Translations under genes and position numbers: made by a program
Part shown: one piece after another, positions 1 to 64,000 of the stretch
Layout of the letters: every line of letters begins with the position of its first letter
Position numbering within the stretch: position 1 is the stretch's first letter
The notes under the pieces: model-generated
What the model saw: the letters and a program-made list of their open reading frames with translations, nothing else
The model's database searches: none
What the model was told of the DNA's origin: nothing
Origin: Methanotrichaceae archaeon
GTDB lineage: Archaea; Halobacteriota; Methanosarcinia; Methanotrichales; Methanotrichaceae
Length of the DNA stretch: 64,000 nt
Direction of reading: 5' to 3'
NCBI GenBank assembly: GCA_013178225.1
Contig: JABLXE010000001.1
Span: 186,001 to 250,000, forward strand

Positions 1-1
1 C

Positions 2-196
2 ATTCAGGACGATAGCGTATCGGTGTATGAGATTCATAGCGAGATCACCGGAACGGCCAAGATCGGATCGAGGGTGCAGAGGAAGTCGACAAGCGTTCCT
101 GCTTACGTGATGGGTGGAACCTACATGGGATACACCAACATGTACATAGACCTCGAAACCGGCGATGCCTCCATCCTGACCCTGACCTGCCCGTAG
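2..196 (+). CDS. C-terminal end of an unidentified protein (partial)
   Basis: An open frame runs from the left edge to a TAG at 194-196 and gives 64 residues. It is rich in Ser, Thr, Gly and Tyr, ending in alternating hydrophobic and polar residues followed by a final Cys-Pro, which suits a beta-rich, possibly exported protein. No family is recognised. It converges on the marker-8 gene on the other strand. The start lies outside the window, so size and function cannot be judged. Confidence 0.5.
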   Translation: MQDDSVSVYEIHSEITGTAKIGSRVQRKSTSVPAYVMGGTYMGYTNMYIDLETGDASILTLTCP

Positions 197-219
197 AGCA
201 GAACAAAATATTTTAGCCG

Positions 220-1065
220 CTAGACCAGAGGTCGCGGCTGTTTGTGCGGCGGTAAGACCGGAAGCGGCATGGTGTTGATCAGCAGCGGCTGATCCACCTC
301 TTTGGCCCTCTCGACCAGCAGTTCCTTTCCCCATTTGGTCAGAGCAAAAAGCGGCACTGCCGTGCCCACCTGTACCAGCGGACTCACCTGTTCTCTGATG
401 GCCCGGGAGGCGCAGCTGGTCACAATATCGGCGACTGCCAGGATCCTTCTGGCCTCATCGTCCCCGATGCCGGTCAGATGCGCTCCGATGATCATTATCC
501 GGACGCCGGACTCCGCCTCCAGCTGACGCAGCTTCTCTGCCGTTCCGTGATCGGCCACCGTGACCGCAAATCTGGAAAAGCCGTGCTCTATTGCCCACCT
601 GGCACCTTCAAGCTGATCGATGCGGGCATCCTCAGGGGACAGCACATGGCCCTGCCGGGAGGCAATTCCCTCCAGAACCTGATCGATCGGCTCGGTCTGG
701 GTGAGCCCCGAGATCCAGCCCCCCATGCCCTGAATGAGCTGAGGGTTATCGGTGATCACCGTTCCCGCGCCGTCGCATACCGTGACCGCGGCATCGATGA
801 CGCCGTGAGAGACCCCGGTCATCATGGATTCTGAGGCTCCAAACCCGACGAAGGTTCCCATCTCCAGCTTCCGCCGGGCCGAGAACATGCCGTGCTGCTC
901 TATGCGGAACTCCATGTTGCCGGCAGCCTCCTCGGAGGTGATCCTCTTGATCCCCCGCACCTTGTCGAAGAGCGGGCACCACTCAATTAACGGCTCTCCC
1001 GTCTCCACCACTTTCTCGTCTTCCACCTTCACCCGGGTCTTCCCGAGCAGCTCCATCTCGTGCAT
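220..1065 (-). CDS. Methanogenesis marker protein 8 (DUF2099 family)
   Basis: 281 residues. The sequence matches my memory of the methanogenesis-marker-8 family: an N-terminal block with IEWCPLF around Cys30, a long Gly-rich centre and a Pro-rich tail. The family is nearly restricted to methanogens and its biochemical role is not established. The start is supported by a GGAGG eight bases upstream, inside the end of alaX. It is the second gene of a two-gene minus-strand unit, three bases after alaX, so the two are very likely co-transcribed. Family call is by recognition of the sequence, not a search. Confidence 0.8.
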   Translation of the reverse strand: MHEMELLGKTRVKVEDEKVVETGEPLIEWCPLFDKVRGIKRITSEEAAGNMEFRIEQHGMFSARRKLEMGTFVGFGASESMMTGVSHGVIDAAVTVCDGAGTVITDNPQLIQGMGGWISGLTQTEPIDQVLEGIASRQGHVLSPEDARIDQLEGARWAIEHGFSRFAVTVADHGTAEKLRQLEAESGVRIMIIGAHLTGIGDDEARRILAVADIVTSCASRAIREQVSPLVQVGTAVPLFALTKWGKELLVERAKEVDQPLLINTMPLPVLPPHKQPRPLV

Positions 1066-1068
1066 CTC

Positions 1069-1767
1069 TTAATCCTCCAGGGTGAAGTAGACCCGCCGGT
1101 TGGACTTGCCCTTGTTCTCGGCCTTGAGCATCTTGATTTTCCCGATCTCGCCCGTCCTCTCTACGTGGGTTCCGCCGCAGGCCTGCCGGTCCACTCCTTC
1201 TATCTCCACCACCCGGATCTCCTCTCTATCCGGAACGTCCATCGCCAGCCGCACCAGGTCCGGGATTTCCAGAGCTTCACTTCGGGGAAGAATCCGAGTT
1301 GTGACCGGCCGGTCCTCTCGTACGATGCAGTTAGCCTTTTCGACATACTCGGACATCCGGGCCTTGTCAAAGCTCTCCAGGCTGAAGTCCACCCTGGACC
1401 GGGCGGCATCTATCTGGTTGCCGGTTATCTTGGCGCCCGTCTCCTGGAAGATGACGGCACTCAGCACGTGACAGGCGCTGTGGCAGCGCATGAAGCGATA
1501 GCGTCTCTCCCAGTCTATCTTTCCGGAAACGGCCTCGCCGGGAACAAGTCCGTCTCTGTCCAGAACATGTATGATTTCCCCTTCGGCCTCGACCTGCTCT
1601 ACCTTGAACTCCTCATCTCCTCTAAAAAGCGAACCCAGATCGTCGGGCTGTCCTCCGGAGCGGGGATAAAATGCGGTCCGATCCAGAGTGATCCGGTTTC
1701 CGCTTGCAGAAACTACGGTTGCTTCAAAGCTCTGCATGTAGCTGTCCAACAGATACAAAGCATTCAT
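1069..1767 (-). CDS. alaX: Alanyl-tRNA editing protein AlaX (medium form)
   Basis: 232 residues, resembling the free-standing editing domain of alanyl-tRNA synthetase. AlaX hydrolyses Ser-tRNA(Ala) (and Gly-tRNA(Ala) in some members) in trans. Visible features are the SGGQ motif near residue 37, the zinc-binding HxxxH at His96/His100, and the CGGTH motif with Cys197 and His201. Length fits AlaX-M, which carries the Gly-rich motif that short forms lack. It lies first in an apparent operon with marker protein 8. An AT-rich region upstream (about 1840-1900) is shared with the divergent HTH gene. Confidence 0.9.
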   Translation of the reverse strand: MNALYLLDSYMQSFEATVVSASGNRITLDRTAFYPRSGGQPDDLGSLFRGDEEFKVEQVEAEGEIIHVLDRDGLVPGEAVSGKIDWERRYRFMRCHSACHVLSAVIFQETGAKITGNQIDAARSRVDFSLESFDKARMSEYVEKANCIVREDRPVTTRILPRSEALEIPDLVRLAMDVPDREEIRVVEIEGVDRQACGGTHVERTGEIGKIKMLKAENKGKSNRRVYFTLED

Positions 1768-1890
1768 AGAAACGATGTTGCGAACATTTCAGCTATCATC
1801 CTTGCGGGCAGAACCGATTTTCTTCGAAATGAAAAATAATTTTAAAGAGAATGCGAATTTTCGAGCCCCCGGAATTGTTTTCAACGAAAC

Positions 1891-1900
1891 TTATATATAT
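1891..1900 (+). promoter_or_regulatory. TATA box of the HTH regulator gene
   Basis: A run of alternating T and A sits 33 bases before the TTG start at 1933. At the usual archaeal spacing of about 25 bases, transcription would begin near 1920, leaving a leader of only about ten bases that still holds the GGTGA ribosome-binding site. Confidence 0.6.
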
Positions 1901-1932
1901 GTAACGGGGCGTTATGCGCCTGGTGAACCGCG

Positions 1933-2310
1933 TTGAATAAAGCTGCTGCCCCGGACCTCAGAATTGAGCGAGACGAGTTCGCATCAATATTGATGAAAAT
2001 AGGTTTGAAGAGGAACGTGGCCAAAGTTTTAACTTACCTGGCTGGCGTGGAGGAGGCCACTTCCAGGGAGATCGAGATGGGATCGGATCTCAGGCAGCCG
2101 GAGGTAAGCATCGCCATGCGGGAGATTCGCAAGCTGGACTGGATTACCGAGCGAGACGAGAAGAGTCCAGGCAAGGGGCGGCCTTACAGGATTTACAGGC
2201 TCAACCGGAGCCTGCCGGAGATAATCGAGCATTTAGAGGGAGAAAAGGAGAGGGAGTCGGAGATGGTGATGAGGCAGATCGAAAGGCTCAAAGCCCTGAA
2301 ATCCGCCTGA
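1933..2310 (+). CDS. Winged-helix transcriptional regulator (ArsR/TrmB-like)
   Basis: 125 residues, small and charged. Residues about 20-90 read as a winged helix: a helix that resists sequence change (KRNVAKVLTYL), a recognition segment (RQPEVSIAMREIRKLDW) and a wing (GRPYRIYRL), followed by a charged C-terminal helix suited to dimerisation. A TTG start is chosen because GGTGA stands six bases upstream; the next ATG (1994) would cut into the first helix. It is divergent from alaX and directly upstream of ftsZ. Its target is unknown; autoregulation or control of neighbours is only a guess. Confidence 0.7.
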   Translation: MNKAAAPDLRIERDEFASILMKIGLKRNVAKVLTYLAGVEEATSREIEMGSDLRQPEVSIAMREIRKLDWITERDEKSPGKGRPYRIYRLNRSLPEIIEHLEGEKERESEMVMRQIERLKALKSA

Positions 2311-2354
2311 TGTTTTGCTCTTTTCTGAGTAGATCTCGATTCAATTCGGCCCAA

Positions 2355-2403
2355 TGCCTCTCGCCGAGGAGGCAAAGATATTCGAATCTTGCAGAGATGC
2401 AAG
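2355..2403 (+). other. Two hairpins downstream of the HTH gene
   Basis: TGCCTC at 2355-2360 pairs with GAGGCA at 2369-2374, and CTTGCA at 2388-2393 pairs with TGCAAG at 2398-2403 across a GAGA tetraloop of the stable GNRA class. They lie about 45-95 bases past the HTH stop and well before the ftsZ promoter, so a 3' end or processing element of the HTH transcript is the simplest reading. Confidence 0.4.
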
Positions 2404-2545
2404 CGGCCAGAAAAATATCATTATAATAATCTAGATTCAATCATAAAACCGCTCCTGCCGCGAGGGCTGTTGAGTCATATCCTGATATTCTCACAAAACA
2501 AAAGCTTATATTAAATTATCTTTCTCGCGTCACTATGAAAAAATC

Positions 2546-2553
2546 TATATACT
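2546..2553 (+). promoter_or_regulatory. Probable TATA box of ftsZ
   Basis: TATATACT lies about 50 bases before the ftsZ start. Initiation 25-27 bases downstream would give a leader of about 25 bases containing the AGGGG ribosome-binding site. A second AT-rich stretch near 2505 is an alternative. Confidence 0.45.
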
Positions 2554-2599
2554 AATAGATTACTACAATCAACCAGAAAAAAAGTATTAGGGGATGGAT

Positions 2600-3712
2600 A
2601 TGAAGTACATCATCGACGAAGCTCTGGGAAGAGCTGAACTGGAGGGGCGGAGCCGGCCTCCGAGCACCATCCAGAGCGATGAAGAGCTGGTGTCGGTCTT
2701 AGAGGAGCTGACGACCATCATAAGGGTGATCGGCTGTGGTGGTGGCGGCTCCAATACCATCGATCGCCTGGCAGAATATGGAATTCAGGGTGCAGAGCTG
2801 TACGCCGTGAACACCGACGCTCAGCACCTGCTCCACATAAACGCTGACCGGCGCTTTCTGATCGGGCGCAGGACCACCAGGGGTCTTGGGGCAGGAAGCC
2901 TTCCCGCAATCGGGGAGGAGGCAGCTGTCGAGAACATAGACGAGATTCAGGCAGCGGTAAACGGAGCCGACATGGTCTTTGTCACCTGCGGCCTGGGCGG
3001 CGGGACCGGAACGGGCGCTGCTCCGGTCGTGGCCGAGGCCGCCAAGGAGGCCGGAGCGCTGACCATATCCATCGTCACCCTTCCCTTCGGCGCTGAAGGT
3101 GCCATCAGAATGAACAACGCCGAGGCCGGGCTGCGGAGGCTCCGGGAGGTCTCGGACACGGTGATCGTCGTCCCCAACGACCGGCTGCTGGATGTGGTCC
3201 CCAACCTGCCCCTGCAGGCGGCCTTTAAGGTGGCCGACGAGGTGCTAATGCGTTCCGTGAAGGGCATAACCGAACTCATAACCCGTCCGGGCCTGATCAA
3301 CCTGGACTTCGCCGATGTGAGAACAGTCATGACCAACGGAGGAGTGGCCATGATCGGCATGGGCGAGGCAGAAGGCGAGGAGAAGGCCAAGGATTCGGTG
3401 ATGAAGGCGCTGCGAAGCCCGCTCCTGGACGTGGACGTGTCCGGCGCTACCTCGGCACTGGTAAACGTGGTCGGAGGTCCTGACATGACCATCACCGACG
3501 CCGAGCTGGTGGTGGAAGAGGTCTATCAGAAGATCAATCCCGACGCCAGGATAATCTGGGGTGCCCAGATCGATCCCAACCTGGAGAACACCATCCGGAC
3601 CATGCTGGTGGTCACCGGCGTCTCCTCGCCCCAGATCCTGGGAAAGGACACCTCCAGACGGGTCACTTCCCGCCACGGCATAGACTTCCTGTCCCGCAGG
3701 AGCCGCTACTAG
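2600..3712 (+). CDS. ftsZ: Cell division protein FtsZ
   Basis: 370 residues. The tubulin/FtsZ GTPase signature GGGTGTG is present at about residues 133-139, preceded by the N-terminal nucleotide-binding segment [10 protein letters not shown] and followed by the T7-loop region. FtsZ polymerises at the division site with GTP and forms the cytokinetic ring. I place the start at the ATG at 2600 because AGGGG ends at 2593, directly against an ATG at 2594 but at proper spacing for 2600. The C-terminus ends in a short basic tail (SRRSRY). The gene converges on and overlaps by four bases the HhH-GPD gene on the opposite strand. Confidence 0.95.
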
Positions 3713-4374
3713 AGCAGCCAGCACATCCAGCAGATCTCGGCTGGCCTGTAGCCGGAAATCCGCCCGATCCGGCAAACAGCCTCGATCAGGGCCAGGTCTC
3801 CATCCCCTTCCAACTCCTGGCCCGCTTCCCGCAGCAGAGCCGAGACCTCCCGTCTGACTATTTTATCCGGCATGGCAGTATCCACCCCACCCATCATTCG
3901 CAGATATTGAAATGTGGTCAGGCCCACCCCCTTGATCCGGCCTACAGGGTCGTCCCTCCAGTGCTCAGGACAGGCATGAGACGCCCAGCTGGCAAGGGCC
4001 TGACGATCGCTGTCCAGCCCCGGCACCCGGTCCCGGGGATAGGCGGATAGAACTGAGGCCATCTCCTGAGCCACACGCCAGGACCGGCGGTTCTTCCAGA
4101 TAAAGCGAAGGCTTTCACTATCTGCCTTCTCCAGATCTCTGAGGGTGGGAAGGTCTTGGTAATGCCGGTCACGGAAGCGCTCCACTGCCGGCACGACCGT
4201 GCGGAAGTAGCCCAGTCCGACCGAGGTGAAGGCCGCATCCAGCACCATCAGAACCGCCTTTCCTTCCCAGCGCCTCATCTGAAGGCAAAGCTCCGCCTCC
4301 TCGAGGGCCGAGGGGGCCAGGGCCATGCGTCGGTCCAGAGCCTCCTTAAGCCTCCGGTCGCTTTCCGAAACCAT
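3709..4374 (-). CDS. HhH-GPD superfamily protein, probable DNA glycosylase-like
   Basis: 221 residues. Near the C-terminal third, [14 protein letters not shown] followed by GGVDTAMPD resembles the helix-hairpin-helix plus Asp segment of base-excision glycosylases (EndoIII/AlkA superfamily), where the Asp is catalytic. No iron-sulfur Cys cluster is seen. The start at 4374 fits a TATA-like element (about 4403-4410 on this strand), which would put initiation near 4380; an ATG at 4389 is possible. It is divergent from a winged-helix, ligase-fold and radical-SAM operon. Substrate is unknown, and assignment to a precise glycosylase class is not possible by eye. Confidence 0.5.
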
Positions 4375-4450
4375 GCTAACATGCACCATGTCAATCGATG
4401 GAATTATAAACTGCCATTCGATTATTATTGTTATCCATGGACCGGACGTG

Positions 4451-4756
4451 ATGGCAATTCTCAGCGAGAAGGTGAGCGGGGAGCTTGAGATGCTGCGTAG
4501 GCACCTGATCATCCTCAAGCACGTAGTGGAAAACGAGCCCATAGGCATCCTCAAGCTGGCGGAGGAGACCCAGATACCCAGCCATAAGGTGCGCTATTCC
4601 CTGAGGGTTTTGGAGCAGGAGGGCCTAATTGCCGCCTCAGCTCCGGGTGCCGTTACCACCGAGCACACCAGGCCTTTTCTGGAGCAGCTCGATCTCATGA
4701 TCGAGGACGTGGTTGCCAGTGCAGAGGACCTAAAAGAGATAAAGATCGAGACTTGA
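4451..4756 (+). CDS. Small winged-helix protein upstream of the ligase-fold gene
   Basis: 101 residues. The central part (IGILKLAEETQIPSHKVRYS, then LRVLEQEGLI) is a classic winged-helix turn in which a helix pair is followed by a recognition helix and a Gly-containing turn. The C-terminus is an acidic helix. The start at 4451 avoids a long overlap with the divergent HhH-GPD gene and sits about 45 bases after a shared AT-rich promoter. Its TGA overlaps the ATG of the next gene by one base, so translation is probably coupled. Function unknown; context suggests a partner or regulator of the ligase-fold protein. Confidence 0.65.
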   Translation: MAILSEKVSGELEMLRRHLIILKHVVENEPIGILKLAEETQIPSHKVRYSLRVLEQEGLIAASAPGAVTTEHTRPFLEQLDLMIEDVVASAEDLKEIKIET

Positions 4757-6354
4757 TGCTCGCCTATTCTCGTCTGGCCCAGCTGTTGGAGGAGATCGGC
4801 CGCGCCCCCAGAGGCGAGAAGGTCGACCTGGTCTCGAGTTTTTTGGCCGGCCTTGAGCCGGAACAACTCCCTGTAGCAGTCCGGCTGTTGATGGGCGAAC
4901 TCTGGCCTCCCTGGGAAGAAAAGGTGCTGGGCCTGGGACCGGAGTCGCTCATGAAAGAGCTGCAGGAGATCTCCCGGGAAGACGTCCCTCAGCTCCGGGA
5001 AGGCCTGGGAGAGTCAGGTGCCGTGGCCATGAAGTCTCTGTTGCAAAAGAGGCAGCAGACCCTTTCGATGCAGCCACTGGATGCGCTTTCGCTTTACCGG
5101 CAGCTGCGAAAGGCGGCCACATTCTCGGGCCAGGACTCTGAGCACCGCAGGGACGCGGTTTTGCGGGGTTTGCTGCTGGACTGCACCCCCCTGGAAGGAA
5201 AGTATCTGGCCCGGACAATCGAGGGCAACATGCGCTCTGGCCTGGGCACGTGGGTCATGCGGGCCTCCATTGCCCAGGCCTTTGGACCGCCTCAGGAAGA
5301 ACTGACCAAGGCTTACAACCTGTGTCCCGATCTGGGAACCCTGGCAGAGACGGCAGCCAGGCGGGAGCTTTGCGCCATCAAGATCCGGCCGCTTGTGCCT
5401 CTCCGGCTGATGCGGTTCGGTCCGGGAGAGCCTGCCTATCCGGCTGCATTCTTGCTCCTCTATCCCGGGCTGCGGGTGCAGGTTCATAAGTACGGGGATC
5501 GGGTTGGCATCTACACCTCTCGCCTCCGGAACGCGACTTCATCCCTTGCCGGCCTGGTTCCAGAGGTCCTGAGGATTGAACACGACTTCATAATGGACGC
5601 AAACCTGCTAATCCGTCTCGAAAATAGGATTCTCGGACAGGCGGAGGTGGTACGGTACATAAACCGGAGGCATCTCTCCCGCCGAAGCGGAAAGTTCCCG
5701 GCCCTGGTGGCCTACGATCTCCTGTATCTGGACGGACAGGATCTGACCGCCAAAACCTACCAGGAAAGGCGGGAGCGCCTGTTATCAGTGGTGGGTAAGC
5801 CGGTTCGTCCCCATTTCCAGGGATTGACGGCCTCAGATGAGATGGTTTTCCCCAGCCCGGCAAAAGCCGACAGCTACGGCTCTTCGGCTGAGCATCAGGG
5901 AGCAACAGGACTGTTGGCCAGGGCCCTCTCCGGGTTTTACCTGGCCGGAGAGCGAAGCCGCGTCGATTTCCTGGTCCAATGGCAAAGGACCCTGAGAATG
6001 GCTGTGGTTCGGGCAGAACCCGGATCTGGCAGGAGACGCAATCTGCTGGCCAGATACGGACTGGCATTGAGAGATGGCGACGATCTGGTTCTGGTGGGCT
6101 GGGCCTCTTCCGGGCTGGCCTTGAAGGAAGCCCATCAATTGAGCGATCATCTTCACAACCTGATCCAGAGGGAGACCGCAGAAGGGCTGCAGGTGCGGCC
6201 ACAGGTAGTTTTGACGGTGAAAGTGGGAAGGTCCGGGCCGTTGGAGGATGACAGGCTTCACCGGGCCAGAATTGTGGGAGTGCAGTACCAGGCCTCACCC
6301 GCACAGGTGGACGAACTGAGCAGGTTGGATGAGCTTTGCCTAACCAGATCCTGA
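4756..6354 (+). CDS. ATP-dependent DNA-ligase-fold protein lacking catalytic residues
   Basis: 532 residues, with the layout of archaeal/eukaryotic ligase I: a helical DNA-binding region (1-200), a nucleotidyltransferase-like region (about 210-400) and an OB-fold region. Motif III is readable (YDLLYLDG, Asp321). Motif I, normally KYDGxR, reads LYPGLR at 235-240, so the lysine that carries AMP is Leu235. The acidic motif after it and the motif IV EGxMxK region (here ATGLLAR) have also lost their charged residues. The frame is intact over 1.6 kb, so this looks like a kept non-catalytic paralogue rather than fresh decay. It starts at an ATG overlapping the previous stop. Confidence 0.7.
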   Translation: MLAYSRLAQLLEEIGRAPRGEKVDLVSSFLAGLEPEQLPVAVRLLMGELWPPWEEKVLGLGPESLMKELQEISREDVPQLREGLGESGAVAMKSLLQKRQQTLSMQPLDALSLYRQLRKAATFSGQDSEHRRDAVLRGLLLDCTPLEGKYLARTIEGNMRSGLGTWVMRASIAQAFGPPQEELTKAYNLCPDLGTLAETAARRELCAIKIRPLVPLRLMRFGPGEPAYPAAFLLLYPGLRVQVHKYGDRVGIYTSRLRNATSSLAGLVPEVLRIEHDFIMDANLLIRLENRILGQAEVVRYINRRHLSRRSGKFPALVAYDLLYLDGQDLTAKTYQERRERLLSVVGKPVRPHFQGLTASDEMVFPSPAKADSYGSSAEHQGATGLLARALSGFYLAGERSRVDFLVQWQRTLRMAVVRAEPGSGRRRNLLARYGLALRDGDDLVLVGWASSGLALKEAHQLSDHLHNLIQRETAEGLQVRPQVVLTVKVGRSGPLEDDRLHRARIVGVQYQASPAQVDELSRLDELCLTRS

Positions 6355-7229
6355 GAAATTTTGACCCCTGGAAAAGCCCTCTCTGCACCTGTCCACCCAA
6401 GCTCTCCCTCAACCCCTATACCGGCTGCGCCCACGGCTGTCTGTACTGCTACGCCTCCTCCTACATCCCACGCTTTCAGGAGTGCAGGCCTAAGGAGGGC
6501 CTTCTCAAACGGCTAGCTAGAGAGCTGGCAAGAGCTGAGCCTGATAAGATCGTCTCCTTATCCAACAGCTCAGATCCGTATCCACCCATGGAAGAAGGAT
6601 TGAAGCTCACCAGAGGTTGTCTCCGGCTGCTGAAGGACTACGGCCGGTCGGCGCAAGTGGTGACCAAATCTGATATCGTTAAGAGGGACATCGATATCCT
6701 GAAGGAGATGCCAAGCGCAGTCAGCATCACCATTACCACGCTCTCTGATGATCTATCCAGGAAGCTGGAGATTAATGCACCTCTGCCGAAAAGGAGACTG
6801 AATGCCATAAGGGCGCTGAGAGGGGAGGGAATTCCCGTCTCAGTGAGGCTTGATCCGATCATTCCAGGCATCAACGACTCCGAGATTGAGGAGCTGGTCT
6901 CGGCTGTCGCACAGGCTGGTGCCTTGCACGTCACCTCTTCCACTTACAAAGCCCGGCCGGATAGCTGGAAACGGATGTGCCGTGCGTTTCCCGAAGAGAT
7001 GGTGGCGCTAGGCCAGCTATTTGAGCAGGGAAGCCGGACAGGCGGAAGCCGCTATCTTCCGGTCCAAATGCGAAAGAAATTGATGGCCGCGGTATGTAAG
7101 GCATCCACCTGCGAGAGCCTGACCTTTTCCTGCTGCCGTGAAGATCTGGCCTTTGGAGGGACCGCCTCATGCGACGGCACCCATCTCCTGGTTGATGCAA
7201 ATAAATCTGAGAATTCTGTGCTGCAATGA
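6336..7229 (+). CDS. Radical SAM protein, spore photoproduct lyase (SPL)-like family
   Basis: 297 residues. CAHGCLYC gives the radical-SAM Cys triad at 31, 35 and 38, within NPYTGCAHGCLYCYA, the context typical of SPL-family radical SAM proteins. The rest follows a TIM-barrel pattern (LSNSSDPYPPMEE, SVRLDPIIPGIND). Archaeal members have unknown substrates and are not proven photoproduct lyases. The first usable codon is a TTG at 6336, 19 bases inside the ligase-fold gene, immediately after an in-frame stop; no ATG occurs before the Cys motif. Overlap and order imply co-translation with the ligase-fold protein, hinting at a nucleic-acid-related job. Confidence 0.75.
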   Translation: MPNQILRNFDPWKSPLCTCPPKLSLNPYTGCAHGCLYCYASSYIPRFQECRPKEGLLKRLARELARAEPDKIVSLSNSSDPYPPMEEGLKLTRGCLRLLKDYGRSAQVVTKSDIVKRDIDILKEMPSAVSITITTLSDDLSRKLEINAPLPKRRLNAIRALRGEGIPVSVRLDPIIPGINDSEIEELVSAVAQAGALHVTSSTYKARPDSWKRMCRAFPEEMVALGQLFEQGSRTGGSRYLPVQMRKKLMAAVCKASTCESLTFSCCREDLAFGGTASCDGTHLLVDANKSENSVLQ

Positions 7230-7363
7230 TGGCGATTCCTGCAAATTATCCCGGAAAAGAGGCAAAGAAGACAGACTAATTGCTTTGCCCGGCGGCGGCA
7301 GGCGCAATCGAGCACAACCTATAAATGCGAAGCAGCATCCTTTAAACAGTCTTTAGCCACGAA

Positions 7364-7374
7364 AGTCTATATAT
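7364..7374 (+). promoter_or_regulatory. TATA box of the SdrD-like secreted protein
   Basis: TCTATATATAC lies about 100 bases upstream of the start at 7475. Initiation near 7395 would leave a leader of about 80 bases ending in a strong AGGAGGT at 7460-7466, consistent with high expression. Confidence 0.5.
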
Positions 7375-7474
7375 ACGAAGAATAACTAGACAGGGGACAA
7401 AGTTCTTCTCAAAAGGGAGGATGTTCAAGCTACATTATAGCTGGATGCGCTAGAGGAATCAGGAGGTATTCATT

Positions 7475-8350
7475 ATGAGAAAAATCTTGGCTATCACCGT
7501 GGCCCTCATGTTTGCAGCGCTGGTCTTATCGCCTGCAATGGGGTACACTATTCAGACAGCTGGTAATCAGTCTTACACCGTTCAATCTGCTGGTGACCGG
7601 CAGTATTCCGCCCACTCCGAAGCAATAAATTACACCGTAAGTTCAGGAACGCCAGCTCACGAGCTTACGCTGGAGTCGATTCCCACCAAGACAGTCTCCG
7701 GACCTGCAGTCCAGACCACCAAAGTTGCCAGTTCCTTCAAGGCCGGAAGAGTCGTCCCCTACACCGTAACCCTGGGAACCGGCGCAAAGGCAGTCTCTGA
7801 GGGCGTGCAGGTGGCCAAGGAGCCTGCCAGCCTGGGCGAACAGACCACACCCGCTGCGACCACTGCTCCTGCAGCAGAGACACCAGTTGTAGAGGCTGCG
7901 CCGGCCACCGAGACGGCGGCAGTAGAAGCTCCTGCAGCCGAAACTGCAGCCCCTGTGGAGGAGCCGAAGTTCTCCATAATGGGCACCGTGTTCGATGATG
8001 CAAATGGAAATGGTGTTATGGACGAGAACGAGACCGGCCTTGCCGATTGGACCGTGGCCCTGGGCGAGCCTGCCGGAGCTGTACTGGCCAATGCCACCAC
8101 TTCCGAGACCGGATCTTATGCGTTTGCTGACCTTCTCGCTGGCGAGTACGTCGTCTCTGAGGTCGTGCCCATGGGCTGGGCCCTGATTGCACCTGTCGAC
8201 GGCAAGTATATGGTCAATTTGACTGTGGATGCAGCAGGCCTGGACTTCGCCAACCAGATGCTTCCAGCTCCTGAGCCCGCGGTTAACGAGACCTTTGAAC
8301 TGGAAATGCCACCAGAAAACATAACCATACCTGAGCAGCCTGTCGCTTAG
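7475..8350 (+). CDS. Secreted protein with one SdrD/Cna-B-like domain
   Basis: 291 residues. A clear signal peptide (about 1-23, ending in a small-residue site before YTIQTAG) is followed by Gln/Ser/Thr-rich repeats, then an Ala/Pro/Glu/Thr-rich linker (about 125-165). A single B-type domain starts near GTVFDDANGNGVMDENETG, whose acidic loop resembles the calcium loop of SdrD B repeats, and runs to VPMGW. The C-terminus is Pro/Glu-rich with Asn-x-Thr glycosylation sites. A strong AGGAGGT lies eight bases before ATG. Likely an envelope or sheath-surface protein; no catalytic residues seen. Confidence 0.75.
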   Translation: MRKILAITVALMFAALVLSPAMGYTIQTAGNQSYTVQSAGDRQYSAHSEAINYTVSSGTPAHELTLESIPTKTVSGPAVQTTKVASSFKAGRVVPYTVTLGTGAKAVSEGVQVAKEPASLGEQTTPAATTAPAAETPVVEAAPATETAAVEAPAAETAAPVEEPKFSIMGTVFDDANGNGVMDENETGLADWTVALGEPAGAVLANATTSETGSYAFADLLAGEYVVSEVVPMGWALIAPVDGKYMVNLTVDAAGLDFANQMLPAPEPAVNETFELEMPPENITIPEQPVA

Positions 8351-8620
8351 GCGATCTGCTCATATCCTTATTCTTTTTCTAAATCGATGGCCCTGAGGGG
8401 CTTCAAGGTTCGTTCTCTGAATTGTCCACCGCTTTGCCTCAGACCAACAGATTTAAGTAAATCATACTTGCTTATAGTAAAATATACTTGGAACATCGGT
8501 CCGAGTATAGCAAATCACCCTTAAATCCCCGGCAGGAGAGGACGAAAAACTCCCTCCACCTCCTGCCTTCCAATTTCGATTTGATTCGATCCGTCACGGT
8601 TGCCGTGACCCGAAAACCCC
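8351..8620 (+). other. Intergenic region with two inverted repeats
   Basis: No gene is supported here. Two perfect inverted repeats are visible: GGCAGGAG (8531-8538) with CTCCTGCC (8560-8567), and GTCACGG (8593-8599) with CCGTGAC (8603-8609) over a three-base spacer. The second sits about a dozen bases before a TATA box, where an archaeal regulator could bind; the first may belong to the 3' end of a transcript. Confidence 0.45.
8593..8609 (+). promoter_or_regulatory. Palindrome upstream of TATA box, candidate operator
   Basis: A 7-3-7 perfect palindrome (GTCACGG, TTG, CCGTGAC) ends 11 bases before the TATA box at 8621. Position and symmetry fit a dimeric regulator site next to the BRE/TATA element. 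As RNA it would be outside the predicted transcript, so a DNA role is favoured. Confidence 0.4.
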
Positions 8621-8628
8621 ATATAAAA
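8621..8628 (+). promoter_or_regulatory. TATA box for the structured leader and DUF333 gene
   Basis: ATATAAAA at 8621-8628. The expected start of transcription, 25-27 bases beyond its centre, is 8650-8652, which coincides with the 5' strand of the closing helix of the leader RNA. Confidence 0.6.
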
Positions 8629-8648
8629 TGCCGTTCATAACCTGAAAA

Positions 8649-8772
8649 ATATGCCTGTGGGGGAATTAGCTTCTGGCGTAGGGATGCGAATCGGTCGCTG
8701 CCTGCAGCAGATGCAGGTTTACGCCGGAAATTGAGTTTTTCCAGCAATCTAATGGATAGATCCCAGGCATAT
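8649..8772 (+). ncRNA. Highly structured 5' leader RNA, riboswitch-like candidate
   Basis: A closing helix of nine perfect pairs (8649-8657 with 8764-8772) is continued by ATTAG/CTAAT (8665-8669 with 8749-8753). Inside are GGCGTA/TACGCC (8675-8680 with 8720-8725), which itself encloses hairpins GCGA/TCGC (8686-8689 with 8695-8698) and CCTGCA/TGCAGG (8701-8706 with 8712-8717), plus GGAAA/TTTCC (8726-8730 with 8738-8742). This is two nested multi-way junctions in about 124 bases. It starts where the TATA box predicts initiation and ends 30 bases before the ATG at 8803. It does not show the conserved boxes of riboswitch classes I know well. Confidence 0.55.
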
Positions 8773-8802
8773 CATCTCGAGGTGTTTCGTGGGGGAACTT
8801 AA

Positions 8803-9333
8803 ATGACGAGAAGAACTAGCTTTATGAAATTGCTGATTATCGTGGCCCTCTCAATGATCATTGCAGAGCCTGTGTGGGCGCAGGGACTGGGCGGAGGACC
8901 GGGCGGATCGTGCACGTACAATCCCAGAAATCCGGCAGAGGTCTATTGCGTATCTCGCGGCGGCTGCCCGCAGGGCGGGAACTGCTATTTCCCGGACGGG
9001 TCTTACTGTGAGCTGTGGTCCTTCTACAACGGGACTTGTCCCGGTGAGGGATACTATGAGCAGATGCTTTGGGAGGCCGAAGCTTACCGCTTCCTTTACG
9101 GAGATCTGGTTCCTGTGTCCTCGTTCTATACGCCGTACGGCACATCGGTAACCTCGGCTCCGGCGACCACAACCTATCCCAGCCAGTATTATGCGGGTCA
9201 GTATTATTATCCCTATTACTATCCATACTATTATCCTTACTACTCGTATTCTTACCCCTATGGCTATTACGGCTCGACAGGACACACGTACTATGGCGAC
9301 TATCTGACCCCTGCCGGAGGGCTGAGCGGGTAG
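8803..9333 (+). CDS. Secreted DUF333-domain protein with Tyr-rich tail
   Basis: 176 residues. Signal peptide about 1-26 (ending VWAQ). Residues about 36-78 match the DUF333 pattern: NPAEVYCVSRGG, a Cys pair around GNCYFPDG, CELWSFYNGTC; the six Cys of this part could form disulfides outside the cell. The tail (about 125-165) is a Tyr/Pro/Ser/Gly low-complexity stretch of YYPYY-type units, like adhesive or structural surface proteins. The ATG at 8803 has GGGGG about six bases upstream; an ATG at 8824 is possible. Expression appears to be controlled by the palindrome and structured leader in front. Confidence 0.7.
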   Translation: MTRRTSFMKLLIIVALSMIIAEPVWAQGLGGGPGGSCTYNPRNPAEVYCVSRGGCPQGGNCYFPDGSYCELWSFYNGTCPGEGYYEQMLWEAEAYRFLYGDLVPVSSFYTPYGTSVTSAPATTTYPSQYYAGQYYYPYYYPYYYPYYSYSYPYGYYGSTGHTYYGDYLTPAGGLSG

Positions 9334-9700
9334 CATCAGACGCGCTGAAGATTACTGTATTTCTTTTTCTGACTGAAAATTGGCGATCTTTTCGAAATGG
9401 TGCGGCCTGATTCTACCTAGCGTTTGCAGCAGGACTTTTCCCGGGCATATGGTATCGCTAAATATGGCCCTATCAAAGCGGTCGTGGTCAGTCATTCCGG
9501 CTGCCAGCGCCAGAGAGGGACGCTGGAGATAGCTTTCCCCGCCTTTTGGTAAAATCAGCCGAATCGAACAATCACATCAGGCCGGACTCCAAAAATTATT
9601 TGTATGTATGGGCGAATATTAGAATAGCAGATGGTTCTGCAGTTGTCCGGATGGTATTGAGAAAATGAAGTAAGATAATTTTCTCAGGAGATGTTACAGC
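9334..9700 (+). other. Intergenic region with two hairpins
   Basis: No gene is supported. CCAGCG (9504-9509) pairs with CGCTGG (9521-9526). Nearer the next gene, TGAGAAAAT (9658-9666) pairs perfectly with ATTTTCTCA (9678-9686) around an 11-base loop. AT-rich stretches near 9595-9605 could be a promoter for the small gene at 9701. Confidence 0.4.
9658..9686 (+). promoter_or_regulatory. Inverted repeat touching the ribosome-binding site
   Basis: A perfect nine-base inverted repeat whose right arm ends at the first base of the AGGAGAT ribosome-binding site (9686-9692). As RNA it would form a hairpin just upstream of the site; as DNA it could be an operator. Confidence 0.4.
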
Positions 9701-9913
9701 ATGGAATGTTGCGATATAACCAGGAATTTTCTGGCAGGAAGAAAGGGACGGATGCTCAAAGTGCTGATAGAGGGTGGAGGGCTGACGCCTGTTACCGGCA
9801 AGCTGGTGGACTTCGACGATGCGGCTATGGTTCTGGAGATTCCCAGCGGAGAACAATGGTTGATCGACATTGATTACATAATCAAGGTGGCAGATACGAC
9901 CGAGGAAGGATAA
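9701..9913 (+). CDS. Small Sm-like (beta-barrel) hypothetical protein
   Basis: 70 residues. The middle (LKVLIEGGGLTPVTGKLVDF, then DDAAMVLEIPSGEQWLIDIDYIIKV) alternates like the five strands of an Sm-type barrel, with the Gly-x-Leu-x-x-Phe-Asp pattern seen in Sm motif 1. It is shorter than true Lsm proteins and lacks the RNA-binding Sm2 signature, so RNA binding is not claimed. AGGAGAT lies nine bases before ATG and a nine-base inverted repeat adjoins it. It stands alone between secreted-protein genes and converges on the next minus-strand gene. Confidence 0.5.
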   Translation: MECCDITRNFLAGRKGRMLKVLIEGGGLTPVTGKLVDFDDAAMVLEIPSGEQWLIDIDYIIKVADTTEEG

Positions 9914-9991
9914 GGCCCCTCCTCGAAAAACTTTTATTGAGTTCTCTGCAGCAGAGCTGCAGCCCAACTGCCGCTAGACCGGCAACCAGGC

Positions 9992-10459
9992 TCAGACGAT
10001 ATCACACACGAACACCATCTTTCCCACGTCCCGGCAGGGCTTGATGGGAATTCCTACCTCAAAGGTGTCCTTAGGCTTGGCGTTTCCATTTACCACAAAG
10101 ACCCGGTCGCTCTCAAGCCCGGTTCCGATTTTTAGGACTTTTTGTCCCTGTGAAGAGGTTTCAGCCACTTGAGGTGCGGTGTCTTCAGCAACGGGCTCGA
10201 TTGCCGCCACAGGCGACTCCTCCGAGCTGACATTTTCAGCTGCTGCACTCTCTATGCTTGCATTCTCTTCAGAAACGTTCTCGTCTGCAGTGATAATGAC
10301 GGCTGCATCTGGAGCTGCGAACTCCAGAGTGGTGTTATTCATAGTAGTATTGTTCAGGGTGATGTTCAGTGCCAAGCTACCCTCTTGAGCGGGAACGGAA
10401 ACAGTTGCCGCCATCAGTAAGGCCATTATGCCCATGAAATATATAATCTGAGTTTTCAT
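9992..10459 (-). CDS. Secreted, Asn-glycosylation-rich hypothetical protein
   Basis: 155 residues. Signal peptide about 1-25 (cleavage near VPAQEG), then an acidic Ala/Glu/Thr/Val-rich linker with many Asn-x-Thr/Ser sites (NITLNNTTMNNTT, NVSEENAS), and a compact C-terminal part of about 45 residues with two Cys (IKPCRDVGKMVFVCDIV) that could form a disulfide. No family recognised. It lies 77 bases downstream of the ABC ATPase on the same strand and may be read through from that operon, which would make it a candidate substrate or accessory. Confidence 0.6.
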   Translation of the reverse strand: MKTQIIYFMGIMALLMAATVSVPAQEGSLALNITLNNTTMNNTTLEFAAPDAAVIITADENVSEENASIESAAAENVSSEESPVAAIEPVAEDTAPQVAETSSQGQKVLKIGTGLESDRVFVVNGNAKPKDTFEVGIPIKPCRDVGKMVFVCDIV

Positions 10460-10536
10460 ATGGGTCCCTCCGCGTACTCCATAGCCAGGATGGATATGAA
10501 TTTATCGAAGCCGCACCACATTTCCGTTGAGCAGCT

Positions 10537-11292
10537 CTACTTGAGGTTGATCTTGCCGCCGTCCTCGCCCAGGTCGCACAGCTCTGTGGTGCGAAACCCA
10601 TCGTCTTGCCTCAATAGCTCGCAGACCAGCTTTCCGTCCACAATTCGCAGGATTCGGTCGGTCTTCTCGGCCAGGGTCATGTCGTGAGTGACCAGGATGA
10701 AGGTCTGATTGATCTTGCGGTTGAGATCTCGCAGCAGCTCGTAGATCATATCGGAGGTCTTGGTATCCAGGTTTCCCGTAAGCTCGTCGCCGATGACGAT
10801 TGATGGATGGTTTACCAGGGCCCGGGCCACAGCCACCCTCTGGTTCTGGCCGCCCGAGAGCTGGTTGGGCCGGCTCTTTAGTCTATCTTCCAGGCCAACT
10901 GCTTTCAGGTACTCGCTGGCTCTCTCGCGTGCCTCGGATTTGGATTTTCCGGCAATGAGCATGGGGATCATGACGTTTTCCAGAGCTGAGAATTCCGGTA
11001 TTAAGTGATGATATTGAAAGACGAAGCCCAGCTCCCTGTTGCGCAGCCTCGCCCTCTCATCAGGACTGGCCCGGCTCACATCGATCCCCTTGAGCAATAT
11101 CTGTCCATTGGTGGGGGTGTCCAGAAGGCCTATCAGGTTTAAAAGAGTGCTTTTTCCGCTTCCGCTCGGACCCACTATGGATACGAACTCTCCTGCCTTG
11201 ATGGTGAGGCTCACTTTATTAAGAGCAATCACTTCCACGCCGTTGCCGTATATCTTGCTGAGTTCCTTTAGCACAATTATATCGTCACTCAC
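10537..11292 (-). CDS. ABC transporter ATP-binding protein (LolD/MacB type)
   Basis: 251 residues. Walker A GPSGSGKST at 41-49, Q-loop in FVFQYHHLIPEF, signature LSGGQNQRVA, Walker B region IVIGDELTGNLD, and a switch His in LVTHDM. The order and the FQYHHLIPEFSALENV segment are typical of ATPases paired with FtsX/MacB-like permeases that move lipoproteins or peptides or do mechanical work at the envelope. It overlaps the last permease by eight bases and is the only ATPase in the five-gene minus-strand operon, so it presumably serves all four permeases. The C-terminal 30 residues beyond the core are unusual and unassigned. Confidence 0.9.
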   Translation of the reverse strand: MSDDIIVLKELSKIYGNGVEVIALNKVSLTIKAGEFVSIVGPSGSGKSTLLNLIGLLDTPTNGQILLKGIDVSRASPDERARLRNRELGFVFQYHHLIPEFSALENVMIPMLIAGKSKSEARERASEYLKAVGLEDRLKSRPNQLSGGQNQRVAVARALVNHPSIVIGDELTGNLDTKTSDMIYELLRDLNRKINQTFILVTHDMTLAEKTDRILRIVDGKLVCELLRQDDGFRTTELCDLGEDGGKINLK

Positions 11293-12445
11293 TTCCGATC
11301 GCCTCCACCGGATCCAAGCCCGAGGCCAGGTAAGCCGGATAAATTCCGGCCAGAATATTTAGCAGGAGAGCAAAGAACAGGGCATAGATTGCAAACTCCG
11401 GGCGCAGGTCCAGAACGATCCTGGTAATGCCCATTTCGCCACTCCCCATGTCCAGGGGATAGCTCTCAATGGCTTTTCCAAAGGCTACGCCTACTGCAAT
11501 TCCCAGAAGACCAGCTGCCGGGCTCAGCATGAGGTTTTCCAGCAGGAATATTTTCAGGATGGAGTATCGAGTGGCTCCCATGGCCATAAGCATGCCTATC
11601 TCTTTGGTCCTCCTCCTTACAATCATTATGGTTGTGTTGGCCACCACAAATCCTGATACCAAGAAGATCAGTCCATAGAAGAGTATGTTGATCCTGGATT
11701 GAGTGCCCAGAAACCTGGCTATCTCGCGATTGAAATCCTGCCAGCTTTCCACCCGATAAGCTGTCAAAGCCCTGATCTCCTCTGCCATATCTGGAGCATC
11801 CCGATAGTCCTTGAGCTTCACACCCACCTCGGAGACAACATCTCCCTGACCTGCCAGATCCTGGGCCACATCCAGCGTAATGTAAACCAGGGTTCTGTCT
11901 TTGACCGTCCCCTTCTCGATCAGACCGGCCACCTTCAGCTTGACCGTTTTATTGCGGAGGGAGAGGTAAATATCATTTCCCGGCCGGACCCCAAGATTTT
12001 CCGCAAGAGTCACTCCTAAAAAGGCCGCCTTTCTCTTGAACTTGAGTTCGGAGAAGTCTCCTGCAACCACGCTCTCACTTATCTGCATGAGCCTGTCTTC
12101 GCTCACCGGGTCCGCGCCAATGAACTCGATTCCCTCTACCTGATCCCTGTAGCGCGCTGCACCTTGGCCCACCATGCGGGGAGAAGAGGCCATCACGCCG
12201 GGATACTGAGAAAGAGATTGATTGAGGTTTCTATATAGGTAAATGTAGTCTTCACCCTCCTTGGGCATCACCAAAATGTGTGGATTCTTCTCAACCGTGT
12301 TCTGAACGATCTGTCTCAGGCTTCCAGAGGAGATGCTCAGGGACATGATTATGACCCCCACCGCTATGGCCACGGTGAGCACGGTGAATGCAGTGCCCTT
12401 TTTGTTAGAGGCAATATGTCTCTTGGCGATGTCGACCTCGAACAT
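11285..12445 (-). CDS. ABC permease, FtsX/MacB type (A form, copy 2)
   Basis: 386 residues: one N-terminal membrane segment (about 20-42), a large extracytoplasmic MacB-like domain (about 45-265), and three C-terminal membrane segments. Marks of the A form shared with the permease at 13676-14836 are SPRMVGQGAARYRDQVEGI, GADP, and TKEIGMLMAMGATR in the cytoplasmic coupling loop before the third segment. It starts at MFEVDIAKRHI, four bases after the previous permease ends, and overlaps the ATPase. Likely forms a heterodimer with the B-form permease before it. Confidence 0.85.
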   Translation of the reverse strand: MFEVDIAKRHIASNKKGTAFTVLTVAIAVGVIIMSLSISSGSLRQIVQNTVEKNPHILVMPKEGEDYIYLYRNLNQSLSQYPGVMASSPRMVGQGAARYRDQVEGIEFIGADPVSEDRLMQISESVVAGDFSELKFKRKAAFLGVTLAENLGVRPGNDIYLSLRNKTVKLKVAGLIEKGTVKDRTLVYITLDVAQDLAGQGDVVSEVGVKLKDYRDAPDMAEEIRALTAYRVESWQDFNREIARFLGTQSRINILFYGLIFLVSGFVVANTTIMIVRRRTKEIGMLMAMGATRYSILKIFLLENLMLSPAAGLLGIAVGVAFGKAIESYPLDMGSGEMGITRIVLDLRPEFAIYALFFALLLNILAGIYPAYLASGLDPVEAIGSE

Positions 12446-12448
12446 CTC

Positions 12449-13603
12449 TCATCCCTTTATGGCCTCTACGGGATCAAGCCTCGAGGCTTTGATGGCTGGA
12501 TAAATGCCTGCAAGCAAGCATAAAGCGATGGCCAGAAGCGAGAACGCCGGAAAATCCCAGGGATTGATGGTTAGGGGGATGGTGGTGATCTCACTTCCTG
12601 CAGCCTCAATTTCAAAGCTGAAGTTTCCCACTATTTTAATGGCTAATAGCGCCAGAAAACATCCGACAACGCTCCCCAGAAGGCCTAAGAGTCCGCTTTC
12701 GATCAGGAAGATCTTGGTGATATTTCGTCTGCGGGCTCCGACCGCCATGAGCATCCCGATCTCGCGCGTCTTGTCCATAACCCTCATGGTCATGGAGTTG
12801 GCGATTCCCAGGGAGGAGACGATCATAACCAGAATAACAGAAATCCTGGTCCAGAAGCGGCCAACGGAGAGTGACCTGCGAATCTCTGGATGGGTCTCCT
12901 GCCAGCTCTGCACCTCATAGCCTGTGAGGCTGATCTGCCGGGCCAGAGGCTCTGCCTGATAAATATCATCAATTCTGACTTCAATTGTTCTTGCCACATC
13001 GCCTTCGTTCTGGAAGTCCTGTGCGGTCTTGAGCGAGACGAAGGCTACGGATTCATCCAGAGGGGTGCCGGTGTCAAAGATGCCGGCCACGGTGAGACTT
13101 GTGTTTTTGGCACGGGGAAAGCTGGCTTCCAGCCGATCTCCCATCTTGAGCCCCAGGTCCTCGGCCAACTTTTTCCCCACGACTACACGTTTTCCTCCCA
13201 GGACCGCCGAGAAGTCTCCTTGTACCATGCTTTCGCTGATCTTGTAGATTTGGTCCTCGTCTTCCGGCACCACCCCTTTTAGCCCTGCATTCCTGGTCTT
13301 ATCCTCGAAGGCCAGAGTGGCAGTGGTGGTGAGCGAATAGGCCGATGACTGTACGCCTTTTAAAGAACCTATTTTGTCAATTAGGCTGCGATAGAGGTAG
13401 ATATAATCCTCGTCCTCTTTGGGGGACACGGCTATGTGAGGAAGCTTTTCGATGACGATGTCGGTCAGCAGCGCCTGCGAGCCGTTGGCCAGAGATGTGA
13501 AGAAGATGGAGATGCTTACCGCTAGGGCCACCGCCGTCACCGATAAAAATGTCTGACGTCTGCGGGCTGAAATGTGCCTTCTTGCGAGAGTGATCTCGAA
13601 CAG
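12449..13603 (-). CDS. ABC permease, FtsX/MacB type (B form, copy 2), CTG start
   Basis: 384 residues if begun at the CTG at 13603. The reading frame before the first standard codon (GTG at 13540) encodes FEITLARRHISARRRQTFLS, which aligns with the N-termini of the other permeases (MFELTVARKHI, MFEVDIAKRHI); beginning at 13540 would remove part of the first membrane helix. An in-frame TGA stands four codons before CTG, so no other start exists. GGTGGTGA lies six bases upstream and a TATAAAA-like element about 29 bases upstream. B-form marks: TTTATLAFEDKTRN and TREIGMLMAVGARR. Confidence 0.8.
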   Translation of the reverse strand: MFEITLARRHISARRRQTFLSVTAVALAVSISIFFTSLANGSQALLTDIVIEKLPHIAVSPKEDEDYIYLYRSLIDKIGSLKGVQSSAYSLTTTATLAFEDKTRNAGLKGVVPEDEDQIYKISESMVQGDFSAVLGGKRVVVGKKLAEDLGLKMGDRLEASFPRAKNTSLTVAGIFDTGTPLDESVAFVSLKTAQDFQNEGDVARTIEVRIDDIYQAEPLARQISLTGYEVQSWQETHPEIRRSLSVGRFWTRISVILVMIVSSLGIANSMTMRVMDKTREIGMLMAVGARRRNITKIFLIESGLLGLLGSVVGCFLALLAIKIVGNFSFEIEAAGSEITTIPLTINPWDFPAFSLLAIALCLLAGIYPAIKASRLDPVEAIKG

Positions 13604-13675
13604 GCTGGTTCACCACCAGGATTTTTTATAACCTTGGCGCTCTTGCCTTTTATTTTTTGGGCCCCGGGAGTTCTC

Positions 13676-14836
13676 TCACAGACTGGCAATAGCCTGAACC
13701 GGGTCCAGCCTCGAGGCCTTATAGGCCGGAAAGATCCCGGCTATGAAATTGATCAACAAGGCGAATATCACGGCATATAGGAAGAACTCCGGGACCAGCA
13801 GCACCTTCATGCTGGACACCTGGTATATCTCGCTTGGAACTTCGATTGGATAGGCTTCGATGAGCTTGGCGGTGACGTAGGCCAGCAGGCAGCCGAGGAG
13901 CGCAGCAGGCGGACCCAGGATCAAGCTTTCGGTCAGATAGATCTTGACGATGGACGATCTTCTGGCACCCATGGCCATCAGAATGCCGATTTCTTTGGTT
14001 CTACGGGTGACAGTCATGATCATGGTGTTGGCCACTCCAAAGCCGGCGATGATGAATATCAATACATAGAACAAAATCATCATTACTTGTTGGGTGTCCA
14101 GGACCTCCAAAATGTCCCTGCTCTGATCCTGCCAGCTCCGGGCCTCATAGTTGAAGCGGGCGTTGAGATCGGATGATATATCCGGAGCGGCATTTATGTC
14201 TGAAAGCCGGGCCCCTATCTGTGAGACCACATCTCCCTGGCTGATCAGCTCCTGGGCGGTCTCCAGCGGAAGGTATACCAGAGTCTGGTCCGAACCGGTG
14301 CCGGTTTGGATCAGCCCCACGACTTCCAGCTGCAGAGACTGGTTTTCCCTCACCAATGTGAATTTATCTCCCGGCGAAATCTCCAGATCCTCTGCCAGTT
14401 TGGTGCCCAGGACCGCAGCACGCTTCTTGAAAACCAAATCGTAGTAGTCACCATAGACCATGTCCTGCGAGACCCTCATCATGGGGTCTTCTTGCAGCGG
14501 ATCTGCGCCAATTATGCTCACTCCCTTAACCTGGTCCTTATACTTGGCAGCCGCGTTTTCCAGCAGACGGGGAGATACAGCTTCCACTTGCGGATATTGC
14601 CACACTATCCCGGAAAGGGTGCGGTAAAGGGTGATGTAGTCCTCGTCCTCCTTGGGCTCGACTGTCAGGTGGGGGCTGTTCTCAACTGTGCTGCTGATTA
14701 TGTCTTCTCTGTAGCCCTGCATCATCCCCATCATCACCACTATCACTCCAATGGCCAGGGCCACGGACAGGACGGCGAAGGCGACCATGCGCGGGTCGGA
14801 GGTGATATGCTTTCTGGCTACAGTCAGCTCGAACAT
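13676..14836 (-). CDS. ABC permease, FtsX/MacB type (A form, copy 1)
   Basis: 386 residues, four membrane segments in the 1+3 arrangement with a large outer domain. A-form marks are SPRLLENAAAKYKDQVKGV, GADPLQEDPMM and TKEIGILMAMGARR. It is clearly paralogous to the permease at 11285-12445, closer to it than to its immediate neighbours by these motifs. It begins MFELTVARKHITSD, six bases after the first permease ends. The C-terminus carries the conserved YPAxKASRLDPVQAI segment of FtsX-family proteins. About 70 bases with a TATA-like element separate it from the next permease. Confidence 0.85.
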   Translation of the reverse strand: MFELTVARKHITSDPRMVAFAVLSVALAIGVIVVMMGMMQGYREDIISSTVENSPHLTVEPKEDEDYITLYRTLSGIVWQYPQVEAVSPRLLENAAAKYKDQVKGVSIIGADPLQEDPMMRVSQDMVYGDYYDLVFKKRAAVLGTKLAEDLEISPGDKFTLVRENQSLQLEVVGLIQTGTGSDQTLVYLPLETAQELISQGDVVSQIGARLSDINAAPDISSDLNARFNYEARSWQDQSRDILEVLDTQQVMMILFYVLIFIIAGFGVANTMIMTVTRRTKEIGILMAMGARRSSIVKIYLTESLILGPPAALLGCLLAYVTAKLIEAYPIEVPSEIYQVSSMKVLLVPEFFLYAVIFALLINFIAGIFPAYKASRLDPVQAIASL

Positions 14837-14842
14837 AAAACC

Positions 14843-16051
14843 TCAGCCTCGCAAAGCCTCGACCGGATCAAGCTTGGAGGCCAGGTGTGCCGGATAGGCC
14901 CCGGCGGCGACGCTCAGCAGCACTGCTAGGATGGTATAGACCACAAAATCCTGGATATTCAGTACAACCGGCAGATTTATGGACTGGCCTACCGGCGACT
15001 GAATTTCGAGTCCTCTCAACTGAACTGCAGCAAGCGCGCCCAAAAGACAGCCCACCGCAGCGCCCAAAAGCCCCAGCAGGCCGCTTTCGATGATGAAAAG
15101 TCGTCTGATCTGAGAAGAGGTAGCACCCATGGCCATGAGCATCCCGATCTCGCGGGTCTTCTCCTGCACCAGCATGTTCATGATGCTGGCGATTCCGAAG
15201 GCGGCAATGACCATGATCAGAAGCAGAGTGATGAAGTTCGAGGTCCTTTCGAAGGCCAGAGTGCGAACGATATCGGGGAACAACTCCTGCCAGCCCTTGG
15301 CGTTATAGCCGTAGGATCTGAGATTTGCCACTGCGGCCTCAGCTTCAAAAGGATCCTCCATCTTGATATCGATTTCTGTGATCACATCTCCTTCTGCCAA
15401 AAACTCCCTTGCAGTCTCCAGGGAGACGTAAGTGATGCCCTCGTCCAGCGGTTCATAGCCGGTGTCGAAGATCCCCGCCACCACCAGATTGAGGGGACTG
15501 GCATCGGGAAAGCTGACTCTAACCGTGTCGCCATACCTCAGCTTGAGCTTGTCTGCCAAGGCCTGGCCCATGACGATCCGCTTTCCGCCCAGAACCGATG
15601 TGATCTCCCCCTTCACCATGCTCTCGCTGATCCGGCTGATCTTATCCGCCTCCAGGGGATCGATACCCAGCATGGCCACGTTCTCGACTTCATCCTTGTA
15701 GGCGATGGTCGCGGTCGTGATCAGGGTGGGTGACACACCCACCACCCCGGGAATGGCCCAGGTCCTTTCCACAATATTGCGGTAGAGGTGAAGATAAGTC
15801 TCCCCGTCTGGGGGGGTTACGGTGGCATGGGGGAGGTTTTTGAAGAGTATGTCGAATATGAACTCCTGAAAGCCGTTCTGAATGGAGGTGGAAAGAATGG
15901 TAATCCCTACGGCCAGAGCTATGGCCCCCACCGCGAGGGCGGTTCGCCCTTTCCTGAAGGTGATGTGCCTGGAGACCACCGTGAATTCGAGCGTCGGAAT
16001 GATGCCGTTTTGCAAAGGGCCTGAGACCTCCGGCGGATTATTTGCGCTCAT
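14843..16051 (-). CDS. ABC permease, FtsX/MacB type (B form, copy 1)
   Basis: 402 residues, first gene of the operon. It has a 20-residue Pro/Gly/Asn-containing extension before the shared EFTVVSRHITFRKGRTAL start. One N-terminal and three C-terminal membrane segments enclose an outer domain with the B-form marks SPTLITTATIAYKDEVENV, GIDPLEADKI and TREIGMLMAMGATS. It pairs in sequence type with the permease at 12449-13603. Role of the system is not evident; MacB-like exporters or FtsX-like envelope regulators are the nearest families. Confidence 0.85.
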   Translation of the reverse strand: MSANNPPEVSGPLQNGIIPTLEFTVVSRHITFRKGRTALAVGAIALAVGITILSTSIQNGFQEFIFDILFKNLPHATVTPPDGETYLHLYRNIVERTWAIPGVVGVSPTLITTATIAYKDEVENVAMLGIDPLEADKISRISESMVKGEITSVLGGKRIVMGQALADKLKLRYGDTVRVSFPDASPLNLVVAGIFDTGYEPLDEGITYVSLETAREFLAEGDVITEIDIKMEDPFEAEAAVANLRSYGYNAKGWQELFPDIVRTLAFERTSNFITLLLIMVIAAFGIASIMNMLVQEKTREIGMLMAMGATSSQIRRLFIIESGLLGLLGAAVGCLLGALAAVQLRGLEIQSPVGQSINLPVVLNIQDFVVYTILAVLLSVAAGAYPAHLASKLDPVEALRG

Positions 16052-16127
16052 TTGTTATCAAGGTAGTGGAGTATCCAAACTGAGCCAAAAAACCGCATTT
16101 CCAGCCGGGCTTCAGGAACCCGGCAAT

Positions 16128-17213
16128 CTAGACCTTCGTTCCTTGATCAGCCTTCTCTTTATTCGGAGACGGCTCAGGCTCCGGCTCCCCGTCGGCTGCC
16201 AGGGTGCGGTAGACGGCCAGAAGAAATCCGTAAAGAATTGGACCTATTATTATCCCCGGCAGGCCGATGGCGAATAGAGCGCCCACAAAGGCCAAGACCG
16301 TGACCAATGGATGGATCTGAGCCCCGCGGCGGGCCAGTCGGGGCAGAATCAGGTATTGCGGCACCACGAAGATCAATATGCCGGAAAGCGCCAGGGCTGC
16401 GGCCAGGGAGATGTTTCCCTGCTGCAGATAGATGGCGGCCAGAGGCAGAAACACCCATGGCGCTCCTACCAGCGGTATGAGGGTGAATATGATCACCACC
16501 AGCGCGAGCACCAGTGGATAGGGCACGTTCAGCAGGAAAAAGATAAAAAAGGCCAGGATGCCGCTGGCAAGAGCCGTGAGAACAAAGGCCGAGAAGATGT
16601 GTTCGTAGATGTAGTCAAGCTCCTGCAAGAACTGGTTTACCAGCTTCCTCTTCCCGGCAGGAACCAGCCTCACCGCTTTGAGAACGAAGCTCTCTCCCTC
16701 AAACAGCAGAAAAAAGGTGAAAAATAGCACCACTATGGATTGGGCAAAGTAAAGCGGAAGATTGGATGCAAGATAGATCAGGCTGGATTTTATAGCGGCA
16801 ATTATGTCCGATACTATCTGGTCCAGGGTATCGAGCAGCGCCAGAAGGAACGGGAGCACGGGCTCGGAGAAATTGCCTCGCAGCCACAGCTCCATGTTCT
16901 CCGAAGCGCTCTGCGCGGATGAGATCTGCAGGCCGGTGGTCTGGAAGTTGGAGACCTCCCGCAACAGCACCTGGGTCATGCCCATCAGCATCAGCACCAT
17001 CACCACCAGGACCAGGAAAATCGAGAGCAGGGAGGAGAGAATGCGGTTCTCCGTTGCCTGGAAGAAGAGACGGTATAGCGGCCTTAACAGAAATACCAGC
17101 ACCACGCTCAGCAGAACCGGAAACAGGAAATCCCTGGTCAGGTATAAGGTGAGCAGGACCATCAGGAAGATGAACACTCCTACCAGGAGATTGAACCGGC
17201 GTCCGGGATCCAT
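16128..17213 (-). CDS. AI-2E family (PerM-like) membrane transporter
   Basis: 361 residues. Strongly hydrophobic with about seven or eight membrane segments: an N-terminal group (LLVGVFIFLMVLLTLYL, LFPVLLSVVLVFLL), a middle soluble stretch, then a C-terminal group including PLVLALVVIIFTLIPLVGAP, the most conserved part of AI-2E exporters. Substrates of archaeal members are unknown; some family members are Na+/H+ antiporters. I start at MDPGRRF because the upstream in-frame ATG adds a polar stretch not expected in the family. The charged tail (EPEPEPSPNKEK) is cytoplasmic by prediction. It lies 100 bases downstream of mfnF on the same strand. Confidence 0.8.
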   Translation of the reverse strand: MDPGRRFNLLVGVFIFLMVLLTLYLTRDFLFPVLLSVVLVFLLRPLYRLFFQATENRILSSLLSIFLVLVVMVLMLMGMTQVLLREVSNFQTTGLQISSAQSASENMELWLRGNFSEPVLPFLLALLDTLDQIVSDIIAAIKSSLIYLASNLPLYFAQSIVVLFFTFFLLFEGESFVLKAVRLVPAGKRKLVNQFLQELDYIYEHIFSAFVLTALASGILAFFIFFLLNVPYPLVLALVVIIFTLIPLVGAPWVFLPLAAIYLQQGNISLAAALALSGILIFVVPQYLILPRLARRGAQIHPLVTVLAFVGALFAIGLPGIIIGPILYGFLLAVYRTLAADGEPEPEPSPNKEKADQGTKV

Positions 17214-17312
17214 TGTATCCAATGCGCCGGTCGGGATGATAAACTTTCTTCGGAAATGTGCGTATTCAGAGCACTCTTTTAATAGCACCCTTTTAATAGC
17301 GCTCTTCAAATA

Positions 17313-18284
17313 CTACTCTTCGCAAAAGCTTTCGGTCTTCATCTCCAGCAGCCTGGCCACGGCATAGGCCGGAAATATGTCCGATATTTTAGAGCCGTAT
17401 CGCTGTGAGAGCCTGATGCACTCAAGCCCCAGAAACGAGGCGGCCTCGGCTATCATCAGCTCGCCTATTCCCGTTGCGGCCACGGTTTTGAGGCCGTGGT
17501 TCCTGGCCTGACGCTCGATCCCCATGACCAGCCTTCGGAACTGCCGGTCGCGGACCTGCCGGGCTATGGCCATCGCCCCGGCTTCTCCGATCTCCTCCAG
17601 GTCGGCACAGACCTGGCGGGCCAGCCGGCGCATAGCTGCCTCTTGGGTCTTTCCGGCTCCGTCAGGCGTATCGCAGGAATAGCTCTTCGAAGAGATCTCT
17701 TCCAGGGCCAGGTAGGCATCAGCAGCGATGGAAAAAAGCTCTGAGGAGAGCGGAACCCTCTCGCCTGCCAGGCGCGCGGCCTGAAGAAGCGCCCCCAGGC
17801 CGGTGCGCAAAAGCCCCATGTACAGCAGCTCGCCCCGGGAAAGGCGCAGGAAATCCGACTTTTCTGCCAGCGGCCGTCCCTTAATCGGAATCAGGTCCGT
17901 GGTGGTGCTGCCCATATCGACCAGCAGACAGTCGCCCACATCGCCTGCCAGGAAGGCAGCTGTTGCCGACCAGTTGGCAGCGGCCAGCTCCAGCGGATCT
18001 TGGGGGTCAAAGCCCGCGAAGCCCCAGAAATGGACCGGGCATTGGAAGGACTTCTCGACCTGGGCAGAGATGCTCTTCACCCCCTCCAGCTTGCTGAAAT
18101 AGCAGTCTGCCAGCTCTCCGGTGATCACCACTCCTACCGACTCCGGGCCCAGCCCGGCATAGCGAGATAGGACCCCGCCCAGGGAGGCATCCTTCCACAG
18201 AGGCAGATAGACAGACTCGGCAATTCTTCCATCGGAGCTGGCGGCCTTGGTATTGGCTCCGCCTATGTCCAGGCCCAGGATCAT
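17313..18284 (-). CDS. mfnF: Methanofuran biosynthesis protein MfnF-like (H4MPT-linked C1 pathway family)
   Basis: 323 residues. Begins MILGLDIGGANTKAA, the phosphate-binding loop of the actin/hexokinase-like fold, with a second loop LLVDMGSTTTDLIPI further on. This is the family once called H4MPT-linked C1 transfer pathway protein; its characterised member MfnF joins the aminomethylfuran phosphate to the tyramine-glutamate unit in methanofuran synthesis. Methanofuran is the first C1 carrier of methanogenesis. The start at 18284 puts the Gly loop at residues 4-13 as in relatives. It is divergent from the FpoF-like gene with about 85 bases between starts. Confidence 0.8.
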   Translation of the reverse strand: MILGLDIGGANTKAASSDGRIAESVYLPLWKDASLGGVLSRYAGLGPESVGVVITGELADCYFSKLEGVKSISAQVEKSFQCPVHFWGFAGFDPQDPLELAAANWSATAAFLAGDVGDCLLVDMGSTTTDLIPIKGRPLAEKSDFLRLSRGELLYMGLLRTGLGALLQAARLAGERVPLSSELFSIAADAYLALEEISSKSYSCDTPDGAGKTQEAAMRRLARQVCADLEEIGEAGAMAIARQVRDRQFRRLVMGIERQARNHGLKTVAATGIGELMIAEAASFLGLECIRLSQRYGSKISDIFPAYAVARLLEMKTESFCEE

Positions 18285-18369
18285 GCTTTCCGGATTAGCC
18301 GGCCCGCACCATAAAAGCTTTAGGTCTGAAGATACTCTTAGTGCCACCAACTTTTCGGAGATCATGATC

Positions 18370-19461
18370 ATGGCTGCCAAGGAGAAGTTTGTTGAACCCA
18401 CTTATCTCGAATGCGGATTCGGAGAGCTGGAATACAAGGTCATAGCTTCCGAGATATGCTGCAGATGCGGCACATGCGAGGCCTTCTGTCCCAGAATTGA
18501 AAACCAAGAGAGCCGGCCCACTCTGATCGACTACGATCCTCTGTGCGGCCTGTGCTTTGCTTACTGCCCCCGCACCTTCCTGAACATGGAGGATATGGAG
18601 AAGAAGCTGTTCTCCCGGACCCGATCGCAGGACGAGGCACTGGGAATCTACAGGAAAGCGGCCTCCGCCCAGGCCAGCCCGGTTCAGGGGACAGTGCAGG
18701 ACGGCGGAGTGGCGACCGCTCTGCTGGTGCAGGCCCTGAAGTCCGGCATGATCGACTGCGCGGTGGTCACGGGAAGAGACGAGAACTGGCGGTCCGTCCC
18801 TGTCGTTGCCACCACTCCCGAGGAGATCATTGCCGCTGCCGGAACCAAGTACACCATCACCAACAGCGTGGTGGGTGTAGCCGAGGCCCTGGAAAGAGGC
18901 TTCTCCAAGATCGGGTTTGTGGGTACTCCCTGCCAGATTCAGGCCCTGCGAAAGGTACAGCTCCTGGAGGAGCCCTACGAGTTCGGCCAGGAGAAGATCG
19001 CACTTCTGGTTGGCCTGTTCTGCATGGAGAACTTCGATTACGACACCCTCTTCTCGGGTTTGATCAAGGGCAAGTTCGGGCTGAAGCCTGAAGACGTGTC
19101 CCGGTTCGAGATTCAGAAGGGCATGTTCCGGGCAATCGACAAGGGAGGCCAGGTTCATGAGGTCAAGATCGCAGAGACCGACCCCTACACCTTCAAGGGC
19201 TGTGGCCCGTGCTTCGACTTCGCCAGCGAGCTGGCAGACATCTCGGTCGGGTCTGTCGGATCTGCTGCCGGCTGGTCTACGGTTCTGGTCAGGACCGAGG
19301 TGGGAGAGAAACTCTATTCCTCTGCCCTTTCCTCCGGCGTGGTGAAGGAGAAGGCCTTATCGGAGAAGGGCCTGGCCCTGTCCAAGAAGCTGTCCGCTGA
19401 AAAAGCCCAGCGCTTCGTGGAAAAGTCGCAAGAGCTAGGGGTTTCGGAAATCACGCGGTAG
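18370..19461 (+). CDS. FrhB/FpoF-type F420-dehydrogenase subunit (iron-sulfur flavoprotein)
   Basis: 363 residues. Two [4Fe-4S] motifs near the N-terminus (Cys31, 33, 36, 40 and 59, 62, 66) precede an FrhB-type domain: QDGGVATALLVQALKSG, GTPCQIQALRKVQ, LVGLFCMENF, and ADISVGSVGSAAGWSTVLVRTEVGEKL. This order is that of FpoF, the F420H2-oxidising input module of the Fpo complex, as I remember it from Methanosarcina. Such subunits use FAD and iron-sulfur clusters to pass electrons between F420 and ferredoxin or partner complexes. ATGs at 18364 and 18370 both have a nearby GGAG; 18370 has the better spacing. No fpo genes adjoin it. Confidence 0.8.
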   Translation: MAAKEKFVEPTYLECGFGELEYKVIASEICCRCGTCEAFCPRIENQESRPTLIDYDPLCGLCFAYCPRTFLNMEDMEKKLFSRTRSQDEALGIYRKAASAQASPVQGTVQDGGVATALLVQALKSGMIDCAVVTGRDENWRSVPVVATTPEEIIAAAGTKYTITNSVVGVAEALERGFSKIGFVGTPCQIQALRKVQLLEEPYEFGQEKIALLVGLFCMENFDYDTLFSGLIKGKFGLKPEDVSRFEIQKGMFRAIDKGGQVHEVKIAETDPYTFKGCGPCFDFASELADISVGSVGSAAGWSTVLVRTEVGEKLYSSALSSGVVKEKALSEKGLALSKKLSAEKAQRFVEKSQELGVSEITR

Positions 19462-19470
19462 CTGACTCAC

Positions 19471-20646
19471 ATGTTATCCGTCGGGCTGGCTGGAAAGCCT
19501 AACTCTGGCAAGTCCACCTTTTTTAAGGCGGCAACCCTGGTCGATGTGGACATTGCCAACTATCCCTTCACCACCATAGACGCCAACCACGGCGTCTCTC
19601 AGGTCCGGGTTCCCTGCCCCTGCCAGGAGCTGGGGATAGCCGGTGGATGCGGCAAATGCAAGGATGGCGTCCGCTTCGTGGCCATCGAGCTGATAGACGT
19701 GGCCGGCCTGGTGCCCGATGCCCATCTGGGAAGGGGCCTGGGCAACGAGTTCCTGGACGCCCTGCGCGTGGCTGAAGCGGTGATTCACGTCCTGGATGCC
19801 TCGGGGTCCACCGATGCGGAGGGAAATCCGGTGGGGCTTGGCAACTACGATCCGGTCCGGGACGTGAAGTTCCTGGAGTTCGAGATCAGCATGTGGCTTT
19901 ACGGCATCCTCAAGAGGAACTGGGACAAGCTGATGAGGAACTATAAGGCCCTGGGAGGAAAGCCCGACCAGATCCTGATCGAGCAGATGGCCGGGGCGGG
20001 GGTTGCCGACAACCAGATCAGACGGGCTTTAGTCGACATGAAGAAGGACCCCGGAAGCTGGAGCGACGACGACCTGAAGAAGTTTGCCGGGCTGCTCCGG
20101 GCCTACAGCAAGCCCATGATACTGGCCGCCAACAAGACCGACGTGGCTCCGCCGGAGTTTGTAGAGCGCCTGCTGGCTCTCCGCCAGGAAGTGGTCCTGC
20201 CGGTATCCGGAGCAGCCGAGATCGCTCTGCGCATGGCCGAGAAGGCCGGCCTGATCAAGTACGTTCCTGGTGATCCCGATTTCGAGGTGATAGGGCCGCT
20301 CAACAAGGCCCAGGCAGCGGGTCTGGAAAAGATCAGGGCGCTGATGAAGCAGTACGGCGGGACCGGCGTTCAGTCCTGCATCAACCGTGCGGTCTTCGAT
20401 CTGCTGGACTACATTGTGATCTATCCGGTGGAAGACGAGAACAAGTACACCGACCGGAAAGGCGTGATACTTCCCGATGCTTATCTCATGAAGAGGGGCA
20501 GCACAGCGCGGGACCTGGCCTTCCGCGTCCACTCGGACATTGGAGAAAGCTTCCTGTTCGCAGTAGACGCCAAGACCAAGATGCGTCTGGGCGAGAAGTA
20601 CGAGCTCAAAGACGGCGACGTGATCAAGATCGTGTCCACGAAATAA
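19471..20646 (+). CDS. YchF/Obg-family GTPase with TGS domain
   Basis: 391 residues. P-loop GKPNSGKST at 8-16, switch/G3 region DVAGLVPDAHLGRGLGNEF, G4 motif NKTD, and a C-terminal TGS domain (about 320-391) ending in the RLGEKYELKDGDVIKI segment. YchF-like proteins (OLA1 relatives) associate with ribosomes and often prefer ATP; the archaeal form has a Cys-rich insertion here (CPCQELGIAGGCGKCKDG, about 45-63) typical of archaeal members. It follows the FpoF-like gene by nine bases and is likely co-transcribed. The start ATG is 9 bases after the preceding stop, with weak ribosome-binding sequence. Confidence 0.9.
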   Translation: MLSVGLAGKPNSGKSTFFKAATLVDVDIANYPFTTIDANHGVSQVRVPCPCQELGIAGGCGKCKDGVRFVAIELIDVAGLVPDAHLGRGLGNEFLDALRVAEAVIHVLDASGSTDAEGNPVGLGNYDPVRDVKFLEFEISMWLYGILKRNWDKLMRNYKALGGKPDQILIEQMAGAGVADNQIRRALVDMKKDPGSWSDDDLKKFAGLLRAYSKPMILAANKTDVAPPEFVERLLALRQEVVLPVSGAAEIALRMAEKAGLIKYVPGDPDFEVIGPLNKAQAAGLEKIRALMKQYGGTGVQSCINRAVFDLLDYIVIYPVEDENKYTDRKGVILPDAYLMKRGSTARDLAFRVHSDIGESFLFAVDAKTKMRLGEKYELKDGDVIKIVSTK

Positions 20647-20777
20647 CGCTCCTGGCAGCCCAAATGCTGATCCGCATTACGTATCTCCATTAAGATTTGC
20701 ATCTTCCCTTATTTTTATATTTTCGCCCATAAGCTTGAACTAGTATTAGGACGGCCAAGGCAGCCGAGGTGTGGGCG

Positions 20778-21236
20778 ATGGGCGTGGGGAAGGCATCGAT
20801 CGTCGCAATATTAGCCCTGTTCATTCTGGCGAGCAACGCTTCAGCCGATATGCCGGCATCCTTCTACCAGGCCATGAGCAGCATGAAAAACGAAGAGGTG
20901 CTGTGCGTCAAGAACTACGAGGCCGGGGCAAGCGTGACCGAAGCCTACCGGGACTTTGAGAGCCTGGACAAGGAGACTGAGGTGGTAAGCCGGACCTATC
21001 CTGACTGGCCCGGAAACGCCAGCCTGGAGGTCAGCATCAACTCTTATGTGTTTGGAAATGCCCATATCGCCTGGCAGTCGCGTGACTCCCTTCCGGACCA
21101 AAAAGGCCGTCACGATCTTTACAGCCGGAGCGTCGAGGACCTGAGCGGGGCCTTCAGCATTCAGAAGTTCATTCAGCTTTGGTCCAACAGCTCAATTTAC
21201 GGGAACGTAAGCCTGGACTGGCTGCCCTGTGCGTAA
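20778..21236 (+). CDS. Secreted hypothetical protein
   Basis: 152 residues. Signal peptide about 1-24 (VAILALFILASNASA then DMPASF). The mature part is acidic and aromatic with two Asn-x-Ser sites, and a central SINSYVFGNAHIAWQSR stretch. No family recognised. I choose the ATG at 20778 because GAGGTG lies seven bases upstream; a GTG at 20769 is also in frame. An AT-rich promoter-like block (about 20705-20735) lies in front, so it is probably transcribed on its own. Confidence 0.6.
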   Translation: MGVGKASIVAILALFILASNASADMPASFYQAMSSMKNEEVLCVKNYEAGASVTEAYRDFESLDKETEVVSRTYPDWPGNASLEVSINSYVFGNAHIAWQSRDSLPDQKGRHDLYSRSVEDLSGAFSIQKFIQLWSNSSIYGNVSLDWLPCA

Positions 21237-21393
21237 CCCCTGCCCCGGGAAACTCCAGACTGCCAAGCGCAGGTTTGCCAAGCGTTAGAGCAGTTATCGG
21301 GCATAAATTATAAGTAATTTTGAATGTAATAACTTTGTGCGGATCTCCGGATTACACTGAAAGCAAGAGACGTCAGTTGTTCTGATTCAGCAA

Positions 21394-21477
21394 ACACTTG
21401 GGCGAAGGGTGATCATCTGATTTTCCGTCTTCCTCCACCCTTCGCCGGCAAACTGCCTGCGATAATAACCCAAGTGT
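21394..21477 (+). ncRNA. Candidate structured RNA with three-way junction
   Basis: Outer helix ACACTTGGG/CCCAAGTGT (21394-21402 with 21469-21477) encloses an inner helix of up to eleven pairs, GGCGAAGGGTG/CACCCTTCGCC (21401-21411 with 21436-21446), and a small hairpin GGCA-AAC-TGCC (21447-21457). The first and last two bases of the inner helix compete with the outer one. A TATA-like AAATTATAAG at 21305-21314 lies upstream. The strand is assumed from that promoter. A short transposon remnant with terminal repeats is the main alternative. Confidence 0.45.
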
Positions 21478-21604
21478 GCACGATTAGACTTTGGCAACTC
21501 AAATTAGAGTGCCACACACCAAAACGGAAAAGGCCATCAAGCTCCGAATCGAAGCCGTTATCATTAAGCGATGGCTAAAAGCATCGTCTATTGACTACAA
21601 CCAA

Positions 21605-21614
21605 AAACTATATA
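21605..21614 (+). promoter_or_regulatory. TATA box of the candidate CU-rich small RNA
   Basis: AAACTATATA centred near 21611. Initiation 25-27 bases downstream falls at 21636-21640, exactly at the 5' arm of the ten-pair hairpin. Confidence 0.45.
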
Positions 21615-21639
21615 TTCGTTGATTGCTCTATATAGTGTT

Positions 21640-21710
21640 GGCAAAAGTCAAACTCTCTTTTCACCCTCCCTCCTATCTCAGACTTTTGCCTCCCTCCTTT
21701 AAATTTCTCG
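21640..21710 (+). ncRNA. Candidate small RNA with anti-Shine-Dalgarno-like CU-rich loop
   Basis: GGCAAAAGTC (21640-21649) pairs perfectly with GACTTTTGCC (21681-21690). The 31-base loop is almost purely pyrimidine and contains CACCCTCCCTCCT; a further CTCCCTCCTTT follows the stem. These resemble the CACCUCCU tail of archaeal 16S rRNA and could pair with GGAGG ribosome-binding sites. The 5' arm sits where a TATA box predicts transcription start. The 3' end is not defined; a T-rich stretch begins after 21697. Confidence 0.45.
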
Positions 21711-21769
21711 GACGGCCGTGGCCCCTCGTGCAAATCCGGAGCATTTTACTTTCCTCTCCCGCAAAATCA

Positions 21770-21777
21770 GTATATAC
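21770..21777 (+). promoter_or_regulatory. TATA box of the nurA-herA-mre11-rad50 operon
   Basis: GTATATAC at 21770-21777 is about 29 bases before the nurA ATG at 21803, so the transcript would be leaderless or nearly so. Confidence 0.55.
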
Positions 21778-21802
21778 TTTGCATTCCTTTCACGGAACTT
21801 AA

Positions 21803-22828
21803 ATGCAGGAGATGGAGATGCTGGAAGAGGTGGCAGAACAGATCTGCCGCCAAATATCGATATGCAGCACAGAGGATTATTTCTCCGAGACCGGCATCAC
21901 CTCGCAGGACTTCAGGGCAATTGAGCCGGCTGATGACTTCTCGGGAGATGTCTATGCAATCGACGGCTCCAACGTGCAGGTGCGCAATTGGGGTTCGGGA
22001 AGCATCAACCGCATCCGGGCCGGCTATTCGATCTACAGCAGAAATTATTGGCAGCAGACGACTCTCACCTTTGATGGCGTCTTTTTGGCCGACCGGAGAA
22101 GCTATGCCGAGACTTTTAGCCGCTATCTTCAGGGCGCATTCGGAATAGACGGCCTGGTCCTGAAGGAGTCGGAGCTTGACCGGCTCTCTGCCTATTTCCG
22201 GGAGCTTCAAGAGTACATCGCCCTGGCGGACGCGGTATGTTCCGCAAAGCCCGGCGACCTGGTCATCTACGACGGCGGGTTCACCTGGAAGGACCGGCCG
22301 CTGGGCGAGGCGCTGAGATGGATCTTTGCAGCAGCCGAAGAAAGGCAGGTTGACCTTTTGGGCGTGTCCAAGTCCAGCTCGCTCTCCTGGGGCCGGGATT
22401 TTGCGCGTCCGCTTCTCCCTCACACCCGGCGGATTGGGCGCGATCTCCTTCCTGACCGCCCCTGGTACCTGCCGCTGCAGGGAAAGATGGTGGACCCAGG
22501 ACCTGACGGCTGGGACGGCGAGATCTGTGTAGCCCGGCTGGACGGCCGATCAGAGCATGTATTCCGGCTGGATGCTCCCGCCTATCTTTGTGCCGGGCTT
22601 TCTCAGTCACTGGGAAAGCTGGCCGCCTGTTCCTGTTCGGCTGAGTGTCTGGGCTATCCTCATCCCCTGTTCCGGGCTCACCGCGATCTGAGGATAACCT
22701 CACAGGAGGGCGGTTTCTTGAAGCTGAAGCTGCTGGACATGCTGAGCGATAGAGGTCTTCTGGAGTCGGAAGCCCAGAGCTTATTCCTGGATTTTCATGA
22801 CGTGATAGAGATGAGGCCCAGAGTTTGA
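21803..22828 (+). CDS. nurA: NurA nuclease-domain protein
   Basis: 341 residues. The N-terminal DVYAIDGSNVQVRNWG segment carries the first conserved Asp of the RNase-H-like NurA fold, with a second acidic strand DLVIYDGGFTWKDRP around residue 155 and conserved Lys/Ser SKSSSLSWG. NurA is a 5'-3' nuclease that works with the HerA translocase to resect DNA ends after Mre11-Rad50. It is the first gene of the four-gene set, transcribed from a TATA box 29 bases upstream. A Cys-rich patch (ACSCSAEC) near 275 is unusual. Confidence 0.85.
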   Translation: MQEMEMLEEVAEQICRQISICSTEDYFSETGITSQDFRAIEPADDFSGDVYAIDGSNVQVRNWGSGSINRIRAGYSIYSRNYWQQTTLTFDGVFLADRRSYAETFSRYLQGAFGIDGLVLKESELDRLSAYFRELQEYIALADAVCSAKPGDLVIYDGGFTWKDRPLGEALRWIFAAAEERQVDLLGVSKSSSLSWGRDFARPLLPHTRRIGRDLLPDRPWYLPLQGKMVDPGPDGWDGEICVARLDGRSEHVFRLDAPAYLCAGLSQSLGKLAACSCSAECLGYPHPLFRAHRDLRITSQEGGFLKLKLLDMLSDRGLLESEAQSLFLDFHDVIEMRPRV

Positions 22829-22839
22829 GGATGCTTAAA

Positions 22840-24450
22840 ATGGCACAAGAGAAAATTGGCGGCGAATTCGGGGCGGGAATTCTGAACAAAAAGTCCCTTA
22901 CGCCGGAAAATACCACCTACCGCATAATATCCAAAAGCGTTTCAGAGTATCACTTCATAGTGCCCTTTGATCTGCCGGACGCTGAACGGGTGGAGGTGGG
23001 GCAGATATTCTCGGTCAAGGATTACGACCAGAGCAGCAGCCGCAAGCTCACCTTTCTGGCCCGGGTCTTAGACGTCCAGCACGGCTCCAATTACGACGGC
23101 AACTGGGACACCACCATCAAGGGCACCCAGTTCTTCGACCGGGACCAGATATTCAACCGGGTGATAGCCGAGCCCCTGGGGTGTGTGCGAGACGGCAGTT
23201 TCCGCAAGTCCCGCACCATCCCCACCAAGTTCTCTCCCGTCTCCAGGGCCGAGCAGGAGGAGTTTCAGTTTTTGCGCCAGGTCATGGGCGATATCGAGAT
23301 AGGATACCTGCGTAACGGCTCCCGGCTGGTGGAGGAGATTCCGGTGGCCCTTCACAGCGATTCCATGGACCACCACATGGGCGTCTTCGCCACCACCGGC
23401 ATGGGCAAGTCCAACTTCATGAAGGTCTTTGCCGCCTCCTGCATGCGTCTGGCCGCCCGGGGCAAGTCCAAGTTCGGGCTTCTGATCGTCGATCCGCATG
23501 GGGAGTACATCCTGGGGGAAGGCCGCAAGGGAACTAAGGGCCTCGTTCACCTGAGCCGCTACTCTTCCAGCCTGGCCTGCTACTCGACTGACTACAAGAA
23601 CTGCCAGATGCCGCAGGTAGAGGAGTTCTCGATCTCTTTTTCCGAGATCAAGCCGGAGGACGTGGCCCTGCTCTACAACTGGTCTCCGCCCCAGATGGAT
23701 GCGCTGGAGGCCATCTCCCGGACCTTTGACTCGGACAACTGGCTGGACGAGATCCAGGATGGCGAGGGCCTGGCCAGGATGGTCCGGGAGGGGTTCAAGG
23801 AGAGCACCATTCAGGTGCTGGTGAGAAGGATCAAGAACCTGCTGGAAAAAAACGCCTACATCAAGAAGCGGTCCAGCCTGCCCAACATCCTGGCCAACCT
23901 GCAGAACGGAAACGTGGTCCTGGTGGACATTCCACGCATGAGCGACCGCGCAGAGCTGTTCTTGCTCTCGGTCCTCTCGAGATACGTCCTGGAAGAGTAC
24001 AAGAAAGAGGCCTCAGATGGCCGGAAGAACTGCCTCATCACCATCGAGGAGGCCCAGCGCGTCCTGGGCCAGGGCAGCAACACCTCGCGCTTTGAGAGCA
24101 TCGCCCGCGAGGGCCGCAAGTTCGGGGTGGGGCTTTGCGCCATCACCCAGCAGCCCAAGCTGATCGAAAAGCAGCTCCTCTCGCAGTTCAACACCCTGGT
24201 GGTCATGGGACTGGGAGATCGAAACGACCGCCTGCAGCTGGAGGAGTCGGCCAAGCAGGACCTGAAGTCCCTGGACATCGAGATCCAGACCCTGGAGAAG
24301 GGCGAAGCGGTGATCAGCACCCTGGGAATTCCCTTCCCGGTCCCGGTCAGCGTCCACAAGTACGAGCATTACCTGGAGCATCTGAAGGCGGAAAAGGCAC
24401 CGGAAGAGAGCCTGACCTCGGGGCCGGGGTTCAAGCCCTTCCTGGAGTGA
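22840..24450 (+). CDS. herA: HerA DNA translocase (HAS-barrel plus ATPase)
   Basis: 536 residues. N-terminal HAS-barrel domain (about 10-100), then a FtsK-like ATPase with Walker A TTGMGKSN (Lys190), Walker B LITIEEAQRV and an arginine-finger region near SQFNTLVVMGLGDRNDR. HerA forms a hexamer that pumps DNA to NurA. The start at 22840 has GAGG nine bases upstream; ATG at 22831 and TTG at 22825 are alternatives that would overlap nurA slightly. It is followed eight bases later by mre11. Confidence 0.92.
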   Translation: MAQEKIGGEFGAGILNKKSLTPENTTYRIISKSVSEYHFIVPFDLPDAERVEVGQIFSVKDYDQSSSRKLTFLARVLDVQHGSNYDGNWDTTIKGTQFFDRDQIFNRVIAEPLGCVRDGSFRKSRTIPTKFSPVSRAEQEEFQFLRQVMGDIEIGYLRNGSRLVEEIPVALHSDSMDHHMGVFATTGMGKSNFMKVFAASCMRLAARGKSKFGLLIVDPHGEYILGEGRKGTKGLVHLSRYSSSLACYSTDYKNCQMPQVEEFSISFSEIKPEDVALLYNWSPPQMDALEAISRTFDSDNWLDEIQDGEGLARMVREGFKESTIQVLVRRIKNLLEKNAYIKKRSSLPNILANLQNGNVVLVDIPRMSDRAELFLLSVLSRYVLEEYKKEASDGRKNCLITIEEAQRVLGQGSNTSRFESIAREGRKFGVGLCAITQQPKLIEKQLLSQFNTLVVMGLGDRNDRLQLEESAKQDLKSLDIEIQTLEKGEAVISTLGIPFPVPVSVHKYEHYLEHLKAEKAPEESLTSGPGFKPFLE

Positions 24451-24458
24451 AGATCGCC

Positions 24459-25607
24459 ATGAAGATCGTCCACCTGGCCGATTCGCACCTGGGGTTCTCC
24501 GGCTACAACCGGCTGGACGAGCACGGCCGGAACCGCATGGAAGAGAGGGTCTACGAGGGATTTGATCTGGCCGTGGAAAAGATCATCAGCCTCCGGCCGG
24601 ATGCGGTGGTCCATGCAGGAGACGTCTTTCATCATGTCCGCCCCAAGATCAGGCCTCTGGTGGTCTTTCAGAGGGGCCTTCAGAGGCTGACTGATGCCGG
24701 CATCCCGGTTATAATCATAAGCGGGAACCATGACGCACCCAAGAGCTTCTCATCATCCAGCCCCTTTCTCCTATTCGAGGGCATGAAGGACGTTCACATC
24801 GCCCAGAGGTATGCTTACGAGCGCTTCGACCTGGATGACCATGCCTTCCACTGCATACCCTTCTGTCTGGAACCGGACGAATACCTGCAGGAGTTTGGGA
24901 AGATCGAGCGCAGCGGCCGGGACGTGCTGGTGATGCACGGCCTGGTCGAGTCGCTTCGCAACAAGAGGCTTCGCACCGTGGGCGAGCACGAGCTGAAGGA
25001 CAGCCTGCTCAAGAGGGATTTCGACTACATCGCTCTCGGCCATTTCCACGGCCAGGCTCGGGTCGCGGAAAACGCCTGGTACAGCGGGTCAGTGGAGTAC
25101 TTCAACTTCGGAGAGGCCGGCGACCAGAAAGGCCTCCTCTCGGTTGACCTGGAAGATGGAGAGGCTCTTTCCGTAGAGGTCAGGCCCAAGAACATGATCG
25201 ATCATCCCCCGGTAGACTGCTCGGGCCTTTCCACCGAGGCCATTGCAGAGGTGCTGATGGAGCTGTGCGACCCTCAGGCGGTGAGGGACAAGCTGATCCG
25301 GATCACTCTGCGAAACGTGAGCCGGGCGGCCTTCCGGAGGATCGACCAGGTGAAGCTCTCCCGCCTGGGCGCCGAAGCCATTTATCTCAAGGTCCGGCCG
25401 GAGTTCGACGATGAAAAAGAGGAGCGGATGGAGAGGCCGGCGGATCGATTCAGCCTGCAGCAGGAGTTCGTGGACTATCTCTCCCAGGAATCCCGGGAAG
25501 GGCGGATCGCCGAGGCCATTCGAAAAGAGGTGGCCGGCTACGGCTCGGCCGTCCTGGAGAAGGCGGTAGCGGCCAAGAACACGGAGGTTCTGGATGCACC
25601 TCAATAA
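24459..25607 (+). CDS. mre11: DNA double-strand break repair nuclease Mre11
   Basis: 382 residues. All phosphoesterase motifs are visible: DSHLGF (Asp8, His10), HAGDVFHH, SGNHDAP, MHGLVE and LGHFHG, which bind two Mn ions in Mre11. The C-terminal part contains a helical Rad50-binding segment (about 310-370). GGAGTGA eight bases upstream supports the ATG at 24459. The gene overlaps rad50 by 14 bases, so the two subunits are translationally coupled. Confidence 0.93.
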   Translation: MKIVHLADSHLGFSGYNRLDEHGRNRMEERVYEGFDLAVEKIISLRPDAVVHAGDVFHHVRPKIRPLVVFQRGLQRLTDAGIPVIIISGNHDAPKSFSSSSPFLLFEGMKDVHIAQRYAYERFDLDDHAFHCIPFCLEPDEYLQEFGKIERSGRDVLVMHGLVESLRNKRLRTVGEHELKDSLLKRDFDYIALGHFHGQARVAENAWYSGSVEYFNFGEAGDQKGLLSVDLEDGEALSVEVRPKNMIDHPPVDCSGLSTEAIAEVLMELCDPQAVRDKLIRITLRNVSRAAFRRIDQVKLSRLGAEAIYLKVRPEFDDEKEERMERPADRFSLQQEFVDYLSQESREGRIAEAIRKEVAGYGSAVLEKAVAAKNTEVLDAPQ

Positions 25608-28600
25608 GCTGGTCCTGCGCAATTTCAAGAAATACCGGCGGGCAGACATCGAGTTCAACGACGGGCTCACCGGAATTGTGGGCTCCAACGGCTCGGGAAA
25701 GAGCACCATCGTGGAGGCCATCGCCTGGGCGCTCTACGGAAACCGGGTCTCGACCATCAGGCGCGAGTTCATCAAGAACGCCCGCGCCGGGGCATCAGAC
25801 AGCGTGGAGGTGAGCCTCAGGCTCTCCCGCGGACGGCAGGAGATGACGGTTATCAGGACCATGCGCGGCAAGGGCCAGTTGGCTCACGCCGAGCTGCTCC
25901 TGGACGGCCGGCCGGTAGCCAGAGGAACCCGCGAGGTGGACCTCAGGCTGGAGGAGATCCTCAAGATCAGCTACCAGGATTTCATGAAGACCTTCTTTGC
26001 CCGGCAGAAGGACCTGGACAACCTGCTGCGGGAGGGCGGAACCGGAAAACGGGAATACCTGCTGAAGCTTCTGGGGCTGGACGATATTCGAGAGCGGGCG
26101 CTGCAGCAGATCCGCGAGGATACAGGCAACCTGAAGGGTCAGGAGGACAGGCTCCAGGGGGCCATGGCGGAGATCGGAGATGTCGATTCCAGAATTGCCG
26201 AGATCTCCCGGGCCATCTCATCGTCGAGGGCGGCGCTGGCCGGGGCAAAGCGGCAGGAGGAAGATCTTGCCGGGGCAGTGGAGCAGAAGAGGGCAGATCT
26301 CGCGGTCCAGGAGCAGAAGAGCCATGCCCATGACCTGATCTGCGAGAGGCTGAATCATCTTCGGGCCTCAGTCATCGAGAAAAGGGAAGGGCTGCGCCTG
26401 GCAGAAGATCGATTGCAGGAGATCAAAGCCTGTCGACAAATGCTGGAGGAGATGCACCCTCAGCTGGAAAGACGGGATGCCGTCCGCCAGAAGATTGAGC
26501 ACCTGGGACCCAAGGGCCGGGAGCACGAGGATATCTCGCGCCGCCTGGCCGCGAACACGGCTCGAAAAGAGGCCATGGCGAGAATGCTCTCCGAAGGCCT
26601 GGAGCGGCTAAACGCGCTTTATCAAGACAGGGCATCCCTCGCTGACCTTTTGCCGGAGGAGCAAGAGTTCGGCCGGCTTCAGAGATCGATCCTGCAGCTG
26701 GAGGATCTGCGGGATAAGCATCAGCGAAAGATGGGGCAGCTCTCGGAAGAGCGGGTTCGCCTGAACGCGACCTCCTCCAGTCTGGAGGCCGTCAGGAATC
26801 ATCTGGAAAAGCTGCACCTGGCCGAAGTCCGTCTCCAGGAGCTGATCCCGCAGAGGGACGAATGCTTCCGGACTGAGGAGGAACTGGAGCACCAGCGTCT
26901 GCTCATGGCCCGGCGAAAGGAGGGCGATGAGCTTTTGACCCGCATCAGGTCGTTTCAAGACAGGATTGACCGGCTTGACAGGGAATCATCAGCGCTCAAG
27001 TTGGAGCTGGAAGGCCTGCAGGATCTGGAGGCTCAGGAGGAGAGACTCCGGAGCCAGGACCGCGATCTGGACCGGCTGGGCTCGGACCTGAACCGGGGTC
27101 TGGCCGAGCTTCAGGGAAGTCTCAGGGTGCAGGAGCTGGCAGCAGCCGACGCCCGGAAAAACCTCGAGAGGGCAGAGCGCCTGGGTGGAGAGGACCTCTG
27201 CCCCACCTGCGAGCGGCCGCTGGGCGAGCAGCGGGATCTGCTGCTGAAGAAATACCGCCAGGCCATCGCCGATGCTGATCAAGAGGGCGCTTTCATCGGC
27301 AACCAGGTTCAGTCACAACGGGAGAAGATCGAGGACGTGGCGGCATCCCGCAGCAGGCTCCGGCAGGCCTTCGACCAGGTCCAGAGCAAAAAGAGCCGGC
27401 GTTCGGAGCTTCTAGCCGGCCTGAGAGGCGCTGCTCTGCAGAGCCAAGAGGCGGCAGCAGATCTGCAGGAGCTGTCCCGCCGGCTGGAAGGCCTGGGGGA
27501 GGTGCAGTTCGATCCCCTGCGCCTGGAAAAGATCGAGTCGTCTCTGAAGGAATTGCGGCGGGCCCGTGATGAATGTCAAGGCCTGGAGGTGCGGCTGGAG
27601 GAACTCTCCGAGAGGGAGAAAGAGGAGCAATCACTGCAGGAAGATGCCAAGCAGCTGTCGGCCAGATGCGATTGCCTGGCCCGGGAGCTGGAAGCGCTCC
27701 AGTACTCAGAGGACCGGTATCTACACATGAAAGAGCGGCTGGCCGGGCTGGAAGCTTCACACCAGCGGTTCGTCCTGCTGTCCCGCCAGGTGGAGTCTAT
27801 CTCCGGGCTGGAGGAAAGACAGGCCCGCCTTAAAGAAGAGGCAGAAAAGCTGGCAGCCGAAGAGGGCCAGCTTGCTGAAGCTCTGAAGGTCCTGGGCTTT
27901 GATCGCGCCGAATACGAGTCCTTGAAGAGAGAACGGCAGGCCCTGGCGAAGGTCCATGAACAGGCAGGAAAGATCGGCCTCAAGCTGGCGGCTGAATCCG
28001 AGGTCCTCCAGAGGCAAAGCGAAGCAAGCGAGTCCCTGGCCCGTCTGGAAAAGGAGATCGCATCAGCCGGCGAGCAGATATCCCTGCTGGGCTACCGGAC
28101 GGAGGAACACCGGGAACTGAAGAACCGGCAGGCTTTGTCGGAAGAGGCGCTGGTAACGGCCCGAAAGATGTTGCTCGACCTGCACAGCAGGGAGGCGGTC
28201 CTGGAGAGGGACCTGGCCGTCCTGCAGGAGGAGAAATCGCATAAAGAGAAGCATGAACGTGATCTGCTGGCGGTGGAGCGCCGGCTGGAGGTCATAGAGA
28301 GCACCCGTCTTCTGCTCAACCGGTTTCTGGATCTGGTCCTGATCAAAGTCAAGAACCAGATCGCAACAACTGCAGGAGAGATTTTGGAAGAGGTTTCTGG
28401 CAGGTACAGCCAGCTCAAGATAGACGACGAATTCAATATCCTGGTCGAGGACGGAGGCGAGTTCTACCCCATATCACGCTATTCGGGCGGCGAGGTGGAC
28501 ATGATCGCGGTCTCGGTGCGAGTGGCCATATCCGAATACCTGATGCGCTTTTCCGAGACCGAGGGCTATTCCTTCCTGATACTGGACGAGGTCTTCGGAA

Positions 28601-28770
28601 GCCAGGACCAGGAGCACCGCGAGAAGATGATCCAGATGCTCCGCAGCCTGGAGGACCGCTTTCCCCAGGTGATCGCCATCAGCCACATCAGCGACGTGCA
28701 GGGCCAGTTCGACAACACCCTGCTGGTAACAGAGGACGACGCGGGAAACAGCCGGGTGGAAGCGCTCTAG
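25594..28770 (+). CDS. rad50: DNA double-strand break repair ATPase Rad50
   Basis: 1058 residues. Walker A GSNGSGKST at 30-38, a long heptad-patterned coiled coil (about 170-890) interrupted by the zinc hook CPTC (Cys536 and Cys539) halfway, then the signature YSGGEVDMIA and Walker B FLILDEVFGSQD near the C-terminus. Two Rad50 chains clamp Mre11 and tether DNA ends through the hook. Length is normal for archaeal Rad50. It ends one base before the convergent geranylgeranyl reductase gene. Confidence 0.95.
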   Translation: MHLNKLVLRNFKKYRRADIEFNDGLTGIVGSNGSGKSTIVEAIAWALYGNRVSTIRREFIKNARAGASDSVEVSLRLSRGRQEMTVIRTMRGKGQLAHAELLLDGRPVARGTREVDLRLEEILKISYQDFMKTFFARQKDLDNLLREGGTGKREYLLKLLGLDDIRERALQQIREDTGNLKGQEDRLQGAMAEIGDVDSRIAEISRAISSSRAALAGAKRQEEDLAGAVEQKRADLAVQEQKSHAHDLICERLNHLRASVIEKREGLRLAEDRLQEIKACRQMLEEMHPQLERRDAVRQKIEHLGPKGREHEDISRRLAANTARKEAMARMLSEGLERLNALYQDRASLADLLPEEQEFGRLQRSILQLEDLRDKHQRKMGQLSEERVRLNATSSSLEAVRNHLEKLHLAEVRLQELIPQRDECFRTEEELEHQRLLMARRKEGDELLTRIRSFQDRIDRLDRESSALKLELEGLQDLEAQEERLRSQDRDLDRLGSDLNRGLAELQGSLRVQELAAADARKNLERAERLGGEDLCPTCERPLGEQRDLLLKKYRQAIADADQEGAFIGNQVQSQREKIEDVAASRSRLRQAFDQVQSKKSRRSELLAGLRGAALQSQEAAADLQELSRRLEGLGEVQFDPLRLEKIESSLKELRRARDECQGLEVRLEELSEREKEEQSLQEDAKQLSARCDCLARELEALQYSEDRYLHMKERLAGLEASHQRFVLLSRQVESISGLEERQARLKEEAEKLAAEEGQLAEALKVLGFDRAEYESLKRERQALAKVHEQAGKIGLKLAAESEVLQRQSEASESLARLEKEIASAGEQISLLGYRTEEHRELKNRQALSEEALVTARKMLLDLHSREAVLERDLAVLQEEKSHKEKHERDLLAVERRLEVIESTRLLLNRFLDLVLIKVKNQIATTAGEILEEVSGRYSQLKIDDEFNILVEDGGEFYPISRYSGGEVDMIAVSVRVAISEYLMRFSETEGYSFLILDEVFGSQDQEHREKMIQMLRSLEDRFPQVIAISHISDVQGQFDNTLLVTEDDAGNSRVEAL

Positions 28771-28771
28771 C

Positions 28772-29944
28772 CTAGCGCAGGGCGCGCCTCAGCAGGCCGG
28801 CGAACCTGAAGCCGTCCAGGCCCAGGTGAGGAAGCATCCGGGCCAGAAGGACGCTGGGCCTATCGATATCCCCGTGCTCCTCGATGGCCCGCAGGAGCTT
28901 TTCGTTTCCTCCCAGGTAGCCCACCACCCGGTCCAGCTCTTCTGGCCCCATTCTTATCAGGATGCGGTTCAGCCTCATCCCGATCTCCAGCTCGCGGCCA
29001 AGGGCCTTTCGCCATAGCCGGTCGTACTCCGAAAGCCTCTCTTGCGAGACATCCCCTTCCCCGGCGGCAGCCGCAGCCACTTTGCCTGCTATCTTGGCGC
29101 ACAGGAGACCCGGGTAGACACCTCCCCCCGAGGTGGGCTTGACCTGAGCGGCACAGTCTCCGACGGCGATCAGTCCGTTGGCGACAGCAAAAGAGGGCGG
29201 CCCCAGGGGAAGGCCTCCCAGGTTCACGGCCACCGGCGATCCCAGGATCCTGCTCCGGATCAGGTCCTTCTCCAGGAAGGCTCTCAAAAAACGACATCCG
29301 TTCTCGTTCGCGCACAGGCCGATCCTGGCCGAATCCTCACCCCTGGGAATGACCCAGGCAAAGAGCCCAGGAGCTGCTCCCAGGTGAACCTCCACTGACT
29401 CTGGGTCCTGCACCCGGAAGGGAACCTCCACCTGGGCCCCGGAAAGGATCTTTTGCGCCGGAGGAATGCCTGCCTGACGCGCCAGCCTGGCCTTTACGCC
29501 TTCGGCAGATATGACGACCCGGGAGCGGATACGATCTCCGGAGTACAGGTGCAGGACCTTTCCGCCCCCGTCTTCCTCCATCTTCCGGACCGGTGCTCCC
29601 AGCCGCAGCTCTGCTCCAGAGGATAATGTCTCCTCGACCAGCGCGCGGTCGAAGAGGCTGCGGTCAACCGCCCAGGCCCTGGGTGAAGCAGCTTTGAACT
29701 CCAGACGAACTCCAGCAGGAGAGTAGACCGCAGCGCCTCGAAATCTCTGCCGCAAGAAGCTTCCGTGGCCCAGCTCAGACTCGGAGAGCGCTCTGCATCC
29801 CAGCAGCCCGGCACACTGCACCGGCCACCCAATGGCCCTGTGCTCCTCCAGTAACAGCGTCGATGCTCCGCACCTGGCGGCGTACTTCGCGGCCATAGAC
29901 CCCGCAGGCCCGGCGCCGATTACCACCACGTCATAGCTGTCCAC
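28772..29944 (-). CDS. Geranylgeranyl reductase family flavoprotein
   Basis: 390 residues. FAD-binding GAGPAGSMAAKYAA at 10-24, an ELLEEH-like acidic end of the second strand, and the family segment GDCAAQVKPTSGGGVYPGLLCAK with FAD contacts. LFAWVIPRG corresponds to the conserved aromatic-Trp block of the family. Archaeal members hydrogenate the geranylgeranyl chains of membrane lipids (digeranylgeranylglycerophospholipid reductase) or of related isoprenoids such as the methanophenazine side chain; which applies here is open. Convergent with rad50 with no gap. Confidence 0.82.
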   Translation of the reverse strand: MDSYDVVVIGAGPAGSMAAKYAARCGASTLLLEEHRAIGWPVQCAGLLGCRALSESELGHGSFLRQRFRGAAVYSPAGVRLEFKAASPRAWAVDRSLFDRALVEETLSSGAELRLGAPVRKMEEDGGGKVLHLYSGDRIRSRVVISAEGVKARLARQAGIPPAQKILSGAQVEVPFRVQDPESVEVHLGAAPGLFAWVIPRGEDSARIGLCANENGCRFLRAFLEKDLIRSRILGSPVAVNLGGLPLGPPSFAVANGLIAVGDCAAQVKPTSGGGVYPGLLCAKIAGKVAAAAAGEGDVSQERLSEYDRLWRKALGRELEIGMRLNRILIRMGPEELDRVVGYLGGNEKLLRAIEEHGDIDRPSVLLARMLPHLGLDGFRFAGLLRRALR

Positions 29945-30010
29945 ACCTGCAGCAAAAGAACGTCAAGAGGATTAGCCTTTCGAATGAGATGAAGGCCTCA
30001 TCAAAATAAT

Positions 30011-30036
30011 TAAAAAAAGCGGCCTTTTCGGGCCGG
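30011..30036 (-). terminator. Hairpin plus U-run terminator (minus strand)
   Basis: Read on the minus strand, CGGCC and GGCCG (30031-30035 with 30020-30024) form a five-pair stem with a short loop, followed by a run of seven T. It lies 14 bases after the stop of the 32-residue membrane peptide gene, where a 3' end is expected. Confidence 0.55.
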
Positions 30037-30049
30037 ATCTCTCTCGGCA

Positions 30050-30148
30050 TCAGGCGCGCAGCAGGGCCAGGAACAGAAGTATTATTCCAACTACGGCCAT
30101 AAGAGTCATCAGGTTCTCAGTCTTCTGATCGGTATATCTTCCTCGCAT
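30050..30148 (-). CDS. 32-residue single-span membrane peptide
   Basis: A short frame of 32 codons plus stop: an N-terminal charged part (MRGRYTDQKTEN) and one hydrophobic helix (MAVVGIILLFLALL) ending Arg-Ala. GGGAGTGG lies eight bases before the ATG, a TATATC-like element stands further upstream, and a hairpin with a T-run follows the stop, so all parts of a small gene are present. Not a family I recognise. It is divergent from the alanine dehydrogenase gene. Shortness leaves real doubt; expression data would decide. Confidence 0.5.
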   Translation of the reverse strand: MRGRYTDQKTENLMTLMAVVGIILLFLALLRA

Positions 30149-30276
30149 TACTTGAGCCACTCCCACTTGCGGCCTTTCTATATCTAATTTGCGAAAGAAA
30201 CAGGGGGGCTATGCCGGAACGACAGGCCAAAGATATTTCCGGGAAGCCCTGGCAATAATTCTTTGGTGTTTTTCCC

Positions 30277-31257
30277 ATGGAGGTACTGTGGCTTTCGGAA
30301 GAGGACGTGAAATCGGTACTCGAAATCGATTCGGCCATTGAGGCGGTGCGCGGGGCCTTCAGAGATCATGCTCTGGGAAGAACCCAGATGCCGCCCAAGC
30401 CCTATCTGTATTTCCCCAAATACCAGGGCGACCTGAGAACCATGCCTGCCTACCTGGAAGATCTGGATTTCGCAGGCGTGAAGATCGTGAACGTGCACCC
30501 TCAAAACCCGGAGCGAGGACTTCCCACGGTGATGGCTCTGCTGGTCTTGAACTCGCCTCAGAACGGCGCTCCCCTGGCAGTCATGGGCGCCACTCACCTG
30601 ACCAACATGAGAACCGGCGCTGCGGGCGCAGTGGCCGCGCGGCAGCTGGCGCGACCCGATTCTGAGGTTGTGGGCCTGGTGGGAGCCGGTGCCCAGGCCA
30701 GGACTCAGCTCCTGGCGCTCTCCCGGGTCTTCAAGATCGGGAAGGTGATCGTCTCCGACCGCTCGCTTGAGAGCAGCCGGGCCCTGATAAAGGATGCTCG
30801 GGCCTTCCTGGACTGCGAATATGTGGCCACAGACAGCCGCCAGGAGGCCTGCGACTGCGACATCCTGATCACCACCACCCCTTCGCGCTCTCCAGTGGTC
30901 AAAGAGGACTGGATCCGACCAGGGACCCACATCAATGCCATCGGAGCCGACGCGAAGGGAAAACAGGAGCTGGAGTCTGCTCTGACCGCCAAGGCCCTGC
31001 TGGTGGTGGACGACATGGCCCAGGCGGTCCACTCCGGGGAGGTGAACGTGCCCCTGGCCCAGGGCCTTCTCAAGCCCGAGCAGATCCATGCCCAGATCGG
31101 CGAAGTCCTGGTCGGACAAAAGCCGGGAAGGACCAGCAGAGAGGAGATAACCATTTTCGACTCAACCGGCCTGGCCATACAGGATGTGGCGGTAGGAACG
31201 CAGGTGTACCATTCGGCCAGGAGATCGGGCAGAGGAACGGCGCTTCCCTTCATCTGA
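30277..31257 (+). CDS. Alanine dehydrogenase / ornithine cyclodeaminase family
   Basis: 326 residues. The mu-crystallin/OCD fold is clear: substrate Lys region GVKIVNVHPQNPERGLPTV, Rossmann loop VGLVGAGAQARTQ (about 132-144), and GTHINAIGADAKGKQEL. The family includes archaeal NAD-dependent alanine dehydrogenase (Archaeoglobus type) and ornithine cyclodeaminase; the segment TRSGRGTALPFI-like C-terminus and length favour alanine dehydrogenase, which I rate more likely. First gene of a likely unit with DUF1638 and thioredoxin. Start ATG at 30277 follows an AT-rich region with weak ribosome-binding sequence. Confidence 0.82.
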   Translation: MEVLWLSEEDVKSVLEIDSAIEAVRGAFRDHALGRTQMPPKPYLYFPKYQGDLRTMPAYLEDLDFAGVKIVNVHPQNPERGLPTVMALLVLNSPQNGAPLAVMGATHLTNMRTGAAGAVAARQLARPDSEVVGLVGAGAQARTQLLALSRVFKIGKVIVSDRSLESSRALIKDARAFLDCEYVATDSRQEACDCDILITTTPSRSPVVKEDWIRPGTHINAIGADAKGKQELESALTAKALLVVDDMAQAVHSGEVNVPLAQGLLKPEQIHAQIGEVLVGQKPGRTSREEITIFDSTGLAIQDVAVGTQVYHSARRSGRGTALPFI

Positions 31258-31355
31258 ACGGAAAAACCGCCACGTTTTGACCCCATCTTTTCCAAAATCT
31301 GGGTCCATCCAGAGGACTTCCGGCAGCGATATATCCAATGGGAGAAAGATCTGTC

Positions 31356-31937
31356 ATGGAAAAAGACATGTACACGATCATCGCCTGCGGCGTCTTTCAA
31401 AAGGAGATCGAGAAGCTCCGCGAGGAGCTGGGGTTTCCCTTCCGGGCCCGCTATCTGGCCTCGGGCTTGCATGTAGATTTTGACGAACTCAAGGCCGCGC
31501 TTGAGTCCGAGCTTGACCGTGCCGACGGCCAGGGAACGATTGTGGTTTACGGACAGTGCCATCCCAGAATTGAGAAGATCCTGGAAGGCCGCCACGCGGC
31601 CCTTCTCGACTGCCAGAACTGCGTTGATGCTCTCATCACCAGAAAGGGCATGGAGGACAAGGCGCGCCAGGGACTTTTCTTTTACCTGTCGCCAGGGTGG
31701 CTGGATGCCTGGAGGGACATATTCTCGCGGCTGGGCTGGACTCCGGCTGAGGCCCGCCTCCAGATGGGCTCCTTTCGGGGAGTGGTTTATATCGACACTC
31801 TTCAGGATGCCCCGGAGCGCGAGCAGGAGCTGCTGGAGTTCTTCGATTACACCAACCTTCCCTTCGAGGTCATGCCGGTATCCCTGGATCACTTCAAGTC
31901 GTTGATCATAAATGCCAAGGAACGCCTGGAGGAATGA
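31356..31937 (+). CDS. DUF1638 family protein
   Basis: 193 residues from ATG 31356, which has GGGAG about a dozen bases upstream (ATG 31338 is in frame). Recognised by IIACGVFQKEIEKL at the start, VVYGQCHPRIEKIL, and DCQNCVDALI, with Cys and His that could bind metal. DUF1638 is common in methanogens, often beside corrinoid methyltransferase genes, and its function is not known. Here it sits between alanine dehydrogenase and thioredoxin, ending three bases before the latter's start. Confidence 0.75.
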   Translation: MEKDMYTIIACGVFQKEIEKLREELGFPFRARYLASGLHVDFDELKAALESELDRADGQGTIVVYGQCHPRIEKILEGRHAALLDCQNCVDALITRKGMEDKARQGLFFYLSPGWLDAWRDIFSRLGWTPAEARLQMGSFRGVVYIDTLQDAPEREQELLEFFDYTNLPFEVMPVSLDHFKSLIINAKERLEE

Positions 31938-31940
31938 GTT

Positions 31941-32348
31941 TTGGATGAGCTGGACGAGATTCGAAAGAAGAAAATGGAGAAGATCATGAGCGACCTTAGC
32001 AAGTCCCCTGAACCCGATGTAAAGCTGCCGGACAAGCCCATAGTGATCACGGACGACACCGTGGAGTCCGCAGCAAATCAGTATCCACTCTTGATCCTGG
32101 ACTGCTGGGCAGAGTGGTGCGGACCCTGCCGGATGATTGCACCGGTTTTAGAAGAGCTGGCCCGCGAAATGAGCGGAAAAGTCGTCATCGGCAAGCTGAA
32201 TGTCGACCAGAACATGGCCACGGCCAACAAATACCGCATCTCCGCCATTCCCACGCTGCTGGTGTTCAAAGACGGCAAGCTGATCGATAAGATGGTTGGC
32301 GCTTATCCCAAGGCTACGCTGGCTGCAAAGATTCAGAAGTACCTCTGA
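31941..32348 (+). CDS. trxA: Thioredoxin with charged N-terminal extension
   Basis: 135 residues. The active site WCGPC has Cys60 and Cys63, followed by the cis-Pro segment ISAIPTLLVF. About 30 residues precede the fold; they begin with an acidic/basic helix (DELDEIRKKKMEKIM) that recalls the N-terminus of PDCD5-like archaeal proteins. It would reduce disulfides in cytosolic enzymes. A TTG start is chosen because GGAGG lies eight bases upstream and the extension is open from there; an ATG at 31974 or 31986 would shorten it. A third Cys (55) sits before the motif. Confidence 0.88.
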   Translation: MDELDEIRKKKMEKIMSDLSKSPEPDVKLPDKPIVITDDTVESAANQYPLLILDCWAEWCGPCRMIAPVLEELAREMSGKVVIGKLNVDQNMATANKYRISAIPTLLVFKDGKLIDKMVGAYPKATLAAKIQKYL

Positions 32349-32371
32349 GCCCTCCCAGAGGTAGTCACCTT

Positions 32372-32806
32372 TTAGGGAATGCTTGCAGCCATCATCATCT
32401 CAGGATAGCCGGATACGTTGTACAGGGGCTTTTTTCGCGAGCTTTCCGGGATCGTCACCATAGGCTTGGTGCGGGTATAGTCGCTGGCGTTGAAGAACAG
32501 CCTGTACAGGCTGGCGTTGTGAGTAAATCTCCCCACCTGTCCCGTGCGCTGGCTGAGGTTGAAAACAGGTTTGTCCGGCACAAGCGAGATGGAGCTGGTG
32601 CTGTGTGCCACAGCGCTTGCATAGTCTCCTATGCCTGAACGGGCATCAGAAGGGCGCAGACCCAGATCACCCACAGCCTTTGTGGTTTCTGCCCCCAGAC
32701 GGAGCGGCTCCTTTGTCTGCTGATCCTGGCCTTCCGCTCTGCATCCGGAATGCACGGCAACAACGAGCAGCATCCCGATGATAAATATGAGCACTCTTGA
32801 TGTCAT
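32372..32806 (-). CDS. Exported hypothetical protein
   Basis: 144 residues. Hydrophobic N-terminus (VLIFIIGMLLVVAVHSGCRAE) with a Cys at the end of the core, which could be a lipoprotein-type site (HSGC) or a normal cleavage site. The mature part is rich in Ser, Arg and Asn-x-Ser/Thr sites, with no family I know. It converges on thioredoxin and lies downstream of another exported protein on the same strand. Confidence 0.55.
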   Translation of the reverse strand: MTSRVLIFIIGMLLVVAVHSGCRAEGQDQQTKEPLRLGAETTKAVGDLGLRPSDARSGIGDYASAVAHSTSSISLVPDKPVFNLSQRTGQVGRFTHNASLYRLFFNASDYTRTKPMVTIPESSRKKPLYNVSGYPEMMMAASIP

Positions 32807-32870
32807 TTTTCATTTCCTTTAGCGGGGCTCTACGCCTTGATCATCAAGCAAGTTCTTCTAGATTTTGATG

Positions 32871-33899
32871 CTAGCTCTTCCGGCGTAAAAGGAAGAACGC
32901 AGCTGCCAGAGCGGCAGGCCCTGCCAGCGCCGAGAGAGGCGACTTTTCAGATGTGGTGTCAACCGGCCTGGCCAGGGGTTCGGCCTCGATTATGCTCTCG
33001 GATAGATCCCTCACATCGCCGTCGTTTCCGAGCAAGACCACGCTCAGCTGGTACAGGCCGGGGTCCAGAGTCTGGTTCCAGGTGATCTCCACGGTTTCAT
33101 CGTCCCCGGCCAGGAGCACAGGCGTCTTCTTCTCCACGATCGCAAGAGTGGTCCCGTTTTGGGACAGCAAGAATCTGAGTTTTCCTTCGAAGGGAACGCG
33201 GGATTTGCCGAGCACTGTTGCGCTGGCGCCGGTCTCGTCCTCATAGGTCTCGGTGATCTCGGCATCGTCCACGGCGGTAAAGTCATTCATGACAGCTCGA
33301 GTCTGGTTGAAGTTCAGCTCTACAATCTTTGCCCGTCCGGTGTACTCCCGGCCGTTCTCCAGAAGCTGTTTCCATTGATAATCGATCTGCAAAGGCGTGA
33401 GAACGCCTCCGGCGATTGGAACTGCCCTATCGCGAGATACGTAAATAGCCCGGCCGTCAGAGATCAGCATGTAGTAGATGTCCACGATGGTGGGATCACT
33501 GGCACTGATGGATAAACGCATCCCACGTGAATCGGCATAGAAATCGCGCACATCGAACCGGATGGGGGTCCGACCGCCGTAAAAGAAATTATAGCATCTC
33601 TTCGAAAGGGGCGTGTCTTCGGAAAGAAGCGTGGCGCAGACATCGTAAGATCCCTCCTCAGCCCCAAAGGATCTCCAGCGAACAATCCACGTGCCGGGAC
33701 CGTCCAGGTCCAGGCTCTCAGTCTGAAGCACACGTCCGTCTGAGATCAAATCCATGCGGAGGCTGTTGCCGCTCACATCGCCTTCTACGGTTACGTCTGC
33801 TGAATCCAGGCTGGAGTACAGATCTGTGATCTTCTGCGACTGTACTGGTACCGCCAGGGCTAAGAGAGCTACAAAGAACCACACGGCATGAATTCTCAT
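32871..33899 (-). CDS. Exported beta-sandwich protein with C-terminal membrane anchor
   Basis: 342 residues from ATG 33899 (AGGT about ten bases upstream). Signal peptide about 1-21, then two or three Ig-like beta segments (SADVTVEGDVSGNSLRMDL, VPFEGKLRFLLSQNGTTLAI), and a C-terminal hydrophobic span followed by RRK (LAGPAALAAAFFLLRRKS), the layout of archaeosortase-type or simple membrane-anchored surface proteins, though the PGF tripeptide is not exact. No catalytic motif. Probably displayed on the outside of the membrane. Confidence 0.6.
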   Translation of the reverse strand: MRIHAVWFFVALLALAVPVQSQKITDLYSSLDSADVTVEGDVSGNSLRMDLISDGRVLQTESLDLDGPGTWIVRWRSFGAEEGSYDVCATLLSEDTPLSKRCYNFFYGGRTPIRFDVRDFYADSRGMRLSISASDPTIVDIYYMLISDGRAIYVSRDRAVPIAGGVLTPLQIDYQWKQLLENGREYTGRAKIVELNFNQTRAVMNDFTAVDDAEITETYEDETGASATVLGKSRVPFEGKLRFLLSQNGTTLAIVEKKTPVLLAGDDETVEITWNQTLDPGLYQLSVVLLGNDGDVRDLSESIIEAEPLARPVDTTSEKSPLSALAGPAALAAAFFLLRRKS

Positions 33900-34041
33900 G
33901 GTAATACCTGCTGACAGAATTGTTCTCATCTAAGGCGTTTAAAACTAACGCAATTGCGAGACGGGCTTGAAATTGTCTCTTGGGAAAAAGGTTTAACCAA
34001 AAAAGTTTTGACGCCGCCATCTGGAGGGCGCCCCAATCGAC

Positions 34042-35685
34042 CTACAGAGATAAGCCATGGGTGAAGGGGGCCACGATGGTTATGACCAACGAGGTCAGGA
34101 CTAACCAGGCCAAGAATGCCACCACCGTCCTGGTGAGACGCTCTGCTTCCCGGACGCTTACCACCCTCTCGAACCCGGCCTGGACCAGGTCCCGGAAGAT
34201 ATGTCCTCCGTCCAGGGGCACCGCCGGCAGACAGTTGAATAGTCCGGCATAAAGGTTGATCCAGCCCACCCATAGCAGCAGGTTGGCAATCCAGAAGAAC
34301 CTGCCTCCCAGGAATTCTCCCCAGCCGGTCGGCTCAAAGACGGTTGTGATCCAGCCGCTGAAACCCGGGAAACCCTTCTCCGTGAATCCGTCTACGCCGG
34401 TAAAGGGCAGGCTGAGGAGATACAGAAGCCCAAACGGACCGCTTGCCGGAATGGCCTTCATCACCGCCAGGAACTGCCTGGAGGGAGCCTGCTGAAAGAT
34501 CACGCCGTTATAGTAGACCGCGTCGGCATAGACCTCGTCCCCGGCAAAGGCGATGCCCATGAATCCGGCCTGAGATCCATCCGGATTGGCTACAAGGGTG
34601 AGGTAATAGACGGATCCATCCGCAGTGGTCACGGTGACGGCCTGGCTGGCAGATGTGCTGTTCATGAACTGCCGGAAGTCAGACAGTCCGGCTATATCCT
34701 GGCCGTCAAGCTTGGAGATGACCGTTCGGGACGGAAGCCCGGCCTCGATTGCCGGATATCCCTCCAGCACTGAGGAGACTGCTATCCCCGACTGAGGCTT
34801 TCCGCTAAGAGAGAGCCCCGTCTCTCCTTCCTCGTCATAGACCTTCACCTCCGCAGTGCCCGCTTGCAGGGCGCTTGATAGCTCGGCAAGTGTTGCGATC
34901 GGCTCTCCGTTCACGTCCAGGATGATCTGGGTCTGTTGAAACCCTGCCGAATCGCCCAGCGAGCCGCTCTGAACGTCCGCCACTATAACTCGGTCCACAG
35001 GAGAGATCGAGCCTATTACCGGGCCGAAGAAGAGGGCCATGGCCACCGCGGCCACCAGGAAATTGGAGATCACGCCGGCGGAGAGGATCCTGATGCGCGC
35101 TCCCTTGCTGACCAGAGGCGGTCGGTCCTTAGTGCCGAATAGCTCTTCCTCGTCCGGCTCGACGAAGGCCGCGATTGGTGCCAGGAAGAAGGTGACGAGG
35201 CCCATGGACTTGACCTTCACCCCCTCCACCCGGCTGAGAATTCCGTGTGCGAACTCGTGCACCACCATGGTCACGAAGAGAGCGATCCACCCCCACACAA
35301 AGGGTATGTACTCGTTTAAGCCGGGTATGAGCAGGATGTTTCGGGGCTGGTTGTAGCTGCTGGGCTCGGGGGGAGACTGAATCATGAGGTAGGCCATGTT
35401 CAGCAGCAAGAAGAGAAAGAGCGACATGCTCAGGATCACCAGCGGTACTCCCGCCGAGGCCCCAATCCGCCACAACAGCTTGGGGCGGGCGAGCCTGTCC
35501 AGGAGCTTCAGGCCCCGAGTGGTGCGGAAGAATATCAGCACCGGGATCGGTCCCCAGGTGGAGATGCCCCTCTTCCGCCACTTCTCGCTCTTGCTAATAG
35601 GCAGCAAGAGAAGAGAATAAAGGCTTACGGCCACGGCTCCGATCAGCAGCCAGTCTTCAAATGCAAGTTGTATTGGAATGTCCAA
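34042..35685 (-). CDS. Site-2 protease family membrane metalloprotease with PDZ domains
   Basis: 547 residues. Zinc motif HEFAH at 143-147 in a membrane helix, and the partner motif NCLPAVPLDGG (about 490-500). Between them lie an outer part with two PDZ-like segments (PSGSLGDSAGFQQTQIILDVNGEPI and PAIEAGLPSRTVISKLDGQDI). About seven to nine membrane helices. S2P enzymes cut membrane proteins inside the bilayer and act in signalling or quality control. It follows the KH-RIO1-aIF1A cluster on the same strand after a 124-base gap with AT-rich promoter-like sequence, so it is probably separate. Confidence 0.88.
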   Translation of the reverse strand: MDIPIQLAFEDWLLIGAVAVSLYSLLLLPISKSEKWRKRGISTWGPIPVLIFFRTTRGLKLLDRLARPKLLWRIGASAGVPLVILSMSLFLFLLLNMAYLMIQSPPEPSSYNQPRNILLIPGLNEYIPFVWGWIALFVTMVVHEFAHGILSRVEGVKVKSMGLVTFFLAPIAAFVEPDEEELFGTKDRPPLVSKGARIRILSAGVISNFLVAAVAMALFFGPVIGSISPVDRVIVADVQSGSLGDSAGFQQTQIILDVNGEPIATLAELSSALQAGTAEVKVYDEEGETGLSLSGKPQSGIAVSSVLEGYPAIEAGLPSRTVISKLDGQDIAGLSDFRQFMNSTSASQAVTVTTADGSVYYLTLVANPDGSQAGFMGIAFAGDEVYADAVYYNGVIFQQAPSRQFLAVMKAIPASGPFGLLYLLSLPFTGVDGFTEKGFPGFSGWITTVFEPTGWGEFLGGRFFWIANLLLWVGWINLYAGLFNCLPAVPLDGGHIFRDLVQAGFERVVSVREAERLTRTVVAFLAWLVLTSLVITIVAPFTHGLSL

Positions 35686-35809
35686 TTCTCGATCCTCACC
35701 AGATTAATTTATAACATTTAGAGTAACGTGATATATAAATCAAGCATAAATCAGCCGCTGTTGCTCAGGGCAATTGTCGGCGGGCTGAGGCGGCCCGAGG
35801 GGAGATCCC

Positions 35810-36352
35810 TCACAGGATATCTCCGCCCTGCAGTTCCTCTTTGGCCATTTCTTGGTGCTTTTTTTCCAGGAAACTGTAAACGCTTCCATGCGGCGCTCCA
35901 TCCAGCAGCATCTCGATAGCCGACCGGGCTATCCTTATCTGATCCGGATATCCGAGGAGGGAGACGGTTTTTCCGTAGACTGATACCTTCGAACCGGAGA
36001 GCCTTTCCATTATCTCCCTGGTGCGGCCGTCTTTGCCGATTATGCGTCCTTTCATGCGAGCCATATCGTTTTTGGTCGCCACCATCTTGGACAGATCCAG
36101 CACGTCGAGCATCAGCATCTCGTCATCCAGTATGGCCAGCGCTCTTTCCGGCGAGAAGCCCCGGCCGATTGCCCGCACCAGGTCCATGACCCTCATGGCC
36201 AGCAGCGGGTCCTCCGCGGATACCACGGTAACCGTTCCCGTCTCGCTGTCTATGTCCAGCTCGGTCTTGGTCTTCTCTTCTATCAGGTTCTTCATAGACC
36301 CGCCCGGGCCCACCAGTACGCCTATTCGCTCCTCGGGTATCTTGATCTCCAA
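35810..36352 (-). CDS. KH-domain RNA-binding protein (archaeal Dim2/Pno1 type)
   Basis: 180 residues with two KH units. The first has VGPGGSMKNLIEEKT (about 14-28), the second GRIIGKDGRTREIMERLSG (about 102-120), each carrying the GxxG loop. In archaea this protein is the homologue of Pno1/Dim2, a small-subunit assembly factor, and is encoded with aIF1A and RIO1. The gene starts 14 bases after rio1 ends. It likely works in 16S rRNA maturation with the neighbouring kinase. Confidence 0.88.
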   Translation of the reverse strand: MEIKIPEERIGVLVGPGGSMKNLIEEKTKTELDIDSETGTVTVVSAEDPLLAMRVMDLVRAIGRGFSPERALAILDDEMLMLDVLDLSKMVATKNDMARMKGRIIGKDGRTREIMERLSGSKVSVYGKTVSLLGYPDQIRIARSAIEMLLDGAPHGSVYSFLEKKHQEMAKEELQGGDIL

Positions 36353-36366
36353 TTTAAACTGCCTCC

Positions 36367-37158
36367 TTATCGCGCCGGCCCTTTCGCCTTTGCATCGCTT
36401 TTTATGGCGGATATTATCTCGTCTCTGGATCCGATGCCGTAATTCTTCTGGAAGTAACGCACCACATTATCAATATCGCGCCCTAAAAATTTCTGGGCCA
36501 TGGGATGATCCAGAGTTACGGATTGTCCCATATCTATAATGATCGGCTCTCCATCGTACAGAATATTGAATTCGCTCAGGTCGGCATGAACCAGGCCGGC
36601 CTGGTTATAAAGCAACGATATATACTGACACAGCTTCTCATACACCCGCTCGGCGTCCTCTCGATTAAGCCTCACTTCCTTTAAGGGCGGGGCAGGATCG
36701 TCGTCTATCGTTACCAGCTCCATCACCAGAATATTATCTCTCATGGCAATGGGATGGGGAACCCGAATGCCAACTTCTTCCGCCCGCTTGAGATTTCGAA
36801 ACTCCTTCTTGGTCCAGGCAGAGACGATGGAACGCTTGCTCCCTTTAATGCTCCCAAATCTAGGGTCTCCATGCAAATAGTCCTGCATGGCCTTGAAATT
36901 GCTGGTGGAGATGCGGTAGATCTTAAGGGCCACCGGCCGACCGGCGCTTAAGGCCCGAAATATATTGGCCTCCTTGCCGGTGGAAATCGAGCCGCCAAGG
37001 GCATCGATTATGCCTCTGCTGGCCAGGCTGTAAAGGTCCATCAAAGTATGATTGTCGAAGACGGCCTCTTGGACCTTGAGGTCCTCGGAGTCCTTGATCT
37101 TCGCTCGAAGAGCATCTATTCGAGTATCAAGCTCTTCAACTTTTGAACGCCTGCTCAT
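36367..37158 (-). CDS. rio1: RIO1-type serine protein kinase
   Basis: 263 residues from ATG 37158. RIO P-loop GSISTGKEANIFRAL (about 56-70), conserved Lys in ALKIYRISTSNFK, catalytic loop LVHADLSEFNILYD and metal loop IIIDMGQSVTLDHP. RIO1 phosphorylates itself and associates with late pre-small ribosomal subunits. The start overlaps the end of aIF1A by four bases, which signals tight translational coupling. Confidence 0.93.
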   Translation of the reverse strand: MSRRSKVEELDTRIDALRAKIKDSEDLKVQEAVFDNHTLMDLYSLASRGIIDALGGSISTGKEANIFRALSAGRPVALKIYRISTSNFKAMQDYLHGDPRFGSIKGSKRSIVSAWTKKEFRNLKRAEEVGIRVPHPIAMRDNILVMELVTIDDDPAPPLKEVRLNREDAERVYEKLCQYISLLYNQAGLVHADLSEFNILYDGEPIIIDMGQSVTLDHPMAQKFLGRDIDNVVRYFQKNYGIGSRDEIISAIKSDAKAKGPAR

Positions 37159-37472
37159 GGAGCGCCTTTTAAGAATCCTTTGCGCTGCAGATAATCGACC
37201 TGGGGCCCGGTGTATCTCCACACCACGTCCGCCTTATCGTCCTGGAACTCCCAGGGCACAATTATTACTACGTCACCCTCTTTGATCCATATTCTCTTCT
37301 TCATCTTGCCCGGGATTCTGGCCATCCTGGTAACGCCGTCGATGCCCCTCACTCTTATACGGTTGGAACCGAGCAGGTTCTCCACAAAGCCAAATACTTC
37401 CCGATCCTGTTTTCGAGGGAGTCGGACCCTGGTAATTACGGCCCCTGCCTCTTCATGTGGTCTCTTGTACAG
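37155..37472 (-). CDS. Translation initiation factor aIF1A, CTG start
   Basis: 105 residues when begun at the CTG at 37472. The OB fold VITRVRLPRKQDREVFGFV, then VENLLGSNRIRVRGIDGVTRMARIPGKMKKRIWI, is complete only with the residues upstream of the first standard codon (GTG, 37385), which would delete the first strand. Between CTG and the in-frame TGA four codons earlier there is no ATG, GTG or TTG. GAGGTGA lies four bases upstream. aIF1A binds the A site of the small subunit and helps choose the start codon. Its own non-AUG start is therefore notable. It heads the aIF1A-rio1-KH operon. Confidence 0.85.
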   Translation of the reverse strand: MYKRPHEEAGAVITRVRLPRKQDREVFGFVENLLGSNRIRVRGIDGVTRMARIPGKMKKRIWIKEGDVVIIVPWEFQDDKADVVWRYTGPQVDYLQRKGFLKGAP

Positions 37473-37612
37473 CGTATCACCTCAGTTGTATGGACCCCTA
37501 GATCAATCATGCCTCCTTTATTGTCGGACACCTGATCAGCCTGGCCGTATCCGGTGCAATAAATCACAGCCCCGGATTCCGGCTTCTCTAGCGGCCTAGC
37601 GAATGAAAAGTG

Positions 37613-37621
37613 CTTATAAAT
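37613..37621 (-). promoter_or_regulatory. Probable TATA box of the aIF1A operon
   Basis: Read on the minus strand, TTTATAAG lies between tRNA-Val and aIF1A. Initiation near 37590 would give a leader of nearly 120 bases before the CTG start, long for an archaeon. The leader contains a 24-codon frame (37510-37436) that overlaps the aIF1A start out of frame. Confidence 0.45.
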
Positions 37622-37651
37622 AGTTAAAGCTTGTGTCGAAAAGGATGTGCA

Positions 37652-37725
37652 TGGGCCCGACGCGATTCGAACGCGTGATCCCCGCCGTGTGAAGGCGATG
37701 TCATAACCAACTAGACCACAGGCCC
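37652..37725 (-). tRNA. tRNA-Val (anticodon CAC)
   Basis: Cloverleaf read on the minus strand: acceptor GGGCCTG with CGGGCCC, D arm with GGTTATGAC-type loop, anticodon stem TCGCC/GGCGG with loop TTCACAC (anticodon CAC, Val), T arm ACGCG-TTCGAAT-CGCGT, discriminator A. 74 bases, no intron, CCA not encoded. It lies just upstream of the aIF1A operon on the same strand. Confidence 0.95.
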
Positions 37726-37847
37726 GCAGATGATCCAAAGGAGATAATCTGTTATTTGTAGCTTGCCCTAGAAACGTGCCGGCACTTTCAGTCTCACCGT
37801 CCCGGGCATAATTATTTAAACACCAATTCGCGAAGCCAATTAATTGA

Positions 37848-38639
37848 ATGAGTTGGAGACTATTCGATCCCGCTTACGCTCTCTACGAACGGCTGCTCCG
37901 AAATGAGATTGTGGCCAGCGGGTCCATAGAGCATGTAGCGGTGATTCAAGACGGGAATCGAAGGTACGCGCGAGAGAGGGGGCTGGCCAAACAGATCGGT
38001 CACAGCCTGGGGGCCAAGACCACCGAGATGGTTCTGGACTGGTGTCTGGAACTGGGGCTCAAGCACATCACGTTCTATGCTTTTTCCACCGAGAACTTCA
38101 AGAGAGACGAGGAGGAGAAGCGTTATCTGTTCGACCTCACCACGAGAAAGTTCGAAGAGCTTTACAGCTCCAAAAAAATTTATGCCAACCGGGTCCGGGT
38201 GAGGGCCATCGGTCGAATCGACCTGTTGCCTGCCGATCTGAGAGAAGCCATCTCGCGAGTGGACGAGGCCACCAGGGGATTCGACAACCTCTTTCTAAAC
38301 GTGGCTTTAGCCTATGGCGGTCAGGGCGAGCTGGTGGACGCGGCCAGAGCCCTGGCCAGGCAGATAAGAGAGGGCCGCATCAGGGCCGATGAGATAACCG
38401 AGGAGCTGGTCGCTCAGAGCCTGTACCCCTACGACGGCCATCCCGTTCCCAAAGTTGATCTGATCATCCGGACCGGCGGCGAATACCGCACCTCCAACTT
38501 TCTTCCCTGGCAGGCCAACGGGAACGAATGTGCTGCCTACTTCTGCGCGCCCTACTGGCCGGAGTTTCGAAAGGTTGACTTCATGAGGGCCATTCGGACC
38601 GCCCAGGCCATCAAGACAGGAAGAGGCCAACAGGCTTAA
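37848..38639 (+). CDS. uppS: Cis-prenyltransferase (undecaprenyl-diphosphate synthase type)
   Basis: 263 residues. Catalytic Asp35 in VIQDGNRRYARERG, then YAFSTENFKRDEEEK and the C-terminal LIIRTGGEYRTSNFLPWQ, all conserved in the UPP synthase family. The archaeal enzyme makes the long polyprenyl carrier used for protein glycosylation and S-layer glycans, fitting the many Asn-glycosylation sites on secreted proteins in this window. It stands divergent from tRNA-Val with an AT-rich promoter region between. Confidence 0.92.
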   Translation: MSWRLFDPAYALYERLLRNEIVASGSIEHVAVIQDGNRRYARERGLAKQIGHSLGAKTTEMVLDWCLELGLKHITFYAFSTENFKRDEEEKRYLFDLTTRKFEELYSSKKIYANRVRVRAIGRIDLLPADLREAISRVDEATRGFDNLFLNVALAYGGQGELVDAARALARQIREGRIRADEITEELVAQSLYPYDGHPVPKVDLIIRTGGEYRTSNFLPWQANGNECAAYFCAPYWPEFRKVDFMRAIRTAQAIKTGRGQQA

Positions 38640-38671
38640 CTACCTGGAGCATGCCATCACGAAAAGCAGTT

Positions 38672-38760
38672 GTCCCGATGGGGTAGTGGATATCCCGGAG
38701 GCCTGCGGAGCAATGTGACGCAGAGAGCCTTCAACCCGGGTTCGAATCCCGGTCGGGACG
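38672..38760 (+). tRNA. tRNA-Arg (anticodon GCG) with 17-base intron
   Basis: Acceptor GTCCCGA with TCGGGAC, anticodon stem GAGGC/GCCTT, T arm CCGGG-TTCGAAT-CCCGG, discriminator G at 38760. The loop is too long by 17 bases. Placing the intron at 38709-38725 after position 37 gives a canonical bulge-helix-bulge: four pairs CTGC/GCAG, with three-base bulges GGA and AGA on opposite strands and cuts inside them. The mature anticodon is GCG (Arg). CCA is not encoded; a T-run follows at once (38761-38765). Confidence 0.92.
38709..38725 (+). other. tRNA-Arg intron (bulge-helix-bulge)
   Basis: 17 bases between anticodon-loop positions 37 and 38, flanked by the three-base bulges expected by archaeal tRNA splicing endonuclease. 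Its GCAG pairs with positions 32-35 of the exon. The intron helix beyond the bulges is very short, so the motif is near the minimum size. Confidence 0.8.
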
Positions 38761-38823
38761 TTTTTCTACTGGCAGCAGGCAACATTTTAATACGGATTGC
38801 CGTCCCTTTTTATCTGAAGCTTT

Positions 38824-40161
38824 ATGGTGCTGGATAACTTAGGCGGATCGCTGCGCAACGCTTTGCGGAAGATTGCGTCGGCGAACAAGATCGACAAAGC
38901 CCTGGTGGACGAAGCGGTAAGAGAGATTCAGCGGGCACTTCTGCAGGCGGACGTAAACGTCAAGCTGGTGATGGAGCTCTCCAATAAGATAAAAGAGCGA
39001 GCCCTCAACGAAAAGCCGCCGGCAGGCATGAACCCGAGGGAGCACGTGATCAACATCGTCTACCAGGAGCTGATCAACCTGGTGGGCAAAGGTGCCGACA
39101 TCCCCCTGCAAAAGCAGAACATAATGCTGGTGGGCCTGCAGGGCTCGGGAAAGACCACCACCGCGGCAAAGCTTGCCACCTATTTTCAGAGGAAGGGTCT
39201 CCGTGCCGCGGTAGTCTGCGCTGATACCTTCCGGGCCGGAGCCTACGACCAGGTCAAGGCCCTGTGCGAGCGGCAGGGCATATTCTTCTACGGCGAAAAG
39301 GGCAACCCCGACGCACCAGAGGTAGCCCGTCACGGCCTGGAGGCGACCAAGAGGTACGACGTCCGCATCGTTGACACTGCCGGGCGTCATGCCCTGGAGT
39401 CCGACCTGATCCAGGAGATGAAGGATATTCACGCCGTAGTCCAGGCCGACCAGAAGCTGCTGGTGATGGACGCAGCTTTAGGCCAGCAGGCCTCGGAGCA
39501 GGCCCGGGCCTTTAACGAGGCGGTGCAGATCACCGGGGTGATCATTACCAAGCTGGACGGAACCGCAAAAGGCGGAGGCGCGCTCTCTGCGGTAGCCGAG
39601 ACCAGGACCTCTGTGGCCTTCATCGGAGTGGGCGAGACGCCCGCCGATCTGGAGCGCTTTGAAGCCGACCGGTTCATCTCGCGTCTGCTGGGAATGGGCG
39701 ACATCAAGACCCTGATCGAGAGGGCCCAGGAGGTTCAGGCCGAGGAAGAGGTGGATGTCGAGTCGCTGATGCGCGGCAAGTTCACCCTCAAGGACATGTA
39801 CAAGCAGATGGAGGCCATGAACAAGCTGGGGCCGCTAAAGCAGATCATGCAGATGCTGCCGCTGGGTGGAATGGGCGTCGAACTTTCCGACAAGGAGTTT
39901 GCCGCCACCAAAGACCGTCTGGACAAATACCGGGTGATCATGGATTCCATGACTGAAGTGGAGCTGGAGGACCCCAAGATCATCACTGTGTCCCGGATCA
40001 AGCGCATATCGCGCGGCAGCGGCACTTCTCCCGAGATGGTAAGAGAGCTTCTCAAGTCCCATTCCGCCATGCAGAAAGCCATTAAAGGTATGAGAGGCGG
40101 AGCCGGCAAGATGAATATGAAGCGGCTCATGAAGCGGTTCGGCCCGGGAACCAAGGCCTGA
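38824..40161 (+). CDS. srp54: Signal recognition particle 54 kDa protein
   Basis: 445 residues. N-domain helices (1-95), G-domain with P-loop GLQGSGKTT (104-112), [19 protein letters not shown], and a Met-rich M domain from about 325 ([27 protein letters not shown]) that binds signal sequences and 7S RNA. It targets exported and membrane proteins to the SecY channel through FtsY. The start ATG is 63 bases after the tRNA-Arg gene with an AT-rich element between, so it has its own promoter or is leaderless. Confidence 0.95.
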
Positions 40162-40323
40162 AAAGTCAAGTCCAGGGAGCCTGAACGCCTGCAGGGCCAA
40201 TGAGTGGGGCCCGAGCTTCCCGAAAGCGGCGATCGCACCAAGCCGGAGGGATTGGGGGGTTTCACACCTCAGCGAAAACACCGGATCCGGCCGGTCATCT
40301 CGCCCGGGCACTGTCCTTTTTGA

Positions 40324-40986
40324 TCAGCCGTAGTTGGTGCCGATGGCTGTATCCCCGGTCGCTATCCCACCATAAGAGAGGTAAGTGCTGGTGCTGCTTT
40401 TCTCAGTTGAGGTCTCGGCTACTGAGCTGCCAGCATAAGCACCGGCCGATGCCGCAGGATTTGAGCCACCACCCAAAACCGTCGGAGCGCTGCGGTCAGC
40501 AACCAGATTCACGGTCCCGGTCACAGTTCCCGAAAAGCTCGATCCGGCCGGAGTATAGGCATCATAGCTGCCGGAGACCGAGTTGCCGGAGCTGGAGAGA
40601 TCGAGGACGTACACCAGAGAGCCATCAACTGCAGACACGAAAAGAGTCACCCTTTCTGAAGACACGGACCCCGCGACCACTTCGCTCTGCACGGTTCCGG
40701 CAGCGGTCAGATCTCCTGTCCCCAGGATCACATCCTGGTTCTGAAAAGCTTCGATCTCCAGGTGCCTGATCAGGCTGTCTTTGAGATCCAGCGACCAGGT
40801 ACCGGTAAGGTTGGCCAGGGTGGATGCAGCTCCCACATTGGCACCAACTATCTTGCCCGATCCGACGGCTATGGATGGGATAATGCCCGTGCCCGTAGAG
40901 ACGGTCCCCATGTAGCTCTGCGCGGAGGCCGCAAGTCCCAGGCTGATGAAGATGAGAAATGCAGCGGTCAATGTCATTTTGCTCAT
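40324..40986 (-). CDS. Secreted beta-rich protein, paralogue 1 of 3
   Basis: 220 residues. Signal peptide about 1-22 (SLGLAASAQS). The core (about 62-165) is a regular beta pattern: TGTWSLDLKDS, LEIEAFQNQDVILGTGDLTAAG, then V-x-AGSVSSERVTLFV, YVLDLSSSGNSVSGSYDAYTPAGSSFSGTVTG. The same order recurs in the two neighbours. The C-terminus is a Ser/Ala/Gly-rich tail ending in Asn-Tyr-Gly. No catalytic residues; a small barrel or sandwich exposed outside the cell is likely. Confidence 0.6.
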   Translation of the reverse strand: MSKMTLTAAFLIFISLGLAASAQSYMGTVSTGTGIIPSIAVGSGKIVGANVGAASTLANLTGTWSLDLKDSLIRHLEIEAFQNQDVILGTGDLTAAGTVQSEVVAGSVSSERVTLFVSAVDGSLVYVLDLSSSGNSVSGSYDAYTPAGSSFSGTVTGTVNLVADRSAPTVLGGGSNPAASAGAYAGSSVAETSTEKSSTSTYLSYGGIATGDTAIGTNYG

Positions 40987-41105
40987 GTTCTATTCCTGCC
41001 CTTCACATCAAGACGGATATTAGTATTAAATGTGATGTTGCTGAAATTGTAGGACGAAAAAGAGTGCTGGCCGGGCGACTAAAAGGCCCGGCATAAGTTA
41101 ACGGC

Positions 41106-41735
41106 TCAGGCCGTTTGCAGTATTTGCCGAGACACCAGGCTTCCGAAGGCTATGCCCGGCTGGGTCACGCCTGGAGCGCTGTAGACGTAGCTTCCGCTCA
41201 TGGCCGCAGGTTGCAGCTGGAGGCTGAAGCGATAAACCATTTGACTGCCCACGGGAATCACATACATGGAGAGCTTATCGCCAAGGACGGTTCCGCCGAC
41301 TGTGACCTGAGATACTACTCCCGCATCATTCAGCTGGCCGTAACCGAATACGGCATCTCCGCTCTGGTACAGGTTGAGAGCCAGCAGCTTGCTGGCGGCA
41401 GAGGGCGCTTCCTGCAGGGTCAGCTGCCAGCTTCCGGCCGCGGGCGTGAGTCCCAGGCCCGCCACCGTGGTCACCGGAGTTCGGACGCCTTCAGCGACTG
41501 CTCCCGGGCTCATGCCCGTATCCGCGCGGATAGTGAACAGGCTTTCGTTGCGGAAGGACAGTTCGCCATCGCCAGCTATGCTCCCGCTCTGGACTTCGCT
41601 CAAAATAGTCGTTCCCGACATCTGCTCCTCAGGAAAATCGGGCTCGGTTTCTATGTTCTTGGGCCCCTGGGCCGAAGCCGAGATCGCCAGGCAGGCCATG
41701 ACGGCCAAGACTATGGCCACACTTCTAAATCCCAT
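41106..41735 (-). CDS. Secreted beta-rich protein, paralogue 2 of 3
   Basis: 209 residues with a signal peptide (about 1-22). The core repeats the pattern of its neighbours: AGSWQLTLQEA, ALNLYQSGDAVFGYGQLNDAG, VGGTVLGDKLSMYV, YRFSLQLQPAAMSGSYVYSAPG. The region before the core is acidic and holds one Asn-x-Ser site. The three genes are separated by over 100 bases each, with AT-rich upstream regions, so they may be separately transcribed copies. Confidence 0.6.
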   Translation of the reverse strand: MGFRSVAIVLAVMACLAISASAQGPKNIETEPDFPEEQMSGTTILSEVQSGSIAGDGELSFRNESLFTIRADTGMSPGAVAEGVRTPVTTVAGLGLTPAAGSWQLTLQEAPSAASKLLALNLYQSGDAVFGYGQLNDAGVVSQVTVGGTVLGDKLSMYVIPVGSQMVYRFSLQLQPAAMSGSYVYSAPGVTQPGIAFGSLVSRQILQTA

Positions 41736-41850
41736 TCTCCATAACCTCCTTAAATGTAACTAAATAGACCGTAGAAGGCCTTAAAGCTTACTCTTTTCGA
41801 GAATGATCCAACGAGAAAAAAAGCTAAGGGAAAAAGCCCTACGAAAAGCT

Positions 41851-42507
41851 TCAAATGGTCTTTATGCCCTCGACGCTTCCTGACCAGGTTGAGCCGCTTG
41901 CAGATACCGCCTCATAATCTCCGGATGCGGAATCCCCGCTGACCGTGAGGTTTAGGTGGTACAGGCCGATGGTTCCCATGGATGTGACGTCCAAATTCAT
42001 GCTGTTGCCATCCACAGTTCCTGAAGCGGTCACGGCCAGAGAGCTGTCTCCATCCACCATGCTTCCCGTGCCGAAGAGGGAATCTCCGTTCTGGAAGAGG
42101 GTGAGCACCATCTGCCGGGTCGAATCATCAACTAGCTCGAAGGACCAGCCGCCGGCCATGGAAGTGCTCTCCGGTGTCGAGGCAGCGTTGTCAGTAGTCT
42201 CAGCAGAGGTATCCTGAGCGTCTTCATTGCTCTGAGCCTGGGCCCTGGATGCTTTAGCGCTGATTCCACCACCGGTAACCGTACTGGGCATAGTCCAGTC
42301 TAGAGTCTTGTTTTGCCACACAGTCTCCCTTTGCAGCTTGGGGTTGGCAGCCACTCCCTCAGGACTCTCAACCGATTCGTATTCTCCTCCACTGATCAGC
42401 TCATCGGCGGATTTGCCTTCCGGGTGCATCCAGTCGGCGGCAAAAGCGACCATTGCAAGTAAAACCAGCAATAAAGAGAAGGATAACACTATTGTTCTGA
42501 ATCTCAT
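41851..42507 (-). CDS. Secreted beta-rich protein, paralogue 3 of 3
   Basis: 218 residues with signal peptide about 1-24. After a Ser/Thr/Glu/Ala-rich linker (about 85-118) comes the shared core: AGGWSFELVDDS, VLTLFQNGDSLFGTGSMVDGDS, SGTVDGNSMNLDVTS, YHLNLTVSGDSASGDYEAVSASGSTWSGSVEG. GGAGGT stands about a dozen bases before the ATG. A nested palindrome (42541-42570) lies upstream of a TATA-like element of this gene. Confidence 0.6.
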   Translation of the reverse strand: MRFRTIVLSFSLLLVLLAMVAFAADWMHPEGKSADELISGGEYESVESPEGVAANPKLQRETVWQNKTLDWTMPSTVTGGGISAKASRAQAQSNEDAQDTSAETTDNAASTPESTSMAGGWSFELVDDSTRQMVLTLFQNGDSLFGTGSMVDGDSSLAVTASGTVDGNSMNLDVTSMGTIGLYHLNLTVSGDSASGDYEAVSASGSTWSGSVEGIKTI

Positions 42508-42759
42508 ATACCCTGAACCTCCATTTAGATGTTGAATATAAGCTCGATCCGTAAAGATCGAGTTCGAGCTGGTTAAACAGCTATTCGGATCGCAAGTAGC
42601 GATCTACCTGAAGATAAGCTTAATGGATGATTTGCCGGGCAGTCAAGACCACACGGTGGAGGCGGCAATCGACCTAATGATCCCCCAAAATCGCCTGCCG
42701 GCTTGATCATGCCGGAGCCGCTGACTGCAACTTTTTCCCACGAAGGTCTCATCCCGCCT

Positions 42760-44250
42760 TTAGCTTCTTCCGAAGATCTCCGTCATCTCTCTCAGCCGTT
42801 CGTTCAGCCTCATCTGCTCCGGCAGCATTCTCCACTCGTAATTTCCTTTGGTCGAGGCGGGGCGGTTCATCCTGGCGATAGATCCCAGTCCCAGGACGTC
42901 CTGCAGTGGCAGGATGGCCGTATCAGCCACCGAGCCCATGGCCAGGCGGATGAACTCCCAGGCGACTTCGTCCGCACTTACCTTGTGTCCCACATAGCTG
43001 CTGATGCGGCGCCTATCGTCGGCCGAGGACTCTTCCTCGAACCAGCCTCTCACGGTGTTGTTGTCGTGAGTCCCCGTATACACCACAGAGTTCCGGGTGA
43101 TGTTGTGAGGTGCGTAGGGACTTTTGGCCAGGCCCGGACCGAAGGCGAAAAGAAGGACCTTCATGCCCGGGATCTGAAACCTCCTCCGAACTTCCCTCAC
43201 CTCGGGGGTGATGAAGCCCAGATCCTCGGCGATCACCGGCAGGCTCGGGAAACGCCTGAATAGGGCGCGGAAGAACTCTTGATGGGGCGCATCTACCCAG
43301 GTCCCCCTCTGGGCAGTCTCTTCCCTGGCGGGAACCTCCCAGTAGGAGACCAGCCCCCGGAAGTGATCGAGCCGCAGCAGATCGAAGAGGCGGAGGTTGT
43401 GGCCTATACGCCGCATCCACCATTCGAACTTCTCCTCCCTCAGAAGGTCCCAGCGGTAGATGGGGTTTCCCCAGAGCTGACCTCCGGCGCTGAAGAGATC
43501 GGGCGGAACGCCTGACACGACCAGAGGCCGCTTCTTTTCGTCCAGCTTGAAGACCTCCGGACGGGACCATACGTCAGCGCTGTCGTAGTTGACGTATATG
43601 GGCATGTCGCCAATGATCTTCAGGCCCAGACGGTTGCAGTAGCGCTTCAGGGAGAACCATTGCCGGAAAAAGAGGTACTGGAGAAAACGCACTCTATTGC
43701 CCCTCTCCCTCTGCTCGTTCTCCAGCCTCTCTAAGGCCGTCCGGTCTCTATCCCGCAGCTCCTGCGGCCAGCTGCTCCAGATCCGCCGCCTCTGCATGGA
43801 GCGAAGTGAGGTAAAGAGAGCATAATCATCGAGCCAGCCGGCGTTATCCCGGCAGAAGGCATCGTAGTCGCTCCAGTCGCCCTGTGCCTTGAAGTTCTGA
43901 TAGGCCTGCCCGAAGAGGTACCTCTTGAAGCTTATAGCCGAAGGGTAATCGACCCTGCCTGCAGGAAAATGCGGCGGCCTCTGCAAATCTGCATCGCTCA
44001 GCAACCCGTCTTCTACCAGGGACGGCAGGCTGATAAGCAGCGGATTTCCAGCGAAGGCGGACCTGCTGTTGTAGGGAGTATTGCCGAAGAAGGGGTCAGC
44101 CGGACTGAGAGGAAGCACCTGCCAGTAGCTCTGCCCGCTCTGTGCCAGCAGATCGGCAAATCTGTAGGCCTCTTCTCCCAGGTCGCCCACGCCGTGGGGT
44201 GAGGGAAGAGAGGTGATGTGCAGGAGAACTCCGCTTCCCCGGATTATCAT
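42760..44250 (-). CDS. malQ: 4-alpha-glucanotransferase (GH77)
   Basis: 496 residues, full length for the family. Recognised by SGVLLHITSLPSPHGVGDLG, PLSPADPFFGNTPYNSRSAFAGNPLLI, GDMPIYVNYDSADVW (nucleophile Asp region), VIAEDLGFITPEV (acid/base Glu) and YTGTHDNNTVRGW. It moves alpha-1,4-glucan segments and points to glycogen storage and breakdown. GGAGGT lies nine bases before ATG. No other glycogen genes are nearby. Confidence 0.93.
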   Translation of the reverse strand: MIIRGSGVLLHITSLPSPHGVGDLGEEAYRFADLLAQSGQSYWQVLPLSPADPFFGNTPYNSRSAFAGNPLLISLPSLVEDGLLSDADLQRPPHFPAGRVDYPSAISFKRYLFGQAYQNFKAQGDWSDYDAFCRDNAGWLDDYALFTSLRSMQRRRIWSSWPQELRDRDRTALERLENEQRERGNRVRFLQYLFFRQWFSLKRYCNRLGLKIIGDMPIYVNYDSADVWSRPEVFKLDEKKRPLVVSGVPPDLFSAGGQLWGNPIYRWDLLREEKFEWWMRRIGHNLRLFDLLRLDHFRGLVSYWEVPAREETAQRGTWVDAPHQEFFRALFRRFPSLPVIAEDLGFITPEVREVRRRFQIPGMKVLLFAFGPGLAKSPYAPHNITRNSVVYTGTHDNNTVRGWFEEESSADDRRRISSYVGHKVSADEVAWEFIRLAMGSVADTAILPLQDVLGLGSIARMNRPASTKGNYEWRMLPEQMRLNERLREMTEIFGRS

Positions 44251-44400
44251 CTAACCCTTACCTCCCGGCAAAACGTTCATCATCTCTTGAAGACCTGCAC
44301 CCTCCGGATAGATCATCTCACTCAGATAGAAGACCTCCGCTCAAGTTCGACAGGACTCTTTTCAATCCGTCCAAATTATGCCACTTGAAGGCTTAAAAAT

Positions 44401-45549
44401 TTAAGCTGTATCGCCCGAGAGTATCTGACGGTGAGCCTTCCTGAACGCAGGATCCCGCATCCGGCAGGAGCATCTGCCCGAGAACCAGGGGTAACGGGAC
44501 ATCTCCCTCCAGATGTCCTTAAAGCTCTTCTCCTTTATGTTGCCAAAGCTCAAGGGCATATAAGCACAGGGAAGGGCCTCGCCTGCTGAATCGATGTGGA
44601 TCCATCTCCGGCCTGCGAAACATCCGAACATCTTGGGGCCCAGGAGGTACGGCAGAGCCGTAACACGGGGCCCTGCTCCCCGGTTCTTCTCCTTGTGGAA
44701 GCGCTCCAGCCGGGCCACATCTGCCGAAGTGAGGACCTCATCCTGGTGGTCCGCCCACCTGCCCACGGCCACGATCTCGTAGAGCGACAGCTCATGAACT
44801 CCCAGCTCGGCGGCCAGCCCAAAGGCATCCTCCAGTTGATCGATGTTGTGGGGAGATGTAACCATGAACAGGTCCACCAGAAGGCCTGCTGACAGGGCAT
44901 TTCTGACTCCTGAAAGCGCGTCCTCAAAAGCGCCGGCCCGCCCCCTTATCCGGTCGTGTTCCTGCTCAAAGGGGCTGTCGATGCTGATCCGGACCGCATA
45001 GAGCCCCGCTTGCTTGAGCTGCCGCGCCAGCTCCGGGCTCAGACCGTAGCCGCTGCTAAAAGAGGTGGCAATGGCCCTCTGATCCACACGGGACACAAGC
45101 TCGGGCAGATCTTTTCTGAGCATGGGCTCGCCTCCGTCGAAGGTGACCAGGTAAGAGCCGAGATCTAGAGCCTGATTTATGGCCCCGGCGATCTCCTCAC
45201 CTGAGAGTATATCGCCCTTTCTGGAGGGAGCGCTGCAGTGAATACAGTCGTTGGGACAGGCTCGAATGATGCCGATTGAGAACTGATCGGGTATCTGGCG
45301 ACCGGTCAGTGCCGCCACCTGGGCTGAGAGCATGCGGTCAAAGGCCTGGCTTGGGGCAGGGGGAATCCAGGTCGAGAAGACGAACTTTTCGGGACCGGAA
45401 CTGATGGGCTTTTCGCTTTCGAATACCCGGTTGATGACCTTTACAATTGGCCAGGCCACCGGTGCGAGAGGGCCTCTCGGCGTGAGGGTGATGCCTTTTC
45501 CGCCCGAAGAGGCTTCAATTCTCAGCAGAGGCTTTTCAGCAATCTGCAT
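44401..45549 (-). CDS. Radical SAM protein with C-terminal SPASM-like Cys region
   Basis: 382 residues. Radical-SAM triad CPNDCIHC at Cys98, 102 and 105, followed by FDGGEPMLRKDLPEL as the GGE segment. Later Cys (FGCFAGRRW, PCAYMPLSFGN, GRCSCRMRD) look like a SPASM-type auxiliary cluster site. The 95-residue N-terminal part before the triad is family-specific and unassigned. It starts 28 bases inside the polyprenyl synthase gene, so it is translated with it; that context suggests a modification of an isoprenoid or lipid, though SPASM proteins also act on peptides. Confidence 0.75.
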   Translation of the reverse strand: MQIAEKPLLRIEASSGGKGITLTPRGPLAPVAWPIVKVINRVFESEKPISSGPEKFVFSTWIPPAPSQAFDRMLSAQVAALTGRQIPDQFSIGIIRACPNDCIHCSAPSRKGDILSGEEIAGAINQALDLGSYLVTFDGGEPMLRKDLPELVSRVDQRAIATSFSSGYGLSPELARQLKQAGLYAVRISIDSPFEQEHDRIRGRAGAFEDALSGVRNALSAGLLVDLFMVTSPHNIDQLEDAFGLAAELGVHELSLYEIVAVGRWADHQDEVLTSADVARLERFHKEKNRGAGPRVTALPYLLGPKMFGCFAGRRWIHIDSAGEALPCAYMPLSFGNIKEKSFKDIWREMSRYPWFSGRCSCRMRDPAFRKAHRQILSGDTA

Positions 45550-46391
45550 TTATTCAGCCCCCGCGAGGTCATCTGGTCCACTATCTCCTCCAGCCGGGCC
45601 ATGACTTCTGCACTTCCTGCCGAGCCTTGCAGCGCTCCTCTGGCCAGAGTGCTGTGGTTGACCACTTCCTGGAGGCTCACCTTGAGGGCCTCGTCCTCAG
45701 GATAAAGCTCCCGGAAGATCCTGGGCAGGGTAACAGAGACCTTCTTGGATACCTTGCCCTGGTCGATTCCCAGGAACTCCTCCAGGTCGTCCAGTATCTG
45801 ATAGGCCAGGCCCAGATGCAGGCCGTAGCTCTCCATTTTGGCGACTTCTTCCGAAGGGGCACCGGCGATCAGGGCTCCGATCTTGGCCGAGGCGGCGAAG
45901 AGCGAGGCCGTCTTTTTAGATATGCAGCTGTAATAGTCGTCCGGCGAGCAGGCGCTGGAAAGGTCCAGCATCTCTCCCTCCGACATGCTCATGCAGGCTC
46001 CGGAAAAGGACCTGATGACCGGCTGGGGATAATAGGAGATCAGGTCAATGGATCTGGAGATCAGATAGTCGCCCGCAAGAAGCGACGCGTCATGTCCGTA
46101 TCGTTGCAGGGTGCTGGGATTTCCCCGTCTCTCCAGCCCCAGATCCAGGATGTCGTCGTGAACCAGGGAGGCAGCATGCACCAGCTCGATGGCCAGAGCT
46201 GCGTTCACGGCCCGGAGAGGCGCGGCTCCGTAGGCCTCCGCTGAGAAGATGAGCAAAAGGGGGCGAACGCGCTTTCCCTGTGAGGAGAGGACGTAGGCTA
46301 TGACCTCGCCCAGATCGGATTCGGGCAGGCTTCGAGTCAACCTGTCGAGTTCAGCATTGATGAGGTGGTACTCGTCCCATCCTGAAAACAT
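45522..46391 (-). CDS. Polyprenyl (isoprenyl) diphosphate synthase
   Basis: 289 residues. First Asp-rich motif LVHDDILD (Asp79, 80, 83) and second motif QILDDLEEF, with the Lys-Arg-Arg substrate segment QGKRVRP. The enzyme adds isopentenyl units to allylic diphosphate. The residue five places before the first Asp is Ala74, a small residue that in short-chain enzymes permits products longer than C20, so a C25 or longer product such as the methanophenazine side chain is conceivable. It overlaps the radical SAM gene. Confidence 0.85.
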   Translation of the reverse strand: MFSGWDEYHLINAELDRLTRSLPESDLGEVIAYVLSSQGKRVRPLLLIFSAEAYGAAPLRAVNAALAIELVHAASLVHDDILDLGLERRGNPSTLQRYGHDASLLAGDYLISRSIDLISYYPQPVIRSFSGACMSMSEGEMLDLSSACSPDDYYSCISKKTASLFAASAKIGALIAGAPSEEVAKMESYGLHLGLAYQILDDLEEFLGIDQGKVSKKVSVTLPRIFRELYPEDEALKVSLQEVVNHSTLARGALQGSAGSAEVMARLEEIVDQMTSRGLNKCRLLKSLC

Positions 46392-46444
46392 CGATTGGTA
46401 CTGAGCGGGAGGCTATTTAGCTTTTGCTAATAAAATATTGATGT

Positions 46445-46690
46445 CTAAAATATTTTTTGAGGCGGCAATTCCCGAAGCGGAGACTGGACGAGCCCGGGCC
46501 TTAAGCCCCGACCGGACAGGGCAGCGATCAGGAGATGAACGAGGTTGGTCGTTTTCCCTGACTCCTCCGGCCGGAGACCTAGCACCCATGCGGCGCAACA
46601 GATGGCGACCAGGACTTCCCTTCCAAGGCCCAGGCTGCGCTTGCGAAGCTGATGGTGTCCGGGGCAATATGCGAGCCAGGTCGGGAGCAT
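46445..46690 (-). pseudogene. Possible remnant of a P-loop NTPase gene
   Basis: A minus-strand frame contains GLRPEESGKTT followed by LVHLLIAALSGRGLRPG, which resembles the start of CobB/BioD-like P-loop proteins (strand, GKT loop, helix, then a strand after GLRPG), preceded by unrelated sequence and stopped soon after. No complete domain is present. It lies among other decayed sequence between the PfpI gene and the polyprenyl synthase. The similarity is short, so this is tentative. Confidence 0.3.
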
Positions 46691-46744
46691 ATACTCCTGG
46701 CATCACAGCCGCATCAAAGTCATCTGACTTGACTTATCTCGTCC

Positions 46745-46921
46745 TCTCATCTCCATCCGGACCGGAAGAGCGTATTTGCCGTGCAACTCCTTGAGCCAGA
46801 ATCCCGACCGAGCATCCCCACTTCAGCACACGCCTCTTTCAGGCGGCAATTGGGATTCCAGAGCTTGATCCTCGTAGAGGTCAGCGGCCAATAGAGCTGC
46901 CTTGCTGCCCTTGAGTTCCAT
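46745..46921 (-). pseudogene. Decayed, frameshifted copy of the adjacent PfpI gene
   Basis: Beginning at an ATG at 46921, the minus strand reads ELKGSKAALLAADLYED, matching LKGKKVAILTSEMYED of the intact gene next door. It then shifts frame and continues LWNPNCRLKEACAEV against LWYPYFRMKEEGAEV, then shifts again to give ELHGKYALPV against the GRHYYPL region. Only the first 60 or so codons remain. It lies directly downstream of the intact copy, so a tandem duplication that decayed is the simplest history. Confidence 0.7.
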
Positions 46922-46928
46922 CCTCGCT

Positions 46929-47492
46929 TCACCGCGGGCTAAATTTCCGGGATAGCATCTGCAAGAGCGCCCGCGAGAAATCCGGGAGAGCCTGCTTGGT
47001 CCTGGCAGTGATGATGTTTCCGTCCACGGTCAGGTCCTGGTCCTGCCACTTGATCTCCTGCGGCACCCGCGAGCTTTTCTCAATCTCCTTCTGCACCGGG
47101 ACCTTGGCGGAGGCTTTCTTCCCCTTCAGCACTCCGGCTGCGGCAAGGACCATTGAGCCCTGACAAAGCGCGCCCACAGGCTTTCCGGCCTCGCAGATCG
47201 CCCTCACCAGATCCAGCACTTCTTCGCTCCGGCGCAGCATGTCCGGAGCGTAGCCACCAGGAACTATCAGGGCCTGGTAATCCCCAGCCCTGGCCTCCTC
47301 GACGCTCTTGTCGGTCTTCAGGGGATAGTAGTGCCGTCCCATGACCTCCAGTGGACTCTCGATCATGCTGACCACCTCCACCTCGGCACCCTCTTCCTTC
47401 ATGCGGAAATAAGGGTACCACAGCTCCAGGTCTTCGTACATCTCGGATGTGAGTATGGCAACTTTCTTGCCCTTCAATTTCCCTTCATCCAT
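46929..47492 (-). CDS. DJ-1/PfpI family protein, cytosolic
   Basis: 187 residues from ATG 47492, with GGGAG about nine bases upstream. The fold is clear: VAILTSEMYEDLEL, acidic Glu near the start, VPGGYAPDMLR, and the nucleophile elbow GALCQGSMVLAAAG with the conserved Cys. The usual His after that Cys is Gln here. Family members act as proteases, glyoxalases or deglycases; the class cannot be told. A decayed duplicate follows it. Confidence 0.88.
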   Translation of the reverse strand: MDEGKLKGKKVAILTSEMYEDLELWYPYFRMKEEGAEVEVVSMIESPLEVMGRHYYPLKTDKSVEEARAGDYQALIVPGGYAPDMLRRSEEVLDLVRAICEAGKPVGALCQGSMVLAAAGVLKGKKASAKVPVQKEIEKSSRVPQEIKWQDQDLTVDGNIITARTKQALPDFSRALLQMLSRKFSPR

Positions 47493-47673
47493 GAGACTCA
47501 AACTCCCAGCCGTGATCCGCATCTTGATTTTTTTTAAAACCATCAGCCGTCAGCGAATCAGCGGATGACGATGAACGCGAAAAAAAGCAATCGACGCTAA
47601 AACTCTGGGCGGATCACAAGCTAAATTATATTATCCTTGGCAAAGAATATGAAATTTTCTCTTCAAAAACGAA

Positions 47674-48096
47674 TTATAAAAGTCTCATGGACTCCACCTT
47701 AGCACACCTGCCGAAGACCACGTTGTACCCGGCGAGGTCAAGCTCTTCGATCACCTGCAGGTTCTCGGTTCCGGGCTGCATCCAGAAGGTCTTGAAGCCT
47801 TTTTCCCGCGCCTCCCCAGCCACCTCCGGCAGTGCAGAAGGCCTGCGAAAAACGTCCACGATGTCGATCTCCTCGGGTATCTCGCGAATGGAGGCGTACA
47901 CGGGCTCGCCCAGGATCTTCTGGCCGGCGCAGTTGGGATTGACTAAATACAGCTTGAAGCCCCGGTCCTTCAAAACCCGGGAGACGAAGTGGCTGGGCCT
48001 TCCGGGCTCAGGCGAGATTCCGACCACGCAGATGGTTCGGCAGCTCTTCAGCGCAAGCCTGATCTCCCGGTCTTCTCGTAGAATGGGCATAAACAT
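47674..48096 (-). CDS. CoA-binding domain protein (YccU-like)
   Basis: 140 residues, a single Rossmann domain. CVVGISPEPGRPSHFVSRVL, then YLVNPNCAGQKILGEPVYASI and VDVFRRPSALPEV are the usual blocks, with WMQPGTEN near the end. Single-domain members bind CoA or nucleotide and lack the catalytic parts of succinyl-CoA synthetase. Function in archaea is not defined. ATGs at 48096 and 48090 are both possible. Confidence 0.85.
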   Translation of the reverse strand: MFMPILREDREIRLALKSCRTICVVGISPEPGRPSHFVSRVLKDRGFKLYLVNPNCAGQKILGEPVYASIREIPEEIDIVDVFRRPSALPEVAGEAREKGFKTFWMQPGTENLQVIEELDLAGYNVVFGRCAKVESMRLL

Positions 48097-48205
48097 TCTG
48101 GGATATTTAAGAATATAAGTACGACCATCTGAGCCGTTTTCCGTCTGGGTTCACTAACGGTATGGTTCACTAAATGTATATTTCTTTGAAGCTGAAATAT
48201 TATGG

Positions 48206-48781
48206 ATGCCTCTACATCTCAACAAGCCCGCGCTCCGCGTTCTGGGAATTGCCGAGAGCTTCCGGCGCAGCAGTTCCCGCTCGGTCCTGGCCGGCGCGGT
48301 CATGCGCGCCGACCTGCGGGTGGACGGCCTGGCCCTGGCTTTTCCCACCGTGGGCGGAGATGACGCAACCGATGCCGTCTTGCAAATATTTCAGAGGCTG
48401 GACCGCCAGGACATCAATGCCATGATCCTGAGCGGCGTGGCCATCAGCTGGTTCAACCTAATCGACCTGCAACGGGTCTTCGAGTCCCTGTCAATTCCCC
48501 TGATCGGCCTCACCTACGAAGAATCTCCGGGCCTGGAGCAGTACATCCGCGAACACTTCCCGAGCCCAGAAAAGAAGCTGCAGATCTACCGCCGGCTGGG
48601 AAAACGCGAGGCTGTGATGCTAAAAACGGGCCATCAGGTCTTCATCCGCACCCTCGGCCTGAGCCTGGAGGAGGCCAGGATTCTGCTGAACAAGTTCACC
48701 TTGGACGGCCGAATCCCCGAGCCGGTCAGGCTGGCCCGCATGGCCTCTCGGGCGGCTCTGCGGGCCGGGGTGGAGCAATAA
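48206..48781 (+). CDS. DUF99 (Endo dU-like) family protein
   Basis: 191 residues. LRVLGIAESFRRSSSRSVLAGAVMRADLRVDG and VGGDDATDAVLQIF, ILSGVAISWFNLIDL are the family blocks. DUF99 has an RNase-H-like fold related to endonuclease V, and some members are reported to cut at deoxyuridine. No ribosome-binding site is seen, while a TATA-like element (about 48173-48180) would start transcription almost at the ATG, so a leaderless mRNA is likely. Confidence 0.8.
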   Translation: MPLHLNKPALRVLGIAESFRRSSSRSVLAGAVMRADLRVDGLALAFPTVGGDDATDAVLQIFQRLDRQDINAMILSGVAISWFNLIDLQRVFESLSIPLIGLTYEESPGLEQYIREHFPSPEKKLQIYRRLGKREAVMLKTGHQVFIRTLGLSLEEARILLNKFTLDGRIPEPVRLARMASRAALRAGVEQ

Positions 48782-48828
48782 GCGTGGAGCTATAGAGCCT
48801 GGGGCAGCCCAAGGAGAAGGATTGCAGC

Positions 48829-49902
48829 TCAGGTGATGATCTCGGGCAGCCGGTCCAGCTCTCTGGCCATGCGGAACTCCTGGGCGATGCGCCTTCCGTT
48901 GGATAGGTTGCGCTCCACCAGATCCGAATAGGGCGAGCCGCTGATGTACAGGTTGGTTCCGGCCACAATTCGGGCCGAGATCTCGAAGACCTTGAACTCC
49001 AGGTCATCGGTGACGATGGTCTCCAGGCTGAAGGGGCCCAGCATTCCGCCGAAGAGGTCAATGGAGGTCTCAACCACCCTCTCGCCCAGCTCAAAGGCCC
49101 GCGGCAGCAGGGACTCGCGCAGCACCAGGGGCAGGTTTCCGGTGACTACAAAGCTTGGGTAAATGCCGGCCTCGGCCAGCTCGTTCATGCTGCCGATGCG
49201 GAAGATCTCGTCGGCGTTGGACTCCACCCGGCGGTCTATTCCCAGCATGTCCAGAGTGCCCTTGCTGAGCTTATAGCCCTCCCGCCTGATGGGCGAGTAG
49301 AAGAAATGGATGTAGTAGCGGGTTCCAAGGATGAACTCCTGAATGGTGTATTTCTGCTGCTCGGTGCTCATCTTGTCCTTCAGCTCATCCTTGTGCTTGG
49401 CGATGAAAAAGCCCTTGCCGCCCTTGGCTCCGTGATACTTGACGATAACCGGCCGGTCGATGTCCTCTGCTCGCTCAAAGCGCATGGGAACGTTGACTCC
49501 GGCCTTCAGTAGCCACTCCCTCTCCATCTCCCGGTCGCTCTCCCAGGCCAGAACGCGCCGGTTTCCGAACGTCGGGACGGCCAGAGACTCGAAATTCTCA
49601 ATCCCCAGGTACTCCACCAGCGAACCGTGGGGCACGATCACGGCGTTCTCTTCAACCAGGTCGTCGCAGTAGTCCAGCAGGGCCTTGTAGCTCTCCACGC
49701 ACACGAATTTGTCCGGCTTGGCCAGGGGAAAGGCGTCGTAGAACTTGGGCGGCTGGCCTATGCAGATTCCCAGGGTCTTGAAGCCCTCCTGTCTGGCGCC
49801 ATGAAAGATCTGCAGGCTGCTATGAGAGCAGATGGTGGCTATGGTAAGCTGGTCTTTGTCATATCCTCTTAAAATATCCCAGATCTCTTCTTTGGCAATC
49901 AT
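48829..49902 (-). CDS. purP: Formate-dependent AICAR ligase PurP
   Basis: 357 residues from ATG 49902, which begins MIAKEEIWDILRGYDKD as in M. jannaschii PurP as I recall it; 41 upstream in-frame residues are not family-like. ATP-grasp enzyme that joins formate to AICAR to give FAICAR, replacing folate-dependent PurH in archaea. Visible blocks are VPHGSLVEYLG, PTFGNRRVLAWESDR, VIVKYHGAKGGKGFF and VFEISARIVAGTN. AAGGA lies about ten bases upstream. It is divergent from the HisB-like gene, and AICAR is itself a by-product of the histidine pathway. Confidence 0.93.
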   Translation of the reverse strand: MIAKEEIWDILRGYDKDQLTIATICSHSSLQIFHGARQEGFKTLGICIGQPPKFYDAFPLAKPDKFVCVESYKALLDYCDDLVEENAVIVPHGSLVEYLGIENFESLAVPTFGNRRVLAWESDREMEREWLLKAGVNVPMRFERAEDIDRPVIVKYHGAKGGKGFFIAKHKDELKDKMSTEQQKYTIQEFILGTRYYIHFFYSPIRREGYKLSKGTLDMLGIDRRVESNADEIFRIGSMNELAEAGIYPSFVVTGNLPLVLRESLLPRAFELGERVVETSIDLFGGMLGPFSLETIVTDDLEFKVFEISARIVAGTNLYISGSPYSDLVERNLSNGRRIAQEFRMARELDRLPEIIT

Positions 49903-50018
49903 GGTCAATGGTCCTTGAGCTGTAATCTTTGAAACTGGAAGGTTAGGATTCAAGTAAATAAGCCTTGCCTTCCGGGCTTCGCGGACATCGATTGACTTAA
50001 ATTTGTCCAGAGAGTACG

Positions 50019-50561
50019 ATGCCATTCATGATGGCCACGCTTAAGAGGGAGACCCTGGAGACCCGCGTTGAGGTCTCGCTGGATCTGGAGGGGACCGGCC
50101 GGTGCGACGCGGATACAGGGATTCCGCTATTGGACTGCGTTCTGCGATTCCTGGCAGAGGCCTCGAGCTTCGACCTGCGAGTTGAGGCCCGCGGAGACCT
50201 GGAGACCGGAGACCACCACACCGTGGAGGACGTGGGAATCACTCTGGGAAGCGTTTTGGGCCGGGCGATAAAAAAAGGCATAGGCAGCTCAACAGTCCCC
50301 TGTGGAGGGTGTCTGGGCCAGGCAGCCGTCTCCTTCGGCCGGCCGGACTACAGCCAGGGCCTCAGGTTTGAGGCGGAGGAGCTGGATGGAATGGAGCTGG
50401 AAAACTTCGGCCATTTCCTTCGCGCCCTGGCCTATAACGGCAGCTTCACCCTTCACGCCAGGGCGGAGGGGGGCTCAGACCGGCAGAAGGTCGAGGCCGT
50501 CTCTCTGGCGCTGGGTCGAGCACTGAAGAAGGCAGCCCTGGACGGCCCGGCAAAAAAGTGA
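50019..50561 (+). CDS. HisB-like (imidazoleglycerol-phosphate dehydratase fold) with degraded active site
   Basis: 180 residues. The two-fold HisB repeat is clear: DADTGIPLLD, ARGDLETGDHHTVEDVGITLG, then SFGRPDYSQ and a second half ending KVEAVSLALGRALKKA. Of the Mn ligands, His66, His67 and Glu70 remain. The Asp-His of LDHML is Asp-Cys (Cys40), the following His is Ala48, the PMDEA segment is PCGGC, and the second-half His-His is Arg155-Gln156. It may not dehydrate IGP. A TATA-like element near 49994 makes a leaderless start likely; ATGs at 50028 and 50031 are alternatives. Confidence 0.75.
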   Translation: MPFMMATLKRETLETRVEVSLDLEGTGRCDADTGIPLLDCVLRFLAEASSFDLRVEARGDLETGDHHTVEDVGITLGSVLGRAIKKGIGSSTVPCGGCLGQAAVSFGRPDYSQGLRFEAEELDGMELENFGHFLRALAYNGSFTLHARAEGGSDRQKVEAVSLALGRALKKAALDGPAKK

Positions 50562-50624
50562 CCGCCCGGATGGGCTGCTGCGGCCGACTTGCACGGCATT
50601 CATTTGCTGGTTTGAAGTTCACGG

Positions 50625-51554
50625 TCACGCCGAGGCTTCGCTTTCCAGCGCCGCTACCACGGCTTCTGCGAACTCCTGCGAAGCCGATGGGCCGCTGGCG
50701 GTGATGATTCGTCCATCCACGACCACGTCTTCATCCGCCACCAGCGCACCCTTCTCACGCAGATGGTCGGTCTCTGACGCTGTGGCGCGCTTTCCATTCA
50801 GAAGTCCAGCATCAGCCAGTATCCAGGGTCCAAGACAGATGGCGGCGATTAGCTTTCCCTGATCTGCGGCCTCTAGGGCCGGCTTCTGATAGGCAGACTC
50901 TTCATTGAGCTTCAAGCTGTAAATTCCTTCCCCGCCCACGAATACCACCGCCAGGTAGGGAGAGAGATTGATGTCCAGTACGTCCTGATCAATTGAAACC
51001 TCAGCCCCGCTCATCCCCGTGGCCGTCCTCACGCCTCTAGAGGCCAGCACCACCCGGTAGCCGCTTTCCTGGAAAACGTCGCGGGCTACGTTCAGCTCAT
51101 CCTCCTGGTAATCCCTTTCCGGAACCACCATCAGTATTTCTCGGGGCTTCGAGGGGCCGGAAGCTGAGCCGCGTTGACCGGCTGTTTCGACGGGAACAGG
51201 GCTTGTTGAGGAGAGGTTCTCTGAGTCTTCGGTCTCAACGGATTCCCGAATGTAAACTGGTCCGATATCCTGTTCGGTCTCCGGTCGCGAATCCTCTTTA
51301 AAATCATAGTCGTAGTAGTCGTCGAACCCTGCGTCCTGGCAGGGCACCTGGATGAAATAGCCCGCATAGGCCATTCCGCAATACGGGCAAAGGCTGTAAG
51401 GATCGACGTTTTCAGCTTCTTCAGGGGTCAGAGAAAAAACGGCTCCACATACGGGACACTGCCAGCAGCTATAGCCCTCGTCGTACTGGGCAAGAGCTAC
51501 TGGTGCCGCTGCCAGAAAAAGGGGCAGCAGGATCAAGAGATGCGCCATCTTCAT
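50625..51554 (-). CDS. Exported DJ-1/PfpI protein with N-terminal zinc ribbon
   Basis: 309 residues. Signal peptide about 1-22 (ending VALAQ), then a four-Cys ribbon CPVCG and CPYCG about 20 residues apart (about 34-60), an acidic Tyr/Asp-rich linker, and a DJ-1/PfpI domain from about 140 (REILMVVPERDYQEDEL, VFVGGEGIYSLK, nucleophile AAICLGPWILADAG). The nucleophile Cys is kept. DJ-1 domains are normally cytosolic; a secreted one tethered to a rubredoxin-like ribbon is unusual. No ribbon partner is evident. Confidence 0.75.
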   Translation of the reverse strand: MKMAHLLILLPLFLAAAPVALAQYDEGYSCWQCPVCGAVFSLTPEEAENVDPYSLCPYCGMAYAGYFIQVPCQDAGFDDYYDYDFKEDSRPETEQDIGPVYIRESVETEDSENLSSTSPVPVETAGQRGSASGPSKPREILMVVPERDYQEDELNVARDVFQESGYRVVLASRGVRTATGMSGAEVSIDQDVLDINLSPYLAVVFVGGEGIYSLKLNEESAYQKPALEAADQGKLIAAICLGPWILADAGLLNGKRATASETDHLREKGALVADEDVVVDGRIITASGPSASQEFAEAVVAALESEASA

Positions 51555-51597
51555 GATCCGTCATGCAGTCGCTGAAAACATAAATAGATCGCCGAAC

Positions 51598-54228
51598 CTA
51601 CGGCCACCGTCTTCTCGATAGCAGCAGAAACGCTGCAGCCAGGGCGGCGAGGGCGGTCATAAAAGCCGGGGCAGGAGCTGCGTTCCTCTGGTCTTCAGAG
51701 TTGACGTCAACCAAGTCTGCCGGTTTTTTATCTGGTTCTGCGGCTTCTGCAGCTGGCAGGTATTTTGCGGGCGCGGTAACGTTCATAAAAGCGCCTGTCA
51801 CGCGCAGAGCGTTGGCAGGGTTCTCAATTCTCACTCGAAGCTCGTATCTTCCCGGCGGCGCGGCAGCCCTGGTAGCATGCGGCTCCAGGGACTCAAGCGA
51901 GCCGGTAATGGTGTGGTTCGTCTCGCTTAGCACAGTGCTGTCGTTGATGAACTCAAAGAACCGCAGCAGGCTTTCTCCAGGCACGACCTTTATGAAATCG
52001 TTTCTCGCGGTTTGATTGGCCATCATGGAATCGTAGCTCTGAGTGGTGTTGAGCCGCCCATACCCGTCCGGAGAGACATAATAGACCACCTTGCTGCTCA
52101 CGATGCTGTCAATTCTTCCCCGGGAATCCAGCTGGACGCCCACCTGCACCGGAGATGCGGTCGAGTTCTGATACAGCAGTGCCGGCGCGAACTCTGTGTC
52201 CAGCACCAGGCTTGCATCATCGCTGAGCTGCATAACGCTCGCATTCCAGAACCAGCCGTACAGCCAGACGTCTCCCGAGCCTCTTCCCAATCGGGTCAAA
52301 TCCCTGGAGAAAACGGTACGACCGGAGCTGTCCAGTATCTCCGCCAGGACCTGGGAGATCTCTGCCGCCTGGACCACCATGGTGAAGTTGGCCTGGGTAA
52401 AAGAGGTGACATTTCTCTGATAGCTGATCTCCTGGGGCAGATTCGGCTTAGGAATTACATACTCGTAGGTTAACGGATAATACCTGAGGGTGTCGTTGTC
52501 CGCCACTCGCAGGCCGGTTCCCGGCCACAGGTTTACTGTGGAGTCCCGGTTGAGGTTGATCCGGTCCGGGTTTACGATAATCACCCTCTGCGAATCGGAT
52601 AGGGCAATGGTGGTCTCTCCCAGATCCAGGCTCTCCTCTACAGGCATGGTCGACTCCGAGATCTGGAATATGCCGTCGACTATGGCCAGCTTCTCGCTGG
52701 TATTGCTGAATATGTTCTGCACGTGCAGCATTATCAGAGGAACATCGTCGAGGTCGGCCAGATCCTCTTTGTAGATGTAGGTGGTGTTCGATCTGACCAC
52801 CGAGGTATCGACCAAACGGTTGCTCTTCAAAAGCTGGACCAGCATGGTGTCGTTGCCCACATCGCTGATGATAAAGTCAAAGTCCTCGGAAAGGCGGAAG
52901 ACGTTTCCCGCCACAACCCTGTAGGTGTCTCCCGAATCCATGAGCACCCGGCTGAGGTAATCCTGCTCCAGCAGGTCCTTGCGATCGATTTGAGGGTTTG
53001 CCTCAGGACCGTAACCGACGAACCAGGGCTGCCCGTAAAGGCCTATCACCCGGTAGGCACCCCAGGTGTCGCATTCGAAGTCGCGCTTCTGGACGCTGGA
53101 CATGTACTGCAGTCCATCCGCCTGCAGGGTTCCGTTTTCCACTTTGTTCATGAAGCGGGGAATAGTCCTGCCGACAGTATCGAACAGCAGCACATTCTCA
53201 TCTCCAATCAGCTTTTCAGGGTCGAAAAAGAAGCCGCTGAAGCTGGAAGGATCCCATACGGCCTCCACACTGATCGGATACTGGCCTAAGGAGGTCTGAA
53301 TTGTGCTGTCGGCAGTATAGACCTTCCCCCGTATCTCGTGATATCCGTAATCGCTGAAGATGCCGATTGGATAGTATAGCAGACGGTCGTAGTCCGCCAC
53401 GGTGATCATCAGGCCGTCAACCAAGCTGACCAGGCTGTTCTGCCGGAGACTGAGGCTCTTGTTGTTCTTGAGCTCAATTCCCTGATCCGAGACGTCAGTT
53501 GCTTCCATGTTTTCAAGCTGATCGCCCTCCGAAAGCACGAACTCCGGGACGTCACTTATCTGGAAGACCCCGTTCACCTCCACGATCCCGCTGTCTTCCC
53601 CGCGCATGATGTTGGAGACATGGACCATGATCACGGGAACGTCTTCCACTTTGAAGACGTAGCTTTGGCCTTCGCTTATCACCGCCACATCCACGGGCTT
53701 TCCGCCCTTCAGAAGGACCAGGCTCGCCTCTTCATTGCTGTTGGAGATCCCGCTTAAAGCCAGCGAATAGCTCCCCAGGAGCGGCAGGGTGCTGTTGTAG
53801 CTCATCCCATGAATCTCATCGTCGTCGATTAGCACCTCTCGCAGGTAGCCTTTCTCAAGAGAGCTCACCTCGTCGGTGAGGTCGCTCTTTGGATATCCCG
53901 CTAGATAGTGCTTCCCGAGGAAAGCGATGGCCTGGTAGGTGCCCCAGGGCTCGTATTCGAACTTCTCCGACCAGGGTTTGCTGCTGTAGACGAGATCACC
54001 TTTCTCGACCAGCCTTCCGTTTACGGCGACGGAGAGCGTCTCGCCGCCGGTGTCATCGTCCAGATCGTAGTAGAACCATCCAAAGTCCCGAGAAGTCCAT
54101 ACATCGCTTCCGCCGCTGAAGTGCCCCCTCACAACCGCCATTTCTTTGGCCTGCTGAGCTGAAGCACAGCCTAGTAGCGCTGCCAGTAAGACTAGCGCCA
54201 GCACCGATAAATTGCAAACTCTATTCAA
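51598..54228 (-). CDS. S-layer family protein with duplicated domain
   Basis: 876 residues from a TTG at 54228; a longer in-frame extension would overlap the divergent cfbC start. Signal peptide core LSVLALVLLAALLGCASA. Two copies of an S-layer-type domain follow: the pairs FEYEPWGTYQAIAFLGKHYLAGY / FECDTWGAYRVIGLYGQPWFVGY and VPVIMVHVSNIM / VPLIMLHVQNIF mark them, as in the methanogen S-layer duplication family. Many Asn-x-Ser/Thr sites. C-terminus: hydrophobic span then RRRW, a membrane anchor. Likely forms the cell envelope or sheath lattice. Confidence 0.85.
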   Translation of the reverse strand: MNRVCNLSVLALVLLAALLGCASAQQAKEMAVVRGHFSGGSDVWTSRDFGWFYYDLDDDTGGETLSVAVNGRLVEKGDLVYSSKPWSEKFEYEPWGTYQAIAFLGKHYLAGYPKSDLTDEVSSLEKGYLREVLIDDDEIHGMSYNSTLPLLGSYSLALSGISNSNEEASLVLLKGGKPVDVAVISEGQSYVFKVEDVPVIMVHVSNIMRGEDSGIVEVNGVFQISDVPEFVLSEGDQLENMEATDVSDQGIELKNNKSLSLRQNSLVSLVDGLMITVADYDRLLYYPIGIFSDYGYHEIRGKVYTADSTIQTSLGQYPISVEAVWDPSSFSGFFFDPEKLIGDENVLLFDTVGRTIPRFMNKVENGTLQADGLQYMSSVQKRDFECDTWGAYRVIGLYGQPWFVGYGPEANPQIDRKDLLEQDYLSRVLMDSGDTYRVVAGNVFRLSEDFDFIISDVGNDTMLVQLLKSNRLVDTSVVRSNTTYIYKEDLADLDDVPLIMLHVQNIFSNTSEKLAIVDGIFQISESTMPVEESLDLGETTIALSDSQRVIIVNPDRINLNRDSTVNLWPGTGLRVADNDTLRYYPLTYEYVIPKPNLPQEISYQRNVTSFTQANFTMVVQAAEISQVLAEILDSSGRTVFSRDLTRLGRGSGDVWLYGWFWNASVMQLSDDASLVLDTEFAPALLYQNSTASPVQVGVQLDSRGRIDSIVSSKVVYYVSPDGYGRLNTTQSYDSMMANQTARNDFIKVVPGESLLRFFEFINDSTVLSETNHTITGSLESLEPHATRAAAPPGRYELRVRIENPANALRVTGAFMNVTAPAKYLPAAEAAEPDKKPADLVDVNSEDQRNAAPAPAFMTALAALAAAFLLLSRRRWP

Positions 54229-54311
54229 CCCACATCCCCGTCGAAAAGCATGTATCTTACTTAGGTAAGCTGTATATGCTATGGCCAAGCTAAACCTCAT
54301 GGAGTCCATGA

Positions 54312-55109
54312 ATGTCATCCATTAAACACGTTGCGATATATGGTAAAGGAGGAATCGGCAAGTCCTGCACGGCCTCAAATGTTGCTGCTGCCTGCGCTGA
54401 TGAGGGCCACAAAGTGATGGTGATAGGCTGCGATCCCAAGAGCGATTCCAGCATAAATCTGGTGGGCAGGAGGATTCCCACCATGATGGATCTGATCCTG
54501 CAGGGTGGCGAGATCAAGGAGAAGGATGTGCTCTTCGAGGGCTACAAAGGCGTCAAGTGCATTGAGGTCGGAGGTCCTGAGCCGGGTGTGGGCTGTGCCG
54601 GGCGGGGAATAATCGTGGCCATCGATTTCTTGCGCAAAGTGTCCAAAGCCATGGAGCAGGTGGACCTAGTGATTTATGACGTGCCGGGTGATATCGTGTG
54701 CGGCGGCTTTTCGGCCCCCATCAGAAAGGGACTGGTGAGCCAGGCTTACATCATCACCTCGGGAGAGTACATGCCGCTTTATGCCGGAAACAACATCAGC
54801 AAGGGGCTGCGTCGGCTGGGAACACCGCTTGCAGGCGTCATCTGCAACTCCCGTGAGTTCGGAACCAGCGAAAAGTCCATTGCCGAGAGCTTTGCCCGTG
54901 AGCTGGGAAGCCGCCTGGTGGCGTTCATTCCCAAAGACCCGCTGGTGCAAAAGTGTGAGCGCGCAGGCGTGACGGTGATAGAGGGCTCGCCCGACTCGGA
55001 GATTGCCGGAGTTTACCGCACTCTGGCCAGGGACATTATGGGCGAATGTGAGCCCAAGATGCCCACCCCCTTGAGCGACGAGAGGCTGCGGGAGCTAACT
55101 CAGGTATGA
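54312..55109 (+). CDS. cfbC: CfbC, ATP-dependent reductase of coenzyme F430 synthesis
   Basis: 265 residues, nitrogenase-iron-protein-like. P-loop YGKGGIGKS (10-18), Fe-S ligands Cys95 (GVGCAGRG) and Cys130 (DIVCGGFS) that share a [4Fe-4S] cluster between two subunits. CfbC passes electrons to CfbD, which reduces and cyclises Ni-sirohydrochlorin a,c-diamide, a step toward F430, the methyl-CoM reductase cofactor. It is followed by cfbB with a four-base overlap. cfbD is not in the window. Confidence 0.92.
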
Positions 55110-56497
55110 CCTCCTGCCCCAGAATCCTTCTGGCTGGCGACCGCAGCTCCAGCGGCAAGACCACCATCGTGGCCGGGCTGCTCTCGGCTTTGTGCCGCCG
55201 GAACCTCTCAGTCCAGCCCTTCAAGGTGGCCATGGACTACATCGATCCCAGCTATCACACCTGGATCACCGGCCGGCACTGCCGCAATCTGGACGGCTAC
55301 CTCATGTCTGAACAGGCGGTCTCTGAGATACACTCTCACGCCGCCGTGGGTGCGGATATATCGGTAATCGAGGGTGTACGCGGCCTGTATGAGGGATATG
55401 AGGGAGACCTCGGCAGCACCGCCCAGATCGCCAAGGTGCTGCAGGTCCCGGTCATTTTCGTCGTTGACGCCCGAAGCATCACCAGGAGCGCGGCAGCGCT
55501 GGTGAAGGGATACATGGACTTCGACCCGCAGGTGAACATTCGTGGCGTCATCCTGAACAAGGTGGGCAGCGAAAGACACGCCAGCAAGGCTCGACGGGAG
55601 ATTGAGCGCTATTGCGGCGTGGAGGTGGTGGGGGTAATTTCCCGAAACGAGTCTATGCACCTGGCCATGCGCCACCTGGGGCTGGTTCCGGTCCTGGAGG
55701 GAAAGACCCGGCATGAGGGATTCGGAGAGCGGCTGGAGACGATCCGGTCCATAGTGGAAGAGGGACTGGATATAGATCGCATCCTGGAGATCGCCCGGGA
55801 GGCAGCACCTCTATCCGAGCCTAGACCGGACCTCTATTGCCGGACCGAGTACGGCCGGGGGATCAGGGTGGGGGTGGCTGTAGACGAGGCCTTCAACTTC
55901 TATTATCGGGACAACCTGGAGCAGATGGAGCTGTCCGGAGCGGAGGTGGTTCCCTTCAGCCCGGTTCACGATTCGTCCCTGCCGCAGGTGGATGGCGTCT
56001 ACATCGGCGGCGGCTATCCGGAGCTTTACTCCAGGGAGCTTTCGCAGAACCGGTCTCTTCGTAACTCGCTGGTGCGGGCCCACGAGGACGGGCTGCCCAT
56101 TTATGCCGAGTGCGGAGGGCTGATGTATCTGGGAAGAGAGATCGAGTGGGACGGGGAGAGACACGACATGGTTGGGCTGGTTGCCGGAAGGACCAGACGG
56201 GGAAAGGTGAGAATCGTCAGCTATGTGCACGGCCGCCTGGCTGAGGACTGCATCCTGGGCCCCAGGGGCACGCCTTACCTGGGACACGAGTTTCATCATT
56301 CCGAACTTTTGATGGACCAGGAGGCCGAAGAGGCCCGCTTTGCCATTCGGCTGGAGCGGGGAACGGGCATCAAGGGCGGATGGGACGGCGTCTCAGAGAA
56401 CAACCTTCTGGCAAGCTACTCTCATATCCACAGCGCCTCGTTCCGGGGTTTTCCGGCAAGGTTCATCGAGGCCTGCAAAGCCCGCAAGAGTTCCTGA
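55106..56497 (+). CDS. cfbB: CfbB, Ni-sirohydrochlorin a,c-diamide synthase
   Basis: 463 residues, CobB/CbiA family. N-terminal P-loop [10 protein letters not shown] (11-20), amidation-domain blocks [27 protein letters not shown] and [12 protein letters not shown], and a glutamine amidotransferase domain with nucleophile Cys336 ([11 protein letters not shown]). It amidates the a and c side chains of Ni-sirohydrochlorin using glutamine and ATP. The cfbC context favours F430 over cobalamin synthesis. ATG overlaps the cfbC TGA. Confidence 0.92.
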
Positions 56498-56630
56498 ACG
56501 GTCTTCTCAACCATACTTTTATAGGTTTTTTGGTCAGGTTAAGTTCCCAAATGCATTTTCATGACTCAGGGCATTTTTGCGACGCACAAGTATTTATGAG
56601 ATGCAAGACATCTACAATTAGGTGATGTAA

Positions 56631-57035
56631 ATGGTGAAAATGCCCCCTGATGTAAAGGAGACTCTGGAGAAGCAGAAGCCGGTTCCGATCGCCACCGCCA
56701 GCAAGGATGGAGTTCCCAACGTGGTCTTCGTGGGACTGTTGAAGATCGTGGACGACGAGAACATAATGATTGCGGACAACTTCTTCTACAAGACCGCCGC
56801 CAACCTGGAACAGAATCCCAAGATATCCATCCTGTGCTACAATGGCGATACCAAGAAGTCCTTCCAGATCAAGGGCAGTGTAACCCTGTGCCGGGAGGGA
56901 AAAGACTTCGAAACCATGAGGACCTGGGTTCACGGCATCAACAACAAGCTCCCCGCCAAGTCCTGCGTGATGGTTAAGGTAGACGAGATCTACAACGCCA
57001 TGTGGGGCCCGGCGGCGGGAAAGAAGATCGCATGA
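56631..57035 (+). CDS. FMN-binding split-barrel (pyridoxamine 5'-phosphate oxidase-like) protein
   Basis: 134 residues. PVPIATASKDGVPNVVFVGLLKIVDDENIMIADNFF and NPKISILCYNG-type strands are the split-barrel pattern of small flavin or F420-binding proteins. Such methanogen proteins often bind FMN as dimers; substrate unknown. It has its own AT-rich promoter (TATTTAT near 56590) and converges on nothing; cfbB lies upstream on the same strand. Confidence 0.8.
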   Translation: MVKMPPDVKETLEKQKPVPIATASKDGVPNVVFVGLLKIVDDENIMIADNFFYKTAANLEQNPKISILCYNGDTKKSFQIKGSVTLCREGKDFETMRTWVHGINNKLPAKSCVMVKVDEIYNAMWGPAAGKKIA

Positions 57036-57212
57036 TGGTCGATCAATTTTTTAGTTCTACAATATTTTTAATTATCAATTGACCTCTGGTCTTTCAGACA
57101 GGCCAGGGTTTAGCCAAATAGTTATTATAATAATAAGTTTATCTTTTATTGAGAAGAGACTATTTATGATTCCCGTGCCACCATTTCCCTTCTTTGTATT
57201 GGAAAGGCGGCA

Positions 57213-58493
57213 ATGAAAACTGGTGATATCGATAAAGGCACGGGCAGATCTTCCGGCTATATTTCCAGAGTGAAGAGCTTCAGCCAGAACGCCCGGCTGT
57301 ATCTGCTCTTCGTGCTCCTGACCACCTTTAACGTCGGAATTTACGGCGTGATCTTCAACCTCTACATCCTCCGGCTGGGTTTCAGGGAGGACTTCCTGGG
57401 GCTGATACTCTCGCTCTCATCGGTTTCCGTCGGGCTGTTCGCAATTCCAGCCGCCTTTATCTGCGACCGCTGGGGCCCGAAAAGGACGCTGCTGCTCTCG
57501 TACGCCATCCTCTCCGTATCCCTCTTGGTGCTCTACACTGCCACCACACAGGAGATACTGGTCATCGCCAGCACTGCACAGGGCATAGCGCTTTCCTTGA
57601 GCCTGGTCACCGGGGCCACGTTCATGGTGGAAAATTCCAGCGCTTATGAAAGGATGCACCTCTTCTCGCTGTACTACGTGGTCTACACGCTGTCCATGCT
57701 TTTGGGAAATCTGATCGGCGGTCTTCTCCCGAGTCTGCTGGCTGGCGTATTGTCGTCAGAACAGGGAGACGTCATGGCCTACCGGTTGACTCTATATCTG
57801 TCCCTGGCCGCTACATTGCTCTCCGTTCTGCCGCTGTGCTATATCAAAGGCGGAAAACCCAAAGAAAAAGCAGCGGAAAAGCAGCTCTCGATCTACAGGT
57901 CCGTGATCAGGGAGGAGAACGTACGCCGCATGGTTCTGGTATTCTGTCTGATCGGCCTGGGCTGGGGAACTTCGCTTCCCTACTTCAACGTGTACTTCGA
58001 TCAGGTGCTGGGAGCTAGCACCGCCCAGATCGGCACCATCTTTTCCCTCTCCCAACTGGTCATGGCCGCAGGATACTTCCTGGTCCCGGTGCTCACCGGC
58101 CGGATGGGAAAGATATTGATGGCATCTGTGGTCCAGGCCGTTTCCATCCCCTTCCTCCTGGTATTTGCGTTCACTTCCAGCATAATCGTTGCCGCCTTCG
58201 GCTACGTCATGCGTTACCTGCTCATGAACATGGCCAACCCGGTCCTCAACAGCTACAAGCTGGAGATCGTCGCAAGCGAGCAGAGGCCGATCATCAACAG
58301 CCTGAGCTGGATGGCATGCTACACCTTTGCAGGAATCGGAACCTATGCCGGAGGGATCATGATGGCCGGGGGATGGTACTGCCTGCCGTTTCTGGTCACC
58401 AGTGCGATCTATGCGGCAACAGCACTCCTGTTTTACGCCTATTTCCGGCGGGTTGAAGAGATAGATAAAAGCGAGAGCGAATTGACCGCATAG
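57213..58493 (+). CDS. MFS transporter, 12 membrane segments
   Basis: 426 residues. Two six-helix halves with the MFS loop 2-3 motif DRWGPKRTLLLSYA after helix 2 and a cytosolic middle loop rich in Lys/Glu (GGKPKEKAAEKQ). The second half begins IREENVRRMVLVFCLIGLGWGTSLPYFNVYF. Substrate not evident; the family resembles drug or sugar exporters seen in methanogens. GGAAAGG about ten bases upstream. The preceding 180 bases are AT-rich with likely promoter and no gene. Confidence 0.85.
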   Translation: MKTGDIDKGTGRSSGYISRVKSFSQNARLYLLFVLLTTFNVGIYGVIFNLYILRLGFREDFLGLILSLSSVSVGLFAIPAAFICDRWGPKRTLLLSYAILSVSLLVLYTATTQEILVIASTAQGIALSLSLVTGATFMVENSSAYERMHLFSLYYVVYTLSMLLGNLIGGLLPSLLAGVLSSEQGDVMAYRLTLYLSLAATLLSVLPLCYIKGGKPKEKAAEKQLSIYRSVIREENVRRMVLVFCLIGLGWGTSLPYFNVYFDQVLGASTAQIGTIFSLSQLVMAAGYFLVPVLTGRMGKILMASVVQAVSIPFLLVFAFTSSIIVAAFGYVMRYLLMNMANPVLNSYKLEIVASEQRPIINSLSWMACYTFAGIGTYAGGIMMAGGWYCLPFLVTSAIYAATALLFYAYFRRVEEIDKSESELTA

Positions 58494-58650
58494 CCCACAA
58501 AGCCACTTGCCATTCATTTCATTTGCGGCATCAGATCTGCCGATGGAAAGAAGGGCTCAGTCGGACTTGGCTTTTGCAGCCCGTTTTTTCCGCCTGCCCT
58601 GGATCTGGTCTAACCACCCCTGGTGAACCGAAACGAACCGCTCCTGGCCA

Positions 58651-59394
58651 TCAAAGAGGGATCATCTGCAGGTCGTGAGCGACCTCCACCGGGATTCCGG
58701 TAATTTCCTGAACATCCCGGGCCATCTCCTCCTCGTGCCCCTGGGCCTGCGGGTAGAGGTGGGTGAGCAAGATTTGCATCACGTCCGTGTTGCGGAGCAC
58801 CTGCCCCAGCTTCCTGGGGGTGCTGTGGTTGGTGACCTCGAAGGGTTCCGGAAATGAGCATTCATGGATCAGCAGGTCTGCACCCTGAGATAGCGCCGCC
58901 AGCCGTGCCGAGGGCTCGGTGTCGCCGGAATAGACCAAAATCCTGTCCTGGCATTCGATTCGGTAGGCCAGCGCGGTCACGCTGTGCTCTGCCTCCTCGG
59001 CGAAGATGTCGCAACCGGCCAGCGTGACGGCGTCCATGGGCTTCAGCTCCTGCACCGAGGTCTCCATCTTCTCCAGGTTGGGATAGACGCTTCTGATGAT
59101 CTTCCACCAGATGTCGGTTCCCGAAGGGCCGAAGATCCTCAGGCCGGGCAGTTCTGATAGGTAGCGGGCGTTGGCCAGGGCCAGCAGGTCGGAGACATGG
59201 TCCAGATGCAGATGGGTGAGCACCACTCTATCCAGGTCGTCGATTGGCACACCCAGCTGGTCCAGCCGCATGAGGGTTCCCGCTCCGCAGTCCAGGAGCA
59301 GCGGGTGGTCGTTTTCCACCAGGATGGCGGGCTGGGAGCGGCCGGGCTGGGGAATACCGACGCCGGTTCCGAGGAGGGTGACCTTCAGGCTCAT
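58651..59394 (-). CDS. Metallo-beta-lactamase-fold hydrolase (RNase Z-like)
   Basis: 247 residues. Zinc motif HLHLDH at 61-66, then HSVTALAYRIE, YSGDTEPSARLA with its Asp, and LLTHLYPQ His near the end. The layout is that of RNase Z/ElaC and phosphodiesterase relatives, but the exosite arm typical of RNase Z is not obvious, so a general MBL hydrolase is the safe call. Converges on the MFS gene. Confidence 0.85.
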   Translation of the reverse strand: MSLKVTLLGTGVGIPQPGRSQPAILVENDHPLLLDCGAGTLMRLDQLGVPIDDLDRVVLTHLHLDHVSDLLALANARYLSELPGLRIFGPSGTDIWWKIIRSVYPNLEKMETSVQELKPMDAVTLAGCDIFAEEAEHSVTALAYRIECQDRILVYSGDTEPSARLAALSQGADLLIHECSFPEPFEVTNHSTPRKLGQVLRNTDVMQILLTHLYPQAQGHEEEMARDVQEITGIPVEVAHDLQMIPL

Positions 59395-59548
59395 GCGACG
59401 TGAGAAAGATTCTATGGTAAATAATGGTATTCACAATTAGGTCGTCCTCGGTATGGAAAACTAGGGGATGACCAATCTGAAGTGTATAGGTGACATAAAT
59501 AAATAGGAGCGGAATTACAATGTTATATTCAACTTTGGAAGGGTATTG

Positions 59549-59785
59549 ATGACTGAAGCCATGGCGCGGTCGAGCTTTCAGAAGCTGATAGAATCCGTAG
59601 AGGCTCTGCCCATAGAGGATCAAGAGATGTTAGTGGGGATCATTAACAAGAGAATCATTGAGTTGCGACGAGATCGGCTGGTTGCAGACATGGAGGAGTC
59701 CCTAGATGAATACTGCCGGGGCGAGGCTCGGGCAGGCACTGCAGACGATCTCATGAAGGATTTGGCGCAGGATTTGGAATATTGA
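59549..59785 (+). CDS. Type II antitoxin, partner of a RelE/ParE-type toxin
   Basis: 78 residues. FQKLIESVEALPIEDQEMLVGIINKRIIELRRDRLVADMEE is a long amphipathic dimer segment typical of small antitoxins encoded before RelE-like toxins, and a DDLMKDL motif ends it. It follows AT-rich DNA, and its composition is less GC-rich than neighbouring housekeeping genes, as for acquired modules. ATG 59549 is preferred; a TTG one codon earlier is possible. The toxin frame begins at its stop. Confidence 0.75.
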   Translation: MTEAMARSSFQKLIESVEALPIEDQEMLVGIINKRIIELRRDRLVADMEESLDEYCRGEARAGTADDLMKDLAQDLEY

Positions 59786-60066
59786 GGTAGCTCATTTGGG
59801 GCAATGCCTTCCGTAGAGCCTTCAAAAAATCTGTTCAGCAGAGATCGAATCTGTCTTTAAAGATAGAGAATGTGCTGCACCTGCTTGAGCAAGACCCATT
59901 CAATCCAGCGCTACAATCGCATAAGCTAAAAGGCAAACTCGGGAATTTATGGGCCTGCAAAGTGGACTATGATTGTCGCATTTTATTCATGTTCTTGCCC
60001 AATTCGCAGACAGGACAAGAAGATATTCTTCTGGTTTCTATAGGCACGCACCAAGAAGTTTATTGA
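59782..60066 (+). pseudogene. RelE/ParE-type toxin with in-frame TAG at codon 3
   Basis: The frame from 59791 encodes WGNAFRRAFKKSV, HKLKGKLGNLWACKVDYDCRILFMF, and ends VSIGTHQEVY, a good RelE/YafQ-like toxin with the Lys/Arg and Tyr positions kept. The natural start would be a TTG overlapping the antitoxin stop (59782), but codon 3 is TAG where relatives usually have a Glu. Either the toxin is inactivated, or translation starts at a rare ATT at 59794, which has GAGG six bases upstream. A GTG at 59872 would remove a third of the fold. Confidence 0.6.
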
Positions 60067-60323
60067 TTTGATAGTAGCCACGTTTTCAGCTGTCGTTTTC
60101 AAATGACCGTTCAGCAAATCCTTCTGACTCCAGAAATCAATCTAATAACTTGCTTCAGTGATCTATGTATAATCGGTATCGGGGTTCTTTCCACATCACC
60201 ACTCTCCCAAGAGCACTTAACATCCGGGGCCAGATTGCGCATTCGGCTAGCAAAAGACTAGGTTTAAGTATCAGCAAATGATCCTTTTCCCATCTGACCC
60301 CAGGAAAATTTCAAGGTGATATT
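60067..60323 (+). other. Intergenic region before ahcY
   Basis: About 257 bases without a supported gene between the damaged toxin and ahcY. It has moderate AT content and ends in the AAGGTGAT ribosome-binding site of ahcY. No strong repeat or hairpin was found by eye. Confidence 0.4.
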
Positions 60324-61580
60324 TTGCAAGAAAGCGTCGTCAAGGACACATCTCTCGCCGAGGCGGGCGAGAAGCGCATCGAGTGGGCGAGGCGTCACAT
60401 GCCTGTCCTGCAGAGCATCAAAGAGGAGTTTGCCAAGGCCAAGCCTCTGAAGGGAGCGCGGATCGTGGCCTGCCTGCACGTGACCGTGGAGACGGCCAAC
60501 CTGATCGACGCCCTGGTTGCGGGAGGAGCTGAAGTGGCAGTCACCGGCTCCAATCCACTCTCCACCCAGGACGATGTGGCAGCCGCCCTGGCAGCGCGAG
60601 GCCTTCACGTCTATGCCTTCCGGGGCGAGAACGAAAAGGAGTACTACGACTGCATCAAGAAGGCTCTGGAGATCCGTCCCAACGTGACCCTGGACGACGG
60701 TGCTGACACCATAGCCATAGTTCACAAGGAGCAGCCCGAGCTGGCCAGCCAGATGTTCGGCGGCTGCGAGGAGACCACCACCGGTGTGTTGCGCCTGCGG
60801 GCCATGGCCGAGGACGGGGCGCTGCTCTACCCGGTCATCGCCGTAAACGACGCCGAGACAAAGATGATGTTCGACAACCGCTACGGAACCGGCCAGAGCA
60901 CCCTTCACGGCATCATGAACGCCACCAACTTCCTCTTCGCCGGAAAGACCGTGGTCGTCGGAGGCTACGGCTGGTGCGGCCGGGGCTTTGCCATGCGGGC
61001 CCGTGGGCTGGGGGCCAACGTGATCGTGGTCGAGATCGAGCCGCGAAAAGCGCTGGAGGCGGCCATGGACGGCTACCGGGTGATGCCCATGCTGGAAGCC
61101 GCGCCGCTGGGCGACCTGTTCGTCACCCTCACCGGAGACATCAACGTGATCCGCAAGGAGCACTTCCTGCTCATGAAGGATCAGGCCATACTCGCCAACA
61201 GCGGCCACTTCAACGTGGAGATCGACATCCCCGCTCTGGAAAAAATGGCCGTCAAGAAGACCGAGGCCCAGAACAATGTGGACGAGTATCAGCTGGACAA
61301 CGGCCGCAGGCTCTATCTCCTGGCTGAGGGCCGGCTGATCAACCTGGCTGCGGCCTACGGCCACCCCCCTGAGGTTATGGACATGTCCTTTGCCAACCAG
61401 GCCCTGGCTGTACGCTACATCGTAGAGAACGGACGCCGGCTGGAAAAGCGCGTCTATGCGGTTCCGGTGGAGATCGACCGCCGGGTGGCAGAGCTGAAGC
61501 TGTCCGCCATGGGCCTAAAGACTGAGAAGCTGACTGAAGAGCAGTTCAAGTATCTTCACAGCTGGCAGATGGGAACCTGA
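60324..61580 (+). CDS. ahcY: Adenosylhomocysteinase (or S-inosylhomocysteine hydrolase)
   Basis: 418 residues, the short archaeal/thermophile form. [33 protein letters not shown], substrate segment [16 protein letters not shown], and NAD loop [21 protein letters not shown] are plain. It removes S-adenosylhomocysteine formed by methyltransferases; in some methanogens the natural substrate is the inosine form. A TTG start is required: no ATG or GTG precedes the first conserved block, and AAGGTGAT lies about five bases upstream. It heads a three-gene operon. Confidence 0.93.
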
Positions 61581-61581
61581 G

Positions 61582-62676
61582 GTGGGCGGCTTGGATCTGA
61601 AGAGAGAGCATCTGCAGTCCTACCTGCAGAGCCTCTATGGAAAAGACACGGTGCTGCAAAGCATGCGCCGAATGGGCGAAACTATCGCCACCAGCGAGGA
61701 CATCAAGGGCTTCGGCTACGGATCACCCTTGCTTGTGGAGTACGCCAAGGGCGAAGAGAGGGGCTCTGCCGTCCTCTCATCAATGAGGGTGCAGCATGGC
61801 TTCGGGCACGACCACTTCTCCGACCGCGCCCGGATCCTGATCTGGCAGCACGATACCTTCGCAAGGCTTCCCAAGCACGTGCGGTCTCTGGACGTGGGAT
61901 ACTTCGCGGGAGACGGACGGCTGGTCTCGGCCGGGGATGCACAGGAATACTTTCTCTTGATGGAGAAGATCGAGGGGAAAGAGTACTTCTGGGACCTGGA
62001 GCGAGTGAAAGAGGAGGGTGCTGCAGACCTGGATCTCAAGAGGGCAGAGGCTCTCTCCAGCTATCTGGCCGAGATACATTCAGAGAAGAAAGATCTGCCA
62101 CCCCTCTACCAGCGCAAGATCCGCGAGACAGTGGGCGATGGCGAGTGCATATTCGGAATACTGGACGACTATCCCGATAGCCCATCTTTCCTGGACGAGG
62201 GAGAGCTGTGCGATGTCGAGAAGCTGTGTGTGGAGTGGCGCTGGAGGCTTCGGGACCGAGCCGGCCGTCTGTGCCAGGTCCACGGAGATTTTCATCCCTG
62301 GAACGTCATGTTCAGGGAGGGCACCGACTTCTCGGTTCTGGACCGAAGCCGGGGCGAATGGGGAGAAGCCGCCGACGATATCACCGCCATGGCCATGAAC
62401 TATATCTTCTACTCAGTGCAGAAGAGCATGCGCCTCACAGGCGGCCTCAAGGATCTGTTCGAACTGTTCTTCGAGAACTACCTGGAGAAGACCGGCGATG
62501 ACGAGCTTTTGGAGGTAATCGCCCCCTTCTTCGCCTTCCGGGCCATGGTCGTGGCCAGCCCGACCTGGTATCCTCTGCTCTCAGATGAGACTCGCAGAAC
62601 TCTGTTCAACTTCCTGGAAAATGTGCTCAACTCCAAGAGATTCAACTACCGGGACGTAAACAGCTATCTATCATGA
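61582..62676 (+). CDS. Aminoglycoside-phosphotransferase (APH)-fold kinase
   Basis: 364 residues. Catalytic loop CQVHGDFHPWNVMF and metal-binding LDRSRGEWGEAADDI are the APH/choline-kinase type motifs; N-lobe nucleotide region is less clear. The true substrate is unknown, as for many archaeal APH-like kinases. A GTG start one base after ahcY and an overlap with the tRNA methyltransferase place it tightly inside an operon of SAM-linked functions, so a small-molecule or nucleoside substrate is possible. Confidence 0.75.
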   Translation: MGGLDLKREHLQSYLQSLYGKDTVLQSMRRMGETIATSEDIKGFGYGSPLLVEYAKGEERGSAVLSSMRVQHGFGHDHFSDRARILIWQHDTFARLPKHVRSLDVGYFAGDGRLVSAGDAQEYFLLMEKIEGKEYFWDLERVKEEGAADLDLKRAEALSSYLAEIHSEKKDLPPLYQRKIRETVGDGECIFGILDDYPDSPSFLDEGELCDVEKLCVEWRWRLRDRAGRLCQVHGDFHPWNVMFREGTDFSVLDRSRGEWGEAADDITAMAMNYIFYSVQKSMRLTGGLKDLFELFFENYLEKTGDDELLEVIAPFFAFRAMVVASPTWYPLLSDETRRTLFNFLENVLNSKRFNYRDVNSYLS

Positions 62677-63668
62677 TCTACGCCTTTGAACTTTCAGGCG
62701 AGCACGAGACCATTCCCAGGAGCGAGGTCCTGGCGCTCCTGGAACTTTTTTCAAGCGATTTTCGGGAGATCCGGCTTTTAGATCAATGTCTGCTGGTGGA
62801 GGCTCAAGACCTCGAAATAGCGCCTCTGCAAAGGCGCCTGGCCATGACCCATACCATCATGGAGGCGCTGGCGGTCTGCGATGCCCGGCTGGATTCTGTG
62901 GCCTGCGCCGCAGAGGGGCTGAAGCTGCCCCTTCAGAGCTATCGCCTCCGGGCTAGGAGAATTAAGAACGCAGAACTCGGTGGGGACCAGGTGGAGCGCG
63001 CCGTGGGACGTGTGCTCTTCTCCCGGGGCTTCCGGGCGGACCTCAAGAATCCCGCTCTCGACCTGCGGGCGGTCATCTCCGGAGAAGAGGTCGTGCTGGG
63101 AAAGGTGCTGGCCCGGCCCGATCGCAGTGGTTTCGAGGCCAGACGGCCTCACCTAAAGCCGTTCTTTTATCCGGGTGTGCTGATGCCGCGGATGGCTCGA
63201 GCCCTGGTGAACCTGGCCCTGGTCCGAGAAGGAGAGTGGCTTTTAGACCCTTTTGCCGGAACAGGCGGGATACTGATGGAGGCCTGCCTGGTGGGAGTGG
63301 TAGGCGTGGGCGTGGAAGTGCAATTGAAGTTGATCCAGGGAGCCCGGGCTAACCTGGAGGGATTAGACTGCAGCCTGATCTGGGGAGATGCCAGAAGGCT
63401 GCCCTTCAAAGAGGATTCGGTGGTGGCAGCTGTGCTGGATATTCCCTACGGCCGTTCGGCCCTGATCAGAGCACCGTCCAAAGAGGAGCTGTTGCGATCA
63501 AGCCTTGTCGAGCTGCACAGAGTAATTACTCCCGGAGGGCGCATGGTGATCGTAGCCGATCGACCTATTGGCGATCTTCTGCGGAATGCGGAGTTTTCAT
63601 TGGTTGAGACGCATACCGATCGCGTACACCGAAGCCTGACAAGGCATATTTTCGTGTGCGGGAAGTGA
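62673..63668 (+). CDS. tRNA (guanine10-N2)-dimethyltransferase, Trm-G10 type
   Basis: 331 residues. N-terminal THUMP-containing part (about 1-155), then a Rossmann methyltransferase with SAM loop LLDPFAGTGGILMEACLVG and catalytic DIPYGRSA. The archaeal enzyme makes N2,N2-dimethylguanosine at tRNA position 10. ATG overlaps the kinase stop by four bases. Its product SAH is cleared by AhcY of the same operon, which makes the grouping sensible. Confidence 0.88.
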   Translation: MIYAFELSGEHETIPRSEVLALLELFSSDFREIRLLDQCLLVEAQDLEIAPLQRRLAMTHTIMEALAVCDARLDSVACAAEGLKLPLQSYRLRARRIKNAELGGDQVERAVGRVLFSRGFRADLKNPALDLRAVISGEEVVLGKVLARPDRSGFEARRPHLKPFFYPGVLMPRMARALVNLALVREGEWLLDPFAGTGGILMEACLVGVVGVGVEVQLKLIQGARANLEGLDCSLIWGDARRLPFKEDSVVAAVLDIPYGRSALIRAPSKEELLRSSLVELHRVITPGGRMVIVADRPIGDLLRNAEFSLVETHTDRVHRSLTRHIFVCGK

Positions 63669-64000
63669 TCTCTGTATCCTTTGGTCGAAGTTTGCCATCA
63701 GAATGCGATCGGGAATTATTAAGTTGGTAATTCTTTTTAGCTCTCTAGATGATTCTGAAGATAATTACTTGTATAAATTAAATATTATTAATAATACCTA
63801 TTAATAAAGGTAATTGAATGTCCCTGCTGAATGCAGTCGTTTTCTGAGAGATCGATATCGCTCTTAAATGCTATACCAATCTTAAAATTTGAAGAGATAG
63901 ATATGTGCTGCCATCCGGGCATCTTGCTAAAAAACCATTACCCCCTACAGTCGAACGGGCTCAGTATATGGAATAGATTTTAATAGTCCTGTCGCGAGTT
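63669..64000 (+). other. AT-rich intergenic end of the window
   Basis: About 330 bases with no supported gene. It contains several AT-rich runs, including TATTAATAATA-type sequence at about 63780-63805, which may be promoters for a gene beyond the edge. No convincing hairpin, repeat or RNA gene was seen. Confidence 0.5.

Follow-up and report, generated by a model that had tools for sequence, protein, structure and literature searches.

In the window, the 64,000-nucleotide stretch of Methanotrichaceae DNA analysed here, we found two structured elements side by side in one intergenic region. Directly ahead of a DUF333 gene lies a multi-branched leader RNA that folds beyond chance, as measured by its z-score against dinucleotide shuffles. 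Just upstream of it lies a probable copy of a previously undescribed two-hairpin RNA type. Taken alone, the leader, whose fold is lineage-specific and whose function is uncertain, is of modest weight; it stands outside any known or conserved riboswitch class, and the neighbouring RNA family is the more interesting result. For the leader itself, the most likely reading, which we hold tentatively and at less than even confidence, is that a short ancestral leader was expanded in this lineage and may now exert translational control in cis.

Fold, promoter and gene of the leader

The elements of the leader and its surroundings are as follows.

7475..8350, plus strand: gene of an SdrD_B-type secreted protein, the upstream neighbour, conserved in 18 orthologous loci
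8593..8609: perfect 7-3-7 palindrome GTCACGG-TTG-CCGTGAC immediately upstream of the promoter, a possible operator
8611..8628, plus strand: promoter, BRE-like CGAAAAC and TATA box, aligning with the orthologues' promoters
8621-8628, plus strand: the TATA-like ATATAAAA, with CGAAAA upstream
8648-8773, plus strand: multi-branched leader fold, predicted
8649-8657/8764-8772, plus strand: closing helix P1, nine perfect pairs, predicted
8658-8667/8734-8743, plus strand: P2, 10 pairs including G-U, predicted
8671-8681/8719-8729, plus strand: P3, 11 pairs, branching into P3a and P3b, predicted
8686-8689/8695-8698, plus strand: P3a, predicted
8700-8706/8712-8718, plus strand: P3b, predicted
8747-8751/8757-8761, plus strand: P4, a small hairpin, predicted
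8803..9333, plus strand: gene of a 176-aa DUF333 (PF03891, E 1.2e-7) protein with a Tyr-rich tail, secreted as judged from its N-terminus

The minimum free energy of 8648-8773 is -50.8 kcal/mol (z about -3.9), a value that none of 200 dinucleotide shuffles reached, and among the 1,014 scan windows of 126 nt on the plus strand of the 64 kb it has the third lowest z. Lower values were obtained only for the scan windows at 8443 (-5.3) and 8506 (-4.3), which share its intergenic region, while the longer segment 8640-8803 gave a z of -3.0. The minus strand folds equally well (z = -4.5), so that the fold alone cannot fix the strand and the assignment rests on the promoter. Elsewhere on the plus strand, a low-z fold at scan window 9892 (z -3.85) lies near the end of a DUF6897-like small ORF (9701-9913) and also near a convergent gene (9992-10459), and is possibly a terminator region.

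An earlier sequence-only reading had described most of this architecture, and its nine-pair closing helix, its branching of one helix into two hairpins, its TATA box, the palindrome before it and the 30-base gap between the end of the structure and the gene were all recovered. The helix that extends P1 is present as well, with 10 pairs instead of the five claimed. From the promoter, transcription is predicted to start at about 8647-8651. Given the positions of the TATA box and of the ATG at 8803, the folded stretch very probably forms the DUF333 gene's 5' leader, which is the location expected of a riboswitch; that it is exactly the leader, as had been claimed, depends on a start that is only predicted. 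The accompanying generalisation that archaeal leaders are usually short does not extend to all methanogens, since in Methanolobus psychrophilus the median 5' UTR measures 55 nt and 24% exceed 150 nt (PMC5378194).

The palindrome ahead of the promoter occurs once in the genome, and sites with up to two mismatches number 13 against 12 in the control; an operator regulon was rejected because the site is unique and its near-matches stay at the level of the control. The other perfect 7-3-7 site falls within a coding region. Upstream of orthologous DUF333 genes (loci L039-L061), the TATA region lies within an inverted repeat, TCAACC-AATAATCTTTCATA-GGTTGA, which takes the form TCGACC/GGTCGA in L049 and suggests an operator placed over the promoter at those loci.

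Proposed expansion of the leader and the readings it allows

Is the folded leader shared by the relatives? DUF333 proteins were matched in 35 of 50 family genomes, the window's own genome counted and some of the matches covering the domain only, and the fold is absent from the orthologous leaders, where the SdrD_B-type gene is often the upstream neighbour as well. A 12,645-base contig from a Methanotrichaceae MAG likewise lacks the leader. The gap between the SdrD_B-type homologue and the DUF333 gene measures 89-213 bp in 18 related loci, compared with 452 bp here. The orthologues carry CCAAAAATCTTTCATAG or a similar promoter, with the Shine-Dalgarno (SD) sequence GGGGGA mostly 35-37 nt past it (27-28 in some, 60 in one) and the start codon close behind. 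At this very place, 38 nt past the TATA box, the window has the first of two copies of GTGGGGGAA. The features that bear on this comparison, all on the plus strand, are listed here.

8651..8734, plus strand: candidate 27-codon upstream ORF, from the predicted 5' end of the transcript
8657..8665, plus strand: first GTGGGGGAA copy, the presumed ancestral SD
8666..8797, plus strand: putative 132-bp expansion relative to the orthologues, flanked by the GTGGGGGAA direct repeat
8731..8743, plus strand: anti-SD strand UUGAGUUUUUCCA, with the 5' copy (in P2) or 8790-8802 as its partner
8789..8797, plus strand: second GTGGGGGAA copy, the working SD, 5 nt before the ATG at 8803

The comparison suggests, as its simplest reading, an expansion of 132 bp downstream of the ancestral SD, by which the extra sequence, edged by the repeated SD, would have pushed the gene away from its promoter. 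A nine-base repeat arose in 79 of 2,000 shuffles, in a test picked after the sequence had been inspected, and no second copy of the leader stretch was found in the window's own genome.

The same sequence offers an alternative helix that would mask the SD. Positions 8731-8743 can form 13 contiguous pairs with 8790-8802, from the SD up to the start codon; such a helix was obtained in 4 of 2,000 leader shuffles and in none of the window's 69 long ORFs, where the maximum was 11, in a comparison that was likewise chosen after inspection. In the mechanism we take to be most likely, control of translation in cis, 8731-8743 would in an ON state be bound to the upstream copy, in P2 within the fold closed by P1, leaving the SD weakly paired, and in an OFF state it would be bound to the stretch from SD to AUG. 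The calculated energies are -59.5 kcal/mol for the P1/P2 fold and -49.2 kcal/mol for the SD-sequestered fold, and the OFF state, less stable by about 10 kcal/mol, is essentially absent from the equilibrium ensemble. Thus, in the predicted default the SD is held only in a weak five-pair hairpin, and a factor disrupting P1/P2 would be needed for switching, which could be a protein, the ribosome, temperature or co-transcriptional folding.

The fold, the promoter motif, the repeat, the alternative helix and the absence of the structure in relatives are computed features, and on the model built from them a cis translational switch in the DUF333 leader is possible, with a regulatory role that would be exerted through the alternative SD pairing. 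Translational riboswitches and other SD-sequestering leaders follow a similar design, in which two mutually exclusive helices share a strand and one of them masks the SD; in contrast to these, the present leader comes without a conserved aptamer, a second member or a ligand, and its predicted default is strongly ON. Against a switch it also counts that U/C-rich stretches pair easily with G-rich SDs, and that the structure has no homologue by which covariation could support its base pairs.

Almost as likely as a functional cis element is a neutral or nearly neutral insertion, in which a hairpin-rich stretch would have come to lie behind the ancestral SD and been tolerated without its fold having a regulatory role. 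The stretch is single-copy and without a homologue in 237 other genomes, the orthologues do without it, both strands fold equally, and inverted repeats are abundant across the whole intergenic region, all as a tolerated insertion would have it. What such an insertion leaves unexplained is that P1 joins nine bases predating the expansion (8649-8657) to nine inserted ones (8764-8772) with perfect pairing, and that the pairing between SD and anti-SD exceeds that of shuffles.

An attenuator governed by a leader peptide is considerably less likely. The 27-codon ORF opens at the predicted 5' end and closes with a stop codon (8732-8734) inside the anti-SD strand, so that ribosomes translating it would set the choice between P2 and SD pairing. 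Leaderless mRNAs are frequent in one related methanogen, Methanolobus, at about 16% (PMC5378194). A chance ATG is, however, not rarely followed by an open frame this long, and there is no homologue by which coding conservation could be judged. We regard as more improbable still that the stretch is the relic of a mobile element with the terminal inverted repeats ATATGCCTG/CAGGCATAT (8649-8772) and possibly a TA target duplication. Its 9-bp inverted ends are perfect and the orthologous sites lack it, yet the genome holds no further copy, and the end ATATGCCTGTGGGG occurs at 7 sites with up to two mismatches against 6 in the control; neither the several copies nor the shared ends that mark MITEs and other mobile elements were found in the window's own genome.

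The least probable of these explanations is that the DUF333 gene is controlled by a ligand-binding riboswitch of a new class. To this the multi-branched fold, the exact leader position and a possible expression platform would be suited; against it stand the lack of a second member anywhere tested, orthologous leaders included, the lack of an Rfam match, and a secreted protein that hints at no ligand. The riboswitch-like character proposed by the sequence-only reading thus found no comparative support. No Rfam family reached its gathering score over the leader, and a permissive search returned three weak snoRNA matches, none of them on the leader fold. A covariance model of the leader detected no second member in its own genome, among the family genomes or in a further 237 genomes of the class; since the model derives from a single leader sequence, and stricter filters apply in many-genome searches, a homologue that has diverged far could have escaped it. 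With no homologous structure found, the proposed test by compensatory changes cannot be passed, and because no relative shares the folded leader, a riboswitch cannot be shown.

The fluoride riboswitch of Thermococcus kodakarensis is, according to PMC8241225, the only natural archaeal riboswitch determined experimentally, and the present leader does not add a second. Both are archaeal 5' leaders with putative translational control; the differences are that no riboswitch family of Rfam matches here and that the DUF333 gene is unrelated to fluoride export. The archaeal L7Ae kink-turn leader is likewise a structured leader beside a translation start (PMC6298567), whereas no tandem-GA kink-turn was seen by eye in the internal loops here.

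Two-hairpin RNAs of the Methanotrichaceae

The two scan windows with the lowest z lie just upstream of the leader (8443-8570) and cover a promoter and two hairpins, which together are probably a small-RNA gene.

8442..8482, plus strand: promoter of the putative small-RNA gene, conserved up to the predicted start, with the TATA-like TTTAAGTA at 8452-8459
8483..8567, plus strand: putative body of the small RNA, with hairpin 1 (8483-8492/8500-8509) and hairpin 2 (8531-8538/8560-8567), the latter with a CU-rich loop

By blastn, 8442-8494 matches sequences in three other genera of the family (E 4e-5 to 1e-3), and in four genera (the window, L093, L094 and L123) the element lies 53-96 bp 3' of the SdrD_B-type gene. 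A promoter profile (R2) built from four sequences, the window copy among them, matched in 30 of 50 Methanotrichaceae genomes. The part common to these matches is the promoter, consisting of the BRE, the TATA-like motif and conserved bases up to the predicted start. Five matches, at L121, L130 (17885), L132 (2565), L135 and L136, were rejected as RNA genes, being promoters of ordinary protein genes. Across the window positions 8454-8491 and in L082, 16-bp units like AAGTAAAATATACTTG recur at 20-bp spacing over the small-RNA promoter, possibly as a tandem operator.

Many of the R2 matches head a two-hairpin RNA composed of a 5' hairpin 1 closing on AUGC, the single-stranded GUCCAUUCA, a long hairpin 2 and AUCUCCC. 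Its loci lie within L097-L138 (e.g. L098 1421-1515, minus strand, and L120 1139-1233, plus strand) and occur in two settings, as stand-alone genes, frequently on the 3' side of a gene whose sequence motifs mark it as that of an ABC-transporter ATPase, and as leaders of a conserved protein of roughly 90 aa (MAEEK..LKMKDINEAL), the first 60 residues of which have no Pfam match. A covariance model (R3) trained on the stand-alone type finds the protein-leader type too, including one example in the window's own organism (G000:C27, E 4e-8). Searched against 188 genomes from other families of the class, it had no match, and Rfam gave none for the two-hairpin RNA.

In the alignment fitted to the model, which includes four opposite-strand matches, 17 of the 21 pairs show changes on both sides, with 58 cells against 13.7 expected and none of 500 shuffles as high, counts that are inflated by relatedness and by the fitting itself. 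Sliding the partners destroyed the signal. Alignment A6 by itself gave weak covariation, and there was none in the mixed family alignment A4, in which helix 2 is misaligned.

The window body (8483-8567) is unmatched by R3 at E<=1, so that what links it to the family is only its promoter, its layout and its synteny. The CU-rich single strands of the family show complementarity to such G-rich SDs as UUGGGGGAU, which makes an action in trans on translation possible, and the CU-rich second loop of the window copy (CUCCCUCCAC) could pair with the GUGGGGG present in both SD copies, as any CU-rich loop can with G-rich SDs. We put forward only tentatively, and with a little less confidence than the cis-controlled expansion, that 8442-8567 is a copy of this undescribed Methanotrichaceae RNA family, members of which might affect translation in trans, the folded DUF333 leader serving as a cis target. 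Like sRNA162 of Methanosarcina mazei (PMC3510493), which comes from a methanogen of the same class, the two-hairpin RNA would be a small RNA; it would differ in lacking an Rfam match and, by R3, any match in the 188 genomes outside the family.

The Methanotrichaceae include the acetate-using Methanothrix methanogens. Should the DUF333 leader prove to switch, it would represent a cis translational switch of a kind rare in archaea and of recent origin, the unexpanded state of which is visible in relatives, and the two-hairpin RNA gives the family a specific candidate, backed by covariation, for a new non-coding RNA.
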